This document shows positions 1 to 64,000 of a stretch of DNA of 64,000 bases, piece by piece. The stretch is from Heliorestis convoluta (GTDB lineage Bacteria > Bacillota > Desulfitobacteriia > Heliobacteriales > Heliobacteriaceae). The position numbers and the translations under genes were made by a program. The notes under the pieces are model-generated. The model saw nothing but the letters and a program-made list of their open reading frames with translations. It ran no database searches and was not told where the DNA came from. Numbering within the stretch: position 1 is the stretch's first letter; every line of letters begins with the position of its first letter. The stretch lies in contig NZ_CP045875.1 of assembly GCF_009649955.1 (NCBI RefSeq), positions 1,655,501 to 1,719,500 on the forward strand, read 5' to 3'.

Positions 1-1
1 T

Positions 2-2179
2 CATCTTGGGGATGGAGTATCGGCTTTTGCCAGGGATCCAGAGACGTCTCGACAAGTTTGGGACAAAAATTCAGGCTATCCTGGTGATTATGATTACCGG
101 GAGTTTTATCGCGACATTGGCTATGATCTGCCTTATGACTATGTAGCACCTTTTCTAGCGGGTCCCAATCGTTCTGATACGGGCTTTAAGTATTATCGGA
201 TTACAGGCTCAGGCGACCATAAAGAACCTTATCGCCCTGACTGGGCGACCCATAAAGTTGCGACGCATGCTGATAACTTTGTTTTTAACAGGGAAGCACA
301 AATTGACTACCTCCAACAACATAATGATCAGCCGCCGCTCGTTCTTTCTCCCTACGATGCTGAACTCTTTGGCCACTGGTGGTATGAGGGTCCTGAATTT
401 CTAGAGGCTTTGTTGCGTAGGTTCGCAGATGGCAATTCCACGGTAGCATTAATGACACCGCGCCGCTATCTAGAAGAACATGGACAGGGACCGGAAGGAA
501 AGCTACACTTTTCTACTTGGGGAGAAGAAGGATTTGGAAAAGTCTGGGTGAACCCTACCAACGATTGGATATATCGCCATCTCCATCAAGCGGAAAAAGA
601 AATGGTAGCTTTGGCAGAAGCGTATCCACAAGCCAAGGGCGACATGAAGCGTGCTTTGGATCAGGCTGCTCGTGAATTGATGCTGGCTCAATCGAGTGAC
701 TGGGCTTTTATTATGTATACAGGAACAACGGTAGAGTACGCCAATCGACGCACCATAGAGCATCTCGATCTTTTTTGGAAGCTGACGCAGTCGATACGGC
801 AGGGTGATATCGATGTAATTACATTGTCAAAAGCAGAGTGGAAGCATCCCATATTCCCAGATATGGATTACCGAAATTATAACAAGCATATTTTTGTTCA
901 AGCGGATAAGCCAAGAGAGCTACCTCTCATCTTTACTAGAGATGAAGTAACAGCTCCTAAAGGCGCTGTCTGGATTTTGACATGGGAGTATCCACCTCGT
1001 GTCATGGGCGGTTTAGGCCGTCATGTGGCCGACTTAAGTGAAGCTTTGGTCGCCCAGGGCGTACCTGTTCGTGTTTTTACGTGCCATGTACCAGGTTGCC
1101 CAGAAAAAGAAGTTATCAACGGTGTGATTGTGCATCGTTTGCAAGTCCATGGTCGTTCTTTGCAAGAAGACTTTCTCGGTTGGGTTTGGCAATTTAACTT
1201 TGCTCTCTTAGACGCTGTTCTTGATGAAGTGGGCGTAGAAATGCCTGCTGTGATTCACGCCCATGATTGGCTTGTGGCGATGGCAGCGCGCGAGAGCCAG
1301 CGTTTGTTACGCATTCCGCTGGTGACAACCATTCATGCCACAGAGCACGGTAGACAACGAGGCATTCACAATGACTTGCAACGATATATTCATGGCGTGG
1401 AAATTGAGCTTGTATCAATTACCGACAAGTTAATTGCCTGCTCTCAATATATGACTCGTGAAATATCTTCTCTTTTCGGTGTTTCACCAGCAGAGATTCA
1501 TATTATCGCCAACGGTGTAGATAGCCATAAAGTGTTAACACCGCAAGGTGATGCAAGCTCCATTGCTTCTCTTGTTGATGAAGATGATGAAATGATTTTT
1601 TATATTGGTCGATTGGTATCTGAAAAAGGCGTGCAAGTACTGCTGCAGGCCTTGCCTTCTATCTTATCTCGCCGACCACAGGCTCGCCTTGTGATTGCTG
1701 GTAAAGGCCCCATGGATGGTGAACTACGCACCTGGGTACGTCAACAAAGTTTAGAGCATCGTGTTACTTTTACGGGCTTCATTGAAGATGATCAACGCAA
1801 TGCTTTGCTCAAAAGAGCCAATGTAGCTGTTTTTCCCAGTCTTTACGAGCCTTTTGGGATAGTAGCGTTAGAGGCCATGGCAGCCGGTGCGCCTGTTGTA
1901 GCTAGCGATACCGGTGGGCTTGGAGAAATTATTCGCAATGGTGAAAATGGCTTGAAAGTACCACCGAACAATGCAGGCATGCTTGCCGAAGCAATTGTGC
2001 AAATTCTAGAGAATCGTCCGTGGGCAGAGAAAATGATTGAGCAATCGCAAAAGGATCTGCAAAATATTTACAATTGGAGCAAGATTGCTCTTGAAACGAT
2101 GGCAGTATACAGTGAAGCCATTGATGAAGCTGATTCGGTTCGTGCGGGACTAGAGGCCAAAGCACAAAGAGCTGGATAA
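2..2179 (+). CDS. GH57 (DUF1957) glucan-branching-type domain fused to a GT4 glycosyltransferase, 5'-truncated
   Basis: The reading frame is open from base 2, so the start lies outside the window; 725 residues are visible. The first ~320 residues are the C-terminal part of a GH57/DUF1957 1,4-alpha-glucan branching-type domain: YDAELFGHWW near residue 118 carries the family's catalytic Asp, followed by STWGEEG (~170) and AQSSDW (~229). From ~324 a GT-B glycosyltransferase begins with a glycine-rich TWEYPP..GGLGRHV loop, and EPFGIVALE (~617) supplies the E-x7-E nucleotide-sugar motif. Both halves suit synthesis and branching of glycogen-like alpha-glucan in the cytoplasm; the exact donor and product are inference. 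The ATG at 410 is internal and not the start. The next gene follows after about 190 bases without an obvious terminator. Confidence 0.88.
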   Translation, partial: HLGDGVSAFARDPETSRQVWDKNSGYPGDYDYREFYRDIGYDLPYDYVAPFLAGPNRSDTGFKYYRITGSGDHKEPYRPDWATHKVATHADNFVFNREAQIDYLQQHNDQPPLVLSPYDAELFGHWWYEGPEFLEALLRRFADGNSTVALMTPRRYLEEHGQGPEGKLHFSTWGEEGFGKVWVNPTNDWIYRHLHQAEKEMVALAEAYPQAKGDMKRALDQAARELMLAQSSDWAFIMYTGTTVEYANRRTIEHLDLFWKLTQSIRQGDIDVITLSKAEWKHPIFPDMDYRNYNKHIFVQADKPRELPLIFTRDEVTAPKGAVWILTWEYPPRVMGGLGRHVADLSEALVAQGVPVRVFTCHVPGCPEKEVINGVIVHRLQVHGRSLQEDFLGWVWQFNFALLDAVLDEVGVEMPAVIHAHDWLVAMAARESQRLLRIPLVTTIHATEHGRQRGIHNDLQRYIHGVEIELVSITDKLIACSQYMTREISSLFGVSPAEIHIIANGVDSHKVLTPQGDASSIASLVDEDDEMIFYIGRLVSEKGVQVLLQALPSILSRRPQARLVIAGKGPMDGELRTWVRQQSLEHRVTFTGFIEDDQRNALLKRANVAVFPSLYEPFGIVALEAMAAGAPVVASDTGGLGEIIRNGENGLKVPPNNAGMLAEAIVQILENRPWAEKMIEQSQKDLQNIYNWSKIALETMAVYSEAIDEADSVRAGLEAKAQRAG

Positions 2180-2371
2180 TAAAGCAAGATAATTAGTAGG
2201 GATATGATACCAGTCCTTCCCTGGGCCAGAAGAAAAGGATTTGAAGGCATTCATGTCAAAATAGTAGTAAGACAGAAATCTAATCGTAGCAATCTGTTAT
2301 TTTTCTTCCAAGATAATCCTCAAGGCGAAATAATCTTGTTCAATAGAGGAAGTCTAGAAAGAGAGGCTTTC

Positions 2372-3541
2372 ATGGTGATAGGGAAGGGAAAAGGTGTCAA
2401 TCCCTGGGGGGAGCGTCCGCCACGAGCAACTGTTGATAGGATGAGCGAAGATAGCATTATTGAGGATAAGAGCTCTGTAGAAACGGAGAAGCAATCTTCG
2501 TCGCCACTGAGTAGACGGAACTTTCTTCTCGGAGGAGCTACTGCTCTGGGACTTTCATTGACAGCAACAGGCTGGTATTGGGGTCACCATTTGCTTCATG
2601 GCCCTACTTCTGATGTAATGCTACCGATTGAAGCCATGGCACGAGATGGAAAAAGCGCTAGCGTAAGTGGGCTCTCTGGAATGATGGAACACATTGCGAC
2701 GTTGAGCCAGCCTGTCTATGAAGGCCGCCTAGCCGGTACAGCAGGAGAAGCAAGAGCTGGTGAGTATATTGCTAGACTGTGGGAGCGATGGGGCCTAGAG
2801 CCCCGTGGGGAGGCGTCCACATACTTTCAGACCTTTCCGATTCCACCTCTTACGATTGTAGAGGAAGGAGAAAGAGCTAGGTTACAGGCTGTGGCAGGAG
2901 CCATGAAAGTGGCTGATAACTTGATTGGATTCTTGCCAGGCCGTGATCCTTTTTTGCGTCATGAAGTCATCATTTTGTCGGCCCATTACGATCATCTAGG
3001 ACAATGGGGAGATCGTCTCTATAGAGGAGCCAATGACAATGGCAGTGGAATTGCGATTCTATTAGAGCTTTCTCGCCTGATGGTACAGCAGCGGCCTCGA
3101 AGAAGTGTGGCTTTTATAGCTTTTTCTGGTGAAGAAGCCGGTCTATTCGGATCACGCCACTTTACCAATGCTCCAACTCTTTCTCTAGATCAAGTCATTG
3201 GTCTTATCAATCTAGATACAGTTGCCAATGGTCGAACCGACGAATTTATTTACTGGTCTTCTGCCCCCTTGCCTTGGCAAGATACAATACATCAAGTTGC
3301 TGAAGCTTGCCAGATTCGTATTCGCCATCAGGTCACAGATCGCAATAGCAGCGACCATCGGCCTTTCGAAGAAAAAGGCGTACCGGCCATTACCGTTCTT
3401 TCTGACAGTTGGCTCCATAAAAACCACACACCAGAAGATGATATAACCTTAATCAATCCCGAGAAGCTACAAAAAATTACTGATTGGACGTACCAATTTA
3501 TCTATGCACTGGCTGATGAAGGAGATAGAGTAGGCCGATGA
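2372..3541 (+). CDS. M28-family metallopeptidase with Tat signal
   Basis: This is an exported zinc aminopeptidase-type enzyme of family M28. SAHYDHLG and GANDNGSG carry the His and bridging Asp zinc ligands, SGEEAGLFGS carries the catalytic Glu, and a late NSSDHRPF His completes the site. SRRNFLLGG followed by a hydrophobic stretch (residues ~47-65) is a twin-arginine signal, so the folded enzyme should act outside the membrane. The frame is open from 2204, but ATG 2372 has a GAGAGG ribosome site five bases upstream and is preferred; ATG 2441 is another option. That gives 389 residues. It overlaps the next gene by four bases (ATGA), so the two are probably translationally coupled. The peptide substrate cannot be told from the sequence. 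Confidence 0.85.
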   Translation: MVIGKGKGVNPWGERPPRATVDRMSEDSIIEDKSSVETEKQSSSPLSRRNFLLGGATALGLSLTATGWYWGHHLLHGPTSDVMLPIEAMARDGKSASVSGLSGMMEHIATLSQPVYEGRLAGTAGEARAGEYIARLWERWGLEPRGEASTYFQTFPIPPLTIVEEGERARLQAVAGAMKVADNLIGFLPGRDPFLRHEVIILSAHYDHLGQWGDRLYRGANDNGSGIAILLELSRLMVQQRPRRSVAFIAFSGEEAGLFGSRHFTNAPTLSLDQVIGLINLDTVANGRTDEFIYWSSAPLPWQDTIHQVAEACQIRIRHQVTDRNSSDHRPFEEKGVPAITVLSDSWLHKNHTPEDDITLINPEKLQKITDWTYQFIYALADEGDRVGR

Positions 3542-4566
3542 TAAGCTTGGAGAGATATGCAAAGCAAATTCGCTTTGCGCCCATTGGCGAAGAGGGGCAG
3601 AAAAAACTAGAACAAGCGAAGGTGCTTATTGCTGGCATGGGTGCCTTAGGAACCCATCTGGCCAATGGCCTTGCTCGCTCTGGTGTAGGCTTTCTGAAAG
3701 TGATCGATCGAGACTTTGTGGAGTTATCGAACTTACAGCGTCAAGTGTTGTATGATGAAGAAGATGTAAAGGCCCTCTTGCCCAAAGCTATTGCTGCTCA
3801 AAGAAAGTTACAAAAGATTAACTCCCAGATTACAGTAAAAGCAGAAGTACTTGATCTAAGCTGGTCCAATCTACAACAGCAAGTAGAGGGCATGGATCTG
3901 ATTCTTGATGGTAGCGATAACTTTGAATTGCGCTTTCTAATTAATGACTGTGCTATCAAAGAGGGAGTTCCCTGGATTTATGCTGGTGTTACGGGCTCGC
4001 AAGGAATGGCGATGGTAATTCAACCTCAACAGGGTCCTTGCTTACGTTGCATTATGCCGAAACCACCGACACCCGGTGTAATGCCGACTTGTGATACGGC
4101 TGGCGTTCTTGGACCAACGGTACAAATGGTTACAGCCTTTCAAACCGTGGAGGCTTTAAAGATTCTTACGGGACAAAAAGATCAAGTCTGCCAGGGACTT
4201 TTGACCCTTGACTTATGGTCCGCTCGCTATGACATGCTTGATATGGCGCAGGCCCGCCGTAGCAACTGCCCCACTTGTGGTAATGGTGAATTTCCTTACC
4301 TTGAAGGGAAAGAAGAAATGCAAGTAACGCCCGTTTGTGGGTCCAATTCTGTGCAAATTAATCCGGCTCAGCAAAAGAGTTTGAATCTGAAAGAGTTGGG
4401 TAAACGCCTCTCAACCCTTGGAGAATTGCAGCAAAATCCTTACTTGCTTAAATTTATTGCAGATGGTCAGGAAATGGTGCTTTTTACGGATGGACGAGCT
4501 ATGATTAAGGGAACGCAAGATCCGGTGAAGGCGAAAAGTTTCTATAGTCGCTATGTAGGTTTTTAG
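3538..4566 (+). CDS. ThiF/MoeB/HesA-family E1-like adenylyltransferase
   Basis: A 342-residue E1-like enzyme that adenylates the C-terminal glycine of a ThiS/MoaD-type sulfur carrier. Visible are the nucleotide-binding GMGALG (~35), the ThiF signature DRDFVELSNLQRQ, zinc pairs CLRC and CPTC, and PTCDTAGVLGP with the likely reactive Cys. The C-terminal ~80 residues, starting CGSNSVQI and including FTDGRAMIKGT, match the extension on Firmicutes ThiF/MoeB proteins. No thiS, moaD, thiG or moeA lies nearby, so thiamine, molybdopterin or another sulfur-transfer role cannot be chosen. It starts inside the stop of the peptidase gene. Confidence 0.85.
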   Translation: MISLERYAKQIRFAPIGEEGQKKLEQAKVLIAGMGALGTHLANGLARSGVGFLKVIDRDFVELSNLQRQVLYDEEDVKALLPKAIAAQRKLQKINSQITVKAEVLDLSWSNLQQQVEGMDLILDGSDNFELRFLINDCAIKEGVPWIYAGVTGSQGMAMVIQPQQGPCLRCIMPKPPTPGVMPTCDTAGVLGPTVQMVTAFQTVEALKILTGQKDQVCQGLLTLDLWSARYDMLDMAQARRSNCPTCGNGEFPYLEGKEEMQVTPVCGSNSVQINPAQQKSLNLKELGKRLSTLGELQQNPYLLKFIADGQEMVLFTDGRAMIKGTQDPVKAKSFYSRYVGF

Positions 4567-4657
4567 CACAAGGGTACTGGCACAGGGGGAAGGTTCTACT
4601 GTGTTGTGTCCATAAAGCTGCCTGATACAGTGGTTACGTGAGGAGTGCACTTTTTTC

Positions 4658-5209
4658 GTGGAATGGATCGTAGGAATTACTGGTGCCAGTGGCTCTATCT
4701 ATGCGCTTCGGCTTCTTGAAGTGATGAAAAAAGCATCGATGCGACCTCATCTTGTTATTTCGGCAGCCGGTGATCGAGTGATTCAGGAGGAGACAGGGGT
4801 TACTGTAGAAGAGCTCCGAGAAGGTTGTCATTTCTATCCTGTTTATGATGTGGGTGCGGCCATTGCCTCGGGTTCTTTTCCAACGGCCGGGATGATTGTA
4901 ATTCCTTGTTCCATGCATACGGTGGCAGCTCTGGCGCTAGGACTGTCTGATAATTTGCTCACTCGTGCTGCTGATGTGACTTTGAAAGAGAGACGCAAAC
5001 TGATTGTTGTGCCGAGGGAGACGCCACTTCATGTTATCCATTTGGAGAATATGGCGGCGCTAGCACGGGCCGGTGCCTCTCTTGTGCCGGCGATGCCTGC
5101 TTTTTATCAGAGACCACAAAGCATGGACGATCTCGTTGACTTCGTTGTTGGAAAAGTGCTCGATCAAGCAGGGATTGAACATACTCTTTATCGTCGATGG
5201 GGCCTTTAA
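4658..5209 (+). CDS. ubiX: UbiX-family flavin prenyltransferase
   Basis: A 183-residue member of the UbiX/Pad1 family, which makes prenylated FMN, the cofactor of UbiD-type decarboxylases. GITGASGSIYALRLLE at the N-terminus is the FMN-binding loop; PCSMHTVAALALGLSDNL and VVPRETPLHVIHLENM are family blocks, the last holding the Arg/Glu that contact phosphate and FMN. The start is GTG 4658 with GAGGAG upstream. A strong terminator follows, so this closes the first transcription unit. No ubiD gene is in the window, so its partner, for example in quinone biosynthesis or aromatic acid decarboxylation, is elsewhere. Confidence 0.9.
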   Translation: MEWIVGITGASGSIYALRLLEVMKKASMRPHLVISAAGDRVIQEETGVTVEELREGCHFYPVYDVGAAIASGSFPTAGMIVIPCSMHTVAALALGLSDNLLTRAADVTLKERRKLIVVPRETPLHVIHLENMAALARAGASLVPAMPAFYQRPQSMDDLVDFVVGKVLDQAGIEHTLYRRWGL

Positions 5210-5226
5210 TGTATGATCATAAAGGG

Positions 5227-5259
5227 AGGACTTCAGTGTAAAAGCTGAAGTCCTTTTTG
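5227..5259 (+). terminator. Rho-independent terminator after ubiX
   Basis: AGGACTTCAG and CTGAAGTCCT form a perfect 10-bp stem around a short loop, followed by a T run. It separates ubiX from the division cluster. Confidence 0.9.
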
Positions 5260-5311
5260 TATTCTTCTGCCATATTTTTGCTACGCCAAAGCAGGAAGAA
5301 AGAGGCTCTAC

Positions 5312-5356
5312 GTGGAATAAGGTGGTGTAAAGTGGTAGATATGTGGTGTAAAGTGG
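5312..5356 (+). promoter_or_regulatory. MraZ operator array upstream of mraZ
   Basis: GTGG boxes begin at 5312, 5322, 5332, 5343 and 5353, that is 10, 10, 11 and 10 bases apart, so all face the same side of the helix. The unit GTGGTGTAAAGTGGT is present twice (5322-5336 and 5343-5357). MraZ is known to bind direct repeats of short G-rich boxes with helical spacing in front of its own gene, so this is very likely the autoregulatory operator of the division cluster. No clear -35/-10 pair could be placed around it. Confidence 0.75.
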
Positions 5357-5366
5357 TGGACGACCA

Positions 5367-5798
5367 ATGTTCATGGGGGAGTTTCAACACAGCATCGATG
5401 GGAAAGGGCGGCTTTTTATGCCGGCTCGTTTTCGCGAAGCACTTGGTGAAAAGTTTGTTTCGACCAAGGGCTTAGATGGTTGTATTTTTGTTTATCCGCC
5501 TGAAGAATGGCGTCGTCTCGAAGAAAAGATTAAGAAATTGCCTTTTACAAGAGCCGATGCACGGTCTTTTCAACGCTTCTTTTTCTCTGGTGCGGCAGAA
5601 TGTGAACTGGACAAGCAGGGTCGTTTTTTGCTACCACAACATCTACGACAATATGGGTCGCTAGAAAAAGATGTTACGATTATTGGGGTAGGTACTCGGA
5701 TCGAGATCTGGAATCAAGAAAGCTGGCAAAGATATAACGATGAAAGCAATTTGGATTTTGAAGAAGTGGCAGAAAAGCTTGTTGATTTTGAATTATAG
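5367..5798 (+). CDS. mraZ: Transcriptional regulator MraZ
   Basis: A 143-residue AbrB-fold DNA-binding protein, the first gene of the division/cell-wall cluster and in other bacteria its autorepressor. It has the two SpoVT-AbrB-like repeats: FMGEFQHSIDGKGRLFMPARFR at the N-terminus and AAECELDKQGRFLLPQHLR near residue 75. The start is ATG 5367, although ATG 5373 (MGEF) is also possible and the ribosome site (GGTGG) is poor. The operator array ends ten bases before the start. rsmH follows after 58 bases. Confidence 0.95.
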   Translation: MFMGEFQHSIDGKGRLFMPARFREALGEKFVSTKGLDGCIFVYPPEEWRRLEEKIKKLPFTRADARSFQRFFFSGAAECELDKQGRFLLPQHLRQYGSLEKDVTIIGVGTRIEIWNQESWQRYNDESNLDFEEVAEKLVDFEL

Positions 5799-5856
5799 TG
5801 GAAAGATACTTTGTACAAAGATAGAGCTAAAGTTTAAGTAGGGGGACCATCGTAGG

Positions 5857-6795
5857 ATGACTTTTCAACACGTACCTGTGCTACTACAAGAAGCTTTGGA
5901 TTTTTTGCATCTACAAGAAGAAGGAATCTATGTCGATGGAACAGTAGGCGGTGCCGGTCATAGCAAAGCCATCTTGCAGGCGTTGCAAGGTCGGGGTCGT
6001 CTTATCGGACTCGATCAAGACGAAGAAGCCTTAGAAGCAGCGCGGGCAAGGCTCTCAGAATTTGCTTCCCAAGTAAGACTGATATCATCGAACTTTCGTC
6101 ATCTAAGAAAGGTTATTGAAGAGCTGGGCTTACAGGGATCGATCAACGGTATCTTGTTAGATATTGGCGTATCTTCCTATCAACTCGATGTGGCGGAACG
6201 CGGTTTTTCTTACCGTTTTGACGGTCCTTTGGATATGCGTATGAATCGAGAGGCTGCTCTAACAGCAGCCATGATTCTGAATGACTATGAAGAAGAAGAA
6301 CTGACCAGGGTTTTCTGGAAGTACGGTGAAGAACGCTGGAGCAAGCGGATTGCGAAAAAAATTGTGGACAGAAGAAAAGACAAACCTTTCGAGACAACCG
6401 ATGAATTGGTTGAAATCGTTCGACAAGCCATTCCGGCAGCGGCTCGCCAGGAAGGTGGCCATCCTGCGAAACGAGTCTTTCAAGCTTTGCGCATCGAGGT
6501 AAACGATGAACTAGGTGCTTTGCAAGAAGGATTACAAGGCGCCTTGGATGTTCTTGCGCCGGGAGGTCGCCTTGTAGTAATTACTTTTCATTCTTTAGAA
6601 GATCGGATGGTAAAACAGTTTTTTGCCGAGCAAGCGCAACGGTGTACTTGCCCACCAGGCCTCCCCATCTGTGCTTGTGATAGAAAAGCCTTGTTGAAAG
6701 TCTTAACAAAAAAGCCTGTGGAAGCATCTGAAGAAGAACTGGCTCAGAATAAGCGCGCTCAGAGTGCTAAGTTACGAGCAGCGCAAAAACTTTAA
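5857..6795 (+). CDS. rsmH: 16S rRNA (cytosine1402-N4)-methyltransferase RsmH (MraW)
   Basis: A 312-residue SAM-dependent methyltransferase acting on C1402 in the decoding centre of 16S rRNA. HVPVLLQEALDFL at the N-terminus, VDGTVGGAGHS as SAM-binding motif I, LLDIGVSSYQLD, and VITFHSLEDRMVKQFF near residue 240 are diagnostic. CTCPPGLPICAC is the usual cysteine-containing stretch near the C-terminus. A GTAGGGGGA site precedes ATG 5857. It sits second in the cluster, as in most Firmicutes, directly before ftsL. Confidence 0.96.
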   Translation: MTFQHVPVLLQEALDFLHLQEEGIYVDGTVGGAGHSKAILQALQGRGRLIGLDQDEEALEAARARLSEFASQVRLISSNFRHLRKVIEELGLQGSINGILLDIGVSSYQLDVAERGFSYRFDGPLDMRMNREAALTAAMILNDYEEEELTRVFWKYGEERWSKRIAKKIVDRRKDKPFETTDELVEIVRQAIPAAARQEGGHPAKRVFQALRIEVNDELGALQEGLQGALDVLAPGGRLVVITFHSLEDRMVKQFFAEQAQRCTCPPGLPICACDRKALLKVLTKKPVEASEEELAQNKRAQSAKLRAAQKL

Positions 6796-6842
6796 TGACA
6801 GGGATGTCTATAAGTTCTATTGAACAAGGAGGTTGAATAGCT

Positions 6843-7349
6843 TTGAAACAAGCCACTGCTCCAATCCTTGAGCCAAGGGAGGATTACAGTCCTATAGGCG
6901 CCCCCCAGGAGCATAGAGTGATTGTAAAAAAGCGCCGTAGTCGTCAAAAGCAGCGAAATCTTGTATTGGCCATACTGGTATTAATGGGTTGTGGGTTACT
7001 GGTCGCTGGGCAGTATGCTTATGTAGCCCAAAAGGGTAAAGAAGTACAAGATATTCGCCAGGCTTTAGCAGACGAAAAGAAAGCTCTTGGGCAGCTGCAA
7101 GTTGAAATTAACCAACTGGAATCTTTAGATAGAATTGAAAGAATTGCTTTGAATCAACTGGGGATGCAGGCACCAAAAGCCGCACAGATTGTAACGGTAC
7201 GAAGCGCTGCTACAGCACCTGTGATAGAGTCGAGTCAACAAAAGCAAAGTTACCAAGGGTCTTATAAGGTAGAGGATGAAGCGCTAACGGTTGGCTCAAA
7301 TTCTTTCTTAGCGGCACTTTCTCGTTTTTTCAGCCGTTTGTCGACCTAA
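6843..7349 (+). CDS. ftsL: Cell division protein FtsL-like (bitopic septal protein)
   Basis: A 168-residue bitopic membrane protein: a basic cytoplasmic tail with a KKRRSRQKQR cluster, one membrane segment (~residues 39-61), then a short extracytoplasmic coiled coil of ~40 residues and a low-complexity tail. Such proteins link the divisome scaffold FtsQ/DivIB to septal peptidoglycan synthases. FtsL sequences diverge strongly, so the call rests on size, topology and its place between rsmH and the class B PBP gene. The TTG start at 6843 is set by a perfect AAGGAGG at 6826-6832. Confidence 0.82.
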   Translation: MKQATAPILEPREDYSPIGAPQEHRVIVKKRRSRQKQRNLVLAILVLMGCGLLVAGQYAYVAQKGKEVQDIRQALADEKKALGQLQVEINQLESLDRIERIALNQLGMQAPKAAQIVTVRSAATAPVIESSQQKQSYQGSYKVEDEALTVGSNSFLAALSRFFSRLST

Positions 7350-7379
7350 GGCTTTCTTTCCTTTGTTTGTAGAAGACTC

Positions 7380-7408
7380 TTGCTCTCATTGAATCTTAAC
7401 ACTATAAT
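7380..7408 (+). promoter_or_regulatory. Candidate sigma-A promoter for the PBP gene
   Basis: TTGCTC at 7380-7385 and a perfect TATAAT at 7403-7408 are separated by 17 bp. The leader that follows contains a small CTCAG/CTGAG hairpin before the PBP ribosome site. It would give the PBP and following mur genes transcription independent of the mraZ operator. Confidence 0.6.
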
Positions 7409-7497
7409 GTTTTTTGGACCCTTGGGACTTTTAGAGCCAAATAGTGCTTCTCAGGCCCTCTGAGAGGCTTTGGGGTTTGAGGTAAGGAGAGGATACT

Positions 7498-9648
7498 GTG
7501 TTTGCTACGCCTGTACAGGTGAAAAAGCGCTCAACACAGCTTTTCTTGTTTTTAGCTTTTTTAATGATCGTCTTGATAGGTCGTCTTTTCTGGATACAAG
7601 TTATAAAAGGTGATTTCTATGCGAGCAAAGCAGAAGAGGTACGATTGCGAGACCTACCTGTAGAAGCAAAGCGAGGCACCATATACGATCGAAATATGCG
7701 TTCGCTGGCTGTATCGATCAGTGTGGATTCTGTTGTTGCTAATCCAGCGGAAGTGCGTCGCCGTAGTGATGACAGGATACGAGAAATGGCTCAACAGATG
7801 AGCACCATTTTAGAGATGGATGAAGACGATGTCTATGAACGGATTACACGCACGAATACGGGCTTTGTTTGGGTTAGAAGAAAAGTCGATCCCGATAAAG
7901 TAGCACAGTTGCGTCAATTGGATTTACCTGGCATTGACTACATACCTGAAAGCAGACGTTATTATGAAAAGGGTAAGCTAGCCTCTCATGTCTTAGGAAT
8001 TACCGATATTGACTCTCGAGGATTAGAAGGGCTAGAACTGATCTTTGACCAGCAAATGCGAGGAGTTCCAGGCAAATTGGTCGCTGAGTACGATGCCGCG
8101 AACCGAGAATTGCCACAGGCTCAACATGCTTTTATTCGGCCTGTAGACGGCCATAGTGTTGTTCTTACGATTGACGAGACTATCCAGTATATTGTAGAGC
8201 GGGAACTTGATAAGCTAGAGCGAGAACGGAACCCCAAAGGGGCTACTGTAATTGTTATGGAAGCGAAAACAGGTCGAATTCTTGCACTGTCCAATCGACC
8301 GACTTTCGATCCCAATGAACGGCATCTCTATCCAGATACTGCTCGTCGCAACAGAGCCATCAATGACATATACGAACCGGGGTCTACTTTTAAGATTGTA
8401 ACGGCCGCAGCTGCTATGGAAGAAAGGGTCGTTGGGGATAAAGATAATTATCAGTGTCCCGGTTATATCATGATTGATAAATTACGGTTGCGCTGCTGGA
8501 AACATGAAGGCCATGGGCAGCAGGATTTTACAGAAGTTGTTGAAAACTCTTGTAACCCAGGCTTTGTGACTGTGGGTATGAACCTTGGCCTAGATAAGTT
8601 TTATAAATATCTTCATGCCTTTGGTTTTGGTACGCCTACAGGCATTCCGATGAATGGTGAAGCTGGAGGTATTCTGGTGCCTCGTAATGCAGCAAAACCC
8701 ATTGATCTTGCTACCATGTCCATCGGTCAAGCGAACGCCATGACGCCAATTCAATTGATTACGGCTGTTTCTGCGGTGGCCAATGATGGTAAATTAATGA
8801 AGCCTCAGCTCGTCGAGAAAGTGATTGATGCGCAGGGTGCTATTGTAGAAAAATTTGAACCGGAAATGATTCGTCAGGTTGTATCAAAGGAGACGGCTGA
8901 AGAACTTAACTTAATTCTAGAATCTGTTGTAAGCAACGGTACAGGTCGAAATGCTTATCTCCAAGGTTATCGTGTCGGCGGTAAGACAGGAACGGCGCAA
9001 AAGATCAAGCCAGGCGGTGGCTATATGGAAAGAGAATATGTAGCTTCCTTTGTCGGTCTAGCGCCAGCCAATGATCCGGAGATTGTATGCCTTGTTGTCG
9101 TTGATGCGCCAGAAGGCATGCCTTATTACGGTGGCCTTGTAGCAGCACCTATCTTTCGTTCTATTATGGTAGATACACTTCGTCACCTTGGTATTCAACC
9201 ACAAGCCGTGCAAGACCAAGCGCCTACAGTTATAACAGAGGGAGTTCGAGAAGTGGTCGTTCCGCAAGTTACGGGCATTGATGTTACAGAAGCATCACAG
9301 ACTTTGCGAGGTGTTAGCCTCGGTGCAGCCACAGAAGGCTTTGGTAGCCGTGTTATAGGTCAATTGCCCCAGGCTGGTGAAGTCGTAGCGCCTCGAAGTA
9401 CGGTGATTCTTTATCTAGATGATCACGAAGAAGTATTCCAAGCAGAAGTTGCGTCTGAAACAATCTGTCCTGATATCAGAGGAAAAACAATACGACAGGC
9501 TAGTGAGTTATTAACAAGAGCAGGATTGTCTCTTGAAATGTATGGAACCGGTTTGGCCTATCGCCAAAGCATTCCAGCAGGCACAAAAGTTCCTGTAGGC
9601 ACGGTAGTACGTGTAGACTTCTTGCCTTTCGATGAACAGGGACCATGA
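7498..9648 (+). CDS. Class B penicillin-binding protein (FtsI/SpoVD type) with two PASTA domains
   Basis: A 716-residue septal peptidoglycan transpeptidase. A short cytoplasmic tail and one membrane anchor (~15-35) precede the PBP dimerisation domain; the transpeptidase domain shows SxxK (STFK, Ser296), SxN (SCN, Ser351) and KTGT (Lys496). Two PASTA repeats (~580-640 and ~655-712) end the protein. It starts at GTG 7498 after a GGAGAGG site. A sporulation SpoVD usually has one PASTA domain and a division PBP2B two, which favours a division role; as the only PBP gene of the cluster it may serve both. murE follows after 53 bases. Confidence 0.92.
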   Translation: MFATPVQVKKRSTQLFLFLAFLMIVLIGRLFWIQVIKGDFYASKAEEVRLRDLPVEAKRGTIYDRNMRSLAVSISVDSVVANPAEVRRRSDDRIREMAQQMSTILEMDEDDVYERITRTNTGFVWVRRKVDPDKVAQLRQLDLPGIDYIPESRRYYEKGKLASHVLGITDIDSRGLEGLELIFDQQMRGVPGKLVAEYDAANRELPQAQHAFIRPVDGHSVVLTIDETIQYIVERELDKLERERNPKGATVIVMEAKTGRILALSNRPTFDPNERHLYPDTARRNRAINDIYEPGSTFKIVTAAAAMEERVVGDKDNYQCPGYIMIDKLRLRCWKHEGHGQQDFTEVVENSCNPGFVTVGMNLGLDKFYKYLHAFGFGTPTGIPMNGEAGGILVPRNAAKPIDLATMSIGQANAMTPIQLITAVSAVANDGKLMKPQLVEKVIDAQGAIVEKFEPEMIRQVVSKETAEELNLILESVVSNGTGRNAYLQGYRVGGKTGTAQKIKPGGGYMEREYVASFVGLAPANDPEIVCLVVVDAPEGMPYYGGLVAAPIFRSIMVDTLRHLGIQPQAVQDQAPTVITEGVREVVVPQVTGIDVTEASQTLRGVSLGAATEGFGSRVIGQLPQAGEVVAPRSTVILYLDDHEEVFQAEVASETICPDIRGKTIRQASELLTRAGLSLEMYGTGLAYRQSIPAGTKVPVGTVVRVDFLPFDEQGP

Positions 9649-9701
9649 TTATTTGCTAGTTATTTGGTTATGATAAGTAGTTATGAGGGAGGGAATGGTC
9701 A

Positions 9702-11246
9702 ATGGAACTGGGCAAGGTCCTTGCTGGTGTTGGATTCAAAGAAGTAGGCTATGGCAATCGAATTTTTCCTGGCACTTACAGTGACCAGGGCGATGAGGGG
9801 AACTTTTTGCCATTATGGAAAGAAGAAATCTCGGGCCTTGCCTACGATTCCAGGCAAGTGGAACCGGGCTTTCTCTTTTTTTGTATTCCTGGCTTGCAAA
9901 GAGATGGTCATGATTATGCAGTCCAGGCTGTGGAAAGAGGCGCTACGGTACTTGTAGTGGAGCGGTACCTAAAAAAAATTCAAGTACCTCAGATTGTGGT
10001 ATCTTCCAGTCGTGATAGTCTCAGTCAAAGTGCCAGTAATTTTTATAATCATCCTTCAAGTCGCTTGCTAATGGTTGGAATAACGGGTACGAACGGCAAG
10101 ACAACGACAACGCATCTGATTGAAGCTTTGTTACAAGCCCAAGGTCTTGCGGTTGCAGTGATTGGCACTATCGGCAATCGTCTTGGTGAGAAACAATGGC
10201 CTGCAACGCATACAACGCCGGAGTCCTTGGAACTGCAAGCGCTGCTCGCTCAAATGGAGTTAGAAGGTGCGCAAGCTGTTGTTATGGAAGTCTCTTCTCA
10301 TGCTTTAGATCAAGGTCGTGTAGATCATGTGGAATTTGATTACGCAATTTTTACGAATTTAACGCAAGATCATCTCGATTATCATGGCACATTGGAAAAT
10401 TACAGAGAAGCAAAAAGCCGACTTTTTCAAAAGCTTCATGAAGGCAAAAAGTCTCGAGTTACAAGGGCAATCATTAACGTAGATGACGAACATGCTTTTT
10501 ATTTTCGTCAAAACTGTAAAGTGCCCCAAATAACCTATGGACTAAAAGAAAAAGCAACCATTCAAGGAGAAAAGTGCAAAGTTACACCGAGAGGTGCTTC
10601 TTGTGACGTTACCTATCCAGGAGGTACTGTCGCTTTGCAGTTGCAACTAACAGGTCGCTTTAATTTGTCCAATGCTTTAGCGGCTTTTGCTCTTGCTTAT
10701 TCTGAAGGTCTTGCGGTAGAAGAAATTGCAAAAGCCTTAGGTTCTGTTAAAGGAGTGCCCGGTCGTTTTGAAATTGTTGATCAAGGACAGCCTTTTTCGG
10801 TCGTCGTTGATTATGCCCATACACCGGATGGCTTGGAGAATGTATTGACGACAGCTCGCAATGTGGCGAAAAAAAGAGTGATTACCCTTTTCGGTTGTGG
10901 CGGTGATCGTGATCGGACCAAGCGTCCAAAAATGGGTTCTATAGCCGCTCGCTGGAGCGATTGGATTGTTGTCACGTCCGACAATCCTAGGACAGAAAAA
11001 GCAGAACAAATTATCGAAGATATTCTGCCGGGGATTCGTGGCGTTGCAGGTGCTTCTTATGAAGTCGTTGTCGACCGAAAAGAGGCAATTCAAAAAGCAT
11101 TGACGCTAGCCCAACAGGATGATCTTGTTTTGATTGCAGGCAAAGGCCACGAAACATACCAGATAGTTGGTACGGAAGTATTTCCATTTGACGACCGCAA
11201 GGTTGCGAGTGATATTTTGCGGGGGTTGGGCTATGAGAAATCTTAA
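9702..11246 (+). CDS. murE: UDP-MurNAc-L-Ala-D-Glu:meso-diaminopimelate ligase MurE
   Basis: A 514-residue Mur ligase that adds the third residue to the peptidoglycan stem peptide in the cytoplasm. GITGTNGKTTTT (~125) is the ATP-binding loop, HTTPESLELQ and VMEVSSHALDQGR are catalytic blocks, and DNPR (~427) is the motif that recognises meso-diaminopimelate rather than lysine. It starts at ATG 9702 with GAGGGAGGG upstream. Compared with typical MurE (~490 residues) the N-terminus is about 20 residues longer. It overlaps murF by 14 bases. Confidence 0.96.
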   Translation: MELGKVLAGVGFKEVGYGNRIFPGTYSDQGDEGNFLPLWKEEISGLAYDSRQVEPGFLFFCIPGLQRDGHDYAVQAVERGATVLVVERYLKKIQVPQIVVSSSRDSLSQSASNFYNHPSSRLLMVGITGTNGKTTTTHLIEALLQAQGLAVAVIGTIGNRLGEKQWPATHTTPESLELQALLAQMELEGAQAVVMEVSSHALDQGRVDHVEFDYAIFTNLTQDHLDYHGTLENYREAKSRLFQKLHEGKKSRVTRAIINVDDEHAFYFRQNCKVPQITYGLKEKATIQGEKCKVTPRGASCDVTYPGGTVALQLQLTGRFNLSNALAAFALAYSEGLAVEEIAKALGSVKGVPGRFEIVDQGQPFSVVVDYAHTPDGLENVLTTARNVAKKRVITLFGCGGDRDRTKRPKMGSIAARWSDWIVVTSDNPRTEKAEQIIEDILPGIRGVAGASYEVVVDRKEAIQKALTLAQQDDLVLIAGKGHETYQIVGTEVFPFDDRKVASDILRGLGYEKS

Positions 11247-12717
11247 GATTGGTCAATTGGCCCAGTGGATCGATGGCAAGGTTTATGGCAACCAGCAGAG
11301 ATTGTTTTCAGGTCTTGCTAGAATCGATAGTCGACAAGTTCAAGAAGGCGATCTCTTTTTTGCTTTTTCTGGAAAGAATACAGATGGACACAAGTATGTA
11401 CCACAAGTTTTAGCAAAAGCTGTGGCAGCCGTAGTTGTCCAAGAATTTGATGAGCAGTGGCTAGATTGGCTACAACCAGAACAAGCCATTATTGTTGTTC
11501 ATGATGTGCAGAAAGCATTACAGCAGGGAGCCCGGGCGTATAGGCAAAGTAGGAATGTTCCGGTCATTGCAATTACGGGCTCTACAGGCAAAACATCGAC
11601 CAAGGATTTGGTGGCTACAGCCTTAGAAAGCACTTTGGACGTGATGAAAAGTCCAGGAAACTTTAACAATGAGATAGGTTTACCTCTCACCCTGCTTTCT
11701 ATGCAAGATCATCATCAAGCACTTGTTCTAGAAATGGGAATGCGTGGACGGGGTCAAATTGAGGAGCTCTGTAGCATTGCCAGCCCTGATATCGCTGTTT
11801 TAACGAATATTGGCCCTGTTCATCTAGAATTGCTTGGTTCAATGGAAGCAATTGCCGAGGCAAAAGGTGAGCTGCTCCGTTCGTTACAACCAGAAGGGAT
11901 TGCCATTGTCAATGGAGAAGATGCCTTGGCTGTTCAGCAGGCTATAAATAGCAGCTGCATGTGTGTTTTTTATGGTCTTGATCACAACCAGCTCTGGAAG
12001 ACACTGCGAGAGACGGGGTGGCCAGAAGATAGGCCTGTAGAAGTGATTGTGGCGGATCATATTAAAGCTTTAGGCCTAGAAGGTTCAGAAGTTTTTTATC
12101 AATGGCTCTCTTATCCTCGACAAGAGAACGACAAGGTCCCCTTGCAATCTGCTTGTTTTCGTCTTTCTTTACCAGGAAAACATCAAGTGGCCAATGCATT
12201 GGCTGCACTGGCTGTTACGAAAGTATTACATCTCGATACGTCAATGGTAGCTCAAGCTTTTCTGACAGCCCAGTTGTCTTCTTTACGCTGGGAGACTCAT
12301 CGTTTTCCTCAAAAAATTACTGTAATTAATGATGCCTATAATGCCAATCCCACAGCCATGAAGGCTGCTTTAGGAACTCTATCAGAGATTGCCTGTCAAC
12401 AAAGGAAGGTAGCCATTCTCGGTGATATGTATGAGCTAGGAGAAATGTCTTCTCAATTTCACCAGGAAGTTGGGAAGGAAGTACATCGCCAGGGATACAA
12501 TCTATTGATCGCCATTGGCTCTTTGGGCTTACATATTGCCGAAGGTGCTTTGCAGGCAGGCATGGAGAAAAATAAAGTCTATACCTATGAAACTCGTCAA
12601 GAAGCGGCTCTATCAATTGTACCGATGCTTCAGGCAGAAGACTTTGTGCTTATAAAAGCTTCCCGCGGGATGGGGTTGGAAGAATTGGTAAATGTCCTGG
12701 TTAAAGCGCTACGTTGA
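11233..12717 (+). CDS. murF: UDP-MurNAc-tripeptide:D-Ala-D-Ala ligase MurF
   Basis: A 494-residue Mur ligase that adds D-Ala-D-Ala to complete the UDP-MurNAc-pentapeptide. AITGSTGKTSTKD is the ATP loop; LEMGMRGRGQI, TNIGPVHLE and NDAYNANPTAMKAAL are MurF blocks. The frame is open from 11167, but MRNLKIGQLAQW from ATG 11233 matches the family N-terminus and lies behind a purine-rich GGGGGTTGGG, so it was chosen. This makes it overlap the end of murE by 14 bases, implying coupled translation. mraY starts 17 bases after its stop. Confidence 0.95.
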   Translation: MRNLKIGQLAQWIDGKVYGNQQRLFSGLARIDSRQVQEGDLFFAFSGKNTDGHKYVPQVLAKAVAAVVVQEFDEQWLDWLQPEQAIIVVHDVQKALQQGARAYRQSRNVPVIAITGSTGKTSTKDLVATALESTLDVMKSPGNFNNEIGLPLTLLSMQDHHQALVLEMGMRGRGQIEELCSIASPDIAVLTNIGPVHLELLGSMEAIAEAKGELLRSLQPEGIAIVNGEDALAVQQAINSSCMCVFYGLDHNQLWKTLRETGWPEDRPVEVIVADHIKALGLEGSEVFYQWLSYPRQENDKVPLQSACFRLSLPGKHQVANALAALAVTKVLHLDTSMVAQAFLTAQLSSLRWETHRFPQKITVINDAYNANPTAMKAALGTLSEIACQQRKVAILGDMYELGEMSSQFHQEVGKEVHRQGYNLLIAIGSLGLHIAEGALQAGMEKNKVYTYETRQEAALSIVPMLQAEDFVLIKASRGMGLEELVNVLVKALR

Positions 12718-12734
12718 TGGCCTGAAGGGAAGAG

Positions 12735-13706
12735 ATGAAGATGGAATCATTATTCTATGCTTTTATCATTGCTGCAGCAATAGGATTAATAACAGGACCG
12801 TGGCTGATTCCTTTCTTGAGACGTCTTAAGTTTGGTCAGAATATACGGGAAGATGGACCGAAGGCTCATCTAAGCAAAGCTGGGACGCCTACGATGGGTG
12901 GCATTCTTTTTTTATTTGCCATTCCTTTAGGTGCTTTAATTCCTCAAGGATTCTCTGTGGAAATGGCCCTGTTATTGCTCGGAACTCTTGGCTTTGGACT
13001 TATTGGTTTTACGGACGATTTTATTAAAGTTGTAAAGAAACGCTCTCTTGGCTTGAGGGCTTATCAAAAAATTGCAGGTCAACTTGTAGTTGCTATTATA
13101 TTGATCTATGGCGTTGTTCATATTTTGGACCGTGGAACAGCTCTTTATATTCCTTTCTTAAATACTTGGTGGGAAGTAGGCTACTGGTATTATGGTCTTG
13201 CTTTATTTTTAATTATTGGTACGACCAATGCTGTAAACCTTGCTGATGGTTTAGATGGTCTTGCATCAGGCATGACTTTTTGGGTTGCTCTTGCTTTTGC
13301 TGTGATTGCATCGGCAGAACGAGCTACCGATGCAGCTATTTTTGCCTCTGCTTTAGCAGGTGGTTGTATAGGATTTCTGTTCTTTAATCGCCATCCTGCC
13401 CGTATGTTTATGGGAGATACGGGGTCGCTGGCTCTTGGTGGTGCCATTGCTGCACTAGCAATGATCACTCGTACGGAACTGATCTTACCGATTTTAGGTG
13501 CTGTCTTTGTAGCAGAAGCTTTGTCTGTTATTTTGCAAGTTGCTTCTTTTAAGCTAACAGGAAAACGTATTTTTCGCATGAGCCCTTTGCACCATCATTT
13601 TGAACTCGGTGGATGGAGAGAAGAAACGGTCGTCTATTCTTTTTGGGCCGCTTCTCTTGTAGCAGCCTCGCTAGGAACGATGCTAGCATTTAATATTCGT
13701 TTCTAG
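12735..13706 (+). CDS. mraY: Phospho-MurNAc-pentapeptide transferase MraY
   Basis: A 323-residue, ten-helix membrane enzyme that moves phospho-MurNAc-pentapeptide to undecaprenyl phosphate, giving lipid I. KAGTPTMGG, FTDDFIK (Asp pair binding Mg2+), TNAVNLADGLDGLA, and FMGDTGSLALGG are the MraY signatures, and MSPLHHHFELGGW near the end is the HHH motif. The start is ATG 12735 behind GAAGGGAAGAG. It lies between murF and murD, 13 bases before murD, in the usual order. Confidence 0.97.
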   Translation: MKMESLFYAFIIAAAIGLITGPWLIPFLRRLKFGQNIREDGPKAHLSKAGTPTMGGILFLFAIPLGALIPQGFSVEMALLLLGTLGFGLIGFTDDFIKVVKKRSLGLRAYQKIAGQLVVAIILIYGVVHILDRGTALYIPFLNTWWEVGYWYYGLALFLIIGTTNAVNLADGLDGLASGMTFWVALAFAVIASAERATDAAIFASALAGGCIGFLFFNRHPARMFMGDTGSLALGGAIAALAMITRTELILPILGAVFVAEALSVILQVASFKLTGKRIFRMSPLHHHFELGGWREETVVYSFWAASLVAASLGTMLAFNIRF

Positions 13707-13719
13707 TCGAGTAGAAAGG

Positions 13720-15090
13720 ATGAAAAAATCGTTGATAGATTTGCAGCCTTGTAATAATAAAGTTCTCGTTGTTGGTGCTGGAAAAAGTGGAATTGCTGCG
13801 GCGAGAGCTCTTGCGAAAAAAGGTGCGCAAGTAACTTTGTGTGATACCAAACCGCAAGAAAAGATTGTGGTGCCTGATGATTTTGCCACAATGTCAATTC
13901 AGATTTATGGAGGGGGCTATCCCAGCCTCCTTGAACATTCTTTCCAAGAAGTGGTCATGAGCCCTGGCGTACCGCTAACGGTTCCACCAGCGCAAGAAGC
14001 GATGGCACAAGGTATTTCAATTACAGGGGAGCTAGAGTTAGCCTTTCGGCTATCGCCAGCGCCTTTTATCGCGATTACCGGTACGAACGGCAAGACAACA
14101 ACCACTTCTTTAATGGGTGCTATACTGGAAGAAGCTAACTGGGAGCCTTTGGTGGGTGGTAACATTGGCTCTCCTTTGATAGAAGCAGTGCAAGATTTAT
14201 CAGCCAACCATTGGGTGGTCGCAGAAGTCTCATCATTTCAGCTAGAGACTGTCGAGAACTTTCATCCCAAAGTAGCTATGATCTTAAACATTACGCCCGA
14301 TCATTTAGACCGACATAGTACCATGGAAAACTACGGTGCAATTAAAAGCCGTATTTTTGCCAGACAGGATGATGGCGATATTACAATTCTCAACGGGGAT
14401 GACCCTCTGGTGGCACCTATGATGAAGCTTTGCGCTGGGCAAGTCTATACTTTTAGCTCGAAAAGGAAAGTAGAGCGAGGTACCTATTACGATGGAGAAA
14501 AGATTTACTTTGTCTCAACGGCTGGAACGATTCCCCTTGTGGCAGTCAAAGATTTGCAGATCCTAGGGCTTCATAACATTGAAAATGCTATGGCTGCTTC
14601 GACAGCAGCATTGGCACTGGGGATTGCGCCCTCTGTTGTAGCAGAAGCGCTGAAAAAGTTTCATCCTGTAGAGCATCGAATGGAGCCCGTTGGTACTGTT
14701 AATGGTGTTACTTATGTGAACGATTCTAAAGGTACCAATCCCGATGCGGCAATTAAAGCAATAGAGTCTTACGAACAACCCGTAATTCTTATCGCTGGAG
14801 GCAAAAATAAAGGAAGCGACTTTTCTCAATTGGCAGAGGTGATCCAAAAGAAAGCAAAAGCGGTTATTTTGGTTGGGCAGGCCGCGGGAGCCATTGAAAA
14901 AGCGTTGCGCGCTCAAGGCTATCAAGCCATTGTTACAGTAGAAACTTTTGATGAGACGGTGCAAGAAGCTGTTAAAATCGCGCAACAAGGTGATATAGTC
15001 CTCTTAAGCCCTGCCTGTGCCAGCTGGGATATGTTCTCAAGTTATGAAGAAAGAGGACGTTTGTTCAAAAAGCTAGTCCAAAGCTTATAG
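13720..15090 (+). CDS. murD: UDP-MurNAc-L-Ala:D-Glu ligase MurD
   Basis: A 456-residue Mur ligase that adds D-glutamate to UDP-MurNAc-L-alanine. VLVVGAGKSGIAAARAL is the N-terminal Rossmann loop for the UDP substrate, ITGTNGKTTTTSLMG (~120) the ATP loop, EVSSFQLE and NITPDHLDRH the central blocks, and HRMEPVG and NDSKGTNPDA the C-terminal MurD motifs. The start ATG 13720 has AGAAAGG before it. About 120 non-coding bases separate it from ftsW/spoVE. Confidence 0.96.
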   Translation: MKKSLIDLQPCNNKVLVVGAGKSGIAAARALAKKGAQVTLCDTKPQEKIVVPDDFATMSIQIYGGGYPSLLEHSFQEVVMSPGVPLTVPPAQEAMAQGISITGELELAFRLSPAPFIAITGTNGKTTTTSLMGAILEEANWEPLVGGNIGSPLIEAVQDLSANHWVVAEVSSFQLETVENFHPKVAMILNITPDHLDRHSTMENYGAIKSRIFARQDDGDITILNGDDPLVAPMMKLCAGQVYTFSSKRKVERGTYYDGEKIYFVSTAGTIPLVAVKDLQILGLHNIENAMAASTAALALGIAPSVVAEALKKFHPVEHRMEPVGTVNGVTYVNDSKGTNPDAAIKAIESYEQPVILIAGGKNKGSDFSQLAEVIQKKAKAVILVGQAAGAIEKALRAQGYQAIVTVETFDETVQEAVKIAQQGDIVLLSPACASWDMFSSYEERGRLFKKLVQSL

Positions 15091-15209
15091 AGCTCTCTAT
15101 TGTAGAGAATGAAAGCAAGCCAGTCATGAGCTTTGCTGTTACAGATGAGAGACTAGGAAAGAAGTTATAAAGATCTGTCTGCTTTCGAGGTCGAGAGGAG
15201 GGAGACTCG

Positions 15210-16310
15210 ATGCGTCTCAAAGCGAGGGCACCTGATTTTATCATTTTTCTGTCTGTCATTCTCTTATTGACCTTTGGTATTGTAATGGTTTTAAGTGCTA
15301 GTTCTGTGAAGGCCACCTATCTTTATAACGATGCTTTTCACTTTTTTAAAAGACAAACTATGTGGGCTTTGCTAGGAATTGCTGTTATGATTGCAATGAT
15401 GCGTCTAGACTATAGACGTCTCATCCCCTATAGCAAATGGTTTATCATTGGTAGTTTTATACTTTTGATTGCAGTACTAATACCCGGTCTGGGGAAAACC
15501 GTATCAGGTTCAACGCGATGGCTTAATCTTGGGCCTTTAGCTTTTCAACCTTCTGAGTTAATTAAGCTGGCTGTAGTTATTTTTGTAGCCCATCGATTAT
15601 CCCAATCGGGCTATAAATTAACGAATTTGACAAAGGGACTGAGTCCCTATCTTTTGTTAATGGCAGCAATTGCGGGGCTTATCTTATTACAGCCTGATCT
15701 TGGTACGGCCATGGCGATTTGTGGTACTATTTATATTATGCTCTATGTAGCAGGCGCTCGTAAAAGTCATATGATATCGCTCGGTGTAATCGGTGTTATT
15801 CTCATTGCACTAGCTGCAATCTTAGAACCCTATCGTATGAGGCGAATTACAGGTTTCCTAGATCCTTGGGCCGATCCATTGGGAACAGGGTTTCATACTT
15901 TGCAATCCCTCTTTGCCTTAGGTTCTGGAGGTCTTTTCGGGAGCGGCCTAGGCCAGAGCAAACAGAAGTACTTTTACCTTCCAGAGAACCATACAGACTT
16001 TCTTTTTGCAATTTTGGGCGAAGAACTAGGTATGTTAGGCGCTACTTTTGTTATTGTCTTATTCTTCGTTTTGGTGTGGCGTGGTTTGCGAGTAGCCATT
16101 CTTTGTCCCGATGCTTTTGGTAGTTTGCTGGCTGTTGGCCTTACTTGTCAAATTGCCTTACAAGCGATTATCAATATGGGCGTTGTAACAGGGTTGTTGC
16201 CAGTAACAGGGATTACCTTGCCTTTTCTCTCCTACGGGGGCTCTTCGCTCTTCTTTACCCTGGCTGGTGTCGGTTTGTTATTGAACATATCGCGATTTAC
16301 CCCTCGATAG
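15210..16310 (+). CDS. SEDS-family peptidoglycan glycosyltransferase (FtsW/SpoVE)
   Basis: A 366-residue polytopic protein of the SEDS family, which polymerises lipid II into glycan strands with a class B PBP. About ten membrane segments are visible. The SEDS signatures TRWLNLGPLAFQPSELIKLA, LQPDLGTA, and PENHTDFLFAILGEELG (Asp in the catalytic loop) are present, with LPFLSYGGSS near the end. ATG 15210 has GAGGAGGGA upstream. FtsW (vegetative septum) and SpoVE (spore cortex) are too alike to separate; the position between murD and murG fits SpoVE/FtsW in Clostridia. Confidence 0.92.
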   Translation: MRLKARAPDFIIFLSVILLLTFGIVMVLSASSVKATYLYNDAFHFFKRQTMWALLGIAVMIAMMRLDYRRLIPYSKWFIIGSFILLIAVLIPGLGKTVSGSTRWLNLGPLAFQPSELIKLAVVIFVAHRLSQSGYKLTNLTKGLSPYLLLMAAIAGLILLQPDLGTAMAICGTIYIMLYVAGARKSHMISLGVIGVILIALAAILEPYRMRRITGFLDPWADPLGTGFHTLQSLFALGSGGLFGSGLGQSKQKYFYLPENHTDFLFAILGEELGMLGATFVIVLFFVLVWRGLRVAILCPDAFGSLLAVGLTCQIALQAIINMGVVTGLLPVTGITLPFLSYGGSSLFFTLAGVGLLLNISRFTPR

Positions 16311-16314
16311 GAAC

Positions 16315-16346
16315 CCTTTCTACGCTAGAAGAAAGGTAGTTTTTTT
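16315..16346 (+). promoter_or_regulatory. Terminator-like hairpin that contains the murG ribosome site
   Basis: CCTTTCT (16315-16321) pairs with AGAAAGG (16330-16336) around an 8-base loop, and seven T residues (16340-16346) run up to the murG ATG. The GAAAGG arm is also the only ribosome site for murG, so the fold would either attenuate transcription or hide the site. Confidence 0.5.
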
Positions 16347-17468
16347 ATGATGATGAAAAGAAAAATGACTTTTGTCGTGACTGGTGGAGGAACGGGAGGA
16401 CATATCTATCCAGCCCTAGCGATTGCAAGAGGCTTGGAAAAACGTTTTTCTGGTGCAGAAGTACATTATATCGGGAGCCATCGTGGCTTAGAAAAAAGTA
16501 TTGTACCTCGGGAAGGCTTGCCTTTTCTAGCTGTACACAGTCGTGGGCTAGAAAGAAAAGTTCATCCAAAAGCAATGCTTTCTTTTGGTGTGACAGCGCT
16601 GGGGTTGCTAGAAGCGCTTGTTGTTTTACGTCGACTAAAGCCACAGGCCTTGATCGGTACGGGAGGCTTTGTAGCTTTGCCAGTGGCTATGGCAGCGCTT
16701 TTTTTAGGTATCCCAACGCTGATTCATGAGCAGAATGCTTTTGCCGGAATTACCAATCGTATTCTAGCGCCTCGAGTCCGGAAAGTGCTCTTAACGTTTG
16801 ATGAAGCAAGAAAAAGATTGGAAAGTCGTCAGGCTGTTCTGACGGGTCTCCCTGTACGACCTTCCATTGTAACGGCGACAAGAGCGGAAGGCCGACAGTT
16901 TTTCTCTATATCAGAAGATTCCTTTGTGTTGCTTGTCGTTGGTGGTAGTAGAGGCGCTCAACGTCTGAATGAAGCTTTGCCAACGCTGGCTAAAGCCTGG
17001 TCTGGGAACAATAAATATCATATCATTCATGTTACAGGGCAAGCCAACTATGATTCGACGCGAGAGCACTATCAAAAAACGGGCATAGATCTGGATAATG
17101 ATGGAAACATTAAGATTATCGGCTATCTTGATCATATGGAGCTTGCTCTGGCTGCTGCTGATCTTGCTGTTGGCCGGTCCGGCGCAGCTTTTCTTTCTGA
17201 GCTTACTGTTCGAGGTGTACCTTCTCTATTGGTACCTTATCCCTATGCAGCAGAGAATCACCAAGAAGCAAACGCCCGCAGCATGGAAGCCGCGGGCGCA
17301 GCGCAAATTCTGTTGGATAAAGACGTAGATGGAGAGACTATTAAAAAAACCATTCAATCGCTTTGCAACCAACCTACTCAGTTGGCTTCCATGGCAAAAG
17401 CTGCGAAGGCTTTGGGTCAACCGGAGGCGTTGGAAAGAATTTTAGATGAGATTGAAGATGTATTATAA
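16347..17468 (+). CDS. murG: UDP-GlcNAc:lipid I GlcNAc transferase MurG
   Basis: A 373-residue peripheral membrane GT-B enzyme that converts lipid I to lipid II. VTGGGTGGHIYPALAIA is the G-loop, GTGGFVALPVAMAA and HEQNAFAGITNRILA the acceptor side, and VGRSGAAFLSEL plus VPYPYAAENHQEANA (~290) bind UDP-GlcNAc. The start is ATG 16347, with in-frame ATGs at 16350 and 16356 also possible. The ribosome site lies within a hairpin described separately. It is followed by a 137-base leader before murC. Confidence 0.95.
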   Translation: MMMKRKMTFVVTGGGTGGHIYPALAIARGLEKRFSGAEVHYIGSHRGLEKSIVPREGLPFLAVHSRGLERKVHPKAMLSFGVTALGLLEALVVLRRLKPQALIGTGGFVALPVAMAALFLGIPTLIHEQNAFAGITNRILAPRVRKVLLTFDEARKRLESRQAVLTGLPVRPSIVTATRAEGRQFFSISEDSFVLLVVGGSRGAQRLNEALPTLAKAWSGNNKYHIIHVTGQANYDSTREHYQKTGIDLDNDGNIKIIGYLDHMELALAAADLAVGRSGAAFLSELTVRGVPSLLVPYPYAAENHQEANARSMEAAGAAQILLDKDVDGETIKKTIQSLCNQPTQLASMAKAAKALGQPEALERILDEIEDVL

Positions 17469-17605
17469 GTTTTTTGACTTTTATTAAGACAAGCCTAGGA
17501 GCAGTCTTGGTTCTGCTGCATAGTATGTAGCAGTTTCAGCCGGGCGGGTCTACACAGTACGATATGATTCCAGGGGCTTCCCGGGAAAGGAGCTGAACCT
17601 ATACA

Positions 17606-19000
17606 GTGAAATGGAATAAAGACAGAAAGATTCACTTTATTGGCATTGGCGGAACAGGCATGAGTGGCTTAGCCAGGATTTTATTACAGTTAGGCTATCC
17701 TGTAAGCGGTTCCGACTTGGCTGATACAGTCGTTACTCAGAGATTGCGTTCAGAAGGAGCTATCGTTTTCAAAGGTCACAAAGCACAAAATATTGACTCC
17801 GCTGTCGACGTTGTTGTCGTCTCCACGGCTGTAAAGAAGGATAATCCGGAGCTCATAGCAGCGAAAGAAAGAGATCTTACAATTTTACACAGAGCTGACT
17901 TGTTGGCAGAACTCATGAAGCTGAAAAAAGGGGTTGCCATTGCCGGTTCTCACGGTAAAACAACAACAAGTGCTCTTTTAGGGCTCGTCTTAAAACAGGC
18001 TCAGCTAGATCCAGCCATTGTTGTTGGTGGTGAAATTCGTGATATTAATGGCAATGCCACATGGGGGCAAGGCGATTATATGGCTGCTGAAGCCGATGAA
18101 AGCGATGCTTCTTTTCTGAAATTAAATCCCTGGATGGCTGTAATTACGAACATCGAAGATGATCATCTTGACCATTATCACTCTGTCGATGCGATCGTTA
18201 AAGCATTTTATGATTTTGCTGATAATGTATCACCAGAAGGTTCTTTAATTCTTTGTAATGATGATCAACGATTGCGAGAGATGGCGACTGCCATAGTGAA
18301 CAAAAAGGTGTGGACCTATGCTATTCATGAAGAAGGGGATTACAGAGTTGTCAACCCCAGCTTAACAGCAGCTGGTTCCGAAGGAGAGATATTTTTCCAA
18401 GGTCAATATCTTGGCACGATGAAAATCTCCATACCAGGGCTTCACAATCTGAGTAATGCGCTAGCTGTCTTTGTCGTTTGTCATCAAATCGGGATGCCCG
18501 TTGAAAGGATTTTACAAGGCATAGAGGCTTTTCGTGGTGTAGGTCGTAGATTTCAGCGAATAGGCCATATTCGAGGTATTGAGGTAGTCGATGACTATGC
18601 ACATCATCCTACAGAAGTAAAAGCAACGCTTGCAGCGGCCAAACAAGTGGAACCGAAAAGAGTTATTGCTGTATTTCAGCCCCATCGTTATAGTCGTACG
18701 CAAGCGCAGTATCAAGAGTTCGGGAAAGCTTTTGGCGATGCCGATGTTGTAATTATCAATGAAGTGTATCCAGCTGGTGAAAAGGCAATTCCAGGCGTGT
18801 CAGCAGACTTGATTATTAAAGCGCTGCCGAAGGAGATGCAAGAAAAAGTCTTTTACGGAGCCAATGCAGAAGATATGATTCAACATTTGATAAGAATTGC
18901 AAAGCCTGGCGATCTTGTTCTGACCATGGGAGCCGGAAATATTTGGTCCGTAGGCGTTGAATATTTAAACCGATTGACCGGAGAAGTATCTATCCGGTAG
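17606..19000 (+). CDS. murC: UDP-MurNAc:L-alanine ligase MurC
   Basis: A 464-residue Mur ligase that adds the first residue, L-alanine, to UDP-MurNAc. HFIGIGGTGMSGLARILL is the N-terminal UDP-binding loop, AGSHGKTTTSALLG (~115) the ATP loop, EADESDASFL and NIEDDHLDHY the central blocks, and VDDYAHHPTEVKATL with FQPHRYSRT the C-terminal signatures. It starts at GTG 17606 with AAAGGAG upstream. murB begins 10 bases after its stop. Confidence 0.96.
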   Translation: MKWNKDRKIHFIGIGGTGMSGLARILLQLGYPVSGSDLADTVVTQRLRSEGAIVFKGHKAQNIDSAVDVVVVSTAVKKDNPELIAAKERDLTILHRADLLAELMKLKKGVAIAGSHGKTTTSALLGLVLKQAQLDPAIVVGGEIRDINGNATWGQGDYMAAEADESDASFLKLNPWMAVITNIEDDHLDHYHSVDAIVKAFYDFADNVSPEGSLILCNDDQRLREMATAIVNKKVWTYAIHEEGDYRVVNPSLTAAGSEGEIFFQGQYLGTMKISIPGLHNLSNALAVFVVCHQIGMPVERILQGIEAFRGVGRRFQRIGHIRGIEVVDDYAHHPTEVKATLAAAKQVEPKRVIAVFQPHRYSRTQAQYQEFGKAFGDADVVIINEVYPAGEKAIPGVSADLIIKALPKEMQEKVFYGANAEDMIQHLIRIAKPGDLVLTMGAGNIWSVGVEYLNRLTGEVSIR

Positions 19001-19010
19001 GAGGAGAACA

Positions 19011-19943
19011 ATGACGATTCATAAGGGTCTAGAAAGAGCCTATCAGCACATTCAAGGGGCTTTTCGAGGCTCTTGGAAAGTCAATGAGTCCATGGCTCTT
19101 CACACGACTTGGCGAATTGGCGGACCTGCTGATGTCTTGGCCATACCGGAAGATGAGGCTGATCTAGCTTATTTGCTTTTACAGTGTAAAGAATGCAAGG
19201 TACCTTGGACTGTCATCGGAGCAGGTTCTAATATACTTGTTTCTGATGGTGGAATAGAAGGTATTGTTATTAAATTGGATAATTTTTCGCAAAAAGAATG
19301 GCAAAACCATCGATTCATTGCTGGTGCAGGATGTAAATTGCCTTCTTTGGCTCGCTATACAGCACAAAAAGGATACAAAGGATTGGATTTTGCTGTAGCG
19401 ATACCAGCTACCTTAGGTGGTGCTGCTGTTATGAATGCCGGTGCCCACGGTCAGTCTATGGCTGAAGTGGTGACCTGGATTGAAGGCATCAATGAACAAG
19501 GCCAAAAGGTTTGCTACGAAAAGTCAGAATTACAATATGGCTATCGTTTTTCGCGTCTGCAAAAAGAAAAAATAGTAGTGACAACAGTTGCTATGGATTT
19601 GCTTTCTCATGTAAGAGAAGAGATTGAAGCTACCATGAGAGAGGTTTTTGAAAAAAGAAAAGCTACGCAGCCATTGCAATGGCCCAATGCAGGTAGTATT
19701 TTTCTTAACCCCCCCGGTCAATCAGCAGGAAAGTTGATTGAAGAAGTGGGGATGAAAGGCTTTACCTTTGGAGGTGCCCAGGTTTCAAAGATTCATGGCA
19801 ACTTTATTGTCAATCTTGGCAATGCGAAAGCGGCAGAGGTACTAGAGATTATTGAAGAGGTTCGTCGACGTGTGAAGACAACCTGCGGGATAGAACTGGA
19901 ATCAGAAGTTCATGTCATCGGGAGAACCGGGGAGGCAGGTTGA
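19011..19943 (+). CDS. murB: UDP-N-acetylenolpyruvoylglucosamine reductase MurB
   Basis: A 310-residue FAD enzyme that reduces enolpyruvyl-UDP-GlcNAc to UDP-MurNAc. TTWRIGGPADVLAIP and VIGAGSNILVSDGGI form the FAD site; GLDFAVAIPATLGGAAVMNAGAHG is the PP-loop region; QYGYRFSRL has the type II MurB Tyr/Arg; and WPNAGSIFLNPPGQSAGKLIE carries the catalytic Ser. It starts at ATG 19011 behind AGGAGGAG. Its TGA is directly followed by the ATG of murA, so the two consecutive steps are encoded without a gap. Confidence 0.96.
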   Translation: MTIHKGLERAYQHIQGAFRGSWKVNESMALHTTWRIGGPADVLAIPEDEADLAYLLLQCKECKVPWTVIGAGSNILVSDGGIEGIVIKLDNFSQKEWQNHRFIAGAGCKLPSLARYTAQKGYKGLDFAVAIPATLGGAAVMNAGAHGQSMAEVVTWIEGINEQGQKVCYEKSELQYGYRFSRLQKEKIVVTTVAMDLLSHVREEIEATMREVFEKRKATQPLQWPNAGSIFLNPPGQSAGKLIEEVGMKGFTFGGAQVSKIHGNFIVNLGNAKAAEVLEIIEEVRRRVKTTCGIELESEVHVIGRTGEAG

Positions 19944-21218
19944 ATGTCAGGGGAACGAAGGATCTGCATAGAGGGGGGGCATCCTTTAGCCGGGACAGTT
20001 CGAATTAGTGGAGCGAAGAACGCCGTATTGCCTATCTTAGCAGCTTCATTGATGGCGAAAGGTTCTTGCAGGATCACTGATGTCCCAAATTTAACAGATG
20101 TTCGGGTTATGCTTGAGGTCTTATCCAATCTGGGTGCGCAAGTTCACTGGGACGAAGGAACTTTAGTTATAGATGCGACAGAGGCTAGAACCGATGAAAT
20201 TTCTGCTGATCTAATGCGACGCATGCGTGCATCCAATCTCGTCTTAGGGCCTTTACTTAGTCGCTTTCGACGAGTAAAGCTTTCTCATCCTGGTGGTTGC
20301 TCCATTGGGAGTCGCCCTATGGATCTTCACCTTAAAGGATTACAAAACATGGGCGCTCGCTTTGAGGAGAGATTCGGCTACTTTGAAGTAGAAGCGGAAC
20401 GCTTGCAAGGAGCCGATATTCATCTAGACTTTCCAAGTGTGGGAGCAACGGAAAATTTAATGATGGCTGCTTGCTTGGCAAAAGGCACAACGGTGATTCG
20501 CAATGCAGCCAAAGAGCCAGAAATTATCGATCTTCAAAACTTTTTGAATGCTTTGGGTGCGAGAGTGCGTGGCGCAGGCCTTGATGTAATTCGAATTGAC
20601 GGCGTTTCAGAATTAGGTGGTGGCAAGCACCAGGTTATTCCTGATCGAATTGAAGCAGGCACATTTATGGTTGCTGCAGCAATTACAGAAGGCGATGTTC
20701 GAATTACGAACGTAATCCCAGAACATGTAGAGCCCGTAACAGCAAAACTTCGAGAAGCAGGCGTTATTGTACAAGAAGAGAACGATGCGATTCGTGTTAT
20801 TGGAACAAAGGAACGACAAGGTATTGACTTGAAAACGATGCCCTATCCAGGCTTCCCTACGGATATGCAGGCACAAATGATGGCTTTTTTATCAATCGGT
20901 CAGGGAACGAGTGTGATATCAGAAACCATATTTGAAAATCGTTTCAAGCATGTTGATGAATTAAGAAGAATGGGTGCCAACATTCGGCTAGAAGGTCGGG
21001 TTGCTATTGTGAAAGGAGTACCCTCTTTAAGTGGTGCGGTTGTAGAAGCCACTGATTTGCGGGCTGGTTCTGCCTTGATTTTAGCAGGCCTTTGTGCTGA
21101 AAATGGTACGACTGTAGAGAGAATTCATCATATAGAAAGAGGCTATGAAAGATTGGTCGATAAACTATCTATATTGGGAGCTCAGATTCGACTAGAAGAG
21201 ACCATTTTTTCTCAATAA
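19944..21218 (+). CDS. murA: UDP-GlcNAc 1-carboxyvinyltransferase MurA
   Basis: A 424-residue enzyme for the first committed step of peptidoglycan synthesis, moving enolpyruvate from PEP to UDP-GlcNAc. VRISGAKNAVLPILAA holds the Lys-Asn pair, and PGGCSIGSRPMDLH places the active-site Cys at residue 119, the residue that reacts with fosfomycin. Low-GC Gram-positives usually have two MurA copies; this one is in the division cluster. It starts at once after the murB stop and ends at a terminator whose stem begins inside the stop codon. Confidence 0.96.
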   Translation: MSGERRICIEGGHPLAGTVRISGAKNAVLPILAASLMAKGSCRITDVPNLTDVRVMLEVLSNLGAQVHWDEGTLVIDATEARTDEISADLMRRMRASNLVLGPLLSRFRRVKLSHPGGCSIGSRPMDLHLKGLQNMGARFEERFGYFEVEAERLQGADIHLDFPSVGATENLMMAACLAKGTTVIRNAAKEPEIIDLQNFLNALGARVRGAGLDVIRIDGVSELGGGKHQVIPDRIEAGTFMVAAAITEGDVRITNVIPEHVEPVTAKLREAGVIVQEENDAIRVIGTKERQGIDLKTMPYPGFPTDMQAQMMAFLSIGQGTSVISETIFENRFKHVDELRRMGANIRLEGRVAIVKGVPSLSGAVVEATDLRAGSALILAGLCAENGTTVERIHHIERGYERLVDKLSILGAQIRLEETIFSQ

Positions 21219-21250
21219 GCTCCAGTATCTTATCACTGGGGCTTATTTTT
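21217..21250 (+). terminator. Terminator after murA
   Basis: AAGCTCCAGT pairs with ACTGGGGCTT (one G-T pair), followed by ATTTTT. The left arm includes the last two bases of the murA stop codon. Confidence 0.85.
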
Positions 21251-21274
21251 CTGCTTTTTTAAGCATTAGACCTC

Positions 21275-21303
21275 TTGGAAGGGTAAGAAATCTTTGGTAT
21301 AAT
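21275..21303 (+). promoter_or_regulatory. Sigma-A promoter for ftsQ-ftsZ
   Basis: TTGGAA (21275-21280), a 17-bp spacer and a perfect TATAAT (21298-21303) lie between the murA terminator and ftsQ, giving the late division genes their own promoter. Confidence 0.8.
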
Positions 21304-21359
21304 TAACACATGGTAGTTTTTGCCACTCTAAATGCTATATTTTGATAGGAGGCACCATA

Positions 21360-22145
21360 ATGGTTCGGAGACGTACCAATGTTCTCGCCTTCTTTTTTCT
21401 CTCTCTTCTTTTCTTATCAATCTATTACTTCATCCATTCACCCTACTTCGGTGTGACGAAAATAACCGTCGATGGCATCAACTTGTTAGAAGAAGAGGAA
21501 GTGATTCGTCTCTCTGGTGTTCGCAATGGTGAGAACTTGTGGCGTCTCGATGAGAGCCGTATTCAAGAGCAGCTTTTCTTTCACCCTCACATAAAAGATG
21601 TTAAGGTAATGCGAAAGTGGCCTTCTGAGGTTCGCTTACAAATTGAAGAAAGAAAGCCTCTCGCTGTTATAGCGCAAGGTGCTTCCTTTGTCCTCTTAGA
21701 TTCTGAAGGAATTTATCTAAAATCAATCGACTCTCTTCGAAGCTTTCGTATTCCTGTTATAACAGGAATAGAGGTGACTGAAGCGAGCGGGCCAGGACAA
21801 GCTTTTCGTGACGAATCAATATCGTTTGCTTTAAACGTTTTAATGCAATTTCCACCTACATTACTTTTGCGCATTGGTGAGCTTCATGTTGGTGTCGAAA
21901 GCAGACTTGTACTTTATACGACAGAAGGTATAGAGATTCGATTTGGTGTTGCTGAACATACCCAGGAGAAAGGAGAAGTGTTACAGGAGATTTTGAATGA
22001 ACTTGCTTTGAGCGGCGAAACAAATAAAGTTCGTTACATAAATGTTTCATCTCCTAAAGCACCGGCGATTAAGCCAAAGGTAGGTGCGCAATTGCACGGA
22101 ATCAGAAGTATGGGTATAACCATCGGTGATGGAATCTATGACTAA
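21360..22145 (+). CDS. ftsQ: Cell division protein FtsQ/DivIB
   Basis: A 261-residue bitopic division protein that forms the FtsQ-FtsL-FtsB type complex controlling septal wall synthesis. A short basic tail and one membrane segment (~residues 9-29) are followed by a POTRA domain beginning VTKITVDGINLLEEEEVIRLSGV and then the FtsQ beta domain (KVMRKWPSEVRLQIEERKPLAVI). The frame is open from 21342, but AGGAGG at 21347-21352 sets ATG 21360. FtsA, often next in line, is missing; ftsZ follows after 124 bases that hold only its ribosome site. Confidence 0.92.
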   Translation: MVRRRTNVLAFFFLSLLFLSIYYFIHSPYFGVTKITVDGINLLEEEEVIRLSGVRNGENLWRLDESRIQEQLFFHPHIKDVKVMRKWPSEVRLQIEERKPLAVIAQGASFVLLDSEGIYLKSIDSLRSFRIPVITGIEVTEASGPGQAFRDESISFALNVLMQFPPTLLLRIGELHVGVESRLVLYTTEGIEIRFGVAEHTQEKGEVLQEILNELALSGETNKVRYINVSSPKAPAIKPKVGAQLHGIRSMGITIGDGIYD

Positions 22146-22269
22146 AAAAAGTTCCAACATCTAGAGGAAATCAGAGCTTTTTAGCGAAGAAATAGGGATC
22201 ATAAAGCAAAATTTAGAAAAGAATGCAGTAAAAAAGTAAATCACTGCCATCCTAAAGGAGGTACTCCCT

Positions 22270-23439
22270 TTGTTTGAACTAGATGTGGATCTGAATCCAT
22301 TGGCTGTGATTCGGGTCGTTGGCGTAGGCGGTGGTGGTAACAACGCCGTTAATAGAATGATCTCTCATGGCGTCAGAGGTGTACAGTTCCTTTCCTGTAA
22401 TACCGATGCACAGGCTTTACAATTGTCTCGTGCTGAAATTAAATTACAAGTCGGTACAAAGCTAACCAAAGGACTCGGTGCTGGTGCGAATCCTGAGATT
22501 GGTCAAAAAGCAGCCGAGGAAAGTCGCGAAGATTTATACAATGCTTTAAAAGGCGCTGATATGGTCTTTGTAACAGCAGGCATGGGTGGTGGTACGGGAA
22601 CTGGTGCAGCACCTGTTGTTGCGGAAGTGGCTAAAGAATTGGGTGCCTTAACTGTTGGTGTTGTAACCCGTCCTTTTACTTTTGAAGGTCGGAAAAGAGC
22701 CATGCAAGCTGATAAGGGCATTCAAGAGCTGCGAGCTGCAGTAGATACCTTAATTGTCATTCCCAATGACAGACTTCTTCAAGTGGTGGACAAGCATACG
22801 CCCATGAATGAAGCTTTTCGTTTGGCTGATGATATTTTACGCCAAGGCGTACAAGGAATTTCTGATTTGATTGCCGTACCTGGATTGATCAACTTAGACT
22901 TTGCTGACGTAAAAACAATTATGACTGATACAGGATCTGCTCTTATGGGTGTTGGTACATCTACTGGTGAGAACAGAGCTGTTGAAGCGGTGAAGAAAGC
23001 AATTTCGAGTCCTCTGCTAGAGACTTCCATTGATGGAGCTCGAGGCGTCCTTATGAACATTACTGGCGGCGTTAATTTAGGTATGTTAGAAGTAAATGAA
23101 GCAGCCGAGATTGTAACAGAAGTCGCTGACCCAGAAGCAAATATTATTTTTGGTGCCGTCATTGATGAATCGATGGAAGATGAAGTACGGGTTACTGTCA
23201 TTGCAACAGGATTTGATCATGTTGAAAAAATGGCCTTCCGTCAAACAGCGACCACAACAACGTCTTCAAGAGAAAAAGTTTTGATTCATGGGCAACGTTC
23301 TGCCAAGCAGAATGAGGAGACAGAATCAGCGCCACCGCCACCGCAACCATCTTTTCCACCAATCGATGTAAAATCGGTCAATCCTCTTACGGATGATATT
23401 GACATTCCAGTATTTCTTCGGAAACTACGCAATCGCTAA
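22270..23439 (+). CDS. ftsZ: Cell division GTPase FtsZ
   Basis: A 389-residue tubulin homologue that polymerises into the Z ring. [17 protein letters not shown] starts the nucleotide-binding domain, [10 protein letters not shown] (~106-115) is the tubulin signature loop, and [11 protein letters not shown] is the T7 loop with the catalytic Asp. A linker rich in Gln/Pro leads to [14 protein letters not shown], the C-terminal peptide that binds FtsA, SepF and similar anchors. The start is TTG 22270, set by AAAGGAGG eight bases upstream. It ends the division cluster at a strong terminator. Confidence 0.97.
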
Positions 23440-23454
23440 TGGAAAACTATCTCA

Positions 23455-23491
23455 AATAACCTTGCAAAGAGTTTTGCAAGGTTATTTTTTT
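23455..23491 (+). terminator. Terminator after ftsZ
   Basis: AATAACCTTGCAAA and TTTGCAAGGTTATT form a perfect 14-bp stem with a 4-base loop, ending in a long T run. Confidence 0.93.
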
Positions 23492-23517
23492 ATTTTATTA
23501 GGCTGTTAACGCAAAGT

Positions 23518-23550
23518 GTGACATTTTTTGTAAAAACTGTCGGGTATAAT
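23518..23550 (+). promoter_or_regulatory. Candidate spoIIG promoter with long spacer
   Basis: A -10 TATAAT (23545-23550) lies 21 bp after GTGACA (23518-23523, five of six to TTGACA). The spacer contains TGTCGGG, five of seven to the Spo0A box TGTCGAA. The B. subtilis spoIIG promoter is known for a 22-bp spacer and Spo0A~P activation, so the layout is suggestive. Confidence 0.5.
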
Positions 23551-23586
23551 GTTCTTGTATTGAAACAACGGTGGTGTTCAGAGGGA

Positions 23587-24405
23587 GTGCATGAGAGAGT
23601 CATTATTTATTGGGATGTTCTGTGGTTGCTCAATTTCATGATGGATATTTTACTGCTATCTATCACAGGGTCTGTTCTGCGCTGGAAGAGTAGAGTCCCT
23701 AGAATCTTGTTGGCTGGTGCAGTAGGTGCCACCTTGTCTATCTTGTTTTTATGGGTTCAAATCTATGATTTTATTTTAGGGCTTTATAAAGTAGCTCTTG
23801 CTGTTCTCATGGTCAAGATAGCTTTTCCAATCAAGGGGATGCGGCAACTTTTGCAAGGCTCAATCATTTTCTACTTAGGTGCATGGGTAGTAGGTGGGAT
23901 TTTCTATGCCTTTGCACCTTCAGAGAAATGGTTCACAGGTATCTTTTTCTGGTTGCTACTGATTCTATCAGCCTTACTAGCAGCAATGGGACTTACGTAC
24001 TGGCGTAATCATGGGCAGAAAAGAGTTTGGCAAGGAGATTTACTTTTGAAAATACATGCTGAAGAGATCAAAGTTAGAGCGCTTGTAGATAGTGGCAATC
24101 AGCTTGTCGATCCCTTAACAGGCAATCCTGTCATCATCGTTGAGTATCAAGCTCTTGCTCACCTGCTGCCCCCAGGATGGAGTGAGAGTGCAGCTACAGA
24201 TGAGTCTTTACGACCTCGCTATATTCCTTACACATCCATGGGAAACCCTCAGGGCCTCCTTCTAGGTTTTCGACCCACCAGAGTGGAACTGTACCGAGAT
24301 AATGAAGTGATTCATTGTCATGATGCAATCGTAGCTTTAAGTCACCAACGGCTCGATCCATCGGGGCATTACCAGGCTTTAGTTCCTACGGCTTGGGAAC
24401 ATTAG
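23587..24405 (+). CDS. spoIIGA: Sporulation sigma-E processing peptidase SpoIIGA
   Basis: A ~272-residue membrane aspartic protease that cleaves the pro-sequence of sigma-E in the mother cell. Five hydrophobic segments fill the first ~150 residues (YWDVLWLLNFMMDILLL is the family N-terminus); the cytoplasmic domain has VRALVDSGNQLVDPLTG with the DSG catalytic Asp. GTG 23587 is the only common start near the family N-terminus, but its GAGGGA site overlaps it closely, so the start is uncertain; the frame stays open back to 23518. It is directly followed by its substrate gene sigE, as in other spore-formers. Confidence 0.9.
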   Translation: MHERVIIYWDVLWLLNFMMDILLLSITGSVLRWKSRVPRILLAGAVGATLSILFLWVQIYDFILGLYKVALAVLMVKIAFPIKGMRQLLQGSIIFYLGAWVVGGIFYAFAPSEKWFTGIFFWLLLILSALLAAMGLTYWRNHGQKRVWQGDLLLKIHAEEIKVRALVDSGNQLVDPLTGNPVIIVEYQALAHLLPPGWSESAATDESLRPRYIPYTSMGNPQGLLLGFRPTRVELYRDNEVIHCHDAIVALSHQRLDPSGHYQALVPTAWEH

Positions 24406-24432
24406 TTTCTATGAAAGGAGGTATGTTTGTTG

Positions 24433-25170
24433 ATGGAGAAGCCGCTCTTGCTATTTAAGAATATGGGGCGGTCCCTCGAATCGAGCTTTATGAAGCTACT
24501 ACAAAAATTTGACCTCTTATCAGAAGTGCATTATATCGGTTCTAGTGAAACCTTGCCTCCGCCACTAACAAATGATGAAGAAATTCATCTCTTAGTACAA
24601 CTAGAACAAGGCGATTTAACTGTTAAATCGATTTTAATTGAGAGGAACTTGCGTCTGGTCGTTTATATTGCACGCAAATTTGAGAATACAGGTGTTGGAA
24701 CAGAAGATCTTGTATCTATTGGTACGATTGGATTAATCAAAGCAGTCAATACTTTTGATCCATTGAAAAAAATAAAGTTAGCTACATACGCATCACGATG
24801 TATAGAAAATGAAATTCTTATGTATTTGCGAAGAAACAATAAGACGCGATCGGAAGTATCTTTTGATGAGCCTCTAAATATTGATTGGGATGGGAACGAA
24901 TTATTGTTATCCGATGTCTTAGGCACGGAGAACGATATTATTTACAAATCCATTGAAGAAGAAGTGGACCGTAAACTGCTACATGCAGCGATGAGCAAAC
25001 TAACATCGAGAGAACGCAAAATCGTTGAACTCCGTTTTGGTCTTCGTGATAGTCGAGAAAAAACACAAAAAGAAGTGGCAGATTTGCTAGGCATTTCTCA
25101 ATCCTATATTTCCCGATTGGAAAAAAGAATCATTAAACGCTTGCGCAAAGAAATCCATCGCATGGAGTAA
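24433..25170 (+). CDS. sigE: RNA polymerase sporulation sigma factor SigE (pro-sigma-E)
   Basis: A 245-residue early mother-cell sigma factor made as an inactive precursor. The first ~30 residues are a hydrophobic/amphipathic pro-sequence ending near [16 protein letters not shown], where SpoIIGA cuts. Region 2 ([49 protein letters not shown]) and region 4 ([24 protein letters not shown]) are almost identical to Bacillus SigE. AAAGGAGG at 24414-24421 serves TTG 24427, TTG 24430 or ATG 24433; ATG is given, though TTG 24430 has better spacing. Confidence 0.95.
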
Positions 25171-25191
25171 TTTTTTTCATGGAGCTACGAC

Positions 25192-25222
25192 AGTATAAGG
25201 CACTGCTGGCAAGCTCATACTA
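25192..25222 (+). promoter_or_regulatory. Sigma-G-type promoter of sigG
   Basis: AGTATA (25192-25197), 18 bp and CATACTA (25216-25222). CATACTA is the exact sigma-G -10 consensus and the -35 matches TGAATA at four of six. It fits the known autoregulation of sigG in the forespore. Nearby CACTGCT (25201) and AGCAGTG (25238) form an inverted repeat over the promoter. Confidence 0.62.
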
Positions 25223-25259
25223 CTGTATGTGATGAATAGCAGTGTCGGGAGGGTTGTCC

Positions 25260-26033
25260 ATGATGGTCAACAAGGTGGAAATCTGCGGTGTTAACACTTC
25301 AAAATTACAGGTGCTAACGAACGCAGAAATGCGAACCTTGTTTCAGGCCATGCAGTCAGGAGATATTTCTGCTCGAGAGAAGCTGATCGGCGGCAATCTG
25401 CGCTTGGTGCTCAGCGTAATTCAACGTTTTACCAACCGCGGGGAGTATGTAGATGACCTTTTTCAAGTCGGTTGTATTGGTCTTATGAAAGCGATAGACA
25501 ACTTTGACCTTAGTCAGAATGTAAAGTTTTCTACTTATGCTGTGCCTATGATCATTGGGGAGATTCGTCGCTATTTAAGAGACAACAACCCTATCCGAGT
25601 CAGTCGGTCTTTGCGTGATATTGCCTATAAAGCGCTACAAATACGAGATCAACTGGTCAATCAGCTTTCAAGAGAGCCTTCTGTAACAGAAATTGCAGAA
25701 GCTCTGGGATTTGCCCGAGAAGAAGTCGTCTTTGCTCTTGATGCCATTCAGGAACCGATATCACTTTTTGAACCCATTTATCATGATGGTGGTGACCCCA
25801 TCTTTGTAATGGATCAGATTGGTGACGAGAAAAACCAGGATGGACAATGGCTTGAAGGCATCGCTGTACGAGAAGCCTTGCGGAAGCTAAATGATAGGGA
25901 AAAGTTGATTCTGACGCTTCGTTTTTTTGAAGGAAAAACGCAGATGGAAGTAGCCGATGAGATTGGAATTTCTCAAGCACAAGTGTCGAGACTGGAAAAG
26001 GCTGCTTTAGGACATATGCGTAAGCATCTGTAG
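25260..26033 (+). CDS. sigG: RNA polymerase sporulation sigma factor SigG
   Basis: A 257-residue late forespore sigma factor. VNKVEICGVNTSKL is the SigG N-terminus that binds the anti-sigma factor; NLRLVLSVIQRFTNRGEYVDDLFQVGCIGLMKAIDNFD is region 2 and KTQMEVADEIGISQAQVSRLEKAAL region 4. The frame is open from 25242; ATG 25260 is preceded by GGGAGGG and gives the family length (ATG 25263 is equally possible). It lies 89 bases after sigE with its own candidate sigma-G promoter, and ends at a terminator. Confidence 0.96.
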   Translation: MMVNKVEICGVNTSKLQVLTNAEMRTLFQAMQSGDISAREKLIGGNLRLVLSVIQRFTNRGEYVDDLFQVGCIGLMKAIDNFDLSQNVKFSTYAVPMIIGEIRRYLRDNNPIRVSRSLRDIAYKALQIRDQLVNQLSREPSVTEIAEALGFAREEVVFALDAIQEPISLFEPIYHDGGDPIFVMDQIGDEKNQDGQWLEGIAVREALRKLNDREKLILTLRFFEGKTQMEVADEIGISQAQVSRLEKAALGHMRKHL

Positions 26034-26057
26034 CGCCAAGCGCGCAAGTTTTGAGCG

Positions 26058-26089
26058 ATAGCACTTATTTAAGAGTGCTATTTTTTTTA
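26058..26089 (+). terminator. Terminator after sigG
   Basis: ATAGCACT and AGTGCTAT form an 8-bp stem, followed by eight T residues. Confidence 0.88.
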
Positions 26090-26179
26090 TTATTGAAAGG
26101 GTTGGGCTTGATTTTGTCACGAAAGGAGTGGGTGCTTCATAGTATATAGTACGAAAATAGCTACCTTGTGGTGGGGTCA

Positions 26180-26306
26180 GGCGTTATTTACTCACCGTTC
26201 GCCACTAAGTCTTGGAATAGCAAGCTATCCCTTAACTCCGTTCGACTTGCATGTGTTAGGCATGCCGCCAGCGTTCGTCCTGAGCCAGGATCAAACTCTC
26301 CAAAAA
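26180..26306 (-). pseudogene. 5' fragment of a 16S rRNA gene
   Basis: Read on the minus strand from 26306, the sequence is the universal 16S start: GAGAGTTTGATCCTGGCTCA, then ACGAACGCTGGCGGC, CCTAACACATGCAAGTCGAA and a normal V1 hairpin (GGATAGC/GCTATTCC). Similarity ends soon after GTGGCGAACGG, where GGGTGAG has become GGTGAG and the following bases no longer match. About 120 of ~1,500 nt are present, and the rest of the gene, 23S and 5S are absent. The sigG terminator lies just beyond. It is a truncated relict or a rearrangement/assembly junction in an rrn operon; it cannot yield a working 16S rRNA. Confidence 0.88.
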
Positions 26307-26474
26307 ATTATGGGTGAGCCTGATAAAGCTCTTAATTGACTTTTTTTGATAACTTTTGTATTTATAATGAAGGTTTCGAAAAACCATCACCGAATCTGCA
26401 AAAGCTCTCAGAATTGATTGGTTTGTCGTAAGCCCGAAAGCTTCGACATTTTCGCACGCTTGACTTGTTTACAA

Positions 26475-26494
26475 CTGTTTGATTTTCAAGGACC
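26475..26494 (-). promoter_or_regulatory. rrn leader boxA-like element
   Basis: On the minus strand GGTCCTTGAAAATCAAACAG resembles the conserved CTTTGAAAACTAAACA segment found in Firmicutes rRNA leaders about 150-200 bases before 16S. It belongs to the leader of the truncated 16S gene. Confidence 0.6.
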
Positions 26495-26558
26495 AAATGC
26501 TTATTGAAAAGCGTTTTTTGTCGCTTTCTGTCGGCGCTTTCTCGCGGCGACAAGAAGT

Positions 26559-26587
26559 ATTATCACACAACCAAAATGAAATTGCAA
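26559..26587 (-). promoter_or_regulatory. rrn-type sigma-A promoter
   Basis: On the minus strand TTGCAA (26587-26582), 17 bp and GATAAT (26564-26559) as part of TGATAAT. Upstream of it (26588-26645) is an unusually A/T-rich stretch like an UP element. It drives the leader and the 16S fragment. Confidence 0.75.
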
Positions 26588-26650
26588 GCATCATTTTTTT
26601 CCATTTTCAATTATTTTATGCTTTTTAAATTTTTTATTTTTATAAACAGC

Positions 26651-26689
26651 AAGAAACCCACCTGTTTTCAGGAGACAAGTGGGTTTCTT
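26651..26689 (-). terminator. Terminator between the MFS gene and the rrn relict
   Basis: AAGAAACCCAC and GTGGGTTTCTT form a perfect 11-bp stem. On the minus strand it follows the MFS gene and is trailed by a T-rich stretch, so it most likely ends that transcript. Confidence 0.75.
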
Positions 26690-26781
26690 CCATTATTGAT
26701 TGCCTACAATCCATCTGTCCTTTAAAGTTTGCGCTTATTTTGTAACAAGTAGTTTTATCGTAAAACATCGTTACAGGAGCA

Positions 26782-27942
26782 TTACCCTTTGCTTTCAAAC
26801 CCAATCGTTCTTGTTGTAAAAATATCTCTAAATAATAAGAATAAACTTGTCGTCATAACGAAGACGAAGATACTCGCAAAGATAAAAGGATCAATGCCCC
26901 AGCGTGTAAAGTAACCTGTTGCAAGGGGTCCTAAGACAACACCAAGAGAAAACATGCCATAGAAAAGGCCGAAGGCGGCACTTCGTTCTCCATCATCAGA
27001 ATTGTCTACAACTGTTGCTGTGGCTGCGGGAAAGAGTATGCCAAAACCAAACCCATAGATAACCATCATAACTACCATAGAGGTTAATGTTGTTGCCCAA
27101 GCCAGTCCACCCATCGCAAACATCACAATAATCATGCCAATCAGAAGAGGAACTTGACGTCCTATCTTATCAGAGATACGACTCAAAGGCGTTACAAAAA
27201 CAAGAATCGCAACGGCAGCAAAAGCACTAAACAATATGCCGATAGAAGTACCTGACAGACCATTGGCTTGTGCAGCAAGTGGCAATGCAAAGGCCATTGT
27301 GCCTTTCGCAAAAAGCAAGATGAAAGCAGCCACATAGGCCATGAGCAAGTTAGGTCTACGTAACAACGAAGGAATATTCACAGAGCGGTCTTCCTGTGCC
27401 ACCGGGGTCGCTGGTAGCACTTTGCGAACAACAAAAGCTGTTACGATAAGCAATGACGACATTATGTAAAAAAGATGGTAAACCGTTAATTTGTCTAATA
27501 TGATACCACCTAGCATGGGTCCTAACAATGCTGCTACGGCAATGGCTATACCGGACTTGGCCATTTGCTTTCCTCGCTCACTCGGTGGTGCAAGTTCAGC
27601 CAGGTAAGAAAAGGCAGCAGGAACGACAACAGCCATACCTAGGCCGTGAATCAATCGTATCGCTAATAAAGTATAAGCATCATTTGCAATGGAATAGCCA
27701 AAAACTCCAACTGCAGCTAGCAATAGACCGAAGAAGATAGCATTTCTTCTTCCTATCTGCCCAATACACCAACCAGCTCCAAAGTTACCGAGCATGTTGG
27801 CAAAGGAATAAGCCGAAGTGACTACAGCAGTAAGAAAGAGCCCTGCACCTAGTAGTTGAGCGTAAAGGGGCATGACTGGCAACTGAACAAATGTATCCAT
27901 GAAAGCGATTACAACCATGGCGTAAATAATCCACTTTAGCAT
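26782..27942 (-). CDS. MFS transporter (DHA1-type)
   Basis: A 386-residue major facilitator with twelve predicted membrane helices in two halves. GQIGRRNAIFFGLLL after helix 2 and SRISDKIGRQVPLLIG after helix 8 are the duplicated MFS motif A loops; GPMLGGIILDKLT matches the motif C antiporter region of drug/H+ exporters. ATG 27942 has GGGAGGG upstream and a good promoter at 28023-28051. The substrate is unknown. The neighbouring ATP-grasp ligase gene on the same strand invites the idea that it exports that enzyme's product, which is only inference. Confidence 0.85.
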   Translation of the reverse strand: MLKWIIYAMVVIAFMDTFVQLPVMPLYAQLLGAGLFLTAVVTSAYSFANMLGNFGAGWCIGQIGRRNAIFFGLLLAAVGVFGYSIANDAYTLLAIRLIHGLGMAVVVPAAFSYLAELAPPSERGKQMAKSGIAIAVAALLGPMLGGIILDKLTVYHLFYIMSSLLIVTAFVVRKVLPATPVAQEDRSVNIPSLLRRPNLLMAYVAAFILLFAKGTMAFALPLAAQANGLSGTSIGILFSAFAAVAILVFVTPLSRISDKIGRQVPLLIGMIIVMFAMGGLAWATTLTSMVVMMVIYGFGFGILFPAATATVVDNSDDGERSAAFGLFYGMFSLGVVLGPLATGYFTRWGIDPFIFASIFVFVMTTSLFLLFRDIFTTRTIGFESKG

Positions 27943-28022
27943 TCAATCCCTCCCCTTCGATCGTAGTACCTTGTTAATCTACAATTTTCTACAGCTTGTA
28001 CTATATGTGTTATCATAATCTA

Positions 28023-28051
28023 TTTATACCCTAATGCAGTAATGGCGTCAA
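28023..28051 (-). promoter_or_regulatory. Sigma-A promoter of the MFS gene
   Basis: On the minus strand TTGACG (28051-28046), 17 bp, TATAAA (28028-28023), some 80 bases before the MFS start. Confidence 0.78.
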
Positions 28052-28149
28052 CGGGGTGAGAAACGAATTCATTAAAATACAGATTCTTTCTTTTGTATAA
28101 ACATTCTCAGTACACTTTACCAAAAATAGGGTGTCACGTAAAAATAAGA

Positions 28150-29322
28150 TTAGCAAAGAGCAAGCATTGAATCAATAGCTTCTTCTACCTCCTCTAATCG
28201 CGGAGATCGATAGAGATAGCCATAGTCACCAATGGCTCTCGCTAAAACAGGGCTTATAGAGCTATGATGGGGTACCTTAGAACCGTATTGTCGAAGTATA
28301 TCATCGTGCGAAAGTATATACTTTTTATTATTTTTTCTTCCTACGTAAGCACAATAATATTTCTTTTCGTAGTAAAAAGTATTTTTCTCGTCAACTATAC
28401 CATTGGCCCATTGTTGATAGAGATCAATATCATTGGCGTAGTTAAACATATCCATGGTTAATCCACCGGGTGGTCGCATATTTACTTCTAAAGCAATAAA
28501 GCGATCATCAGCTGTACGGAAAAATTCAAAATGAAAAAAACGTTGTCGAACTTGATAGGCATCTACAATCTTCATGCCCGCTTCAACTAACTTGCGAGGA
28601 ATTTCTCGAAGAGAATAGTAGTAGATATGCAAATCTTCATTAACTGCTTCCATAACACCTTGGCCATAACGATGAGAAGTATAAAAAAGAACATTGCCTT
28701 CTTTGTCAGTTAAACCATCAAAAGAATAAATCGTACCTTCAATAAATTCTTCCATAATGTAGTCTCCATAATAACCAATGGATTCTTTTTGGCAAAAGAG
28801 ATTCTCTAACTCCTCTAGGCTATGAATTTTGTGTGTATTTGCAGCACCGACGCCAGAATTCGGCTTTAACACAACAGGAAAGCCAACAATCTGAAGAAAA
28901 GCACGCGCTTCTTCTAAAGTTTGAACAACACGACCTTTCGGTACTTCAAGTCCCGCTTGCACGAAAACCTCTTTCATAAGACCTTTATTTTTCATTTTTG
29001 CGATTTGATCTTTCTGAACCCCCCAGACATTAAAGTCTGTTCGCAGCTTTGCTTCATACTCCAACCAATACTCATTTAAGGAGTCAATGCGATCAATCTT
29101 ACCATGACGATGGGTAAAATAACCACAAGCCCGCAGTAGTTGGTCATAATCTTCCATGGAATGAACTTGGTAATAGTCAGTTAATGATTCTCGTAGTTCC
29201 ACAGGCAAATCTTCAAAAGGTACATCAGCAATTCCAAAGACTTTTGCCCCTGCCTTCTTTAAAGCCACTACAAAGAGATAATAGTTTGATGGAAAATGAG
29301 GAGATAAGAAAAGAACGTTCAC
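28150..29322 (-). CDS. ATP-grasp domain ligase
   Basis: A 390-residue protein of the ATP-grasp carboxylate-amine ligase group. An N-terminal Rossmann-like domain (MNVLFLSPHFPSNYYLFVVAL) is followed by the ATP-grasp core: FPVVLKPNSGVGAANTHKI (~150-168) is the ATP-binding lysine/glycine loop, YIMEEFIEGTIYSFDG supplies adenine contacts, and ALEVNMRPPGG (~275-285) the Mg2+-binding Glu/Asn. Such enzymes join an acyl phosphate to an amine, as in dipeptide or peptide-antibiotic synthesis. The start is GTG 29322 behind AAAGGGTGG. Substrates cannot be read from the sequence. Confidence 0.82.
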   Translation of the reverse strand: MNVLFLSPHFPSNYYLFVVALKKAGAKVFGIADVPFEDLPVELRESLTDYYQVHSMEDYDQLLRACGYFTHRHGKIDRIDSLNEYWLEYEAKLRTDFNVWGVQKDQIAKMKNKGLMKEVFVQAGLEVPKGRVVQTLEEARAFLQIVGFPVVLKPNSGVGAANTHKIHSLEELENLFCQKESIGYYGDYIMEEFIEGTIYSFDGLTDKEGNVLFYTSHRYGQGVMEAVNEDLHIYYYSLREIPRKLVEAGMKIVDAYQVRQRFFHFEFFRTADDRFIALEVNMRPPGGLTMDMFNYANDIDLYQQWANGIVDEKNTFYYEKKYYCAYVGRKNNKKYILSHDDILRQYGSKVPHHSSISPVLARAIGDYGYLYRSPRLEEVEEAIDSMLALC

Positions 29323-29642
29323 AGATCAGCCACCCTTTCTATAATTCTTCTTTCAGATCTTTAAACTCTCTAATTCTTTTATCCATCCTTCCAAGCGAAT
29401 ATGTCGCAAAATAAAATATAGATCAAATTCGCAGTTCTGTTTAATTAAGCCATTCCTCTTATGAATTAACGTAAAAAGGGTAGACTAAAAACATAAATTA
29501 CGAAGTCTCTATGTACAATCTACCTCTCTCGTATTAGATATTCAGCACCCAGTTAAATCTTTCCAAATATTCAGCCTTCATTCTCCCTTTTTTATAGGCA
29601 TCTTACCCTTACATTCAAAACAAAAAGGAGTCGAAAGCAAAA
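29323..29642. other. 320-base intergenic stretch
   Basis: An A/T-rich stretch between the divergent ATP-grasp gene and a small plus-strand ORF. On the minus strand TTGATC-N17-CATATT is a weak promoter candidate for the ATP-grasp gene. No hairpin with a T run, RNA gene or repeat was seen. The last ~25 bases include the AAAAAGGAG ribosome site of the small ORF. Confidence 0.4.
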
Positions 29643-29774
29643 ATGGGTTTATTTGGTGAATTGATTCAATCTTTTCTCAGGTTCCTCTTATACTCTCTCA
29701 TTTCATTGGCTTTGGCGCTATCTACTCTTAATCAACAAGAAGATAGCTATCACGAAGAAAATAGGAACCTATAG
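29643..29774 (+). CDS. Candidate small single-pass membrane protein (43 aa)
   Basis: ATG 29643 opens a 43-codon frame whose product begins MGLFGELIQSFLRFLLYSL and has one hydrophobic helix (~residues 8-28), then a polar tail NQQEDSYHEENRNL. AAAAAGGAG precedes it by about a dozen bases, a little far. It ends eight bases before the convergent recJ stop. No known family is recognised. The N-terminal amphipathic helix and size resemble small stress or toxin-like membrane peptides, but nothing proves expression. Confidence 0.42.
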   Translation: MGLFGELIQSFLRFLLYSLISLALALSTLNQQEDSYHEENRNL

Positions 29775-29781
29775 CCAGCTA

Positions 29782-31485
29782 CTACAACGAAGTACCTATG
29801 ACGGATTGCTTTTCAAAGTCTCTGTATCTTCGAAGACCCTGATCCCTAACTTTAAATTGCAATGAACCATTAAAGCTGTTTATTTCCGGCAAACCAAGTA
29901 GAGCGAGAGGCTCTTTATCTACCATTTGACGATATTTTTCTGCTTGATGAAAAGCAATGACTTCAAAATGAGGTCCCCGCAGTTTTAGATGTTTTTGCTC
30001 CGCTCCAATGAAAAAAACTTGTTGTGGCACATAAGGCATCAACAAGAGCTGCGGTCTTGAAAAACCAACGCCATAAGGCGCCAATGCTTCGACCTCTTCG
30101 ATCAAGCTAACAGAGATATCCTCAGGTCGAACCAAAGCCGTAACGTCAACAGAAGGCTCAAAAAGAGTAACATCTACCCCTTGAATAAAGCCTCTCAGAC
30201 GTTCCCTTAAAGAAGCTATATCTTCTTTACGCAAGGAACAACCAGCGGCCATATCGTGACCACCGCCTTTCACCAAAAGGTCGGCACAGCCATCGACTAA
30301 GTACTTTTTGAGAGAAAAACCTTTTACTGTTCGAGCAGATCCTTTTACAATCCCTTCTTCGGTGCTATCTGTTAGTACCAGTACAGGTTTATAAAAGCGT
30401 TCTTTTAGCCGAGAAGCGATTAAACCAACAATACCTTCGTGAAAAGACTTATCATAAAGTACATGGAAGCCCTCTTCCTTCTTTACCAAAGTCTTAGCCA
30501 TCTCTGTTTGGCTTTCCGTCATTTGCTGTCGCAATTGATTGATTCGTTTTAGAGTACCCGCCCATTCATAGGCTTTGGTAGAATCGGAGGTCAACAGCAA
30601 TTCTACGGCTTCAAAAGGCACACCTTCAAGCCTACCTTTGGCATTGATCATAGGTCCAAATATAAAACCTAGATGATAGTGTCCATTAATGTCACCTTGT
30701 AAACTTGTAACATCTTTAATCGCTCGAAAGCCCAAGCGTGTTTTTTCTCCCCAATTCAATAGCTTAAGACCGTTTTTGACAAAAATTCTATTTTCTCCTC
30801 GCAAAGGCATCACATCGGCTACAGTACCTAGAGCAACCAGGTCGAGAGAACGAAGCAATTCTCTAGGTCGTTGCACCTCATCGAAAAGAATTTGCAACAC
30901 TTTAAAAGCAACACCAACACCGGCCAACTCTTTGAAGGGATAAGGGCAGTCTGGTTGCTTTGGATTGACTACAGCGCTTGCAGGCGGTATTGTCTTATCA
31001 GGTTCGTGATGATCTGTAATAATAACATCCATACCCAATTCTTGAGCTCGTTTGACACCATCTATCGCAGCGATACCATTGTCTACAGTCACAATAAGAC
31101 GAGGCGTCCCTCGTGCTGCAATTTCTTCTACACCTTGCACTTGCATACCAAAGCCACCGACAAAGCGACTGTTGATATACCAATCTACAGTCGCACCGAG
31201 CTTCCGTAAACCTTCAACAAGTAATGCTGTCCCCGTAATACCATCGGCATCATAATCACCGTAAATCGTAATTGGAATCGACTGCTCAATCGCAGCCTTG
31301 ATCAAAAAGGCTGCTTTTTTTGCGTCTTTTAACAGTCCAGGATCGAGTAAATCCTGTACGGAAGAGCGGAGAAAGATTTCCGCTTCTTCGGGCTTAATTC
31401 CGTTTTGAAATAGAATTGATGCTTGTAAAGCCGTTACACCTGCATAATCGGGTATTGCGAAAGAAGGCAATAGCCACTTGGTCAA
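29782..31485 (-). CDS. recJ: Single-stranded-DNA-specific exonuclease RecJ
   Basis: A 567-residue 5'-3' ssDNA exonuclease of recombination and mismatch repair. The DHH-family motifs are present: YGDYDADGITGTALL (motif I), VTVDNGI (II), ITDHHEP (DHH, III) and GVGVAFKV (IV), and SARTVKGFSLKKYL and GGGHDMAAGCSL in the DHHA1 domain bind substrate. The length is like the E. coli enzyme, without the ~200-residue C-terminal extension of Bacillus RecJ. The start is TTG 31485 with GAGGTGAT five bases upstream. Confidence 0.95.
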   Translation of the reverse strand: MTKWLLPSFAIPDYAGVTALQASILFQNGIKPEEAEIFLRSSVQDLLDPGLLKDAKKAAFLIKAAIEQSIPITIYGDYDADGITGTALLVEGLRKLGATVDWYINSRFVGGFGMQVQGVEEIAARGTPRLIVTVDNGIAAIDGVKRAQELGMDVIITDHHEPDKTIPPASAVVNPKQPDCPYPFKELAGVGVAFKVLQILFDEVQRPRELLRSLDLVALGTVADVMPLRGENRIFVKNGLKLLNWGEKTRLGFRAIKDVTSLQGDINGHYHLGFIFGPMINAKGRLEGVPFEAVELLLTSDSTKAYEWAGTLKRINQLRQQMTESQTEMAKTLVKKEEGFHVLYDKSFHEGIVGLIASRLKERFYKPVLVLTDSTEEGIVKGSARTVKGFSLKKYLVDGCADLLVKGGGHDMAAGCSLRKEDIASLRERLRGFIQGVDVTLFEPSVDVTALVRPEDISVSLIEEVEALAPYGVGFSRPQLLLMPYVPQQVFFIGAEQKHLKLRGPHFEVIAFHQAEKYRQMVDKEPLALLGLPEINSFNGSLQFKVRDQGLRRYRDFEKQSVIGTSL

Positions 31486-31619
31486 ATTAAATCACCTCAT
31501 TCTTCTAATCATTCGACTCATTTTGTTTAAATCCTACGAGGCGAAAGAAAGGTATTCTCCATTCTTGAAGAGAATAAACAAAAAATGCTAAAAAAAAACA
31601 ATCAGGAAGGTGAGACCAT

Positions 31620-32763
31620 GTGAGCAAAGCATTGTGGAGATGGCTACTAGATATGATGCCTCATGATGATCTTGTAAGCTTGGCCAGGGTCATGCATGTG
31701 AAAGTACCTGGTTTTCGTCAAATCGTACTGGATCATCGCATCCATTTGTTACGACCTCGCTTAATCCAAACAATCATAAATAGCAAAAGTTTTATCAAGC
31801 TACAAGAAGCAATGGATAGGCATATGCAGGGACAAGAACCTTATCTAGCCTGTCGAGAAAAAGACAAAGAGCAACTGTTAGAGCTTATCTATTTAGGTGC
31901 CAACCCAGCGACACTTTTGAGCGCTCTTATATCAAGCCCTGAACAAGAACATCAGGAAAAAGCAGAATCTTTATTTATAGAACTACGAGAATCAGAAAAG
32001 CTTCAATCTTATGAAGAACAGGTTGCAGAAAAACGAAAAGACGATATAGAACAGAAGAAAATCCTAGATACAGCTGAACAGTGGCACAAGCAATATCAAG
32101 AAATCGAAAAGAAATTTATAAAATTAGAAGAGAAGATTGGTAAATTAAACCAGAGTTTGGAGAAGCAAAAAAATGAATTTGATATAGAAAAAAAGCAATG
32201 GCACCATGAAAAACAGGGATTCTTACTGGAAATTAAAGAGAAAGACAAGAGAATTAAAGATAAAGAAGACGAAATCCGAAGAATGACTGAACTCTGTGAT
32301 ACTTTACACAAAAACATTGCAAAATACTACTTCATGGAATATAAATCACCAAAAAGTGGAGGCTATGGCAGAAGCAGAGATAGTTACTGCAGCAGCGACT
32401 GCAATTGCTATTACAACTACAATTGAAGACATTGATAAATCAGAGTCTTCACAAGAAACAGATGAAACTTGTCCAGTAATTGTCAAACAGCAAATAGCTC
32501 TCGTTGGTAAGTTGCCTCCGAACCTTCACCGTCTGCACAATCTGAACCGTTATACTATACAAAATGTTACGACCGAACATATTACCAAGGCTTTTGAAGA
32601 TCGCCTTTTCACCCACTCTGATCAGGTCTGGGTATTAAACTACGATATTCCCTTGTTTATTAAGCGAAAATTACGCAGAGAAGTAACCATTGATAAATAT
32701 TTTGAATTTAATAGTTTGTCTGACTTGCAAAGATATCTAAAACAAGGGGAATCAGCAACATGA
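31620..32763 (+). pseudogene. Coiled-coil protein of the McrBC-like module, frame broken
   Basis: Two frames together make one ~380-residue protein. The first (31620-32426, GTG start with AAGGTGAG) encodes a helical N-terminal domain of ~120 residues and a coiled coil of ~110 residues rich in Lys/Glu, then runs into an unnatural tail of Tyr/Ser/Cys. The second (to 32763) continues with an acidic linker and a compact domain (KQQIALVGKLPPNLH, DQVWVLNYDIPLFIKRKLRREV) with an alternating alpha/beta look, perhaps Rossmann-like. Removing one A from the A5 run at 32351-32355 joins them cleanly (..SPKVEAMAEAEIV..). The alternative is two overlapping genes, the second from ATG 32364. Its TGA overlaps the start of the ATPase gene (ATGA). 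Confidence 0.6.
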
Positions 32764-34725
32764 GAAACAGCAAATGGAATTTTGACGTCATAGGCGTATT
32801 GGCCAGTGATGAGTATGTAGCGACGAAAATGAATGGTGGCGCAGTATTCGTAAATCGTCAAAACTCATTGCAATTTTCAGTGCAGTTGATTTCAGAAACA
32901 CCAGAAGATTTTCCAAACAACAGTCTTTATACAGCTATGCCTCTGACATTGAACGATATGGCTTTGAAGAAAAGTACTACGCCAACGAATACCATAGAAT
33001 TGATGATTTGAAGGATTTCCTCGCTGAAAAACTATTTATTTTTCGACCGGAGCGACGTGGGGATTATTTTTATATCAAAGACGTACGACTTGTACCCAAA
33101 CCTTTGTCTTATATGAATACATCAACCTATGTAACGCTCCCTCTTTTTAGTAAAGTTCAACACGGTTATAGTTATGATGATTTTTTGAAAAAACTGATAG
33201 ATCAAGAACTTGTAGGACCGATTCACGCGTATGCAGAAGGAGTCAAAACGCCGCCTTTCCTTTTATGGCGAGATGATGATCATTCTTTTTTTATCTTTGG
33301 TGAGTTGATTGAACATCGCCAAAGTCATAACAATTACGCTTTTTACTACGAACAGTTAAAAAAGATCTCTTTCCCAGAAGCCTGGTTCGAAGAAGCTATA
33401 GAAGTGCCCGGAAACGATACGCTTCTATTTTTATCAAAAGAAAAACAGAGCCAGATCTATGAGCGTATGAAAAGCACAGAAGATCTCATAGCCTCTAGTA
33501 AAGAAGAGAACTCGTTAAACGATTCTACCTTACTAGAACAGGATCCCAACGACAGACTGGTGGCGATGCAGTGCTGGGAAGAAAAGTTGCTTTCTTTAGA
33601 GACCAAAGAAGGGGACTCATCTGAATCTCTGTTTATACAAAATTTTATGCAAATCACACGAGAGCAAGGTCTATTATACGACTGGAAAGATTTGATTCAC
33701 TTCCATACTGCTATGAAAACATCGAATCTAGTCATTTTAGCGGGAATGAGTGGCACTGGCAAATCGAGGCTTGTACAAGCTTATGGTAAAGCGTTACAAC
33801 TCAAAGAAGATCAGTTGGCTTTTATACCTGTTCATCCTTCTTGGAATGACGATGCTGATCTGATTGGTTCGGTAGATTGCAGAGGCAAAGTGTACCAACC
33901 AGGGCGAACTGGTTGATTGATTTATTGCTGCAAGCCTCTAAAGATAATCGTCGAGACAAGGGGCTTTATATTGTCTGTTTTGACGAAATGAACTTAGCTC
34001 GTGTTGAGCATTACTTTTCTCAGTTTCTTTCTGTTCTTGAAATGGATCCTTCTCGTAGAGAACTTCATCTTTACAACAAAGAATTGGAATCAACGCTCCT
34101 TAACTCCGCTCAATACCCGCCATCCATTGCGATTGGTGATAATGTTCTTTTTGTCGGAACTGTAAACATGGATGAATCGACTTATCATTTCTCTGATAAA
34201 GTCTTAGATCGAGCGAATGTTATTCGACTGAATATCCTTCCTTTTGAAGATTTGAAAAAATTAAAGTATCATAAGGAAAAGAAAAGTATAGGCAAGGAAT
34301 GGACTTATAGTGAATTTCAATCTTTCATAAAAGAGCAAGAAGATTATGATTTAACAGATCGAGAATTGTCGTTCTTGCGACAATTTCACCTACAACTACA
34401 ATCAATTAATAAAAACATGGGCATTGGCTTTCGCATTCTACGACAAATTGATCGGTATTTGAAAAATTTACCTCAAACACCCTTTGTAACGCGCAGTGAT
34501 GCCTTTGATCGGCAGATTGTACAACGAATTTTAACCAAAGTGAGAGGTCCCGAAGAACAGCTTAAATCCGTACTTGGCTCATTTCATGTAGAACGGCAAG
34601 GGCAAGTAGACGGACCCTTGATAACTCTCTTAGACGAATATGCCGATTTATCGGCTTTTGAAGAGACTCGCCAAACTATATATCATAAGGCGAAAGAGCT
34701 GAGTATGTATGGCTACACAGTTTGA
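32760..34725 (+). pseudogene. McrB-like AAA+ ATPase, broken by two frameshifts
   Basis: Three frames (32760-33011, 33008-33916, 33877-34725) add up to one ~655-residue protein. In the second frame coding sequence can be read back to ~32915 (YASDIERYGFEEKYYANEYH), so the first break lies at ~32905-32930. The second is at ~33914, where VYQPGRTG should run on into LIDLLLQAS. Each is mended by adding one base. The N-terminal ~270 residues are an unknown domain. The AAA+ core has Walker A GMSGTGKS, Walker B LYIVCFDEMNLARVEHYF, sensor GTVNMDEST and arginine finger KVLDRAN. This is the McrB/AAA_5 type, but with NMDE where E. coli McrB has the GTP-selecting NTAD. It should power translocation for the nuclease encoded next. 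Confidence 0.75.
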
Positions 34726-36402
34726 GGCGCCTCCTTTTTCTCTTGCTTTTCTTAACGGCGATCGATTTATTCATCTAAAAGAGTTTTTTGAAGAAGAAAA
34801 AGAACTGTATCAGGCTGAAGCAGGCCTTAAGATTCGAGAGAACTTGAATCTAATGCTCCTTTTTCGTTCTTCTGACCCGAAAGCTCGCTTCTACATGGAT
34901 GGTTTGGAAACACTGCCTGAAAGAATGATTCTACGAGATGAAGAAGGGCAAGCCTATTTAGCTCCATCAGAACAAGAGTACCTTCTTTTTCGCTATGACG
35001 ATTATCCTCTCATACCCGGTTACTATAAGCTAACTGTTTTTGTTTTTGGTAAATCGTACCATGCGCTACTGCAAGTTTTGCCGAAGCAAATGACACAAGC
35101 CCAATGGGAAAGTATGAAAGAAGAATTGGAAAAAGAGCTGCACGATTTAGCTCTCAACCTTTTTAGCAAAAATATGGGTCAAGCTATTCCAACACTTAAA
35201 GAATTGCCTTCGCGCCTCTGGTTTCGCTTTATAATGATTCAGAAGTCTTATAAACCCGTTATGGCTGCTCTCAGCGATCTCTATCGAAAGGCTAACTATC
35301 GAATACAAAAAAATCGCACCTTCGATTATGATCTTCCCGAAAACCGTTGGCTACGTCAAATTATAGCTACGATTGAAAAGAGCCTTCAAGAATTCCTTCA
35401 GGCTTTGCATGAACAAGAGGAAAAAGCAAGAGCTATCCTTTCGGATAAAAATCTACTTTCCTCAAAAAATAAAACTTTGTCTATTATCGGTCATTATCGA
35501 AGTCAATGTGAAAGAATGATAAGTAGCTTTCGCTTTATTTGCCAAGCGCCCTGGTACAAGCAAGTACGTTCTAGACCAAAAGAAATGATCCCCCAAGTTA
35601 TGATGACAGATTTTCGATATGCTGCACTTTATAAGCTTTATAAAGATCTGCGCAAAGAAAACATAGAAGTTGCTTTAGACAGGACCTATCAGTATCAATG
35701 GAAAAGAACAGACCTGCTTTATGAAAACTGGGGCTTTCTAAAGATTTGTAACGCCTTAATGAATGATCCGCTCCGATACGAAGTGAAAAGCGGTTGGCTT
35801 TTTGACCTTGACTTTTCTGATCATCACCTTTTCATACCTTCTTTGCCTTCGGGTACGACCATTGTGCTAGAAAAAGGCAAGACAAAGCTTCATCTTGTCT
35901 ATGACGCTTTAATTCCTCGCAAAAGTGAACAAACAGAAAAATATAAAGCACCACTTTATATCAAAGGAACCCACGATCGTCCCGACGGACGCCTGGACAT
36001 TTATCAAGAAGAGGTCTATGGCGGTAGCATTTTATTTGACTTTAAGTATAGGCCTTGAAAAACTTTTGGGATCCTCAGAGAATTGATGCACCCAGTCGAC
36101 CCGGTGCAATGAGACAACTACTGGCTTATGGTGCTTATTGTAAGTCTCCCTATCTTATGGGAGAAGGGTTTCATGACTTTTTGCGTCGCCATAGTAGCCC
36201 TGTACCTGAAGTTTGGGCTATCTATCCTACCGATTATGACGAGAAAGTAAAAGTTCGGTTTTACAAAGACTACGATTTAAGACTACTTAAAATGTGCCCC
36301 GATACAGATTTAAATCATATAGGCGAAGAGATCCACAAAGTGGTTGAAGCAATTTTAGAGAGGGTAGAAATCTTTCAATCTCTTCAAAAAAAAGAGACAT
36401 AA
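34709..36402 (+). pseudogene. McrC-like DUF2357/PD-(D/E)xK nuclease, frame broken
   Basis: Two frames (34709-36058 and 36055-36402) form one ~564-residue McrC-type protein. The N-terminal half has the DUF2357 look (an Ig-like beta region, then long helices); DGRLDIYQ and ILFDFKYRP (~residues 427-449) are the PD-(D/E)xK catalytic strands. The frame breaks right after KYRP, so the final helical part of the nuclease fold (KNFWDPQRID..AMRQLLAYGAY) is out of frame; one added base at 36055 gives KYRPLKNFWDP. A TTGA overlap could let the tail be translated separately. It overlaps the end of the ATPase gene by 17 bases. In type IV restriction systems McrC activates the ATPase and cuts the target. Confidence 0.75.
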
Positions 36403-36415
36403 AGCGAGAATGAGC

Positions 36416-36450
36416 AGAGGCTCGTCGGGTTTGTAGCCTGACGAGCCTCT
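36416..36450. terminator. Hairpin between the McrC-like gene and the LysM gene
   Basis: AGAGGCTCGTC and GACGAGCCTCT form a perfect 11-bp stem between two convergent genes. The T tract is short on both sides, so termination strength is uncertain. Confidence 0.6.
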
Positions 36451-36490
36451 TTAAGAAGAGCACTATGAAGCTGAGATAAATGGCTCAGCT

Positions 36491-37729
36491 TTACCTTCCT
36501 CCTGCTTTTTGAATCATATCATGATGCTGACGAATATATACGTCAGAGGCACTACCATGGGCTGTACTATTGAGCAGGTAAATATCAAAGTGACCTGTGA
36601 CACCGTTGTTGTGGATGGTATTGAAGCTATGAGGCATTCCAGATAGAGACCCTGCTATGTTCATGCCGTCTTTGAATATAACGATAGCACGAGGTGTCCA
36701 TGTCCATTGCTGGTTAAAGATCTCACGCATAATTGCCGTATCTTGCATTGTGAGCGGCTCAACATCAGCATGATTGTATCCACCCATCATTTTAACTTGA
36801 AACCTCTTGTTCGTCTCTATATCAACGACTGTGAAAATATCGTTTCTTCTAAGCAAGTATTTTCCTTCTAAAAACCAGTCTACTACAGTGCCTACTTGAG
36901 CAGGCGCTTTGTGTTGTCCTGGTGTTACCGTATATAGCCTAGGCGCATAGCCAGAGATAGCGATTTTTTCTCCTGCATTAAACCATTCATGAGGTTCCAT
37001 ATAGTTATACCTCAAAAGATCGTGAACAGCCACACCAAACCTCCTGGCAATAGAAGAACCTGTATCACCAGGTAAGACAGTGTAGGTAACGGCAGGCCAT
37101 TGCGTCACACTTTCTCTATCTCCACGCGATGGCGATGGCGATGGTGCTGCTGGCGGCGCTGAATAGCTTGAGCCATTGCCTTGTGGAATTAGTAGCTTTT
37201 GACCGACCCAAACTGTATCATTGGTAAGTTTGTTCAGAGAACGAATTTCGTCTATCGTAACATTGAACTGCATACTAATTTTCCACAGGCTGTCATTCGG
37301 TTGTACCACATAAGAATGAGTATTGCCGCTATTATTAGCAGGTAGATCTCCCTCTTGTAGTAGTAAGACTTGCCCTGGCCTGATTTCATCACTGGTAAGT
37401 TGGTTTATGTTTTTTAGTTTTTCAATCGTGAGACCATATTGGTTTGATAAGATCCATAGCGTATCACCGGGCTGTACCGTATGGCTCATGACCTGATTCC
37501 GCAATTTCAATATCTGTCCGACGTAGATAAAATCATGTTGTAGCTGATTTAACGACTTAATCTCGTCAATGGTCATATTAAAAGTACGCGAAATTTTCCA
37601 AAGACTATCGCCAGCTTCAACAGTATATGTAGAAGGAACGGCCGTCTTGGCCGTCATCATAGCAGGGGCGCCTAAAAGAAATGCAGACAAAGTCATGCCT
37701 ATGAGAAGCCTTTTCGTACCCTTTTCCAA
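36491..37729 (-). CDS. Secreted protein with four LysM domains
   Basis: A 412-residue exported cell-wall protein. A signal peptide (LLIGMTLSAFLLGAPAMMTAKT, ~8-30) is followed by LysM repeats at ~33-77, ~82-126, ~139-183 and ~216-258 (each with GDSLWKIS/GDTLWILS-like starts and VGQxLxIP-like ends), a Pro/Ser-rich linker before the fourth, and a C-terminal domain of ~150 residues with conserved-looking HADVEP, MREIFNQQWTWTPRA and NTIHNNGVTGHFDIYLLNS. The last domain recurs in Firmicutes LysM proteins without a firm function. LysM binds GlcNAc in peptidoglycan. It follows a small membrane protein gene on the same strand. Confidence 0.85.
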   Translation of the reverse strand: MEKGTKRLLIGMTLSAFLLGAPAMMTAKTAVPSTYTVEAGDSLWKISRTFNMTIDEIKSLNQLQHDFIYVGQILKLRNQVMSHTVQPGDTLWILSNQYGLTIEKLKNINQLTSDEIRPGQVLLLQEGDLPANNSGNTHSYVVQPNDSLWKISMQFNVTIDEIRSLNKLTNDTVWVGQKLLIPQGNGSSYSAPPAAPSPSPSRGDRESVTQWPAVTYTVLPGDTGSSIARRFGVAVHDLLRYNYMEPHEWFNAGEKIAISGYAPRLYTVTPGQHKAPAQVGTVVDWFLEGKYLLRRNDIFTVVDIETNKRFQVKMMGGYNHADVEPLTMQDTAIMREIFNQQWTWTPRAIVIFKDGMNIAGSLSGMPHSFNTIHNNGVTGHFDIYLLNSTAHGSASDVYIRQHHDMIQKAGGR

Positions 37730-37879
37730 AGTTTCACCACTTTCTGATGCAGGAAGGGGTGCTAAGACATCTCACCTTCATAGGCTCTACTATAATAATT
37801 CTGGTAAGGGTACAGTTTTTCGGTAGAAAAAGCGCTAGTATTACAATGGATTAGCAACCTTTATTTGGGTGTCATCGAA

Positions 37880-38350
37880 TTATTTTAAGAAATCTCTCTG
37901 ATAGGACATTTTACGAATGGCAAGATAGATCAACAAGATCAGATTAAAAGCTGCGACTATACCGTAATAGAGAAGCAGATCCCACCACCAACCTAAAAAA
38001 AGCAAAAGAGCACTGATAATAAGCAACCTCGGCATGGCTTTTCCAAGCTGAGAAGGCAAGTCCTTTTTCTCATCTTCTTCATCCGATAGATTTGCTTCTT
38101 GTAAAGACTTTTCTTCTACTTTCACGTTGTAGATTGCTTCTATCGATGGCGAGGGATCCATAGAGCTTTCATTCATATTCTTCCAAGATATCCAGAGTTG
38201 AAGGAACAGGGGACTAAGAAGAACAATAGCGGCAGCAATGGCCAGATATATTTGCCAAGAACCGCCCGGCGCTAACAATGCAAATAGAAGATAAAGCACT
38301 ATCAATGTCGCTGCTATACGTAGTAAAATTTTGCTAATACTAATATTCAT
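37880..38350 (-). CDS. Small membrane protein, unknown function
   Basis: A 156-residue protein with two N-terminal hydrophobic segments (~8-27 and ~32-53), an acidic cytosolic loop (SMDPSPSIEAIYNVKVEEKSLQEANLSDEEDEKKD, ~58-98) and one long or two short segments at ~108-145. ATG 38350 has AGAGGAGGAA directly upstream, so it is translated. No family is recognised. It is 150 bases upstream of the LysM gene on the same strand. Confidence 0.72.
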   Translation of the reverse strand: MNISISKILLRIAATLIVLYLLFALLAPGGSWQIYLAIAAAIVLLSPLFLQLWISWKNMNESSMDPSPSIEAIYNVKVEEKSLQEANLSDEEDEKKDLPSQLGKAMPRLLIISALLLFLGWWWDLLLYYGIVAAFNLILLIYLAIRKMSYQRDFLK

Positions 38351-38407
38351 GGAAAATTCCTCCTCTTAGCTAGAGATTGCCCTTGTTCAGATTTTTTTAT
38401 CCATATA

Positions 38408-38435
38408 TTGATAATTTTTGTTTCCCTATTACAAT
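38408..38435 (+). promoter_or_regulatory. Candidate sigma-A promoter of a short plus-strand transcript
   Basis: TTGATA (38408-38413), 16 bp, TACAAT (38430-38435). Transcription would start near 38442, at the base of the next hairpin. Confidence 0.45.
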
Positions 38436-38439
38436 AAAA

Positions 38440-38471
38440 GACTTATGTCCTCTTTTCTCAGGACATAAGTC
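38440..38471 (-). terminator. Terminator of the FtsA-like gene (minus)
   Basis: GACTTATGTCCT and AGGACATAAGTC form a perfect 12-bp stem, with TTTTATT following on the minus strand. Read on the plus strand it would be the 5' stem of the short transcript. Confidence 0.72.
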
Positions 38472-38473
38472 TC

Positions 38474-38587
38474 ATGCGATTCTTATTAATATTTGGTATA
38501 TTTTCCTCAGGCCTTTTATTTTGCCAACTTGACCTTAACCAATCCCCAGCCAAAATCATTAGATCAGGAGGTGCAACTGTAATCTAA
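38474..38587 (+). CDS. Candidate 37-aa peptide on a short transcript
   Basis: ATG 38474 opens a 37-codon frame (MRFLLIFGIFSSGLLFCQLD..) with a hydrophobic N-terminus like a signal or membrane anchor. AGGA lies about ten bases upstream. It is enclosed by a candidate promoter, a 5' hairpin and a strong terminator, so the unit of ~175 bases may be a small mRNA or a non-coding RNA. No family is recognised, and an accidental frame is possible. Confidence 0.35.
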   Translation: MRFLLIFGIFSSGLLFCQLDLNQSPAKIIRSGGATVI

Positions 38588-38592
38588 TTTTT

Positions 38593-38620
38593 CCTGCCAG
38601 AAGCTCTGGCAGGTTTTTTT
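38593..38620 (+). terminator. Strong plus-strand terminator without an annotated upstream gene
   Basis: CCTGCCAG, loop AAGCT, CTGGCAGG, then seven T residues. On the plus strand the nearest gene upstream is over 2 kb away, so it probably ends the short transcript; its T tract overlaps the FtsA-like stop codon on the other strand. Confidence 0.85.
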
Positions 38621-40796
38621 ATATCCAATAAATCATAACTCGACTCTGGTCCCGTATGGCTGTCATATAATCACCTGGAAAACCATTGACAATAATCTGA
38701 AGGTTCTTTTTTCCAACAGGTGGCGTAGGGTCGAAACCAATTTTTGCTAGCAACTCTGACAGGATAAGTTCTGTAGATTTGCCTGCTAAAATTACAATCT
38801 GATCGCCCTCTTTAAGCCATTCTTCTCCCGTTGCAACTTTTTGATTTACATAAAGTTTTGCTTTTTCACCGGGAAAATTCCATTCTTTGTCGTTGATCAG
38901 AACACGCAGATCCTGTCCATTCCATTGCTTTAGATCCACAATTTCTTTGATCTGCATTTCTGAGACAGTCGCATACTTTAACTCAATTCTGTCGCCTTCT
39001 TTGACCGATCCATTCAATGAAGCGACAGAACCATTTACAGTAAGCTTCGGCATTGATATTAGAACTTTTTTCTTTTCACCATTTAAGGTATAGGAAATGG
39101 AATGTTCTTCTTTTAATGAATCTAGTTGTCCTAGGCAGTCTAAAAGATTAGCGACAGTATCAATAGATTGATACTGTATTTTAGCACCATCTACTAATGC
39201 TGTCTGTAGGGTAACTTTTTTTCCATTCATAAATATCAGAGGCTCTACTTTAACAGGTCTACCGTTAAGAATTACAGCTACAGCGCGTAAAGTCGGTACA
39301 ACATCTTCAATCAATCCTTGCCCATTTTTACCCGTTTGCGATTCTATGAATTCAATGGCATCGCCATGTTGGACAAGACTGTTAAGTTTGGCTTTTTCAC
39401 CATTAACGGACAATTCAGCGCCTTGACCAACAGTTCCTCGTAATATTTTTACTTGACCGTTTACTTCTACAGTGAGGGCCATTCCAGGACGCCCATGTAT
39501 GCTCTGCATGCTAACACCAGCCGAAAGTAAAACGTCTCCTATAGTTCCTTTGCGCATATTTAATAGGCGAACGGACTTTCCGTTAAGCGTAACTTCAATA
39601 AAACTTAAGGTTTGATGATTCAGTGATGTGATTGCAATGCCCACAGGCGTTACATATTCTGGACCTTTCATCGTATTTATGTAACCGGTTAAACCTTTCA
39701 AGCTTTCTCTGCCACGGACACCGACACGTTCACGAGGCAACTCCAATGCTTCAGCTACTTTCTCTGGCAACAAAGGAGTAAGAGAGCCACCACCTATCAA
39801 GATGATTGCTTGTGGACTTTTTTCATTCAATGTAAGGATCTTGTCAGCAATTTGTTGCGCTAGATTGGACACTGTTGGCTCTAAAGTGGCAAGAATTTCT
39901 TCAATTTCATAGCTCTGCTCAAAACCAAGAATATCTTGAAATCTAATTCTTTCTCTTTCTTCTTTTGATAATAAGAGCTGCGCTTGGACATCTTTTTTGA
40001 TTCGTTCACCTTCAACAAAGTCTAAAAGGTACTTTTGACAGATTGCTTCTGTCATTTCATCACCTGCAATAGGAACCATTTCATAAGCTTTTATGGTACC
40101 TTCCGCCGTGATAGCAATATCAGAAGTACCTGCACCTATATCAACAAGTGATAAGTTCAATTGTCTCATATTCGCTGGAATAACCACGTTGATAGCTGCA
40201 ATTGGCTCTAAAGTTAAACTTTTCATGGTTAATCCACATCGTGCTAATACAGAGAAAAGAGAATCAATGACAACTCTTGGCAAAAAGGTGCTGATTACTT
40301 CTACTTCTGCAACTTTTCCGCGTTGTCCTACAAGACTTCCAATGGCTTGTCCTTCTAGAAAGTAATGCATAACACTATAACCAACGCAGTGATAGTCTTT
40401 TACAATATCGTCATCATGCTTTTTAATGGATCGTAAAGAGTTCTGCACCGCTGCTAATTCGAGCGCTAGTTGGTCTTCTACAGAAAATTCTTGAAGGGTC
40501 GTCCATTCTTGTTTCTTTTTACCGATCGTTGTTTTTAGAGTCCTTCCAGCAGCAGCTACCGCAACCGTCGTTAGGGATTGGCCTACTTCTTTTTCGAGAG
40601 CTTGTTTGACTTTATCAACAACTTGTGACACTTGTACTACGTCGTGAATCTGGCCATCTAACATGGCTCTATTCCGATGTTCTTCAATGACCATATGTAA
40701 AATTTCTAGACCTTCTTCGGTTTTTTTTGCCACAAGTCCGATAACGGTGCGCGTTCCAATGTCTAATGCAAAGATAGTTTCATTACAACAGTCCAT
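38619..40796 (-). CDS. FtsA-family actin-like protein with long C-terminal extension
   Basis: A 725-residue protein whose first ~400 residues are an FtsA/PilM-type actin-like ATPase: FALDIGTRTVIGLV is phosphate loop 1, SLVDIGAGTSDIAI (~220) phosphate loop 2, and IILIGGGSLTPLLPE (~335) the adenosine motif; a 1C-like subdomain lies at ~85-180. The C-terminal ~325 residues are repeated beta-rich units (VNGEKAKL..VQHGDAIEFI, LNGEKKKV..VKEGDRIELK, NDKEWNF..LKEGDQIVIL) like small beta-grasp modules. Typical FtsA has ~420 residues. The division cluster lacks ftsA, so this may be the FtsZ anchor or a pilus/cell-surface relative; no C-terminal amphipathic helix is obvious. Confidence 0.75.
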   Translation of the reverse strand: MDCCNETIFALDIGTRTVIGLVAKKTEEGLEILHMVIEEHRNRAMLDGQIHDVVQVSQVVDKVKQALEKEVGQSLTTVAVAAAGRTLKTTIGKKKQEWTTLQEFSVEDQLALELAAVQNSLRSIKKHDDDIVKDYHCVGYSVMHYFLEGQAIGSLVGQRGKVAEVEVISTFLPRVVIDSLFSVLARCGLTMKSLTLEPIAAINVVIPANMRQLNLSLVDIGAGTSDIAITAEGTIKAYEMVPIAGDEMTEAICQKYLLDFVEGERIKKDVQAQLLLSKEERERIRFQDILGFEQSYEIEEILATLEPTVSNLAQQIADKILTLNEKSPQAIILIGGGSLTPLLPEKVAEALELPRERVGVRGRESLKGLTGYINTMKGPEYVTPVGIAITSLNHQTLSFIEVTLNGKSVRLLNMRKGTIGDVLLSAGVSMQSIHGRPGMALTVEVNGQVKILRGTVGQGAELSVNGEKAKLNSLVQHGDAIEFIESQTGKNGQGLIEDVVPTLRAVAVILNGRPVKVEPLIFMNGKKVTLQTALVDGAKIQYQSIDTVANLLDCLGQLDSLKEEHSISYTLNGEKKKVLISMPKLTVNGSVASLNGSVKEGDRIELKYATVSEMQIKEIVDLKQWNGQDLRVLINDKEWNFPGEKAKLYVNQKVATGEEWLKEGDQIVILAGKSTELILSELLAKIGFDPTPPVGKKNLQIIVNGFPGDYMTAIRDQSRVMIYWI

Positions 40797-40868
40797 GGCG
40801 ATCCCCCTGCATGCAAAATGGGTCTCTCTACTTTCGACTTAGCAGCATCATTTTCCTGCAACACCAGC

Positions 40869-40885
40869 GAAACTGTTACACCTCC
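40869..40885 (+). repeat. 17-bp inverted repeat, left copy
   Basis: GAAACTGTTACACCTCC. Its exact reverse complement is at 41190-41206, and the pair encloses the HicA-like gene. Confidence 0.9.
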
Positions 40886-40917
40886 CACCTTCACCCTCCC
40901 TGCCTCAGTAATTGGCT

Positions 40918-41163
40918 TTAGGCGGATAGAAGTCTAAGAAACTTTTCTTTACTGAGGCCTGCTTGTTGTAAGATGCCCATGAGCGTTCCTTTTTTCAAAT
41001 CTTTTTGATTCCCTGGAATGGTTACTGAAAAGACTGCCTTCGGTTCAACTTTCACAAACCTCATATGGCTTCCTTTTTGTCGTCTCTGTTCAAAACCTTC
41101 TCGACAGAGTACTTTCGCAACATCCATTCCTGACAGGGTAGGTAAGCGGTGGGCTATCTTCAT
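40918..41163 (-). CDS. HicA-like mRNA interferase, solitary
   Basis: An 81-residue HicA/YcfA-family protein with a double-stranded-RNA-binding-like fold; HicA toxins cleave mRNA. KGSHMRF carries the catalytic His, VTIPGNQKDLKKGTLMGILQQAGLS the rest of the family pattern. Many HicA have a His in the second block (VPxH), here Asn. ATG 41163 has GGAGGTGA upstream; the frame is open to GTG 41175. No HicB antitoxin gene lies on either side: only 121 bases separate it from the FtsA-like gene and 119 from the 3D gene. A 17-bp inverted repeat encloses it. Confidence 0.85.
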   Translation of the reverse strand: MKIAHRLPTLSGMDVAKVLCREGFEQRRQKGSHMRFVKVEPKAVFSVTIPGNQKDLKKGTLMGILQQAGLSKEKFLRLLSA

Positions 41164-41189
41164 AAACAGCGTCACCTCCAGTTTCTTAA

Positions 41190-41206
41190 GGAGGTGTAAC
41201 AGTTTC
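41190..41206 (-). repeat. 17-bp inverted repeat, right copy
   Basis: GGAGGTGTAACAGTTTC, the perfect reverse complement of 40869-40885; 338 bp from end to end. Confidence 0.9.
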
Positions 41207-41282
41207 TAAGAAGAATTATTCCCTTTCTTTATTCCTTTTACGTACAAGCTTTTTCAAAGCTTCTTGTATAAAGCTGATTTCA

Positions 41283-41867
41283 TTGGTACATGATAGGAAT
41301 GCCTGTCTATTGTTCAAAAAGGAGTTGATAATTCTGTACCAACAATGGATAAAGCTCTCTTTTTCCTTGCTTCTAGCAGGTACACTATGCTTTCAATTCC
41401 TTATCATTGATCCGAAAGAGGCGCTGGCAGAGCGAAAAGTACCTTTTCCTTTGCCCATCTATCATGAACCTGTAAAAACGATGGATCAGATGGTAATGAA
41501 AGGATATCAGATTTCTGTACCTATGGAAGTAGAAGCAACAGCCTATGATGCATGTCTTATATGTTGTGGCAAAACAGATGGCATTACAAAGTCCGGTGTA
41601 CTTGCACAAGAATGGTACACAGTCGCTGTAGATCCGAACTTAATTCCACTAGGGACGAAAATCTATGTACCTGCTTTTGGGCGTGTTTTTGAGGCACAAG
41701 ATATAGGCGGTAGCATACGTGGTCGTAAAATGGATTTTTTTCTACCGGATCATGAATCGGCGCTTCTTTTTGGAAGACAAAGTTTACAAGTCTACTTGTT
41801 AACAGGACCTGATCAAGACAATTTTACCTTGCCCGTAAGCGATACTGTTGATTCAAATTCGCTGTAG
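41283..41867 (+). CDS. 3D-domain exported protein
   Basis: An exported protein with a C-terminal 3D domain (related to the MltA double-psi barrel of lytic transglycosylases) at ~residues 80-175: EVEATAYDACLICCGKTDGITKSG, AVDPNLIPLGTKIYVP, AQDIGG and KMDFFLPDH, with the three Asp that name the domain. A hydrophobic segment (~22-42) is a signal or anchor. The start is uncertain: TTG 41283 is the outer limit; AAAAAGGAG (41316-41324) favours an internal start such as TTG 41325 or CTG 41334. It is likely a cell-wall or spore-wall hydrolase-type protein. Confidence 0.8.
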   Translation: MVHDRNACLLFKKELIILYQQWIKLSFSLLLAGTLCFQFLIIDPKEALAERKVPFPLPIYHEPVKTMDQMVMKGYQISVPMEVEATAYDACLICCGKTDGITKSGVLAQEWYTVAVDPNLIPLGTKIYVPAFGRVFEAQDIGGSIRGRKMDFFLPDHESALLFGRQSLQVYLLTGPDQDNFTLPVSDTVDSNSL

Positions 41868-41875
41868 CTCATTAC

Positions 41876-41957
41876 GGGGTGGCACGGAGACGGTTTCGTT
41901 TGGTAGCTATTTTTCATCTTTGGTTGTGCCCGACCGGCGGGCATGATGGGTTACCAA
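41876..41957 (+). other. Structured 3' region of the 3D gene
   Basis: Two pairings interleave: GGCAC (41881-41885) with GTGCC (41926-41930), and TTGGTA (41900-41905) with TACCAA (41952-41957), a pseudoknot order. A competing hairpin TGCCCG/CGGGCA (41927-41932/41938-41943) uses the same GTGCC. It lies directly before a terminator. Confidence 0.35.
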
Positions 41958-41962
41958 TGAAT

Positions 41963-41997
41963 AAAGGGAAGGTCTTGCTTAGACCTTCCCTTTATAG
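41963..41997. terminator. Bidirectional terminator between the 3D and carbonic anhydrase genes
   Basis: AAAGGGAAGGTCT and AGACCTTCCCTTT form a perfect 13-bp stem with a 5-base loop. The right arm overlaps the last codons of the minus-strand gene. Confidence 0.85.
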
Positions 41998-42497
41998 TCT
42001 TTTCTCCACAAATCCAGGTATCGCTGGGCATTTCCTTGAAAGCGCTTTACCTCTTCTGGCGTAAAGGTTTTTACCACTTTTCCTGGATTGCCTAAAATAA
42101 GGCTATAAGGTGGAAATTCTTTTCCTGGCGGTATTAGCGTATGAGCACCTACAACAGAGTATTCCCCTATAACAGAACGATCCAGCAAGACAGCACCCAT
42201 ACCAATTAAAGAGCAATTCCCGATTTTTGCACCATGGATTATTGCACCATGGCCAATGGTTACCCAGTCACCAATCTCAGTAGGCCAATCATAATCTGTG
42301 TGCAACATCACATGATCTTGCACATTCGTATATTCTCCTATCGTTATAGGCCAGCCACAGTCTCCTCGTGCAACTACATGAAACCATAGGCTAGCTCCTT
42401 TTTTTACTATAACATCACCAGCAACAACTGCAGTGGGTGCAATATAGGTATCTTCGTCAATTTGCGGTTCTTTATCACCAATTTTATAGATAGGCAT
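41979..42497 (-). CDS. Gamma-class carbonic anhydrase-like hexapeptide protein
   Basis: A 172-residue left-handed beta-helix protein. Hexapeptide repeats (IAPTAVVAGDVIV, TIGEYTNVQDHVMLH, VTIGHGAIIHGAKIGNCSLIGMGAVL) and the three zinc His (VMLHTDY, GHGAIIHG) are in place, so the fold and metal site are complete. Members reversibly hydrate CO2 or are called YrdA/PaaY-like; activity is not certain, since the proton-shuttle Glu of Cam is not obvious. ATG 42497 follows GGAAGGAG. It lies 19 bases after cheR on the same strand. Confidence 0.88.
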   Translation of the reverse strand: MPIYKIGDKEPQIDEDTYIAPTAVVAGDVIVKKGASLWFHVVARGDCGWPITIGEYTNVQDHVMLHTDYDWPTEIGDWVTIGHGAIIHGAKIGNCSLIGMGAVLLDRSVIGEYSVVGAHTLIPPGKEFPPYSLILGNPGKVVKTFTPEEVKRFQGNAQRYLDLWRKDYKGKV

Positions 42498-42516
42498 GGC
42501 TACTCCTTCCTTATGT

Positions 42517-43299
42517 TCAAGTCTTCTGATAAAAAAATGTTGCTGCCGTGGTAAGACCTAATTCGCGAGCTTGAAAAATTTGTTCTGTTGATCCTGTAAA
42601 AAGGATACCACCTTTGCGTAAAGACTGGTGGAATCGCTTGTAGAGAATCGTTTTTGTTTCTTCGGTAAAATAAATAACGACATTACGACAAAGAATTAGA
42701 TCAAAGTTGGTTTCAAAAGAATCTTTCAACAGATTTTGTTGCTGAAACTTTATATGCCTTTTGAGATCATCTTTTACTTGATAAAATCCTTCACCTTGCT
42801 TTATAAAATATTTTTTTACCAAAGGTTCTGGAATATTAGCCAGTGATTTGGCTGAATATAAGCCAATTTGAGCTTTTCGTAGAACTTCTCTATCAATATC
42901 GCTTGCTAATACTTTATGGCTCATATCACAGCGGGCTTCTAACATGGTTATGACCAGGCTGTACGGTTCCTCTCCCGTAGAGCATCCAGCAGACCAGACT
43001 TTTAGCTTTGGATTTTCTCGTAACAATTGAGGTATAATTTTATTTTTTAAGACATCCCATTGTCCCGGATTGCGTAGAAATTCAGATACGTTGATTGTTA
43101 AATGATCGATGAATTTTTGATATTGGTTGCTATCACGATCGATAATAGAAAAATAACTGATTAAGTCCGTTGCACCTTGCGAGCGCATCAATGTTCGAAT
43201 TCGTCTTTCCATCTGTGGTCTTTTGTAATTGGACAAGTCAAGCCCGCTTTTGGCATGAACTTTTTTTATAAAAATCTCATAGTCATCCCCAATGGTCAT
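42517..43299 (-). CDS. cheR: Chemotaxis protein methyltransferase CheR
   Basis: A 260-residue SAM-dependent enzyme that methylates glutamates of chemoreceptors. The helical CheR_N domain (~10-70, with RRIRTLMRSQG) is followed by NVSEFLRNPGQWDVL, the SAM motif WSAGCSTGEEPYSLV (~105), ASDIDREVL and FDLILCRNVVIYF. ATG 43299 has GGAGGAACC upstream. No other chemotaxis gene is in the window, so its receptors and partners are elsewhere. Confidence 0.95.
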   Translation of the reverse strand: MTIGDDYEIFIKKVHAKSGLDLSNYKRPQMERRIRTLMRSQGATDLISYFSIIDRDSNQYQKFIDHLTINVSEFLRNPGQWDVLKNKIIPQLLRENPKLKVWSAGCSTGEEPYSLVITMLEARCDMSHKVLASDIDREVLRKAQIGLYSAKSLANIPEPLVKKYFIKQGEGFYQVKDDLKRHIKFQQQNLLKDSFETNFDLILCRNVVIYFTEETKTILYKRFHQSLRKGGILFTGSTEQIFQARELGLTTAATFFYQKT

Positions 43300-43494
43300 T
43301 CTGGTTCCTCCTTTAAGATTTAAGTAAGATTAAGCCAATACTTAGTAATAATTCAACTCATCTCGTTACTGGTAAAAAGGTGTTATGCAAAGAGTATCCT
43401 TTTTTATTAGCTCGCTATGATTTATTGTGGGGTTGTTCTATTAAGATTTCTAGAAAGATGTTACGTATTCCTTCTCTAGATGCATATTAAGATA

Positions 43495-43519
43495 GCCCCT
43501 GGCTGTATCAGCCAGGGGC
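43495..43519. other. Strong hairpin in the cheR-ppdK intergenic region
   Basis: GCCCCTGGCTG and CAGCCAGGGGC pair perfectly over 11 bp with loop TAT. It starts a GC-rich stretch (to ~43560) with further short inverted repeats (CGCAG/CTGCG). No T tract follows on the minus strand. The remaining 43300-43494 is A/T-rich with nothing recognised. Confidence 0.6.
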
Positions 43520-43566
43520 ACAACGCAGTGGCTCCGCTGCCCCACCTGCGCTTCGAGAGGACTCAA

Positions 43567-43701
43567 TTATATTTTATGCAAAGTGGTGGGGGCTTCATGA
43601 CTCATTTCTTCCTTTTTGGTGATTCTTTTTGCTACCATGGGAATGCGCTCACCTGGAAGATCCATTTGAAAAAGGTGGTCTTCATGTTCTTCTATAATCA
43701 T
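43567..43701 (-). CDS. Candidate small protein downstream of ppdK (44 aa)
   Basis: ATG 43701 opens a 44-codon frame, 45 bases after the ppdK stop on the same strand. The product is hydrophilic with many Glu, His and Lys (MIIEEHEDHLFQMDLPGER..) and has protein-like composition, but the ribosome site (CAGGGC) is weak. No family is recognised. It would be the last gene of the ppdK operon. Confidence 0.38.
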   Translation of the reverse strand: MIIEEHEDHLFQMDLPGERIPMVAKRITKKEEMSHEAPTTLHKI

Positions 43702-43746
43702 CATGGCACTAGTATGCCCTGATGAACTGTAAATTACTCTTCTAGC

Positions 43747-46431
43747 TTAGCCATTTTTAATAGCAGCCTGTGCAGCGGCTAAGCGTGCAATGGGTACGCG
43801 GTAGGGGGAGCAAGAAACGAAGTCGAGATTAATGAGATGGCAGAATTCAATGGAAGAAGGCTCTCCGCCATGCTCGCCGCAGATACCGACAAGTAGATTG
43901 GGGTTGCTGGCTCGACCTTTTTCTACTGCCATTTTCATCAAACCGCCTACGCCTGCACGATCGAGCACGATGAAGGGGTTATCTGTCAATACTTTGTTTT
44001 CAGTGTAGTACCCTAAGAACTTACCTTCTGCGTCATCACGAGAAAAGCCGAAAGTCGTCTGGGTCAAATCATTGGTTCCGAAGGAGAAGAAGTCTGCTTT
44101 TGTAGCTATCTCTTCCGCTGTTAAAGCAGCTCTAGGTACTTCAATCATTGTTCCAACGGTATAAGGAATGATAACACCTGTTTCTGCTGCAACAGCATCG
44201 GCTACATCTTCTACCATTTTACGCAGATAAGAGAGCTCATTAACATGGACAACAAGTGGAATTTCCACTTCTGGCTCTACTTCATAGCCTTCTTGAACAA
44301 GCTGAGCAACAGCCTGGAAGATAGCACGGGCCTGCATTGCGTAGATTTCAGGATAAGTTATACCTAGTCGGCAACCACGATGTCCAAGCATGGGGTTGAA
44401 TTCATGAAGCTGTCGCACGTTTCTCAGAAGAATCTCTTTTTCATCGACCTGATCACGAATCGCTTCTTTCTCATCATCAGATACAGTTTCCAAAGCACAA
44501 TTGAGCTTGGTAATTTCGACAAGAAGATCTTCTGCATTCGGTAAGAATTCATGAAGAGGTGGATCGAGTAGGCGAACGGTAACGGGGAAACCAGCCATTT
44601 CTTTTAAGATGCCATAGAAATCTTGCTGTTGCATCGGTAAAAGTTTGGCTAGAGCTATTTGACGCTCTTCTACAGACTGCGCTAGAATCATTTCTTGTAC
44701 GATAGGTAAGCGCTCTTGTGCCATAAACATATGTTCCGTACGAGTCAATCCGATACCGGCAGCACCGAATTCACGCGCTTGCTTCGCTTCTTCTGGTTTA
44801 TCAGCATTGGCTCTCACACCCAAGGTACGAACCTCATCAGCCCACTGCAGCAGTATTTGGAATTCATTGGTTAATTCAGGCTCAAGCATTGGTACTTCGC
44901 CATCAATAACTCTTCCTGTAGCACCATCAATGGATATCAGATCGCCTTTTTTGAAGACTTTCTGTTCCCCAGATTGTGTATAAACGACAAATTCTTGCTT
45001 TGCATAGTCGATGCGAATAGATTCGCAGCCACATACGCAAGCTTTCCCCATTTGACGAGCCACAACAGCAGCGTGTGAAGTCATGCCACCACGGCTGGTT
45101 AAGACACCTTGTGCTGCAATAATGCCATGAATATCATCAGGCGTTGTTTCTGTACGAACAAGAAGGATTTTCTCACCTGCTTTATTCCTTGCATCCGCTT
45201 CATCGGCATTAAAGACAATGATACCCGACGCAGCACCTGGTGATGCAGGTAAACCAGTGGCAACTACAGTAAGTTTTGCTTCAGGGTCGATGCGGCGATG
45301 AAGAAGCTGGTCTAGATGTTCTGGCTCTACGCGCATGATAGCTTCGTTTTTGCTAATAAGTCCTTCTTCTACCATATCAACAGCAATCTTTACAGCAGCT
45401 GCTGCCGTTCTCTTACCATTGCGTGTCTGTAGCATCCAAAGCTTGCCGCCTTGAATGGTAAATTCAATATCTTGCATATTGCGATAATGTTTTTCTAAAG
45501 TCTGACAAATCTCTACAAACTGAGCAAAAACCTCAGGCATTTCTCTTTCTAAGGTAGAAATATGATTGGGTGTGCGAATTCCAGCTACAACATCTTCACC
45601 TTGGGCGTTAATCAGGTATTCACCGTAGAGAATTTTTTCTCCTGTGGAAGGGTTCCGTGTAAAAGCAACACCCGTTCCGCAGTCGCTGCCCATGTTACCA
45701 AAGACCATGGATTGTACGTTAACTGCGGTACCTAGGTTATCAGGAATTTTGTGAATATGACGATAGATTTTGGCACGATCATTATTCCAAGATTGGAAAA
45801 CAGCACGAACGGCGCCTTCTAATTGCTCCATAGGCTCTTGAGGGAAAAGGCGACCTGTTTTTTGCAATACTAGGCTTTTATAGCCTTCAATAACTTCTTG
45901 TAAAGAAGCTGGCGTTAGCTCATTATCGAACTTGACGCCTTGCTTTTCACGGCTTTGTTCTAAGATATGTTCAAAATCATCATGCTCAACATCAAGAACA
46001 ACGCCAGAGTACATCTGAATAAAACGACGATAACAATCTAAGGCAAAGCGCTCATTTTCTGTTGCTTGAGCGAGAGCATTGACAGTTTCATCATTCAAGC
46101 CAAGGTTTAAAATGGTATCCATCATACCTGGCATGGAAAAAACTGCACCAGAACGAACAGATAACAATAGTGGATCGGTGGAGTCACCAAACTTCTTGCC
46201 AAGCTTCTCTTCTACTTTTTCTAGAGCTTCCTTCACCTGGTGCAGCAAATCAGAGGGAAAATTTTTATCATTCTCATAATAAGCATTGCATGCTTCTGTT
46301 GTGATTGTAAGTCCTGGAGGCACAGGTAGACCAATGTTGGTCATTTCTGCTAGGTTAGCTCCCTTTCCTCCTAGGAGCGATTTCATATCAGCTTTACCTT
46401 CATCAAAAAGATAGACCCATTTCTTAGACAT
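43747..46431 (-). CDS. ppdK: Pyruvate, phosphate dikinase
   Basis: An 894-residue enzyme that interconverts pyruvate + ATP + Pi and PEP + AMP + PPi in the cytoplasm. The N-terminal ATP-grasp part starts [18 protein letters not shown]; the swivelling phospho-His domain has [24 protein letters not shown], with the catalytic His and the regulatory Thr phosphorylated by PDRP1; the C-terminal PEP/pyruvate barrel has [20 protein letters not shown] and VGICGEHGG with its catalytic Cys. Full family length. It overlaps by eight bases the gene of its regulator, transcribed just upstream. Confidence 0.97.
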
Positions 46432-47278
46432 TACGTTCCCCCCTGTAATATATCTGTAACACTTTAGCCGCTGTCTCTTCTACGGCTTTATTGGTTACAT
46501 CAATGACTGGACAACCGATGCGTTTCATAATGGCTTCAGCGTAATCTAATTCATCCAAGATGCGCTTCAAACTGGCATAGTCGGCATTGCCAACCAATCC
46601 TAGAGCCTTCAATCTTTCTGTTCGAATGCCGTAGAGAAGTTGTGGCGAGATGGTTAGTCCAACAATTTTGCGCTTCGGCATTTGAAACAATTCTTCTGGA
46701 GGCCCTACTTCCGGGACAAGAGGAACGTTCGCTGCCTTTACCCTTTTGTGAGCCAAGTACATGCATACGGGTGTTTTCGATGTCCTAGAGACACCAACAA
46801 GAACAACGTCAGCATGTAAAATACCACGTGGATCTTTCCCATCATCGTACTTAACAGCAAATTCAATGGCTTCAACTTTTCGAAAATACTGTTCATCCAG
46901 TTGATGCAGCAATCCTGGCTTCATGGCAGGCTCTTTCTTCGTTATCTTTTGAATGCCATGAATCATTGGACCTAAGATATCAACGGTGACAAGATTTTTC
47001 TCTTCAGCTAGGCGCAAGAGGCATTCCCGCAATTGAGTAACCACAAGAGTATACGCAATAATTGCTGACTGATCTGCTGCCTCATCTATGATTTTGTGGA
47101 TATGACTCGTATCGGATACGTAGGGTATCCTCTTGATTTCCACTCCATCACCATCAAATTGACTCGCTGCTGCTCGCGCTACGAACTCTGCCGTTTCACC
47201 AATGGAGTCTGAAACGACGTAGACAATGGGTTTCTCACCATTGACAGTAGAGATACTCTTCCCCTCCTCGGTTGCCAT
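46424..47278 (-). CDS. Pyruvate, phosphate dikinase regulatory protein (PDRP1/DUF299)
   Basis: A 284-residue bifunctional kinase/phosphotransferase that switches PPDK off by ADP-dependent phosphorylation of a Thr and on again by Pi-dependent removal. [18 protein letters not shown] is the N-terminal signature and [20 protein letters not shown] (~150-170) the P-loop-like motif. ATG 47278 is used; its ribosome site is weak. It sits between ccpN and ppdK, so sensor, switch and enzyme are transcribed together. Confidence 0.95.
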
Positions 47279-47295
47279 TGACCGCCAGTGTTAAT

Positions 47296-47964
47296 TTACG
47301 TTATTTTCCATCTAATTATGCCCTTCACCGAGCTCAACAAACAATTTCGTAATTGTTGTTTGGTAATGCGGCCTACGACCTCCTGCCGTTCTAGGCCATT
47401 GGGAAGTGCGAAAGTCCTTACTACAGGGAGGGTGTCAATCTCATGGACAATAAGACGTTTGGCAGCCTGAAAAATGGTATCCTCTGGGGATACTGTCACA
47501 ATATTAGGCATTCGCGTCATAACCATACTAACCGGTATCTTATGGGTATCGCTTCCACCAATCGCAATCTTTAAGAGATCTTTTCTTGATACGACACCAT
47601 TAAGATTGCCTTCGCTATCTACGATAATGAGCGTGCCTACATCTTCTGTGAACAGTGTGACAATGCTGTCATAGACTGTTGTCGCTTCTCTCACTACAAC
47701 AGGCAAAGACTTTACATCTTTGACTCGAATTTTACCGATTGCCCTAGCCACCAGAGTATTTCCAGACTGACTATTGTAGTAATAGCCAACACGAGGTCGT
47801 GCTTCCAGGATTCCAGACATGGTTAGAATGGCTAGATCAGGTCGTAAAGTAGCTCGTGTCAGATTCAGGATTTCTCCTATCTGTTCTCCCGTAATCGGAC
47901 CTCGTTCTTTTACGATCTCTACGATCTTTACCTGACGGTCCGTCAGTTCAATAATCGTCACCAC
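47296..47964 (-). CDS. ccpN: CcpN-type HTH/CBS transcriptional regulator
   Basis: A 222-residue regulator with an N-terminal winged helix (LTDRQVKIVEIVKERGPITGEQIGEILNLTRATLRPDLAILT, ~8-50) and two CBS domains (~85-140 and ~150-210) that bind adenine nucleotides. B. subtilis CcpN represses gluconeogenic gapB and pckA during glycolysis. Here it is upstream of PDRP1 and ppdK and 18 bases from PDRP1, so control of PEP/pyruvate flux is the natural role. GTG 47964 or GTG 47961 is the start. A CcpN-like box lies ahead of the gene. Confidence 0.9.
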   Translation of the reverse strand: MVTIIELTDRQVKIVEIVKERGPITGEQIGEILNLTRATLRPDLAILTMSGILEARPRVGYYYNSQSGNTLVARAIGKIRVKDVKSLPVVVREATTVYDSIVTLFTEDVGTLIIVDSEGNLNGVVSRKDLLKIAIGGSDTHKIPVSMVMTRMPNIVTVSPEDTIFQAAKRLIVHEIDTLPVVRTFALPNGLERQEVVGRITKQQLRNCLLSSVKGIIRWKIT

Positions 47965-47993
47965 CCTACTCTATAATTTACCTGGAAGGCACA

Positions 47994-48004
47994 ATTATGA
48001 CATA
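47994..48004 (-). promoter_or_regulatory. CcpN-like operator upstream of ccpN
   Basis: On the minus strand TATGTCATAAT matches the reported CcpN box TRTGHYATAYW at ten of eleven positions, about 30 bases before the start, suggesting autoregulation. Confidence 0.45.
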
Positions 48005-48074
48005 CTAAATGTCTGATCACTCCCAATAAAGTATACTATATTGTCTTATATTTTCCTGCTTCTTTTGTAAGAAA

Positions 48075-50150
48075 TTATTCTACTATTTTCTTAAGATCGG
48101 CAATGCCATCCATCAATGCATCAACAGCTTTTAATAAAGCCAATCGATTGTCGCGAATTGCTTCATCTTCTACCATGACCATTACATTGTCGAAGAAAGC
48201 GTCTAAAGGTTTCCGTAGTTGGGCCACCACAGAGAGAACAAGGGCATAATCGCCTTCTGCTTCTTTAATCTTCTGTTGTGCCTTCACAAGGGCTTCGTAA
48301 AGGTCTTTTTCCACTTGTTCTTGCAATAATGCACTTGAAATTGCTTTTTCATTGCCTTTTTTCGCTAGATTCGCGGCTCTGGTGTAGGTTGTTAGAAGAG
48401 CACCAAATGCTTCTTCTTCCCGGAAAGAAGCTAATGCATAGGCTCTCTTATATACTTCAGCAGGTTTATCAATACCTGCTTCTAACACAGCCTCAATGAC
48501 ATCGTAGCGGAAGCCTTCTTCACTAAGCAGGAACCGTAGTCGCTGGTAGAAAAAGTCAAGCAAATCAGCAAGTACATCAGGCATTGTTCTCGAAAGTTCT
48601 ACTTTTTCACTGTACAGCTCATAGGACTTTTTGAAGAGTTCTGCCAGTGAAAGAGGTAAGTCTTTTTTCATTGCAATCAGACAGAGGGCTTGAGCCTGCC
48701 GTCTAAGCGCATAAGGATCTTGCGATCCAGTCGGAATAATACCAATGGCAAAAGATCCTACAATGGCATCGACTTTATCAGCCATTGCAACAAGTGTTCC
48801 CTCAATCGTCTCTGGGAGATTGTCGCCGGCATGACGAGGAAGATAATGTTCTCGAATCGCCTGGGCTACCTCTTTTTCTTCCCCTGATAAAAGAGCGTAC
48901 TTTTCCCCCATCAAGCCTTGCAGTTCAGGAAACTCATAGACCATAAGTGTCACCAAGTCTGCTTTGGCCAGCGCCGCCGCTCGATTTGCTCTCTTCGCTG
49001 AAGTCTGATCTACGTCAAGATGATGAGATAACCAGGTCGTTAGTTCCTTTTCTCGCTCTACTCGATCATAGACAGTACCTAGCTTTTCTTGAAAAACAAT
49101 TTTTTGCAATCGTTTTACCTGATCATCTAAAGAGACTTTTTGATCTTCTTCATAGAAAAAAGCTGCATCAGCCAATCTTGCTCTCAATACTTTCTCATTG
49201 CCTGATTGCACCACTTCTAGGTGATCGGTTGTGCCGTTGCGAACAGTTATGAATTTTGGTAGAAGTTGACCTGCTTGATCGATAACTGGAAAATAGCGCT
49301 GATGCTCCTTCATCGGTGTAATCAAGACCGCATCTGGCAACCCCATATATTTTTCATCTATAGCGCCACAAAGAGCTGTTGGATATTCGACCAGATAATT
49401 AATTTCTTCTAGCAAATCTTCATCTTTTTCCACCTGGCCGCCTTCAGTAAGAGCAAGCTCTTGAATTTGTTGCCAGATTTCATGCTTTCTTTTCTCTGGA
49501 TCAACAATGACAAAAGCTTCTTCCAGTTTTTTCTCATACTCTCTTGGATGGATAATTTCAAGCGGTTCTTGGGCTAAGAAGCGATGGCCATAGGTGATTT
49601 GACCTGCTTTCACCTTTTCTAATTCTAGAGGAATAATTTCTTCTCCGTACAGTGCTACAAGCCAGCGGATGGGACGAGCAAAGCGCATTTCTCCCCAGGC
49701 CCAACGCATTGGCTTGGGAAAAGAAAGACCACTTATCCAGCTTTTTAATAATAGAGGCAACACTTCTTTGGTTTCTTGCCCTTTTTCTGTACGCAAAGCA
49801 AAGAGGTAAGAAACACCGTTGACTTCTCTGGTAATCATATTCGCCGGATCAACGCCTTGAGAACGGGCAAAACCTAATAATGCTCTTGTTGGCTTGCCAT
49901 CTTGATCATAGGCTACCTTTTCCGATGGCCCTTTTACTTCTGTTTGTAAATCTTCTTGAGTGGCTGCAAGTTCTGTCACTATAATGGCGATACGCCGGGG
50001 CGTCCCAAAAACTTGTAAATCTTTATAAGATAAACGGGCTTCTTTGAGTCCTTCTATAGCTTGTCCTTTCAGTTGTTTTAACGTAGAAGTCATAAATTTT
50101 GCTGGAATTTCTTCTACACCGATCTCTAAAAGCAGATCGCTCTGTTTCAA
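48075..50150 (-). CDS. glyS: Glycine-tRNA ligase beta subunit
   Basis: A 691-residue subunit of the tetrameric alpha2-beta2 glycyl-tRNA synthetase, responsible for tRNA binding. LLEIGVEEIPAKFM at the N-terminus, MRWAWGEMRFARPIRWLVAL, YPTALCGAIDEKYMGLPDAVL and ADKVDAIVGSFAIGIIPTGSQDPYALRRQA are family blocks; the anticodon-binding DALR-like region ends the protein. The start is TTG 50150 behind AAGGAGGAAGG. It lies 100 bases after glyQ and shares its T-box. Confidence 0.96.
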   Translation of the reverse strand: MKQSDLLLEIGVEEIPAKFMTSTLKQLKGQAIEGLKEARLSYKDLQVFGTPRRIAIIVTELAATQEDLQTEVKGPSEKVAYDQDGKPTRALLGFARSQGVDPANMITREVNGVSYLFALRTEKGQETKEVLPLLLKSWISGLSFPKPMRWAWGEMRFARPIRWLVALYGEEIIPLELEKVKAGQITYGHRFLAQEPLEIIHPREYEKKLEEAFVIVDPEKRKHEIWQQIQELALTEGGQVEKDEDLLEEINYLVEYPTALCGAIDEKYMGLPDAVLITPMKEHQRYFPVIDQAGQLLPKFITVRNGTTDHLEVVQSGNEKVLRARLADAAFFYEEDQKVSLDDQVKRLQKIVFQEKLGTVYDRVEREKELTTWLSHHLDVDQTSAKRANRAAALAKADLVTLMVYEFPELQGLMGEKYALLSGEEKEVAQAIREHYLPRHAGDNLPETIEGTLVAMADKVDAIVGSFAIGIIPTGSQDPYALRRQAQALCLIAMKKDLPLSLAELFKKSYELYSEKVELSRTMPDVLADLLDFFYQRLRFLLSEEGFRYDVIEAVLEAGIDKPAEVYKRAYALASFREEEAFGALLTTYTRAANLAKKGNEKAISSALLQEQVEKDLYEALVKAQQKIKEAEGDYALVLSVVAQLRKPLDAFFDNVMVMVEDEAIRDNRLALLKAVDALMDGIADLKKIVE

Positions 50151-50250
50151 GACGTTCCTTCCTCCTTATGATTCAACAAAGGGAAGTGATTCCTTTGCTC
50201 TTACCAATTATATGGAATATTTTTCTTCTATCGATTCGCTTCGTTTGATA

Positions 50251-51147
50251 CTAGAGTCCCAAAGCAGAGCGCAAAGCTCTATCTTTTAAGAGCGGATAAC
50301 CGAGCTTTTCTCGCTGCTGTACATAGGCAGATGCGCAGGTTCGTGCTAGATTCCGCACACGGGCGATATAACCGGTCCGCTCTGTAACAGAGATGGCGCC
50401 ACGGGCATCGAGAAGGTTAAAAGTGTGAGAACACTTGAGTACATAGTCATAGGCTGGCTGGACAAGCCCTTTTTCGATAACTCGCAATGCTTCTTTTTCG
50501 TAGAGGTCAAAGAAGGTGAATAATGCGTCGGTATCGGCTACTTCGAAGTTATAATGTGAGTAATCAACTTCTCCTTGGTGATGTACGTCACCATAGGAGA
50601 TGCCATCGACCCACTCAATATCGTATACAGAGTCTCTCTGTTGAATAAACATGGCGATTCTTTCTAAGCCATAGGTAATTTCAGCACAAACAGGCTTGCA
50701 GTCAATGCCTCCACATTGTTGGAAGTAAGTGAATTGGGTAATTTCCATGCCATCAAGCCAAACTTCCCAGCCCAACCCCCAAGCTCCTAAAGTCGGTGAT
50801 TCCCAATTATCTTCAACAAATCGAATGTCATGCTTTAAAGGATCGATGCCTAGGCAACGTAAACTATCAAGATATAATTCTAGTACGTCATCAGGTGAGG
50901 GCTTTAAAATAACCTGGTACTGATAATAGTGTTGTAGCCGGTTAGGGTTTTCTCCAAAACGGCCGTCTGTAGGTCTTCTCGATGGTTCTACATAGGCTAC
51001 ATTCCAGGGTTCTGGCCCTAAGGCACGTAGAAAAGTAGCAGGATTCATCGTTCCAGCTCCTTTTTCCACATCATAGGGTTGTTGTATGATGCAGCTTTTC
51101 TCTCCCCAAAATTGGTTCAGTGTGAGGATGATTTGTTGAAAGTTCAT
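50251..51147 (-). CDS. glyQ: Glycine-tRNA ligase alpha subunit
   Basis: A 298-residue catalytic subunit that forms glycyl-adenylate and charges tRNA-Gly. [65 protein letters not shown] (motif 2 region) and the class II core [15 protein letters not shown] are characteristic. ATG 51147 has AAGGAGAAGGAG upstream. It is preceded by a glycine T-box leader with a classic terminator. Confidence 0.97.
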
Positions 51148-51198
51148 CTTATTGGGTCATCTCCTTCTCCTTCAGTATCTGTAGCAATCAGGAAACTT

Positions 51199-51517
51199 GT
51201 AAAAAACACACAAAACCTCTCGTCACTGGCTTTGAGCCAGGGACGAGAGGTTTCTCCCGCGGTTCCACCCTGATTGACAGAGTTGAGTTCAATCTCACTC
51301 TGTCCTCTTTCAAATCTATGTTGGGGCTTTACTGACAGAAATGCAAAATCTACAAGAAAAAATCTTGTATAAAAAAACTTTCTTTTCTGCGTTCTTCCCC
51401 TGACTCTGGAATGCCTTCGCACTGCTGTGCCATGCCGGCTTTTCACCCTGTCCCGGCTCGCTGAGATGGTTGTCAGTGTTACTACTTTCCTTCATTGCCT
51501 TCTATTACTACTGTCTC
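51199..51517 (-). promoter_or_regulatory. T-box riboswitch (tRNA-Gly) controlling glyQS
   Basis: The minus strand holds the T-box core AGGGTGGAACCGCGGGAG (51271-51254), followed by a terminator CCTCTCGTC..GACGAGAGG ending in a T run (~51252-51199). The long upstream stem I region has a GGC triplet at 51415-51413 as the likely specifier codon for glycine. Uncharged tRNA-Gly pairing with the T-box bulge would prevent the terminator and switch on glyQS. Confidence 0.92.
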
Positions 51518-51523
51518 GTCACA

Positions 51524-51552
51524 AGAATAACAGGTTCTTTTCTTTGTGTCAA
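51524..51552 (-). promoter_or_regulatory. Sigma-A promoter of the glyQS T-box leader
   Basis: On the minus strand TTGACA (51552-51547), 17 bp, TATTCT (51529-51524), just before the T-box. Confidence 0.85.
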
Positions 51553-51595
51553 TTAGAGAGCTTTGTTCTTCTATGATCGAAGACTTTACTTCTAT

Positions 51596-52024
51596 TTATC
51601 TACGATCTTCCCTATCTACATCAATCCAATCGATAGTACCATCTTTTTTCTCTACTTCGAGCTTACAACCGGAGGCAACGGCGGCGATAGTCCCGAGAGC
51701 TGCGATGATAGCCAACTGGGTACTTAGTAAGGCGCCTGTAATGCCCAATACACCGATGGTAACAGGAATATTAAATAGTACTTGATCACCTTTAAGCAGG
51801 CGTACGCGCCGTACATTACCTTCTTTGATTAAGTCTTTCAGTTGCTTCCACCATTTTTGGCTGGTGAAGCGCCAGTTTGTTGTATCGGTTCTGTTTTCTA
51901 AGTATACAAGCGCTTCTACGACGTCACCGTTGCAATACTGCAATGCTTCTTGTGCTTCACTGTAAGAGACGCCCATACGACTTCGAATGAGATCTATTTT
52001 TTCCAAATCTGTTAAATGTTCCAT
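51596..52024 (-). CDS. DUF4342 protein with UBA-like N-terminus
   Basis: A 142-residue protein. Residues ~5-45 (LEKIDLIRSRMGVSYSEAQEALQYCNGDVVEALVYLE) are a UBA-like three-helix domain like that of EF-Ts; then a basic linker leads to VRRVRLLKGDQVLFNIPVTIGVLGITGALLSTQLAIIAALG, a hydrophobic stretch typical of DUF4342, and an acidic tail. The function is unknown. ATG 52024 has AAAGGAGG upstream. It is the last gene of the recO transcript, before the glyQS promoter. Confidence 0.82.
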   Translation of the reverse strand: MEHLTDLEKIDLIRSRMGVSYSEAQEALQYCNGDVVEALVYLENRTDTTNWRFTSQKWWKQLKDLIKEGNVRRVRLLKGDQVLFNIPVTIGVLGITGALLSTQLAIIAALGTIAAVASGCKLEVEKKDGTIDWIDVDREDRR

Positions 52025-52044
52025 GGGTAGCTTGCCTCCTTTCT

Positions 52045-52815
52045 TTAATTTCCCCCCATAGTTTCTAATACAGTCCAGGAGCGCATTCTTCCTTCGTAAC
52101 GGCTTTGAATCGTTTCTTGTAAAACTCTTCTAATAAGCATAGCATTTTTTTCGCCTACTTGTACTTTATGAATTTCTCGCGGATCCATAACACGCAAATA
52201 GTTGAGTAAAGCAAGAGCATTGGGAGGAAGAATATATCCTTTGTCGTCGAAACGTTGACAGCATGCTCCAACTGTTCCACCTTTAATCGGTGAATAGATG
52301 GGATAGTTCGATGTAACCATGGGATCTTTTGTCTCTGGTAGTATTATTCCACAATTTATACAGGCATCAAACACAGGGCCATAGCCTAGTTGATCCAAAA
52401 AACGAAGTTCAAAGAGTCTTGTCACTAGGGGGATCTGATAAACTGATAGAAGGTGCCAGAAGGTGAGTAATAAAGGATAAAGTTCTGCACCTCCTTGATC
52501 GAGTGAGAATTTATCGACCAATTCAGCCATATAAGAAGCATGGGTAAAACGATCGGGATCGGTTTGCAAAGAAAAAAAGCTTTCTATTGGTTCAGCTTGT
52601 GTAATTGTGTATAGGTTCTTTCCTTCATGAACCATCATATCGCTTTGACTAAATAGCTGGACGCCTGCCTTTAAGCGACTTGTTGGTTTACGTACACCTT
52701 TGGCAATCCCATTGATTTTACCTTTTTCATAGGTAAGCAAGGTGAGCAATCGGTCGGCCTCTCCATAGCTGCGGCTGCGAATCACAAGCCCTTGAAGTCG
52801 AAGTAAGGCGGCCAT
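52045..52815 (-). CDS. recO: DNA repair protein RecO
   Basis: A 256-residue RecF-pathway protein that anneals ssDNA and loads RecA with RecR. The N-terminal OB fold (LQGLVIRSRSYGEADRLLTLLTYEKGKINGIAKGVRKPTSRL) and the helical C-terminal domain with a zinc site (FDACINCGI..GAVGACCQRF) are complete. ATG 52815 has AAAGGAGAAGC upstream. It follows deoC and era, its usual neighbour in Firmicutes. Confidence 0.95.
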   Translation of the reverse strand: MAALLRLQGLVIRSRSYGEADRLLTLLTYEKGKINGIAKGVRKPTSRLKAGVQLFSQSDMMVHEGKNLYTITQAEPIESFFSLQTDPDRFTHASYMAELVDKFSLDQGGAELYPLLLTFWHLLSVYQIPLVTRLFELRFLDQLGYGPVFDACINCGIILPETKDPMVTSNYPIYSPIKGGTVGACCQRFDDKGYILPPNALALLNYLRVMDPREIHKVQVGEKNAMLIRRVLQETIQSRYEGRMRSWTVLETMGGN

Positions 52816-52857
52816 AAGCTTCTCCTTTCAACCTCGCCATATAAAGAAAAAGCAACA

Positions 52858-53538
52858 CTAGAGTGTTGGTGCGCCTAAATCATTCATTATTTTTAGAGAA
52901 GCGCTCGTTCCCAAACGATCAGCGCCAGCTTCTAACATGGTTATAGCATCCTGGGCAGAACGAATTCCACCAGAAGCTTTTACTTTTCCTTGCCTTGACA
53001 CAATATTTTTCATTAGAGCAACATTTTCTACAGTTGCACCTGCAGGGCCAAATCCTGTTGATGTTTTTACATAATCTGCACCAGCGGCCATAGCTCTCCG
53101 ACATGCTTCTTCAATTTCTTGAGGTGTTAAAAAAGCTGTTTCAAGAATCACCTTCACAGAAATGTTTTGGAAAGCTTTTCCTTCTAGAACGACAGCTTCT
53201 ATATCTTCTTGCAGCTTTTCCCAACGTCCTTCTTTGGCCCAAGCGATATTCATCACCATATCTAACTCCTGGGCACCTCTTAGAATTACTTCTCTTGCTT
53301 CTAGTGCTTTTAGAGTCGACCAAGTTGCGCCTAGAGGAAAAGCAATGACAGTAGCTACTTTAACAGGTCCTTCCCTTAGAATATGTCGTGCTTCTTCTAC
53401 CCACAAAGGATTGACGCATACAGAGGCAAAAGAATAGCGAGTTGCTTCAGCGCAAAGCTTTCGAATCTCCTTTTCTTCAGCCTCTGCTTTTAGTAAGGTA
53501 TGATCGATGTGACGAGCTATGGACTGCCAATCTTTCAT
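52858..53538 (-). CDS. deoC: Deoxyribose-phosphate aldolase
   Basis: A 226-residue TIM-barrel class I aldolase that splits 2-deoxyribose-5-phosphate to acetaldehyde and glyceraldehyde-3-phosphate. IDHTLLKAEAEEKEI at the N-terminus, VATVIAFPLGATWSTLKALE, VKVILETAFLTPQEI, and ADYVKTSTGFGPAGATVENV with the Schiff-base Lys are in place, plus VKASGGIRSAQDAI. The frame is open to 53553, but GAGGAG sets ATG 53538. With cdd two genes away it supports deoxynucleoside salvage. Confidence 0.95.
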   Translation of the reverse strand: MKDWQSIARHIDHTLLKAEAEEKEIRKLCAEATRYSFASVCVNPLWVEEARHILREGPVKVATVIAFPLGATWSTLKALEAREVILRGAQELDMVMNIAWAKEGRWEKLQEDIEAVVLEGKAFQNISVKVILETAFLTPQEIEEACRRAMAAGADYVKTSTGFGPAGATVENVALMKNIVSRQGKVKASGGIRSAQDAITMLEAGADRLGTSASLKIMNDLGAPTL

Positions 53539-53591
53539 AAGCCTACTCCTCATTCATCATTCTTTTCTATAATTAGATTGAAAAACAAAGA

Positions 53592-54620
53592 CTAGTCAAA
53601 CTTTTCATCATAGCCAAAAGAGCGCAGTACATCAGGTCGACTCCGCCAGTCTTCTTTTACTTTGACCCAGAGTTGTAGATAAATTGGTGTGCCTAGCAGT
53701 TTTTCTATATCTTGACGAGCTTCTATACCTAGTTCTTTTAGCATCGAGCCACCCTTACCGATAAGCATGCCTTTTTGTGATTTTCGTTCCGTAAAAATGG
53801 TTCCATGAACAACGAGAGGCCCTTTTTGACGTTTTTCTAAATGTTCAATGACGACTGCTACAGAATGTGGAATCTCTTCTCTCATGGCATATAGGACTTT
53901 TTCCCGGATGAGCTCTGCCATCAAGAGCTTTTCTGGTTGGTCCGTAATCGCATCAGCAGGGTAGTACCGCGGTCCTTTTGGCAAGTTCATAAAGATCATT
54001 TCTTTTAAGCGATCTAGATTCTTGTTCACAAGAGCTGAGACAGGAATAACTTCTTTCCAAGTTACAAGTTGACTATATTGAGCAATTCGCTGTAATCCTT
54101 TTTCGCGTTCAATGGCGTCCATTTTATTAACGATTAAGAAAATCGGCGTCTTCAAACCTTGTAGCAAGTTGCTAATATATTCTTCTCCACCGCCTGGTTC
54201 CATGGTTACATCGACAACGTAAAATATAAGGTCTACTTCACTAAGCGTTTTTCTTGCTGTCGTAACCATGATCTCACCGAGCTTGTGTTTGGGTTTGTGG
54301 ATGCCTGGTGTATCAAGAAATATAGCTTGCCCTTCCTGTGCATGAAGCACACCGACAATTCGATTTCGCGTGGTCTGGGGCTTATCGGACATGATGGCCA
54401 CTTTTTTTCCAATCAATTGATTCATTAACGTCGATTTTCCAACATTGGGTCGTCCGATAATCGCAATAAAACCAGAACGAAAGTCTTCTACTTCTTGCTG
54501 TCCTGTTGATACATCAAAAGGCACAAGGGGCGCTGTTTTCGTCTCTTGCTTTTGATTGACTTTTTTCTTTTCACTTTTTGGTCTCGTAAAACGTTTTAAT
54601 AGTCTGTATTTTTCTGTCAA
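53592..54620 (-). CDS. era: GTPase Era with N-terminal extension
   Basis: A ~342-residue ribosome-assembly GTPase that binds the 3' end of 16S rRNA. G1 is GRPNVGKST, G2 TTRNR, G3 DTPG, G4 NKMD, and the KH domain has KGGSMLKELGIEARQDIE. The start TTG 54620 follows AGGAGAG and overlaps the cdd stop (TTGA). Compared with the ~300-residue Bacillus Era it has ~45 extra N-terminal residues, basic and Lys/Arg-rich (LLKRFTRPKSEKKK), before FRSGFIAIIG. The open frame runs to 54701 but overlaps cdd. Confidence 0.93.
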   Translation of the reverse strand: MTEKYRLLKRFTRPKSEKKKVNQKQETKTAPLVPFDVSTGQQEVEDFRSGFIAIIGRPNVGKSTLMNQLIGKKVAIMSDKPQTTRNRIVGVLHAQEGQAIFLDTPGIHKPKHKLGEIMVTTARKTLSEVDLIFYVVDVTMEPGGGEEYISNLLQGLKTPIFLIVNKMDAIEREKGLQRIAQYSQLVTWKEVIPVSALVNKNLDRLKEMIFMNLPKGPRYYPADAITDQPEKLLMAELIREKVLYAMREEIPHSVAVVIEHLEKRQKGPLVVHGTIFTERKSQKGMLIGKGGSMLKELGIEARQDIEKLLGTPIYLQLWVKVKEDWRSRPDVLRSFGYDEKFD

Positions 54621-55084
54621 GTCGATTTCTCTCCTGTTTTCTCTGTAGAAGCAGTTGTAAATACAAAAGCTTGTGGTAACAACACTTGTAGATCCATCCA
54701 TACCTGCTCTTCTTCATCATTAACATAAAGAATGGGCAATTCAGAGGCAAATTCTGAAAGAACTTGACGACAAGCACCGCAAGGGGTTACAGGATCTTTT
54801 CTGAGCGTTGTAAGTACAAGTAAAGTAAAGCGATTACAACCTTCAGAAAGAGCTTTAAAAAGGGCCGTTCTTTCAGCGCAATTGGTTAAGCCAAAAGAGC
54901 TATTCTCTATATTACAACCTCCATAGAGATTGCCATCAAGACTTAATAAAGCAGCCCCGACGGGGAAGTTAGAGTAAGGTACATAAGCCCGCTCTCTCAT
55001 CTTGCGAGCCAACTGAATCGCTTCAATTACCTTCTGTCTATCCAAATTAACAGGCAATCTAGCAAAATCTTCTTCTCTTATCAT
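54617..55084 (-). CDS. cdd: Cytidine deaminase
   Basis: A 155-residue zinc enzyme that deaminates cytidine and deoxycytidine to uridines. YVPYSNFPVGAALLS, the zinc motif with catalytic Glu in TNCAERTALFKAL, and TPCGACRQVLSEF are diagnostic. ATG 55084 is preceded by AGGGA; TTG 55090 is also open. The C-terminal ~25 residues are longer than usual (most have ~135). It is coupled to era by a TTGA overlap. Confidence 0.94.
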   Translation of the reverse strand: MIREEDFARLPVNLDRQKVIEAIQLARKMRERAYVPYSNFPVGAALLSLDGNLYGGCNIENSSFGLTNCAERTALFKALSEGCNRFTLLVLTTLRKDPVTPCGACRQVLSEFASELPILYVNDEEEQVWMDLQVLLPQAFVFTTASTEKTGEKST

Positions 55085-55169
55085 AATCAAATCCCTGTTC
55101 TTTTCGTTGTTATAAAGCAGCCAAAAGGCCTGTCCCCCAACAAGCTACCGTGCTAACAGTGGCAAGTCC

Positions 55170-55547
55170 TTACCAAAGAGCAAGAACTCTAGGACCAAAA
55201 ACAGTTATACCAGCTATTATAGCCTGAATTGCCAATAATAGAACAGCACCGGCTGCCGCATCTTTGGCCAATTCGGCAAGGGGATGGTAGGCCTGTCCAC
55301 CACGATCTACAACCGCTTCAATGGCCGTATTAAACATTTCAGCAGATAAAACCAGAAAAGTAGAAAGGATGATCCAGGCTCTTTCCCATCCATCAATAGC
55401 AAAGTAGAAAGTCAGAAAAATCACGACCACTGTTGTGGCAAGATGAATCTTCAAATTCTGTTCTTCTTGAATAGCCTTCCAAATTCCTCGGATAGCATAA
55501 AAAAAAGAAAAAATAAGTTTTCTACCCTTCATCCCGACTGAGACCAT
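55170..55547 (-). CDS. dgkA: Undecaprenol/diacylglycerol kinase family protein DgkA
   Basis: A 125-residue membrane kinase with three membrane helices. In Gram-positives this family phosphorylates undecaprenol, recycling the lipid carrier for wall synthesis. AIRGIWKAIQEEQNLKIHL starts the domain and SAEMFNTAIEAVVDR carries the catalytic Glu and metal-binding residues. ATG 55547 overlaps the end of ybeY by 26 bases; ATG 55532 (MKGRKLIF) is an alternative start. Confidence 0.92.
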   Translation of the reverse strand: MVSVGMKGRKLIFSFFYAIRGIWKAIQEEQNLKIHLATTVVVIFLTFYFAIDGWERAWIILSTFLVLSAEMFNTAIEAVVDRGGQAYHPLAELAKDAAAGAVLLLAIQAIIAGITVFGPRVLALW

Positions 55548-56013
55548 ATGCAGTAAGAACTTTCTCTTCTAAAGCTCTCATCTCTATTTTCTCTTTCTCC
55601 TCTTGATGATCATACCCGAGAAGATGAAACATCCCATGTACAAATAAATAAGCCAGTTCTCTGTCTATCGTATGACCATAGTCTTGCGCTTGTTCTTTAA
55701 CCTTATCTAACGAAATAACGATATCACCCAAAAGCTGTCCCTCAGTAGGATCGTCAAATTCTATCTCTTCATCGCTTTGTTCTTCCATAGCAAAAGATAA
55801 AACATCGGTAGGCATATCTATATTGCGATAGTCTTTATTCAACTGTTGAATTTTATCATTGTTCGTTAGAAGCAGGCAAACCTCTACATCATCGATAGGA
55901 TATTCCACTTCTTCCAGACAAGCAAAGGTCAATTGTTCTAGCATAAGCTGCCAAGTTTCTTCTGTTTCTGCATCCAATTCTTCCGTATATTCATTGACTA
56001 TAAATAGTTCCAT
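55522..56013 (-). CDS. ybeY: Endoribonuclease/rRNA maturation factor YbeY
   Basis: A 163-residue zinc protein of 16S rRNA 3'-end maturation and ribosome quality control. The metal site HGMFHLLGYDHQEE (~125-138) holds the three His. RNIDMPTDVLSFAME and GDIVISLDKVKEQA are further family blocks. ATG 56013 has GGAAGGAAG upstream. It lies 14 bases after pgpH and overlaps dgkA. Confidence 0.94.
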   Translation of the reverse strand: MELFIVNEYTEELDAETEETWQLMLEQLTFACLEEVEYPIDDVEVCLLLTNNDKIQQLNKDYRNIDMPTDVLSFAMEEQSDEEIEFDDPTEGQLLGDIVISLDKVKEQAQDYGHTIDRELAYLFVHGMFHLLGYDHQEEKEKIEMRALEEKVLTAYGLSRDEG

Positions 56014-56027
56014 CTCAATCTTCCTTC

Positions 56028-58157
56028 CTACTCTTTCGAGACTTGTTCAGGATATTCAATCCGCGTATGATAGATGCCATTTAAAACGCGACAAAAAGAT
56101 TGAGCTATCAAATCTAAATCTTTAAACGTCAGGTCAGACTCTTCCAATTGACCATCATTCAACTTATCTTTGATCAGCTTTCGAACCAATCCTTCGATCT
56201 TTCCTGATGTTGGCTGAGGCAAAGAACGTACCGCCGCTTCTACTGTATCAGCCAACATAACAAGCGCCGCTTCTTTTGTCTGAGGCTTAGGCCCTTCGTA
56301 GCGGAAATCTTGTTCCTGAATAGACTCGGTTCGATCGGCTTCCATGGCTCGATGATAGAAGAAAGAAACAAGTGTATCACCATGATGTTGTTCTACAATA
56401 TCAACAACAGCCGTAGGCAAGCCTGCTTTACGACAAAGCTCTACACCATCTTTTACGTGTGATGTAATAATTAAAGTACTGAGCGAAGGCGCAATTTTAT
56501 CGTGAGGGTTTTGTCCCTGGTTCTGATTTTCGATAAAAAAAGGCGGTCTCTTAATTTTTCCAATATCATGGTAGTAAGCACCTGTGCGAACAAGTAAAGG
56601 ATCGGCTCCGATTTGTTCCGCTGCCGCTTCACCTAAATTTCCAACAAGCAAACTATGGTGGTACGTACCCGGTGCTTCCATTAAAAGTTTTCGAAGCAAC
56701 GGCTGGTTGGGGTTGGCAAGTTCTAACAGTTTTACAGAAGTCGTGATCTTAAAGGTTGATTCTAGATAAGGCAAAGAGCCGATCATAAAGACAGAAGACA
56801 AAATACCACTAAGTAAGCCCATGGGAATACCGTAGGCCGCAATTATTGTCAAGTTAGTATTTGTAATCAATCCCAATGCAACGATGGCAAGTGAATTAAC
56901 AATGGCTACATTGATGCCAGCCCGAGCAAAGTCCATTCTCTGGCTAAAACGCGAGACACTATAGATCCCCACAAGAGAACCAAAAAATGCAACAAAAGCG
57001 TGGGTAATAGAGTAATCTGCCATAAGTCCTATCAACAAACTATTTACAATAGAGACAAAAATGGCAATACGGCTATCTAACAAGATCGCTAGTAGCATCG
57101 GTCCTGTAGCTGCCGGAATCACATAGAGCAGTTGCTCCATCACCTCTGGTTGCTCGTGCAGTCGCACCGATGAAATCGCTTTGGCTGTTAATAAAGACAA
57201 TGTAATCATTAGACCAAGCAACCAGAGCATTCGCTCATCTTGAAATAGATCTCGCCGATGGGTCCATAAATACCAGATCAGCACAGCCATGTTGAGCAGT
57301 ACTAAAAAGGCCATACCGGCTGTTTGTAACCATATATCACCCGTACGTAACAAGCCAAACTGCGATAATATCTCAATATGTTCTTCTGTCACCACATCTC
57401 CTGTGCGCAAAATCATCTGATCTTGACGAACAGGGAAGGTAACAGGCGCGACACTTTGACGTACTTCGTTGTGCAATCGCTTCGTTGCTTCTACATCTAG
57501 AAAAGAATTAGGCCTAAGAAACAAAGGAACGGTACTGTGTAAGATTTCTTTTACATCTTGTGCTAGATTGGCATTCTCAATCCGCCCATCTACAATTCTC
57601 TTTGCTTCTTCCATGTTATAAGGTAAAACTCTACCGGCGGCACGAGTCTGGGGCATACCTTCGGGCAATCGATTGAGCTCTTCTGTAAGACCGGGCATAC
57701 TGAGCATTTCTGCAATTAAATTCTCAGTCTCAACTTGAATGAAAGCAAGTGTCTCCGGTGATGTAGTGATTAGTTTTTGTAATATATTTTCAGGTATCGG
57801 TATAGGCACTTTTGCTTTGAGTTGATCGATTTGCTCCCTCTCTGTTTCATCATGAATGACAACAGCATCTTCAAGGACGGGAGGCTCTGTCTGACGCCAA
57901 TCAATTAAAGTCCTAAAAAACTGATCAACGAGATTTTGTACCCGTACCACCGCATTTGGATCATGGGTATATACAGGTGGCGTCGCTCGAACTTTCTGCT
58001 CTCGTGCAATGGCCGTTTTTTCTTCATCGATAATATCTTTAGATTGGGGTGCTTTAATATCTTTGGCACTGACCTGTCCGACTTCTAAAGTCTCTAGATC
58101 AGAAAGGTACCCGAAAGACATAATGGCTGTAAGGGCTATAAAAAAAACCAAAGCCAT
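56028..58157 (-). CDS. pgpH: 7TM-HD cyclic-di-AMP phosphodiesterase (PgpH/YqfF type)
   Basis: A membrane protein with an extracytoplasmic N-terminal domain (~40-270), seven membrane helices (~275-465) and a cytoplasmic HD domain: SLLVGNLGEAAAEQIGAD, YYHDIGKIKRPPFF (HD pair), IITSHVKDGVE, EQHHGDTLVSFFYHRA. In Listeria and others PgpH hydrolyses c-di-AMP. The usual start is unclear: ATG 58157 lacks a ribosome site, while the frame stays open to 58245 and gives a believable extra N-terminus (GALLKIAVAKAWQYPTIRRITM) with no ATG, GTG or TTG in it. 709 residues are counted from ATG. Confidence 0.9.
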   Translation of the reverse strand: MALVFFIALTAIMSFGYLSDLETLEVGQVSAKDIKAPQSKDIIDEEKTAIAREQKVRATPPVYTHDPNAVVRVQNLVDQFFRTLIDWRQTEPPVLEDAVVIHDETEREQIDQLKAKVPIPIPENILQKLITTSPETLAFIQVETENLIAEMLSMPGLTEELNRLPEGMPQTRAAGRVLPYNMEEAKRIVDGRIENANLAQDVKEILHSTVPLFLRPNSFLDVEATKRLHNEVRQSVAPVTFPVRQDQMILRTGDVVTEEHIEILSQFGLLRTGDIWLQTAGMAFLVLLNMAVLIWYLWTHRRDLFQDERMLWLLGLMITLSLLTAKAISSVRLHEQPEVMEQLLYVIPAATGPMLLAILLDSRIAIFVSIVNSLLIGLMADYSITHAFVAFFGSLVGIYSVSRFSQRMDFARAGINVAIVNSLAIVALGLITNTNLTIIAAYGIPMGLLSGILSSVFMIGSLPYLESTFKITTSVKLLELANPNQPLLRKLLMEAPGTYHHSLLVGNLGEAAAEQIGADPLLVRTGAYYHDIGKIKRPPFFIENQNQGQNPHDKIAPSLSTLIITSHVKDGVELCRKAGLPTAVVDIVEQHHGDTLVSFFYHRAMEADRTESIQEQDFRYEGPKPQTKEAALVMLADTVEAAVRSLPQPTSGKIEGLVRKLIKDKLNDGQLEESDLTFKDLDLIAQSFCRVLNGIYHTRIEYPEQVSKE

Positions 58158-58251
58158 GGTGATGCGACGGATTGTCGGGTACTGCCACGCTTTTGCTACC
58201 GCAATTTTTAACAGAGCACCAATCCGGCGTAAGCCACCGTTGTCACCTCAT

Positions 58252-59232
58252 TTATTTCCCCTGTGGACCACTCTGTTTCTCAAACTCTTCATAAGCCCGG
58301 ATAATACGACCGACCAGTGGGTTCCGCACAACGTCACCGGCTGTAAAGAAATGAAAGTCAATCCCTTCAATGTCTTGCAAGATTTTTTGTATCATAATGA
58401 GACCTGAGTTAGAGCCTCGGGGCAAATCAACTTGCGTAATATCGCCTGTTACAAGTGCTTTTGATCCAAAGCCAATACGAGTGAGAAACATCTTCATCTG
58501 TTCTGGTGTCGTGTTCTGTGCCTCATCAAGTATGATAAAAGAATCATCGAGGGTTCTACCGCGCATATAAGCCAATGGAGCAATTTCAATGACACCGCGC
58601 TCCATAAACTTTTCCGCCGTTTCCATACCGATGGTATCAAAAAGACCATCATAGAGCGGCCGTAGATAAGGGTCTATTTTCTCTTGTAAATCACCCGGCA
58701 AAAAGCCGAGCTTTTCTCCTGCTTCTACTGCAGGTCGTGTTAAGATGATGCGATTAATTTCTTTGTTCTTCAAGGCAAGGACAGCCATAACAACAGCTAA
58801 GTAGGTCTTTCCTGTTCCTGCTGGACCAATACCAAAAACAATTTGGTTCTTTTGGATCTTATCAATATAATTTTTTTGGCTTAGTGTTTTTGCTTTAATT
58901 TGTTTGCCACGAACGGTTGTAAAGATAATGTCACCAAGTGTATTGGCTATAAGTGGTTGTTTCCCGTTCTGTAGCAAAGACCAAGCATATTCTACTTCTG
59001 ATTGGCCAACAGTCTGTCCTGATCGCACCAATGCTTGTAATTGCTCAAAAAGATGGGCTGTCCATTCTACATCTTCTTGCTTTCCGGTGAGAATGAGTTC
59101 GTTTCCTCTTGCGACGATTCTAGCTCGGCTAAGTCGTTCGATTAAACGTAAATTCTCATCACGATGACCAAAAAGCTGAGCTGCTTCCCAGTTGTTCTCT
59201 AAGTGAATTCTGATCTCATGGCATGATGCCAA
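58252..59232 (-). CDS. phoH: PhoH-family P-loop ATPase
   Basis: A 326-residue ATPase of the PhoH/YbeZ family, linked to RNA metabolism and often next to ybeY. VFGIGPAGTGKTYLAVVMAV (~135) is Walker A, SFIILDEAQNTTPEQMKMFLTRIG (~235) Walker B, and VTGDITQVDLP sensor-like. An N-terminal KH-like region (LFGHRDENLRLIERL) precedes it. The start TTG 59232 has AGGAGG some 13 bases upstream, a wide spacing. pgpH follows with seven bases between stop and open frame. Confidence 0.93.
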   Translation of the reverse strand: MASCHEIRIHLENNWEAAQLFGHRDENLRLIERLSRARIVARGNELILTGKQEDVEWTAHLFEQLQALVRSGQTVGQSEVEYAWSLLQNGKQPLIANTLGDIIFTTVRGKQIKAKTLSQKNYIDKIQKNQIVFGIGPAGTGKTYLAVVMAVLALKNKEINRIILTRPAVEAGEKLGFLPGDLQEKIDPYLRPLYDGLFDTIGMETAEKFMERGVIEIAPLAYMRGRTLDDSFIILDEAQNTTPEQMKMFLTRIGFGSKALVTGDITQVDLPRGSNSGLIMIQKILQDIEGIDFHFFTAGDVVRNPLVGRIIRAYEEFEKQSGPQGK

Positions 59233-59281
59233 CAGTCTGACCCAACCTCCTAAAGATTACGCCTCTCGCAATCAAGAACGT

Positions 59282-60523
59282 TCATTGCGGTGTTGAGCTC
59301 GTAAAAGGCTCTGTTTTTGCAATATCTTCGAGCGTTTCTATGGTTATTTTGACTTTTACCATGCCAGGATCTGCTGGCTGTGGCACTACCATTTCTCGCA
59401 GAATTCGAGCGCCTGGTGTTAAGGTCGCTTTCACTTCTCGTTGAAAACGCTCTTGTGCTGAAACAATGGCTTCTTCTGCTGAACGTTCCTGGCGATAAGG
59501 ACGCAATTCATAGAATTCCTTTTCTAGTAGTTCGACAGGGATTTGAAGATTCCTCCAAAGGAGGGGCGTTCTTATAGAAACCTCTTCTTTTGACACTTCA
59601 AAAGGATTTTCTGAAGGTCCTTTTATGATGATTTCCTGATTTCTCCACTTTATACGCCATTGACGGGCTACGTCACCTGTTGGCAAAGCGCCTTCTAAAT
59701 GAATCGGCTCCTCAATCATTGTTTCATACCATACTTGAGCCCATACTTCTCCTTTGGCTTGAACTTTTTCTAAAAGAACTTTGTCAGGAAGCTTGTCCTG
59801 ATCTTGTTGTTGTACTTCCAGTCGATTTTCTGGGGCATAGATTAGGCCGGAGATGAGTAAGTCCCCTTTTTTGACTTTGTCTCCTTCTTTTACTTTTTCT
59901 TCTCCTACCAAGACAAGCAATCTTTGTATGACACCTTCTTTTGCTGCTACGACATGTTGGCCGCCTTCTACAACAGGGCTTTGCGGGAGAACTTTTTCTT
60001 CTATTTCTATAATAATTCTTGTTCCTCTAGCATACACACCAACCCATTCTAGTCCGGGCACGTTGTTCATAATGGCTCGTTCTGTTTCACGTAGATCGAT
60101 AGCAGGCTTCCAGCGTCCCACCTGAACACCCTGGCCGTGGGCAACTTGTAAGATCTCTTGCTTGTCCACCTTTTCATTACCAACAACATCAACAGCCCAG
60201 ATAAAGGTCGATAGCATATATAAGGTGAAAACAAAAAGCAAAGCGCCAAGATAGAGAGAGCGACGACGCTTCATAACTGTCATAACAAAAGGAAAGCCGG
60301 CCCGATTTTCAATGCGTACTTTACTTCTTGTCTTGCGAGCTACATGTCGTAAAGAGCGAAAGCCATCAAGTCGCACTTTCGCACTCATTCGCTCAGGTCC
60401 CTCTCGACGTAAGTCATAGAGAGGAACACCTCTGCTTGCAGAAAGATTAATAAACTTTTCAAGTTGTTTTCCCTCAATTCGGATTCGCAAGAAACCAAGC
60501 CAAAAAGACCACCAGTTTCTCAA
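59282..60523 (-). CDS. yqfD: Sporulation protein YqfD
   Basis: A 413-residue membrane-anchored sporulation protein of the sigma-E regulon in B. subtilis. The N-terminal cytoplasmic part (GFLRIRIEGKQLEKFINLSASRGVPLYDL) and one membrane segment (~92-112) are followed by extracytoplasmic beta-rich domains (IMNNVPGLEWVGVYARGTRIIIEIEEK; AKEGVIQRLLVLVGEEKVKEGDKVKKGDLLISG). Its biochemical role is not known. TTG 60523 has GGAGGTGTG upstream. It pairs with yqfC 18 bases away. Confidence 0.93.
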   Translation of the reverse strand: MRNWWSFWLGFLRIRIEGKQLEKFINLSASRGVPLYDLRREGPERMSAKVRLDGFRSLRHVARKTRSKVRIENRAGFPFVMTVMKRRRSLYLGALLFVFTLYMLSTFIWAVDVVGNEKVDKQEILQVAHGQGVQVGRWKPAIDLRETERAIMNNVPGLEWVGVYARGTRIIIEIEEKVLPQSPVVEGGQHVVAAKEGVIQRLLVLVGEEKVKEGDKVKKGDLLISGLIYAPENRLEVQQQDQDKLPDKVLLEKVQAKGEVWAQVWYETMIEEPIHLEGALPTGDVARQWRIKWRNQEIIIKGPSENPFEVSKEEVSIRTPLLWRNLQIPVELLEKEFYELRPYRQERSAEEAIVSAQERFQREVKATLTPGARILREMVVPQPADPGMVKVKITIETLEDIAKTEPFTSSTPQ

Positions 60524-60541
60524 AAAAACACACCTCCTTTG

Positions 60542-60826
60542 CTATATATCAAATCGAACTTGTTTTATGTGTCCTTCAACGACCAACTCTTCTGGTAAGA
60601 TCGTTTTTAAGATAAGTTTCTCGCCCACGATTTCAATTTGACCACCGGTGACCATAATTCTCATTTTTTCTTCTGAGTACTCAATAATACCTCGATGATT
60701 TTCTAGTACTAGTTGCACATTGCCTATCATGGTTAGCTTAGGATAGTCCATTAGTACATCTTTGGGCATTTCTAGAAACCCTGATAGGGCTTTTTGTAAT
60801 CGCTCTTTTCCACGCTCCCAGGCCAA
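60542..60826 (-). CDS. yqfC: Sporulation protein YqfC
   Basis: A 94-residue protein of the YqfC/DUF1429 family, also in the sigma-E regulon. MPKDVLMDYPKLTMIGNVQLVLENHRGIIEYS and RIMVTGGQIEIVGEKLILK are nearly family consensus; the fold seems beta-rich. The frame is open to 60847, but an AAAGGAGG inside it sets TTG 60826, which gives the family length. It comes first in the yqfC-yqfD-phoH-pgpH-ybeY series, after a terminator. Confidence 0.92.
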   Translation of the reverse strand: MAWERGKERLQKALSGFLEMPKDVLMDYPKLTMIGNVQLVLENHRGIIEYSEEKMRIMVTGGQIEIVGEKLILKTILPEELVVEGHIKQVRFDI

Positions 60827-60908
60827 GGCTTCTGCCTCCTTTACCACTTTCCCCTTGTCCCATTGGTATGCTCAAGGAAAAGAAAAGATTCCCTTGCCAG
60901 AAATGTTA

Positions 60909-60940
60909 AAAACCCCGAAGGTTTTTACCTTCGGGGTTTT
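60909..60940. terminator. Terminator between yqeY and yqfC
   Basis: AAAACCCCGAAGG and CCTTCGGGGTTTT form a perfect 13-bp stem with a 6-base loop. On the minus strand it follows yqeY. Confidence 0.88.
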
Positions 60941-60963
60941 ATCAAGCAGTAAGACAGCTCAGA

Positions 60964-61413
60964 TCAGTTGAGCATCTCCTTAACAATCTGGTTCACAATT
61001 TTACCATCGGCTCGTCCTTTGACTTTGGGCATTAAAGCGCTCATTACTTTACCCATGTCTCTTGGACTTTGAGCACCCGTCACCGTTACAGCCTCTTGAA
61101 CCAGAGAGCGGATATCATCTTCTGAAAGCTGTTGGGGAAGATAGGCGGTAAGGAGAGCGATCTCCTCATTCAATTTGGCTACCTCTTCAGAACGGCCTGC
61201 TTTTTCATACTCAACGCTAGAGTCTCGACGTTGTTTGACTTCCTTGGCTAATACTTCTATAACTTCGTCTTCTGTCAAATCACGTCTTTTGTCGATCTCT
61301 AACTTTTGTATGGCAGACCGAGCCATGCGGATGACAGAAAGCCTGAACCTGCCGGCTTCCTTTTCCTTCATAGCGGCTTTCATGTCCTCCGTTAACTGTT
61401 GCTTTAGGGACAT
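60964..61413 (-). CDS. yqeY: GatB/YqeY domain protein
   Basis: A 149-residue protein of the YqeY family, like the tRNA-binding tail of the amidotransferase subunit GatB. LKQQLTEDMKAAMKEKEAGRFRLSVIRMARSAIQ, a LTEDEVIEVLAKEVKQRRDS block and DMGKVMSALMPKVKGRADGKIVNQIVKEML define it. Its role may be in transamidation or tRNA binding. ATG 61413 has GAAAGGTAG upstream. It is 41 bases after rpsU, the usual partner. Confidence 0.95.
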   Translation of the reverse strand: MSLKQQLTEDMKAAMKEKEAGRFRLSVIRMARSAIQKLEIDKRRDLTEDEVIEVLAKEVKQRRDSSVEYEKAGRSEEVAKLNEEIALLTAYLPQQLSEDDIRSLVQEAVTVTGAQSPRDMGKVMSALMPKVKGRADGKIVNQIVKEMLN

Positions 61414-61454
61414 GGAAAAAACTACCTTTCTTATTCAAAATCTATTCAATAAAA

Positions 61455-61631
61455 TTAGGTAGACTTCCGTTTCCGGGCTGCCTCTGACTTTTTCTTACGC
61501 TTAATACTCGGCTTAAGATAATGTTCACGTTTACGATATTCGGAGAGAACGCCTGACTTTTGGCAAGAACGCTTAAATCTACGTAAAGCGCTGTCTAAGG
61601 TCTCATTCTTTCCGACTCTAATTTCGCTCAT
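61455..61631 (-). CDS. rpsU: 30S ribosomal protein S21
   Basis: A 58-residue basic ribosomal protein, too short for standard ORF cut-offs. [20 protein letters not shown] at the N-terminus, then [23 protein letters not shown] and a Lys/Arg-rich tail are S21 consensus. ATG 61631 has GAGGGAAAG upstream and a near-perfect sigma-A promoter ~100 bases before. It leads the rpsU-yqeY transcript. Confidence 0.96.
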
Positions 61632-61732
61632 TCCGCTTTCCCTCCCCCCACTGGTATCTATGATGGTAGGTCCAGGCTACACATGGTGCGGTGAACGGTC
61701 TGTGAGCTTCTTCGAAATTGCGCACATACTAA

Positions 61733-61761
61733 ATTATACTTCCAGTGAGCAAGAGCGTCAA
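61733..61761 (-). promoter_or_regulatory. Sigma-A promoter of rpsU-yqeY
   Basis: On the minus strand TTGACG (61761-61756), 17 bp, TATAAT (61738-61733). Confidence 0.88.
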
Positions 61762-61809
61762 CTGAAACCTTTCAGGAAGTGAAAAACTCCTGAATTAACC
61801 AGTCCAGAA

Positions 61810-62154
61810 TTAGCCCGGTGGCCATCCAAGGGCACGTCCAGCCAGAAGGTGCATGTGCAGATGAAAGACAGTTTGTCCACCATCTGCGCCTGTATTAACA
61901 ACCAGTCTGAATCCATTTTCTTGAAAACCTTGTGCTTTCGCAATTTTTCTGGCAGCGCCAAAAAGCTTACCCATAATTAGCTCTTCTTCTTCCGTACTAT
62001 CAGCAACAGAGCGGATATGCTTTCGAGGGATGATCAATATATGATCAGGCGCCACTGGATTAATATCTCGGAAAGCAACAACCTCTTCATCTTCATAAAG
62101 CAGAGGTGTTCCTATCTCTCGATTAACAATTTTACAGAATATGCAGTCTTCCAC
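61810..62154 (-). CDS. HIT-family nucleotide-binding protein
   Basis: A 114-residue histidine-triad protein of the Hint group, which hydrolyses AMP-amide links. CIFCKIVNREI with two zinc-type Cys, HILIIPRKHI, and GQTVFHLHMHLL with the HxHxH triad are complete. The frame is open to 62163, but GGGAGGTGAGA fits GTG 62154. It is 21 bases after mtaB. A TTCAGGA/TCCTGAA hairpin (61771-61794) follows and may end the transcript. Confidence 0.92.
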   Translation of the reverse strand: MEDCIFCKIVNREIGTPLLYEDEEVVAFRDINPVAPDHILIIPRKHIRSVADSTEEEELIMGKLFGAARKIAKAQGFQENGFRLVVNTGADGGQTVFHLHMHLLAGRALGWPPG

Positions 62155-62175
62155 GACTCTCACCTCCCTTGCAGG

Positions 62176-63495
62176 CTATAAGACTGAGAGAACCCCTTCT
62201 AAAGAACCATCTTCTCTGACCGTCTTAAGCTCTATTATTTGAAGAGAGCCTCGTAAAGTATGGTCTTCGAGAAAATCTTCTCCTACAGGAACGAATACCT
62301 TTAAATAATTATCAGTGTGACCGGTCCAATGTCTGTCCACTTTCTCTTCTAGTAGAACTTCTTTTCGTTGTCCTAGAAATTTCTGGCTATATCGATAGGA
62401 AAGATGACGAGATATTTCCTGTATACGTTGAACTCGTTCTTCTTTCTTCTTTCTATCGATCTGTCCAGGAAAAGTTGCTGCTTTGGTGCCTCGACGAGGA
62501 GAAAAAGGAAACACATGAACCCCTGCTAACTGTAATGTGCGACATAGTTCTTCTGTCTGCAAAAAATCTGCTTCTGACTCGCCTGGAAAACCAACAATGA
62601 TATCAGTAGTAATGGCCCCATCTGGTAGCATTGACATTATCTTCGTGCATATATCAATAAAATCCTGCCTATTATAACGTCTTCCCATACTTTTTAGGAT
62701 TTTATCAGATCCTGATTGTAAAGGTATATGAAAATGAGGACAAATTGTTGGTTCTGTTAGGGCTTCTAGCAAAGAGGGCGTAAATTCTTGCGGTTCAATC
62801 GAGCCAATACGCAATCGATGTAGCCCTTCTAAGCGACAAAGCTTTTTAACAAGATCACCTAGATCAACATTTAGATCGGTACCGTAGGCACCGAGGTGAA
62901 TGCCTGTAATAACAAGTTCTCGAAAGCCTTCTTGAATGAGTCGCTTTGCTTCTTTTATAACACTTTCGGGAGGACGGCTTCGCACGGGACCGCGCGCATA
63001 AGGAATAATACAGTAGGTACAGAAGAGGTTACAGCCATCTTGAATTTTTATAGAAGCACGAGCTTTAGAAATATCGGCATGGGCAGGGAATTCTTCAAAA
63101 AGTGTAACAGAACGAATATCTTCTACGGCATGGATCTGTTCTCCAACCTTTTTGTAATCTTCTACTAGCTCCACGATTTTTTGGCGTTGATCGGTGCCGA
63201 TAATAATGTCTACGCCTTCTATGGCTTGAACTTCTTCTGGCGAGACTTGGGCATAACAACCTGTAACGACAACGACAGCTTCTGGATTTCTACGCTGGGC
63301 TCGTCGAATCATTTGTCTTGATTTACGATCGCTAAGTTGGGTAACTGTACAAGTATTGATGACATAGACATCAGACCGTTCTTCAAAAGAAACGGTCTGA
63401 TACTGTCGAGCTTTAAAAAGGCCTGCTAAAGCGTCTGTTTCACCTTGGTTAACTTTACAACCGAGAGTGTAAAAAGCAACAGTAGAACTTCTCAT
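62176..63495 (-). CDS. mtaB: tRNA t6A37 methylthiotransferase MtaB
   Basis: A 439-residue radical-SAM enzyme that turns t6A37 of ANN-decoding tRNAs into ms2t6A. The N-terminal MTTase domain binds one cluster through TLGCKVNQGETD, VINTCTVTQLSD and VTGCYAQ; the radical-SAM cluster motif is CNLFCTYCIIPYARG; a TRAM domain with LLEEKVDRHWTGHTDNYLKVFV ends it. The frame is open to 63501; ATG 63495 overlaps the rsmE stop (ATGA) and is preferred. Confidence 0.95.
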   Translation of the reverse strand: MRSSTVAFYTLGCKVNQGETDALAGLFKARQYQTVSFEERSDVYVINTCTVTQLSDRKSRQMIRRAQRRNPEAVVVVTGCYAQVSPEEVQAIEGVDIIIGTDQRQKIVELVEDYKKVGEQIHAVEDIRSVTLFEEFPAHADISKARASIKIQDGCNLFCTYCIIPYARGPVRSRPPESVIKEAKRLIQEGFRELVITGIHLGAYGTDLNVDLGDLVKKLCRLEGLHRLRIGSIEPQEFTPSLLEALTEPTICPHFHIPLQSGSDKILKSMGRRYNRQDFIDICTKIMSMLPDGAITTDIIVGFPGESEADFLQTEELCRTLQLAGVHVFPFSPRRGTKAATFPGQIDRKKKEERVQRIQEISRHLSYRYSQKFLGQRKEVLLEEKVDRHWTGHTDNYLKVFVPVGEDFLEDHTLRGSLQIIELKTVREDGSLEGVLSVL

Positions 63496-64000
63496 CCCCA
63501 ATCCCCCAGTTCATACATCAACGCAGCAATCGCAGCAAGGCCTGCTGTTTCTGTACGGAGAATTCTTGGGCCGAGTCGCAGTGAAATGGCACCTTTTTGA
63601 AAAGCAGGTGCCACTTCTGCTTCTGTTAAACCACCTTCTGGTCCAATAAGAAGGGTGACTTTTCGGGGCACTTCCGTCCATGATTGAAGTGTTTTTTTCA
63701 TGCCTTTGCTTTTTTCTTCTTCCCAAGGAATTAACAATGGCTCTGTTGGATTTATATTTTCATACCATTGTTGTAGCTTTTGCGGTACATCTACCTGCGG
63801 TACAAGGGTACGCCAACTTTGCTTGGCTGCTTCACGAGCAATTTTCTGCCATCGTTCTTGTCGCTCTCGACTTCTTTTCTCATCAAGTTGAACTATAGTT
63901 CGCTCTGTGAATAGAGGGGTGATTCGATGTACGCCGAGTTCCGTCGCTTTTTGTACAACCCAGTCCATCTTTTCGCCTTTGGCAATGCCTTGTACTAAAT
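63492..64000 (-). CDS. rsmE: 16S rRNA (uracil1498-N3)-methyltransferase RsmE, truncated by window end
   Basis: The C-terminal ~169 residues of RsmE, a SPOUT methyltransferase. The frame is open to the window edge, with LVQGIAKGEKMDWVVQKATELGV showing that the ATG at 63968 is internal. LFTERTIVQLDEKRSRERQERWQKIAREAAKQSWR, LLIGPEGGLTEAEV (SAM loop) and RLGPRILRTETAGLAAIAAL are family signatures. It is coupled to mtaB. Confidence 0.95.
   Translation of the reverse strand, partial: LVQGIAKGEKMDWVVQKATELGVHRITPLFTERTIVQLDEKRSRERQERWQKIAREAAKQSWRTLVPQVDVPQKLQQWYENINPTEPLLIPWEEEKSKGMKKTLQSWTEVPRKVTLLIGPEGGLTEAEVAPAFQKGAISLRLGPRILRTETAGLAAIAALMYELGDWG

What the first reader, a model, noticed from the sequence alone, without database searches (positions are those of the whole stretch)
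40869..41206. Solitary hicA enclosed by a perfect 17-bp inverted repeat
GAAACTGTTACACCTCC at 40869-40885 and its exact reverse complement at 41190-41206 bracket the HicA-like gene, which has no hicB beside it. 338 bp end to end looks like a mini-cassette with terminal repeats, or like the arms of a long RNA hairpin. Toxin genes without antitoxin are normally counter-selected, so it may be inactive, controlled by an antitoxin elsewhere, or moved as a unit.
Basis: partly seen in the sequence, partly recalled or inferred. Interest (0 to 1): 0.55.

Follow-up and report, generated by a model that had tools for sequence, protein, structure and literature searches.

The report
Toxin gene folded by its mRNA
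The two repeats around this lone toxin-like gene look like the two strands of a conserved RNA stem that joins the start and end of the gene's message and competes with a smaller stem hiding the ribosome landing site, so the message's own folding probably controls how much of the protein is made.

Summary
In detail: a perfect 17-bp inverted repeat brackets a solitary hicA. It is not a mobile cassette: the 17-mer occurs only here in the genome, the unit once, and the gene sits between the same two neighbours in 8 of 9 genomes held of the family (heliobacteria); the ninth has no hicA there. What is conserved is an RNA architecture. In 8 of 8 orthologues the arms stay complementary while their letters change: 5 of 14 pairs show changes on both sides, 0 of 500 shuffles reach the paired percentage, and the four G-T deviations pair only on the hicA-sense strand. 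The 5' arm also holds an anti-Shine-Dalgarno, CACCUCC, ten bases before the hicA SD GGAGGUG, and this second pairing is kept in 8 of 8. So the 5' arm can hide the SD locally or pair with the 3' arm beyond the stop codon. Folding predicts mostly the first in transcripts lacking the 3' arm and the second in complete ones, in all eight. No unpaired HicB-type antitoxin scored over its cut-off. Best reading: HicA synthesis is set by its own mRNA fold, reminiscent of type I toxin mRNAs (hok, aapA). The stem is well supported; the direction of the switch, its trigger and HicA activity are inferred.

The parts
41190..41206 (-). 5' arm of the long-range stem, sense GAAACUGUUACACCUCC; its last 7 bases CACCUCC are also an anti-Shine-Dalgarno (aSD1)
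   Evidence: pairs with the 3' arm in 8 of 8 orthologues with changes on both sides and with the SD in 8 of 8
41173..41179 (-). hicA Shine-Dalgarno GGAGGUG, 10 nt after the 5' arm and 9 nt before the ATG
   Evidence: Sequence; invariant in 8 of 8
41173..41196 (-). local SD-masking hairpin: CACCUCC (41196-41190) with GGAGGUG (41179-41173), 10-nt loop
   Evidence: All 7 pairs standard in 8 of 8; predicted in nascent transcripts
40918..41163 (-). hicA, 81 aa, ATG start (the seven relatives carry TTG there), solitary
   Evidence: Pfam PF07927, 61 bits; purifying selection
41140..41145 (-). possible second anti-SD UUACCU (residues 7-8); predicted SD partner in the full-length folds of L009, L010, L011
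   Evidence: TTA codon in 8 of 8, CCT in 7 of 8; partners listed; weak
40954..40978 (-). 3' part of the hicA coding region, residues 62-70, with few synonymous changes; predicted to pair with the start region (GGCCUC with the SD; GGGCAUCUU with 41152-41160)
   Evidence: p = 0.0004 by random codon sets, window chosen after the fact; pairs 94.8% kept with the other inner helices but hardly covarying; SD partner in the folds of L007, L008, L014
40937..40943 (-). AGUUUCU, predicted to pair with AGAAACU at 41180-41186
   Evidence: one A-U to U-A double change, in L014
40869..40885 (-). 3' arm of the long-range stem, sense GGAGGUGUAACAGUUUC, 32 nt after the stop codon and 72 nt before the ftsA-like start
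38619..40796 (-). ftsA-like gene downstream (725 aa), conserved neighbour
41283..41867 (+). 3D-domain gene, divergent conserved neighbour

Best explanation
The inverted repeat is an RNA stem of the hicA message that replaces a protein antitoxin as the control of this HicA. While the message is being made, the 5' arm (CACCUCC) folds onto the SD ten bases downstream and blocks ribosomes. Once the transcript is complete, the 3' arm, 32 nt after the stop codon, pairs with the whole 5' arm over 13-19 bp and displaces the local hairpin. The SD then has only weaker partners in the coding region (such as GGCCUC or UUACCU), so HicA is made at a low rate and only from complete messages; loss of the 3' arm shuts it off again. 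Shown: the long-range complementarity, with compensating changes, and the SD complementarity are conserved in 8 of 8 genomes, on the sense strand. Inferred: that they form in cells, that they exclude each other and gate translation, the direction, and that HicA is an active RNase.
For: Arms covary: 110 of 112 cells paired, 5 of 14 pairs with changes on both sides, 0/500 shuffles reach the paired percentage, slid controls 35-62%. Exchanging 3' arms between species gives 10.7 mismatches on average against 2 (4 of 4142 sampled label permutations at or below). The 4 G-T cells pair on the sense strand only. The changes fall on at least 3 branches by my reading. aSD1:SD is 7 of 7 standard pairs in 8 of 8, and the two varying 5'-arm positions in it (columns 63, 64) change only to letters that pair with both partners. 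Folding: local hairpin 0.87-1.0 in the shortest transcripts; with the 3' arm the long stem is 0.92-1.0 and the local hairpin 0.00, 8 of 8. SD opening cost is lower in full-length than in 3'-truncated transcripts (column 350) in 8 of 8. Longest uninterrupted 5'-3' helix 13-19 pairs, above all 60 shuffles in 8 of 8. The leader model hits 8 of 82 class genomes, one hit each, at this locus. No unpaired HicB over the cut-off.
Against: No expression data; no promoter or transcript end is known, and the one sigma-70-like site found is within chance. One of five covariation measures (further pair types) is no better than shuffles, 219/500. SD opening still costs 4.0-8.8 kcal/mol in full-length transcripts and SD-to-start 11.7-21.4, so the complete message may also be silent; the SD drop against the shortest nascent form is only 0.4-0.6 in L012 and L013, and in L014 the transcript ending at column 270 is easier to open (6.2) than the full one (7.3). 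The nascent hairpin is not stable at every length (0.03 in L012, 0.42 in L013 at column 200). Codon-shuffled controls do not show full-length SD masking to be special. Inner pairings covary hardly (68/500). In two of three genus g5 pairs the quiet codons are not quieter than the rest. Only eight sequences from one family.
Confidence: 0.5

Rival explanations
1. Closed message, as in hok or aapA. Both folds are silent: the local hairpin guards the nascent transcript, and in the complete message the long stem clamps the 3' coding end (GGCCUC, GGGCAUCUU) onto the SD and start codon. HicA is made only after processing removes the arms, for example by cutting of the stem.
For: Nested 5'-3' helices in the consensus fold; paired in 94.8% of cells; quiet synonymous sites in the predicted partner segment, where by my reading the three varying third positions among eight are the three left unpaired (the consensus fold itself favours conserved columns); same logic described for aapA3 with three anti-SDs (passages of PMC6733600).
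Against: Inner helices covary hardly; the SD pairs with GGCCUC in the best fold of only 3 of 8 (L007, L008, L014); a message without its 3' arm would fall back to the strong local hairpin.
Confidence: 0.22
2. The stem serves RNA processing, stability or autoregulation: a double-strand cut (RNase III type) separates hicA from the downstream ftsA-like message, or HicA binds or cuts its own folded message to hold its level constant.
For: In the L007 fold the 18 outer pairs are continued on the 5' side by 9 more, with a side branch on the 3' side; HicA has a dsRBD-like fold (introduction of PMC10865869); conserved downstream gene.
Against: Does not explain why the 5' arm is complementary to the SD in 8 of 8.
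Confidence: 0.2
3. DNA operator pair: two copies of a repressor site flank hicA, and the sites change together with the repressor.
For: Symmetric placement; perfect repeat in the window.
Against: The four G-T deviations pair only on the sense strand; the local SD complementarity is unexplained.
Confidence: 0.05
4. Mobile mini-cassette with terminal repeats.
For: One family member (G004) lacks hicA at the site.
Against: Single copy; same neighbours in 8 of 8 carriers; leader found nowhere else in 82 genomes at E <= 0.001 (stricter filters).
Confidence: 0.02

Closest known systems
aapA3/IsoA3 and hok/Sok type I toxin mRNAs
   Same: Anti-SD a few bases upstream of the SD, 5'-3' long-distance pairing, different folds for nascent and full-length message (passages of PMC6733600)
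   Different: Toxin is a HicA domain, not a small membrane peptide (the latter recalled); no antisense RNA known here; in aapA3 the long-distance fold masks the SD, here folding predicts that it removes the strongest mask
HicA of HicAB type II toxin-antitoxin systems (14 contexts of Gerdes 2024, PMC10865869)
   Same: HicA domain with the GSH histidine
   Different: No hicB beside or fused and no viperin-like neighbour among the genes seen; the arrangement is in none of the 14 classes (section 5 of that paper)
SymE/SymR
   Same: RNA control of a toxin protein related to a type II TA protein, MazE (abstract start in the listing)
   Different: Control there is by an antisense RNA encoded in cis

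Membership tests
HicA family (PF07927) | Full-length match to the HicA profile | tested here: met
   61 bits, positions 2-58 of 58; a profile of the 8 proteins finds four solved sequences at E <= 0.01, three named HicA
HicA family (PF07927) | Histidine of the GSH motif (catalytic role recalled) | tested here: met
   H33 invariant in 8 of 8
Type II HicAB system | Adjacent or fused HicB antitoxin | tested here: not met
   No hicB beside it; PF15919 and PF05534 hits over the cut-off in 9 genomes lie beside other hicA genes; the three genus g5 genomes have none
Type I toxin-antitoxin | Toxin mRNA with masked SD and 5'-3' long-distance pairing | tested here: met
   Covariation for the long stem and conserved aSD1; in silico only, masking not measured
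Type I toxin-antitoxin | Antisense RNA antitoxin | tested here: inconclusive
   No sigma-70-like promoter on the plus strand in 40600-41500; no RNA data
Type I toxin-antitoxin | Toxicity of the protein | not testable with these tools
   Needs expression
Mobile cassette with terminal inverted repeats | Further copies or varied sites | tested here: not met
Known Rfam RNA family | Match to a covariance model | tested here: not met
   No match up to E = 1 in the eight loci L007-L014

The most novel reading that the evidence does not exclude
A HicA-family RNase that has lost its protein antitoxin and is held in check by its own mRNA alone: a switch in which one 5' segment chooses between the ribosome site and the 3' end of the message, so that the RNA fold acts as the antitoxin.
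Probability: 0.4. Interest if true: 0.8.

Novelty: new variant of a known kind. Interest (0 to 1): 0.6.

Why it matters
It would show that a toxin family known with protein antitoxins can pass to control by its own mRNA fold, which would help explain how a toxin gene can persist without its antitoxin. It gives a testable two-state mRNA conserved in most genomes held of one bacterial family. The listings showed me no paper on a solitary hicA or on RNA control of hicA, but they are partly capped and of the HicA papers I opened only PMC10865869.

Tried and rejected
Mobile unit: dropped; target-site duplications were not searched for, since no second copy or clean empty site exists. The G004 site without hicA has 154 bp between the listed reading frames; the nearest match there to any 14-base arm has 5 mismatches, and the leader model finds nothing in that genome. 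Known RNA family: none. Same 5'-3' stem at other hicA genes: one search tested 29 loci (8 target, 21 other); 8 of 8 targets and 0 of 21 others beat all 60 shuffles (four others, L020, L021, L024, L031, passed the 95% mark). One search tested 29 of the 30 loci held (5 target, 24 others, several the same genes as); 5 of 5 targets beat all 40 shuffles, and 1 of 24 others (L060, an 11-bp helix of score 23.0 against 22; targets 34-40) did so marginally.

Codon shuffling, 60 shuffles each: the SD was at least as masked as native in 12, 17, 41, 44, 48, 51, 56 and 12 of 60 (L007 to L014), the start codon in 1, 8, 53, 31, 43, 9, 7 and 33 of 60; so no consistent sign that the coding sequence is shaped to mask the full-length start region. 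An overlapping reading frame as cause of the quiet codons: of the five other frames none is open in all 8 sequences; single frames are open in L009, L010 and L011 only (which replaces a partial count). An antisense promoter in the quiet segment was considered; the TTA/TTG change at one codon would hit its -10 box, and the scan found none.

A Spo0A-like box near the ftsA-like gene was considered from memory and left untested beyond the window.

Full report
WHAT IS THERE. The perfect 17-bp inverted repeat is real and unique in the window and in the genome; the unit has one copy. It brackets an 81-aa HicA (61 bits against PF07927) on the minus strand. On the sense strand the order is: 5' arm GAAACUGUUACACCUCC, 10 nt, SD GGAGGUG, 9 nt, hicA, stop, 32 nt, 3' arm GGAGGUGUAACAGUUUC, 72 nt, ftsA-like gene.

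NOT A CASSETTE. The protein search over 61 genomes (own plus 60 relatives) gave close matches (56-100% identity) in 8 of the 9 family members and only weak ones (at most 41% identity) in 17 of the other 52. In all 8 the gene lies between the ftsA-like and the 3D-domain gene. The ninth, G004, has both neighbours with 154 bp between the listed frames and no hicA there. The gene is therefore fixed at one site and missing there in one lineage.

AN RNA STEM. The arms differ between species but stay complementary. On the 14-pair core, 98.2% of 112 cells are standard pairs, with changes on both sides at 5 pairs in 12 cells. Shuffles reach the paired percentage, the double-changed cells and the covariation score in 0 of 500, the number of double-changed pairs in 7 of 500, and the number of pair types in 219 of 500; slid partners pair in 35-62%. 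The only two mismatched cells are the last pair in L012 and L013. The four G-T cells are G-U pairs on the sense strand and A-C mismatches on the other. Exchanging arms between species raises mismatches from 2 to a mean of 10.7; 4 of 4142 sampled permutations do as well; this, like the shuffles, does not remove relatedness. On the neighbour-protein tree (4 of 9 inner branches open) the double changes fall, by my reading, on at least three branches: the stem of the window's genus, the tip of this genome, and the stem of genus g5. Eight related sequences limit all such counts.

A COMPETING HAIRPIN AT THE RIBOSOME SITE. The last seven bases of the 5' arm are the complement of the hicA SD ten bases on; all 7 pairs are standard in 8 of 8. 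The SD never varies, so this gives no covariation, but the two varying 5'-arm positions in it change only to letters that pair with both partners. Partition-function folding of eight sequences puts the local hairpin at 0.87-1.0 in the shortest transcripts, and with the 3' arm present the long stem at 0.92-1.0 and the local hairpin at 0.00. At intermediate lengths the local hairpin is at 0.85 or more except L012 (0.03) and L013 (0.42) at column 200. The cost of opening the SD falls from 9.2-12.9 kcal/mol in transcripts ending at column 350 to 4.0-8.8 in full-length ones, lower in 8 of 8; the whole SD-to-start stretch is easier too in 8 of 8, but by only 0.2-0.6 in L012, L013 and L014 and still at 11.7-21.4. 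One intermediate (L014 at column 270, 6.2) is easier than its full-length form (7.3).

INNER PAIRINGS. The consensus fold also pairs the start region with the 3' end of the coding region: 94.8% of cells, but one double change and 68 of 500 shuffles as good. In the best full-length folds the SD partner is GGCCUC in L007, L008 and L014, UUACCU near the start in L009-L011, and a nearby stretch of the 3' coding end in L012 and L013. Residues 63-72, which hold most of the two innermost partner segments, have few synonymous changes (mean codon difference 0.20 in 9 codons against 0.56 in 29 others, p = 0.0004 by random sets, window chosen after seeing the data). Against this, in two of the three genus g5 pairs these codons are not quieter than the rest, and codon shuffling does not make the native masking stand out. 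I treat these pairings as possible only.

THE PROTEIN AND ITS ANTITOXIN. dN/dS is about 0.04-0.14 in five pairs of relatives, so the protein is kept. PF15919 antitoxins over the cut-off occur in 4 of 9 genomes, each beside another hicA by position; two partial matches under the cut-off lie in G002 and G006 on contigs without a hicA hit; none in the three genus g5 genomes, whose only hicA hit is this one. PF05534 occurs only in G004, at its own hicAB. Antitoxins of another kind cannot be excluded.

SPREAD. A model of the leader (69 positions) finds 8 of 82 genomes of the class at E <= 0.001, one match each, all at this locus (stricter filters), while HicA itself occurs in 57 of 82. The 5'-3' stem is absent from the other hicA loci tested (one marginal 11-bp case, L060).

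COMPARISON. The design resembles type I toxin mRNAs, where anti-SDs mask the SD during transcription and a 5'-3' long-distance interaction forms in the full-length message (passages of PMC6733600). It differs in the toxin family and in having no known antisense RNA. The 14 HicA contexts of PMC10865869 (abstract, introduction and section 5 seen) hold no solitary hicA of this kind.

VERDICT. An RNA stem conserved by selection: very likely. A fold-controlled HicA without HicB: likely. Direction, trigger and toxicity: open.

Noticed in passing
window 40852-40859 (-): GCAGGAAA is invariant in 8 of 8 genomes between the 3' arm and the ftsA-like start, followed by GTCGAA in 6 of 8; a Spo0A-box-like look is recalled, not tested.
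   Followed up: partly
G000:C1:1398080-1398601 (L004, L034): An ordinary hicA with an adjacent HicB-type antitoxin elsewhere in the same genome; a third, sub-threshold HicA match lies at C1:673485-673652.
   Followed up: partly
window 40949-40958 and 40902-40911: In both genomes of the window's genus GCCTCAGTAA in the hicA coding end (sense) has a perfect complement TTACTGAGGC after the stop codon, which would compete with the GGCCUC-SD pairing.
   Followed up: no
window 41161-41163: This genome has an ATG start thanks to one extra base; the seven relatives carry TTG at that place.
   Followed up: no
L009 and L010, stretch after the hicA stop codon: An 8-9-pair hairpin (CCCTGATTG/CAGTCAGGG) lies between stop codon and 3' arm in the best folds of two genus g5 genomes.
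   Followed up: no
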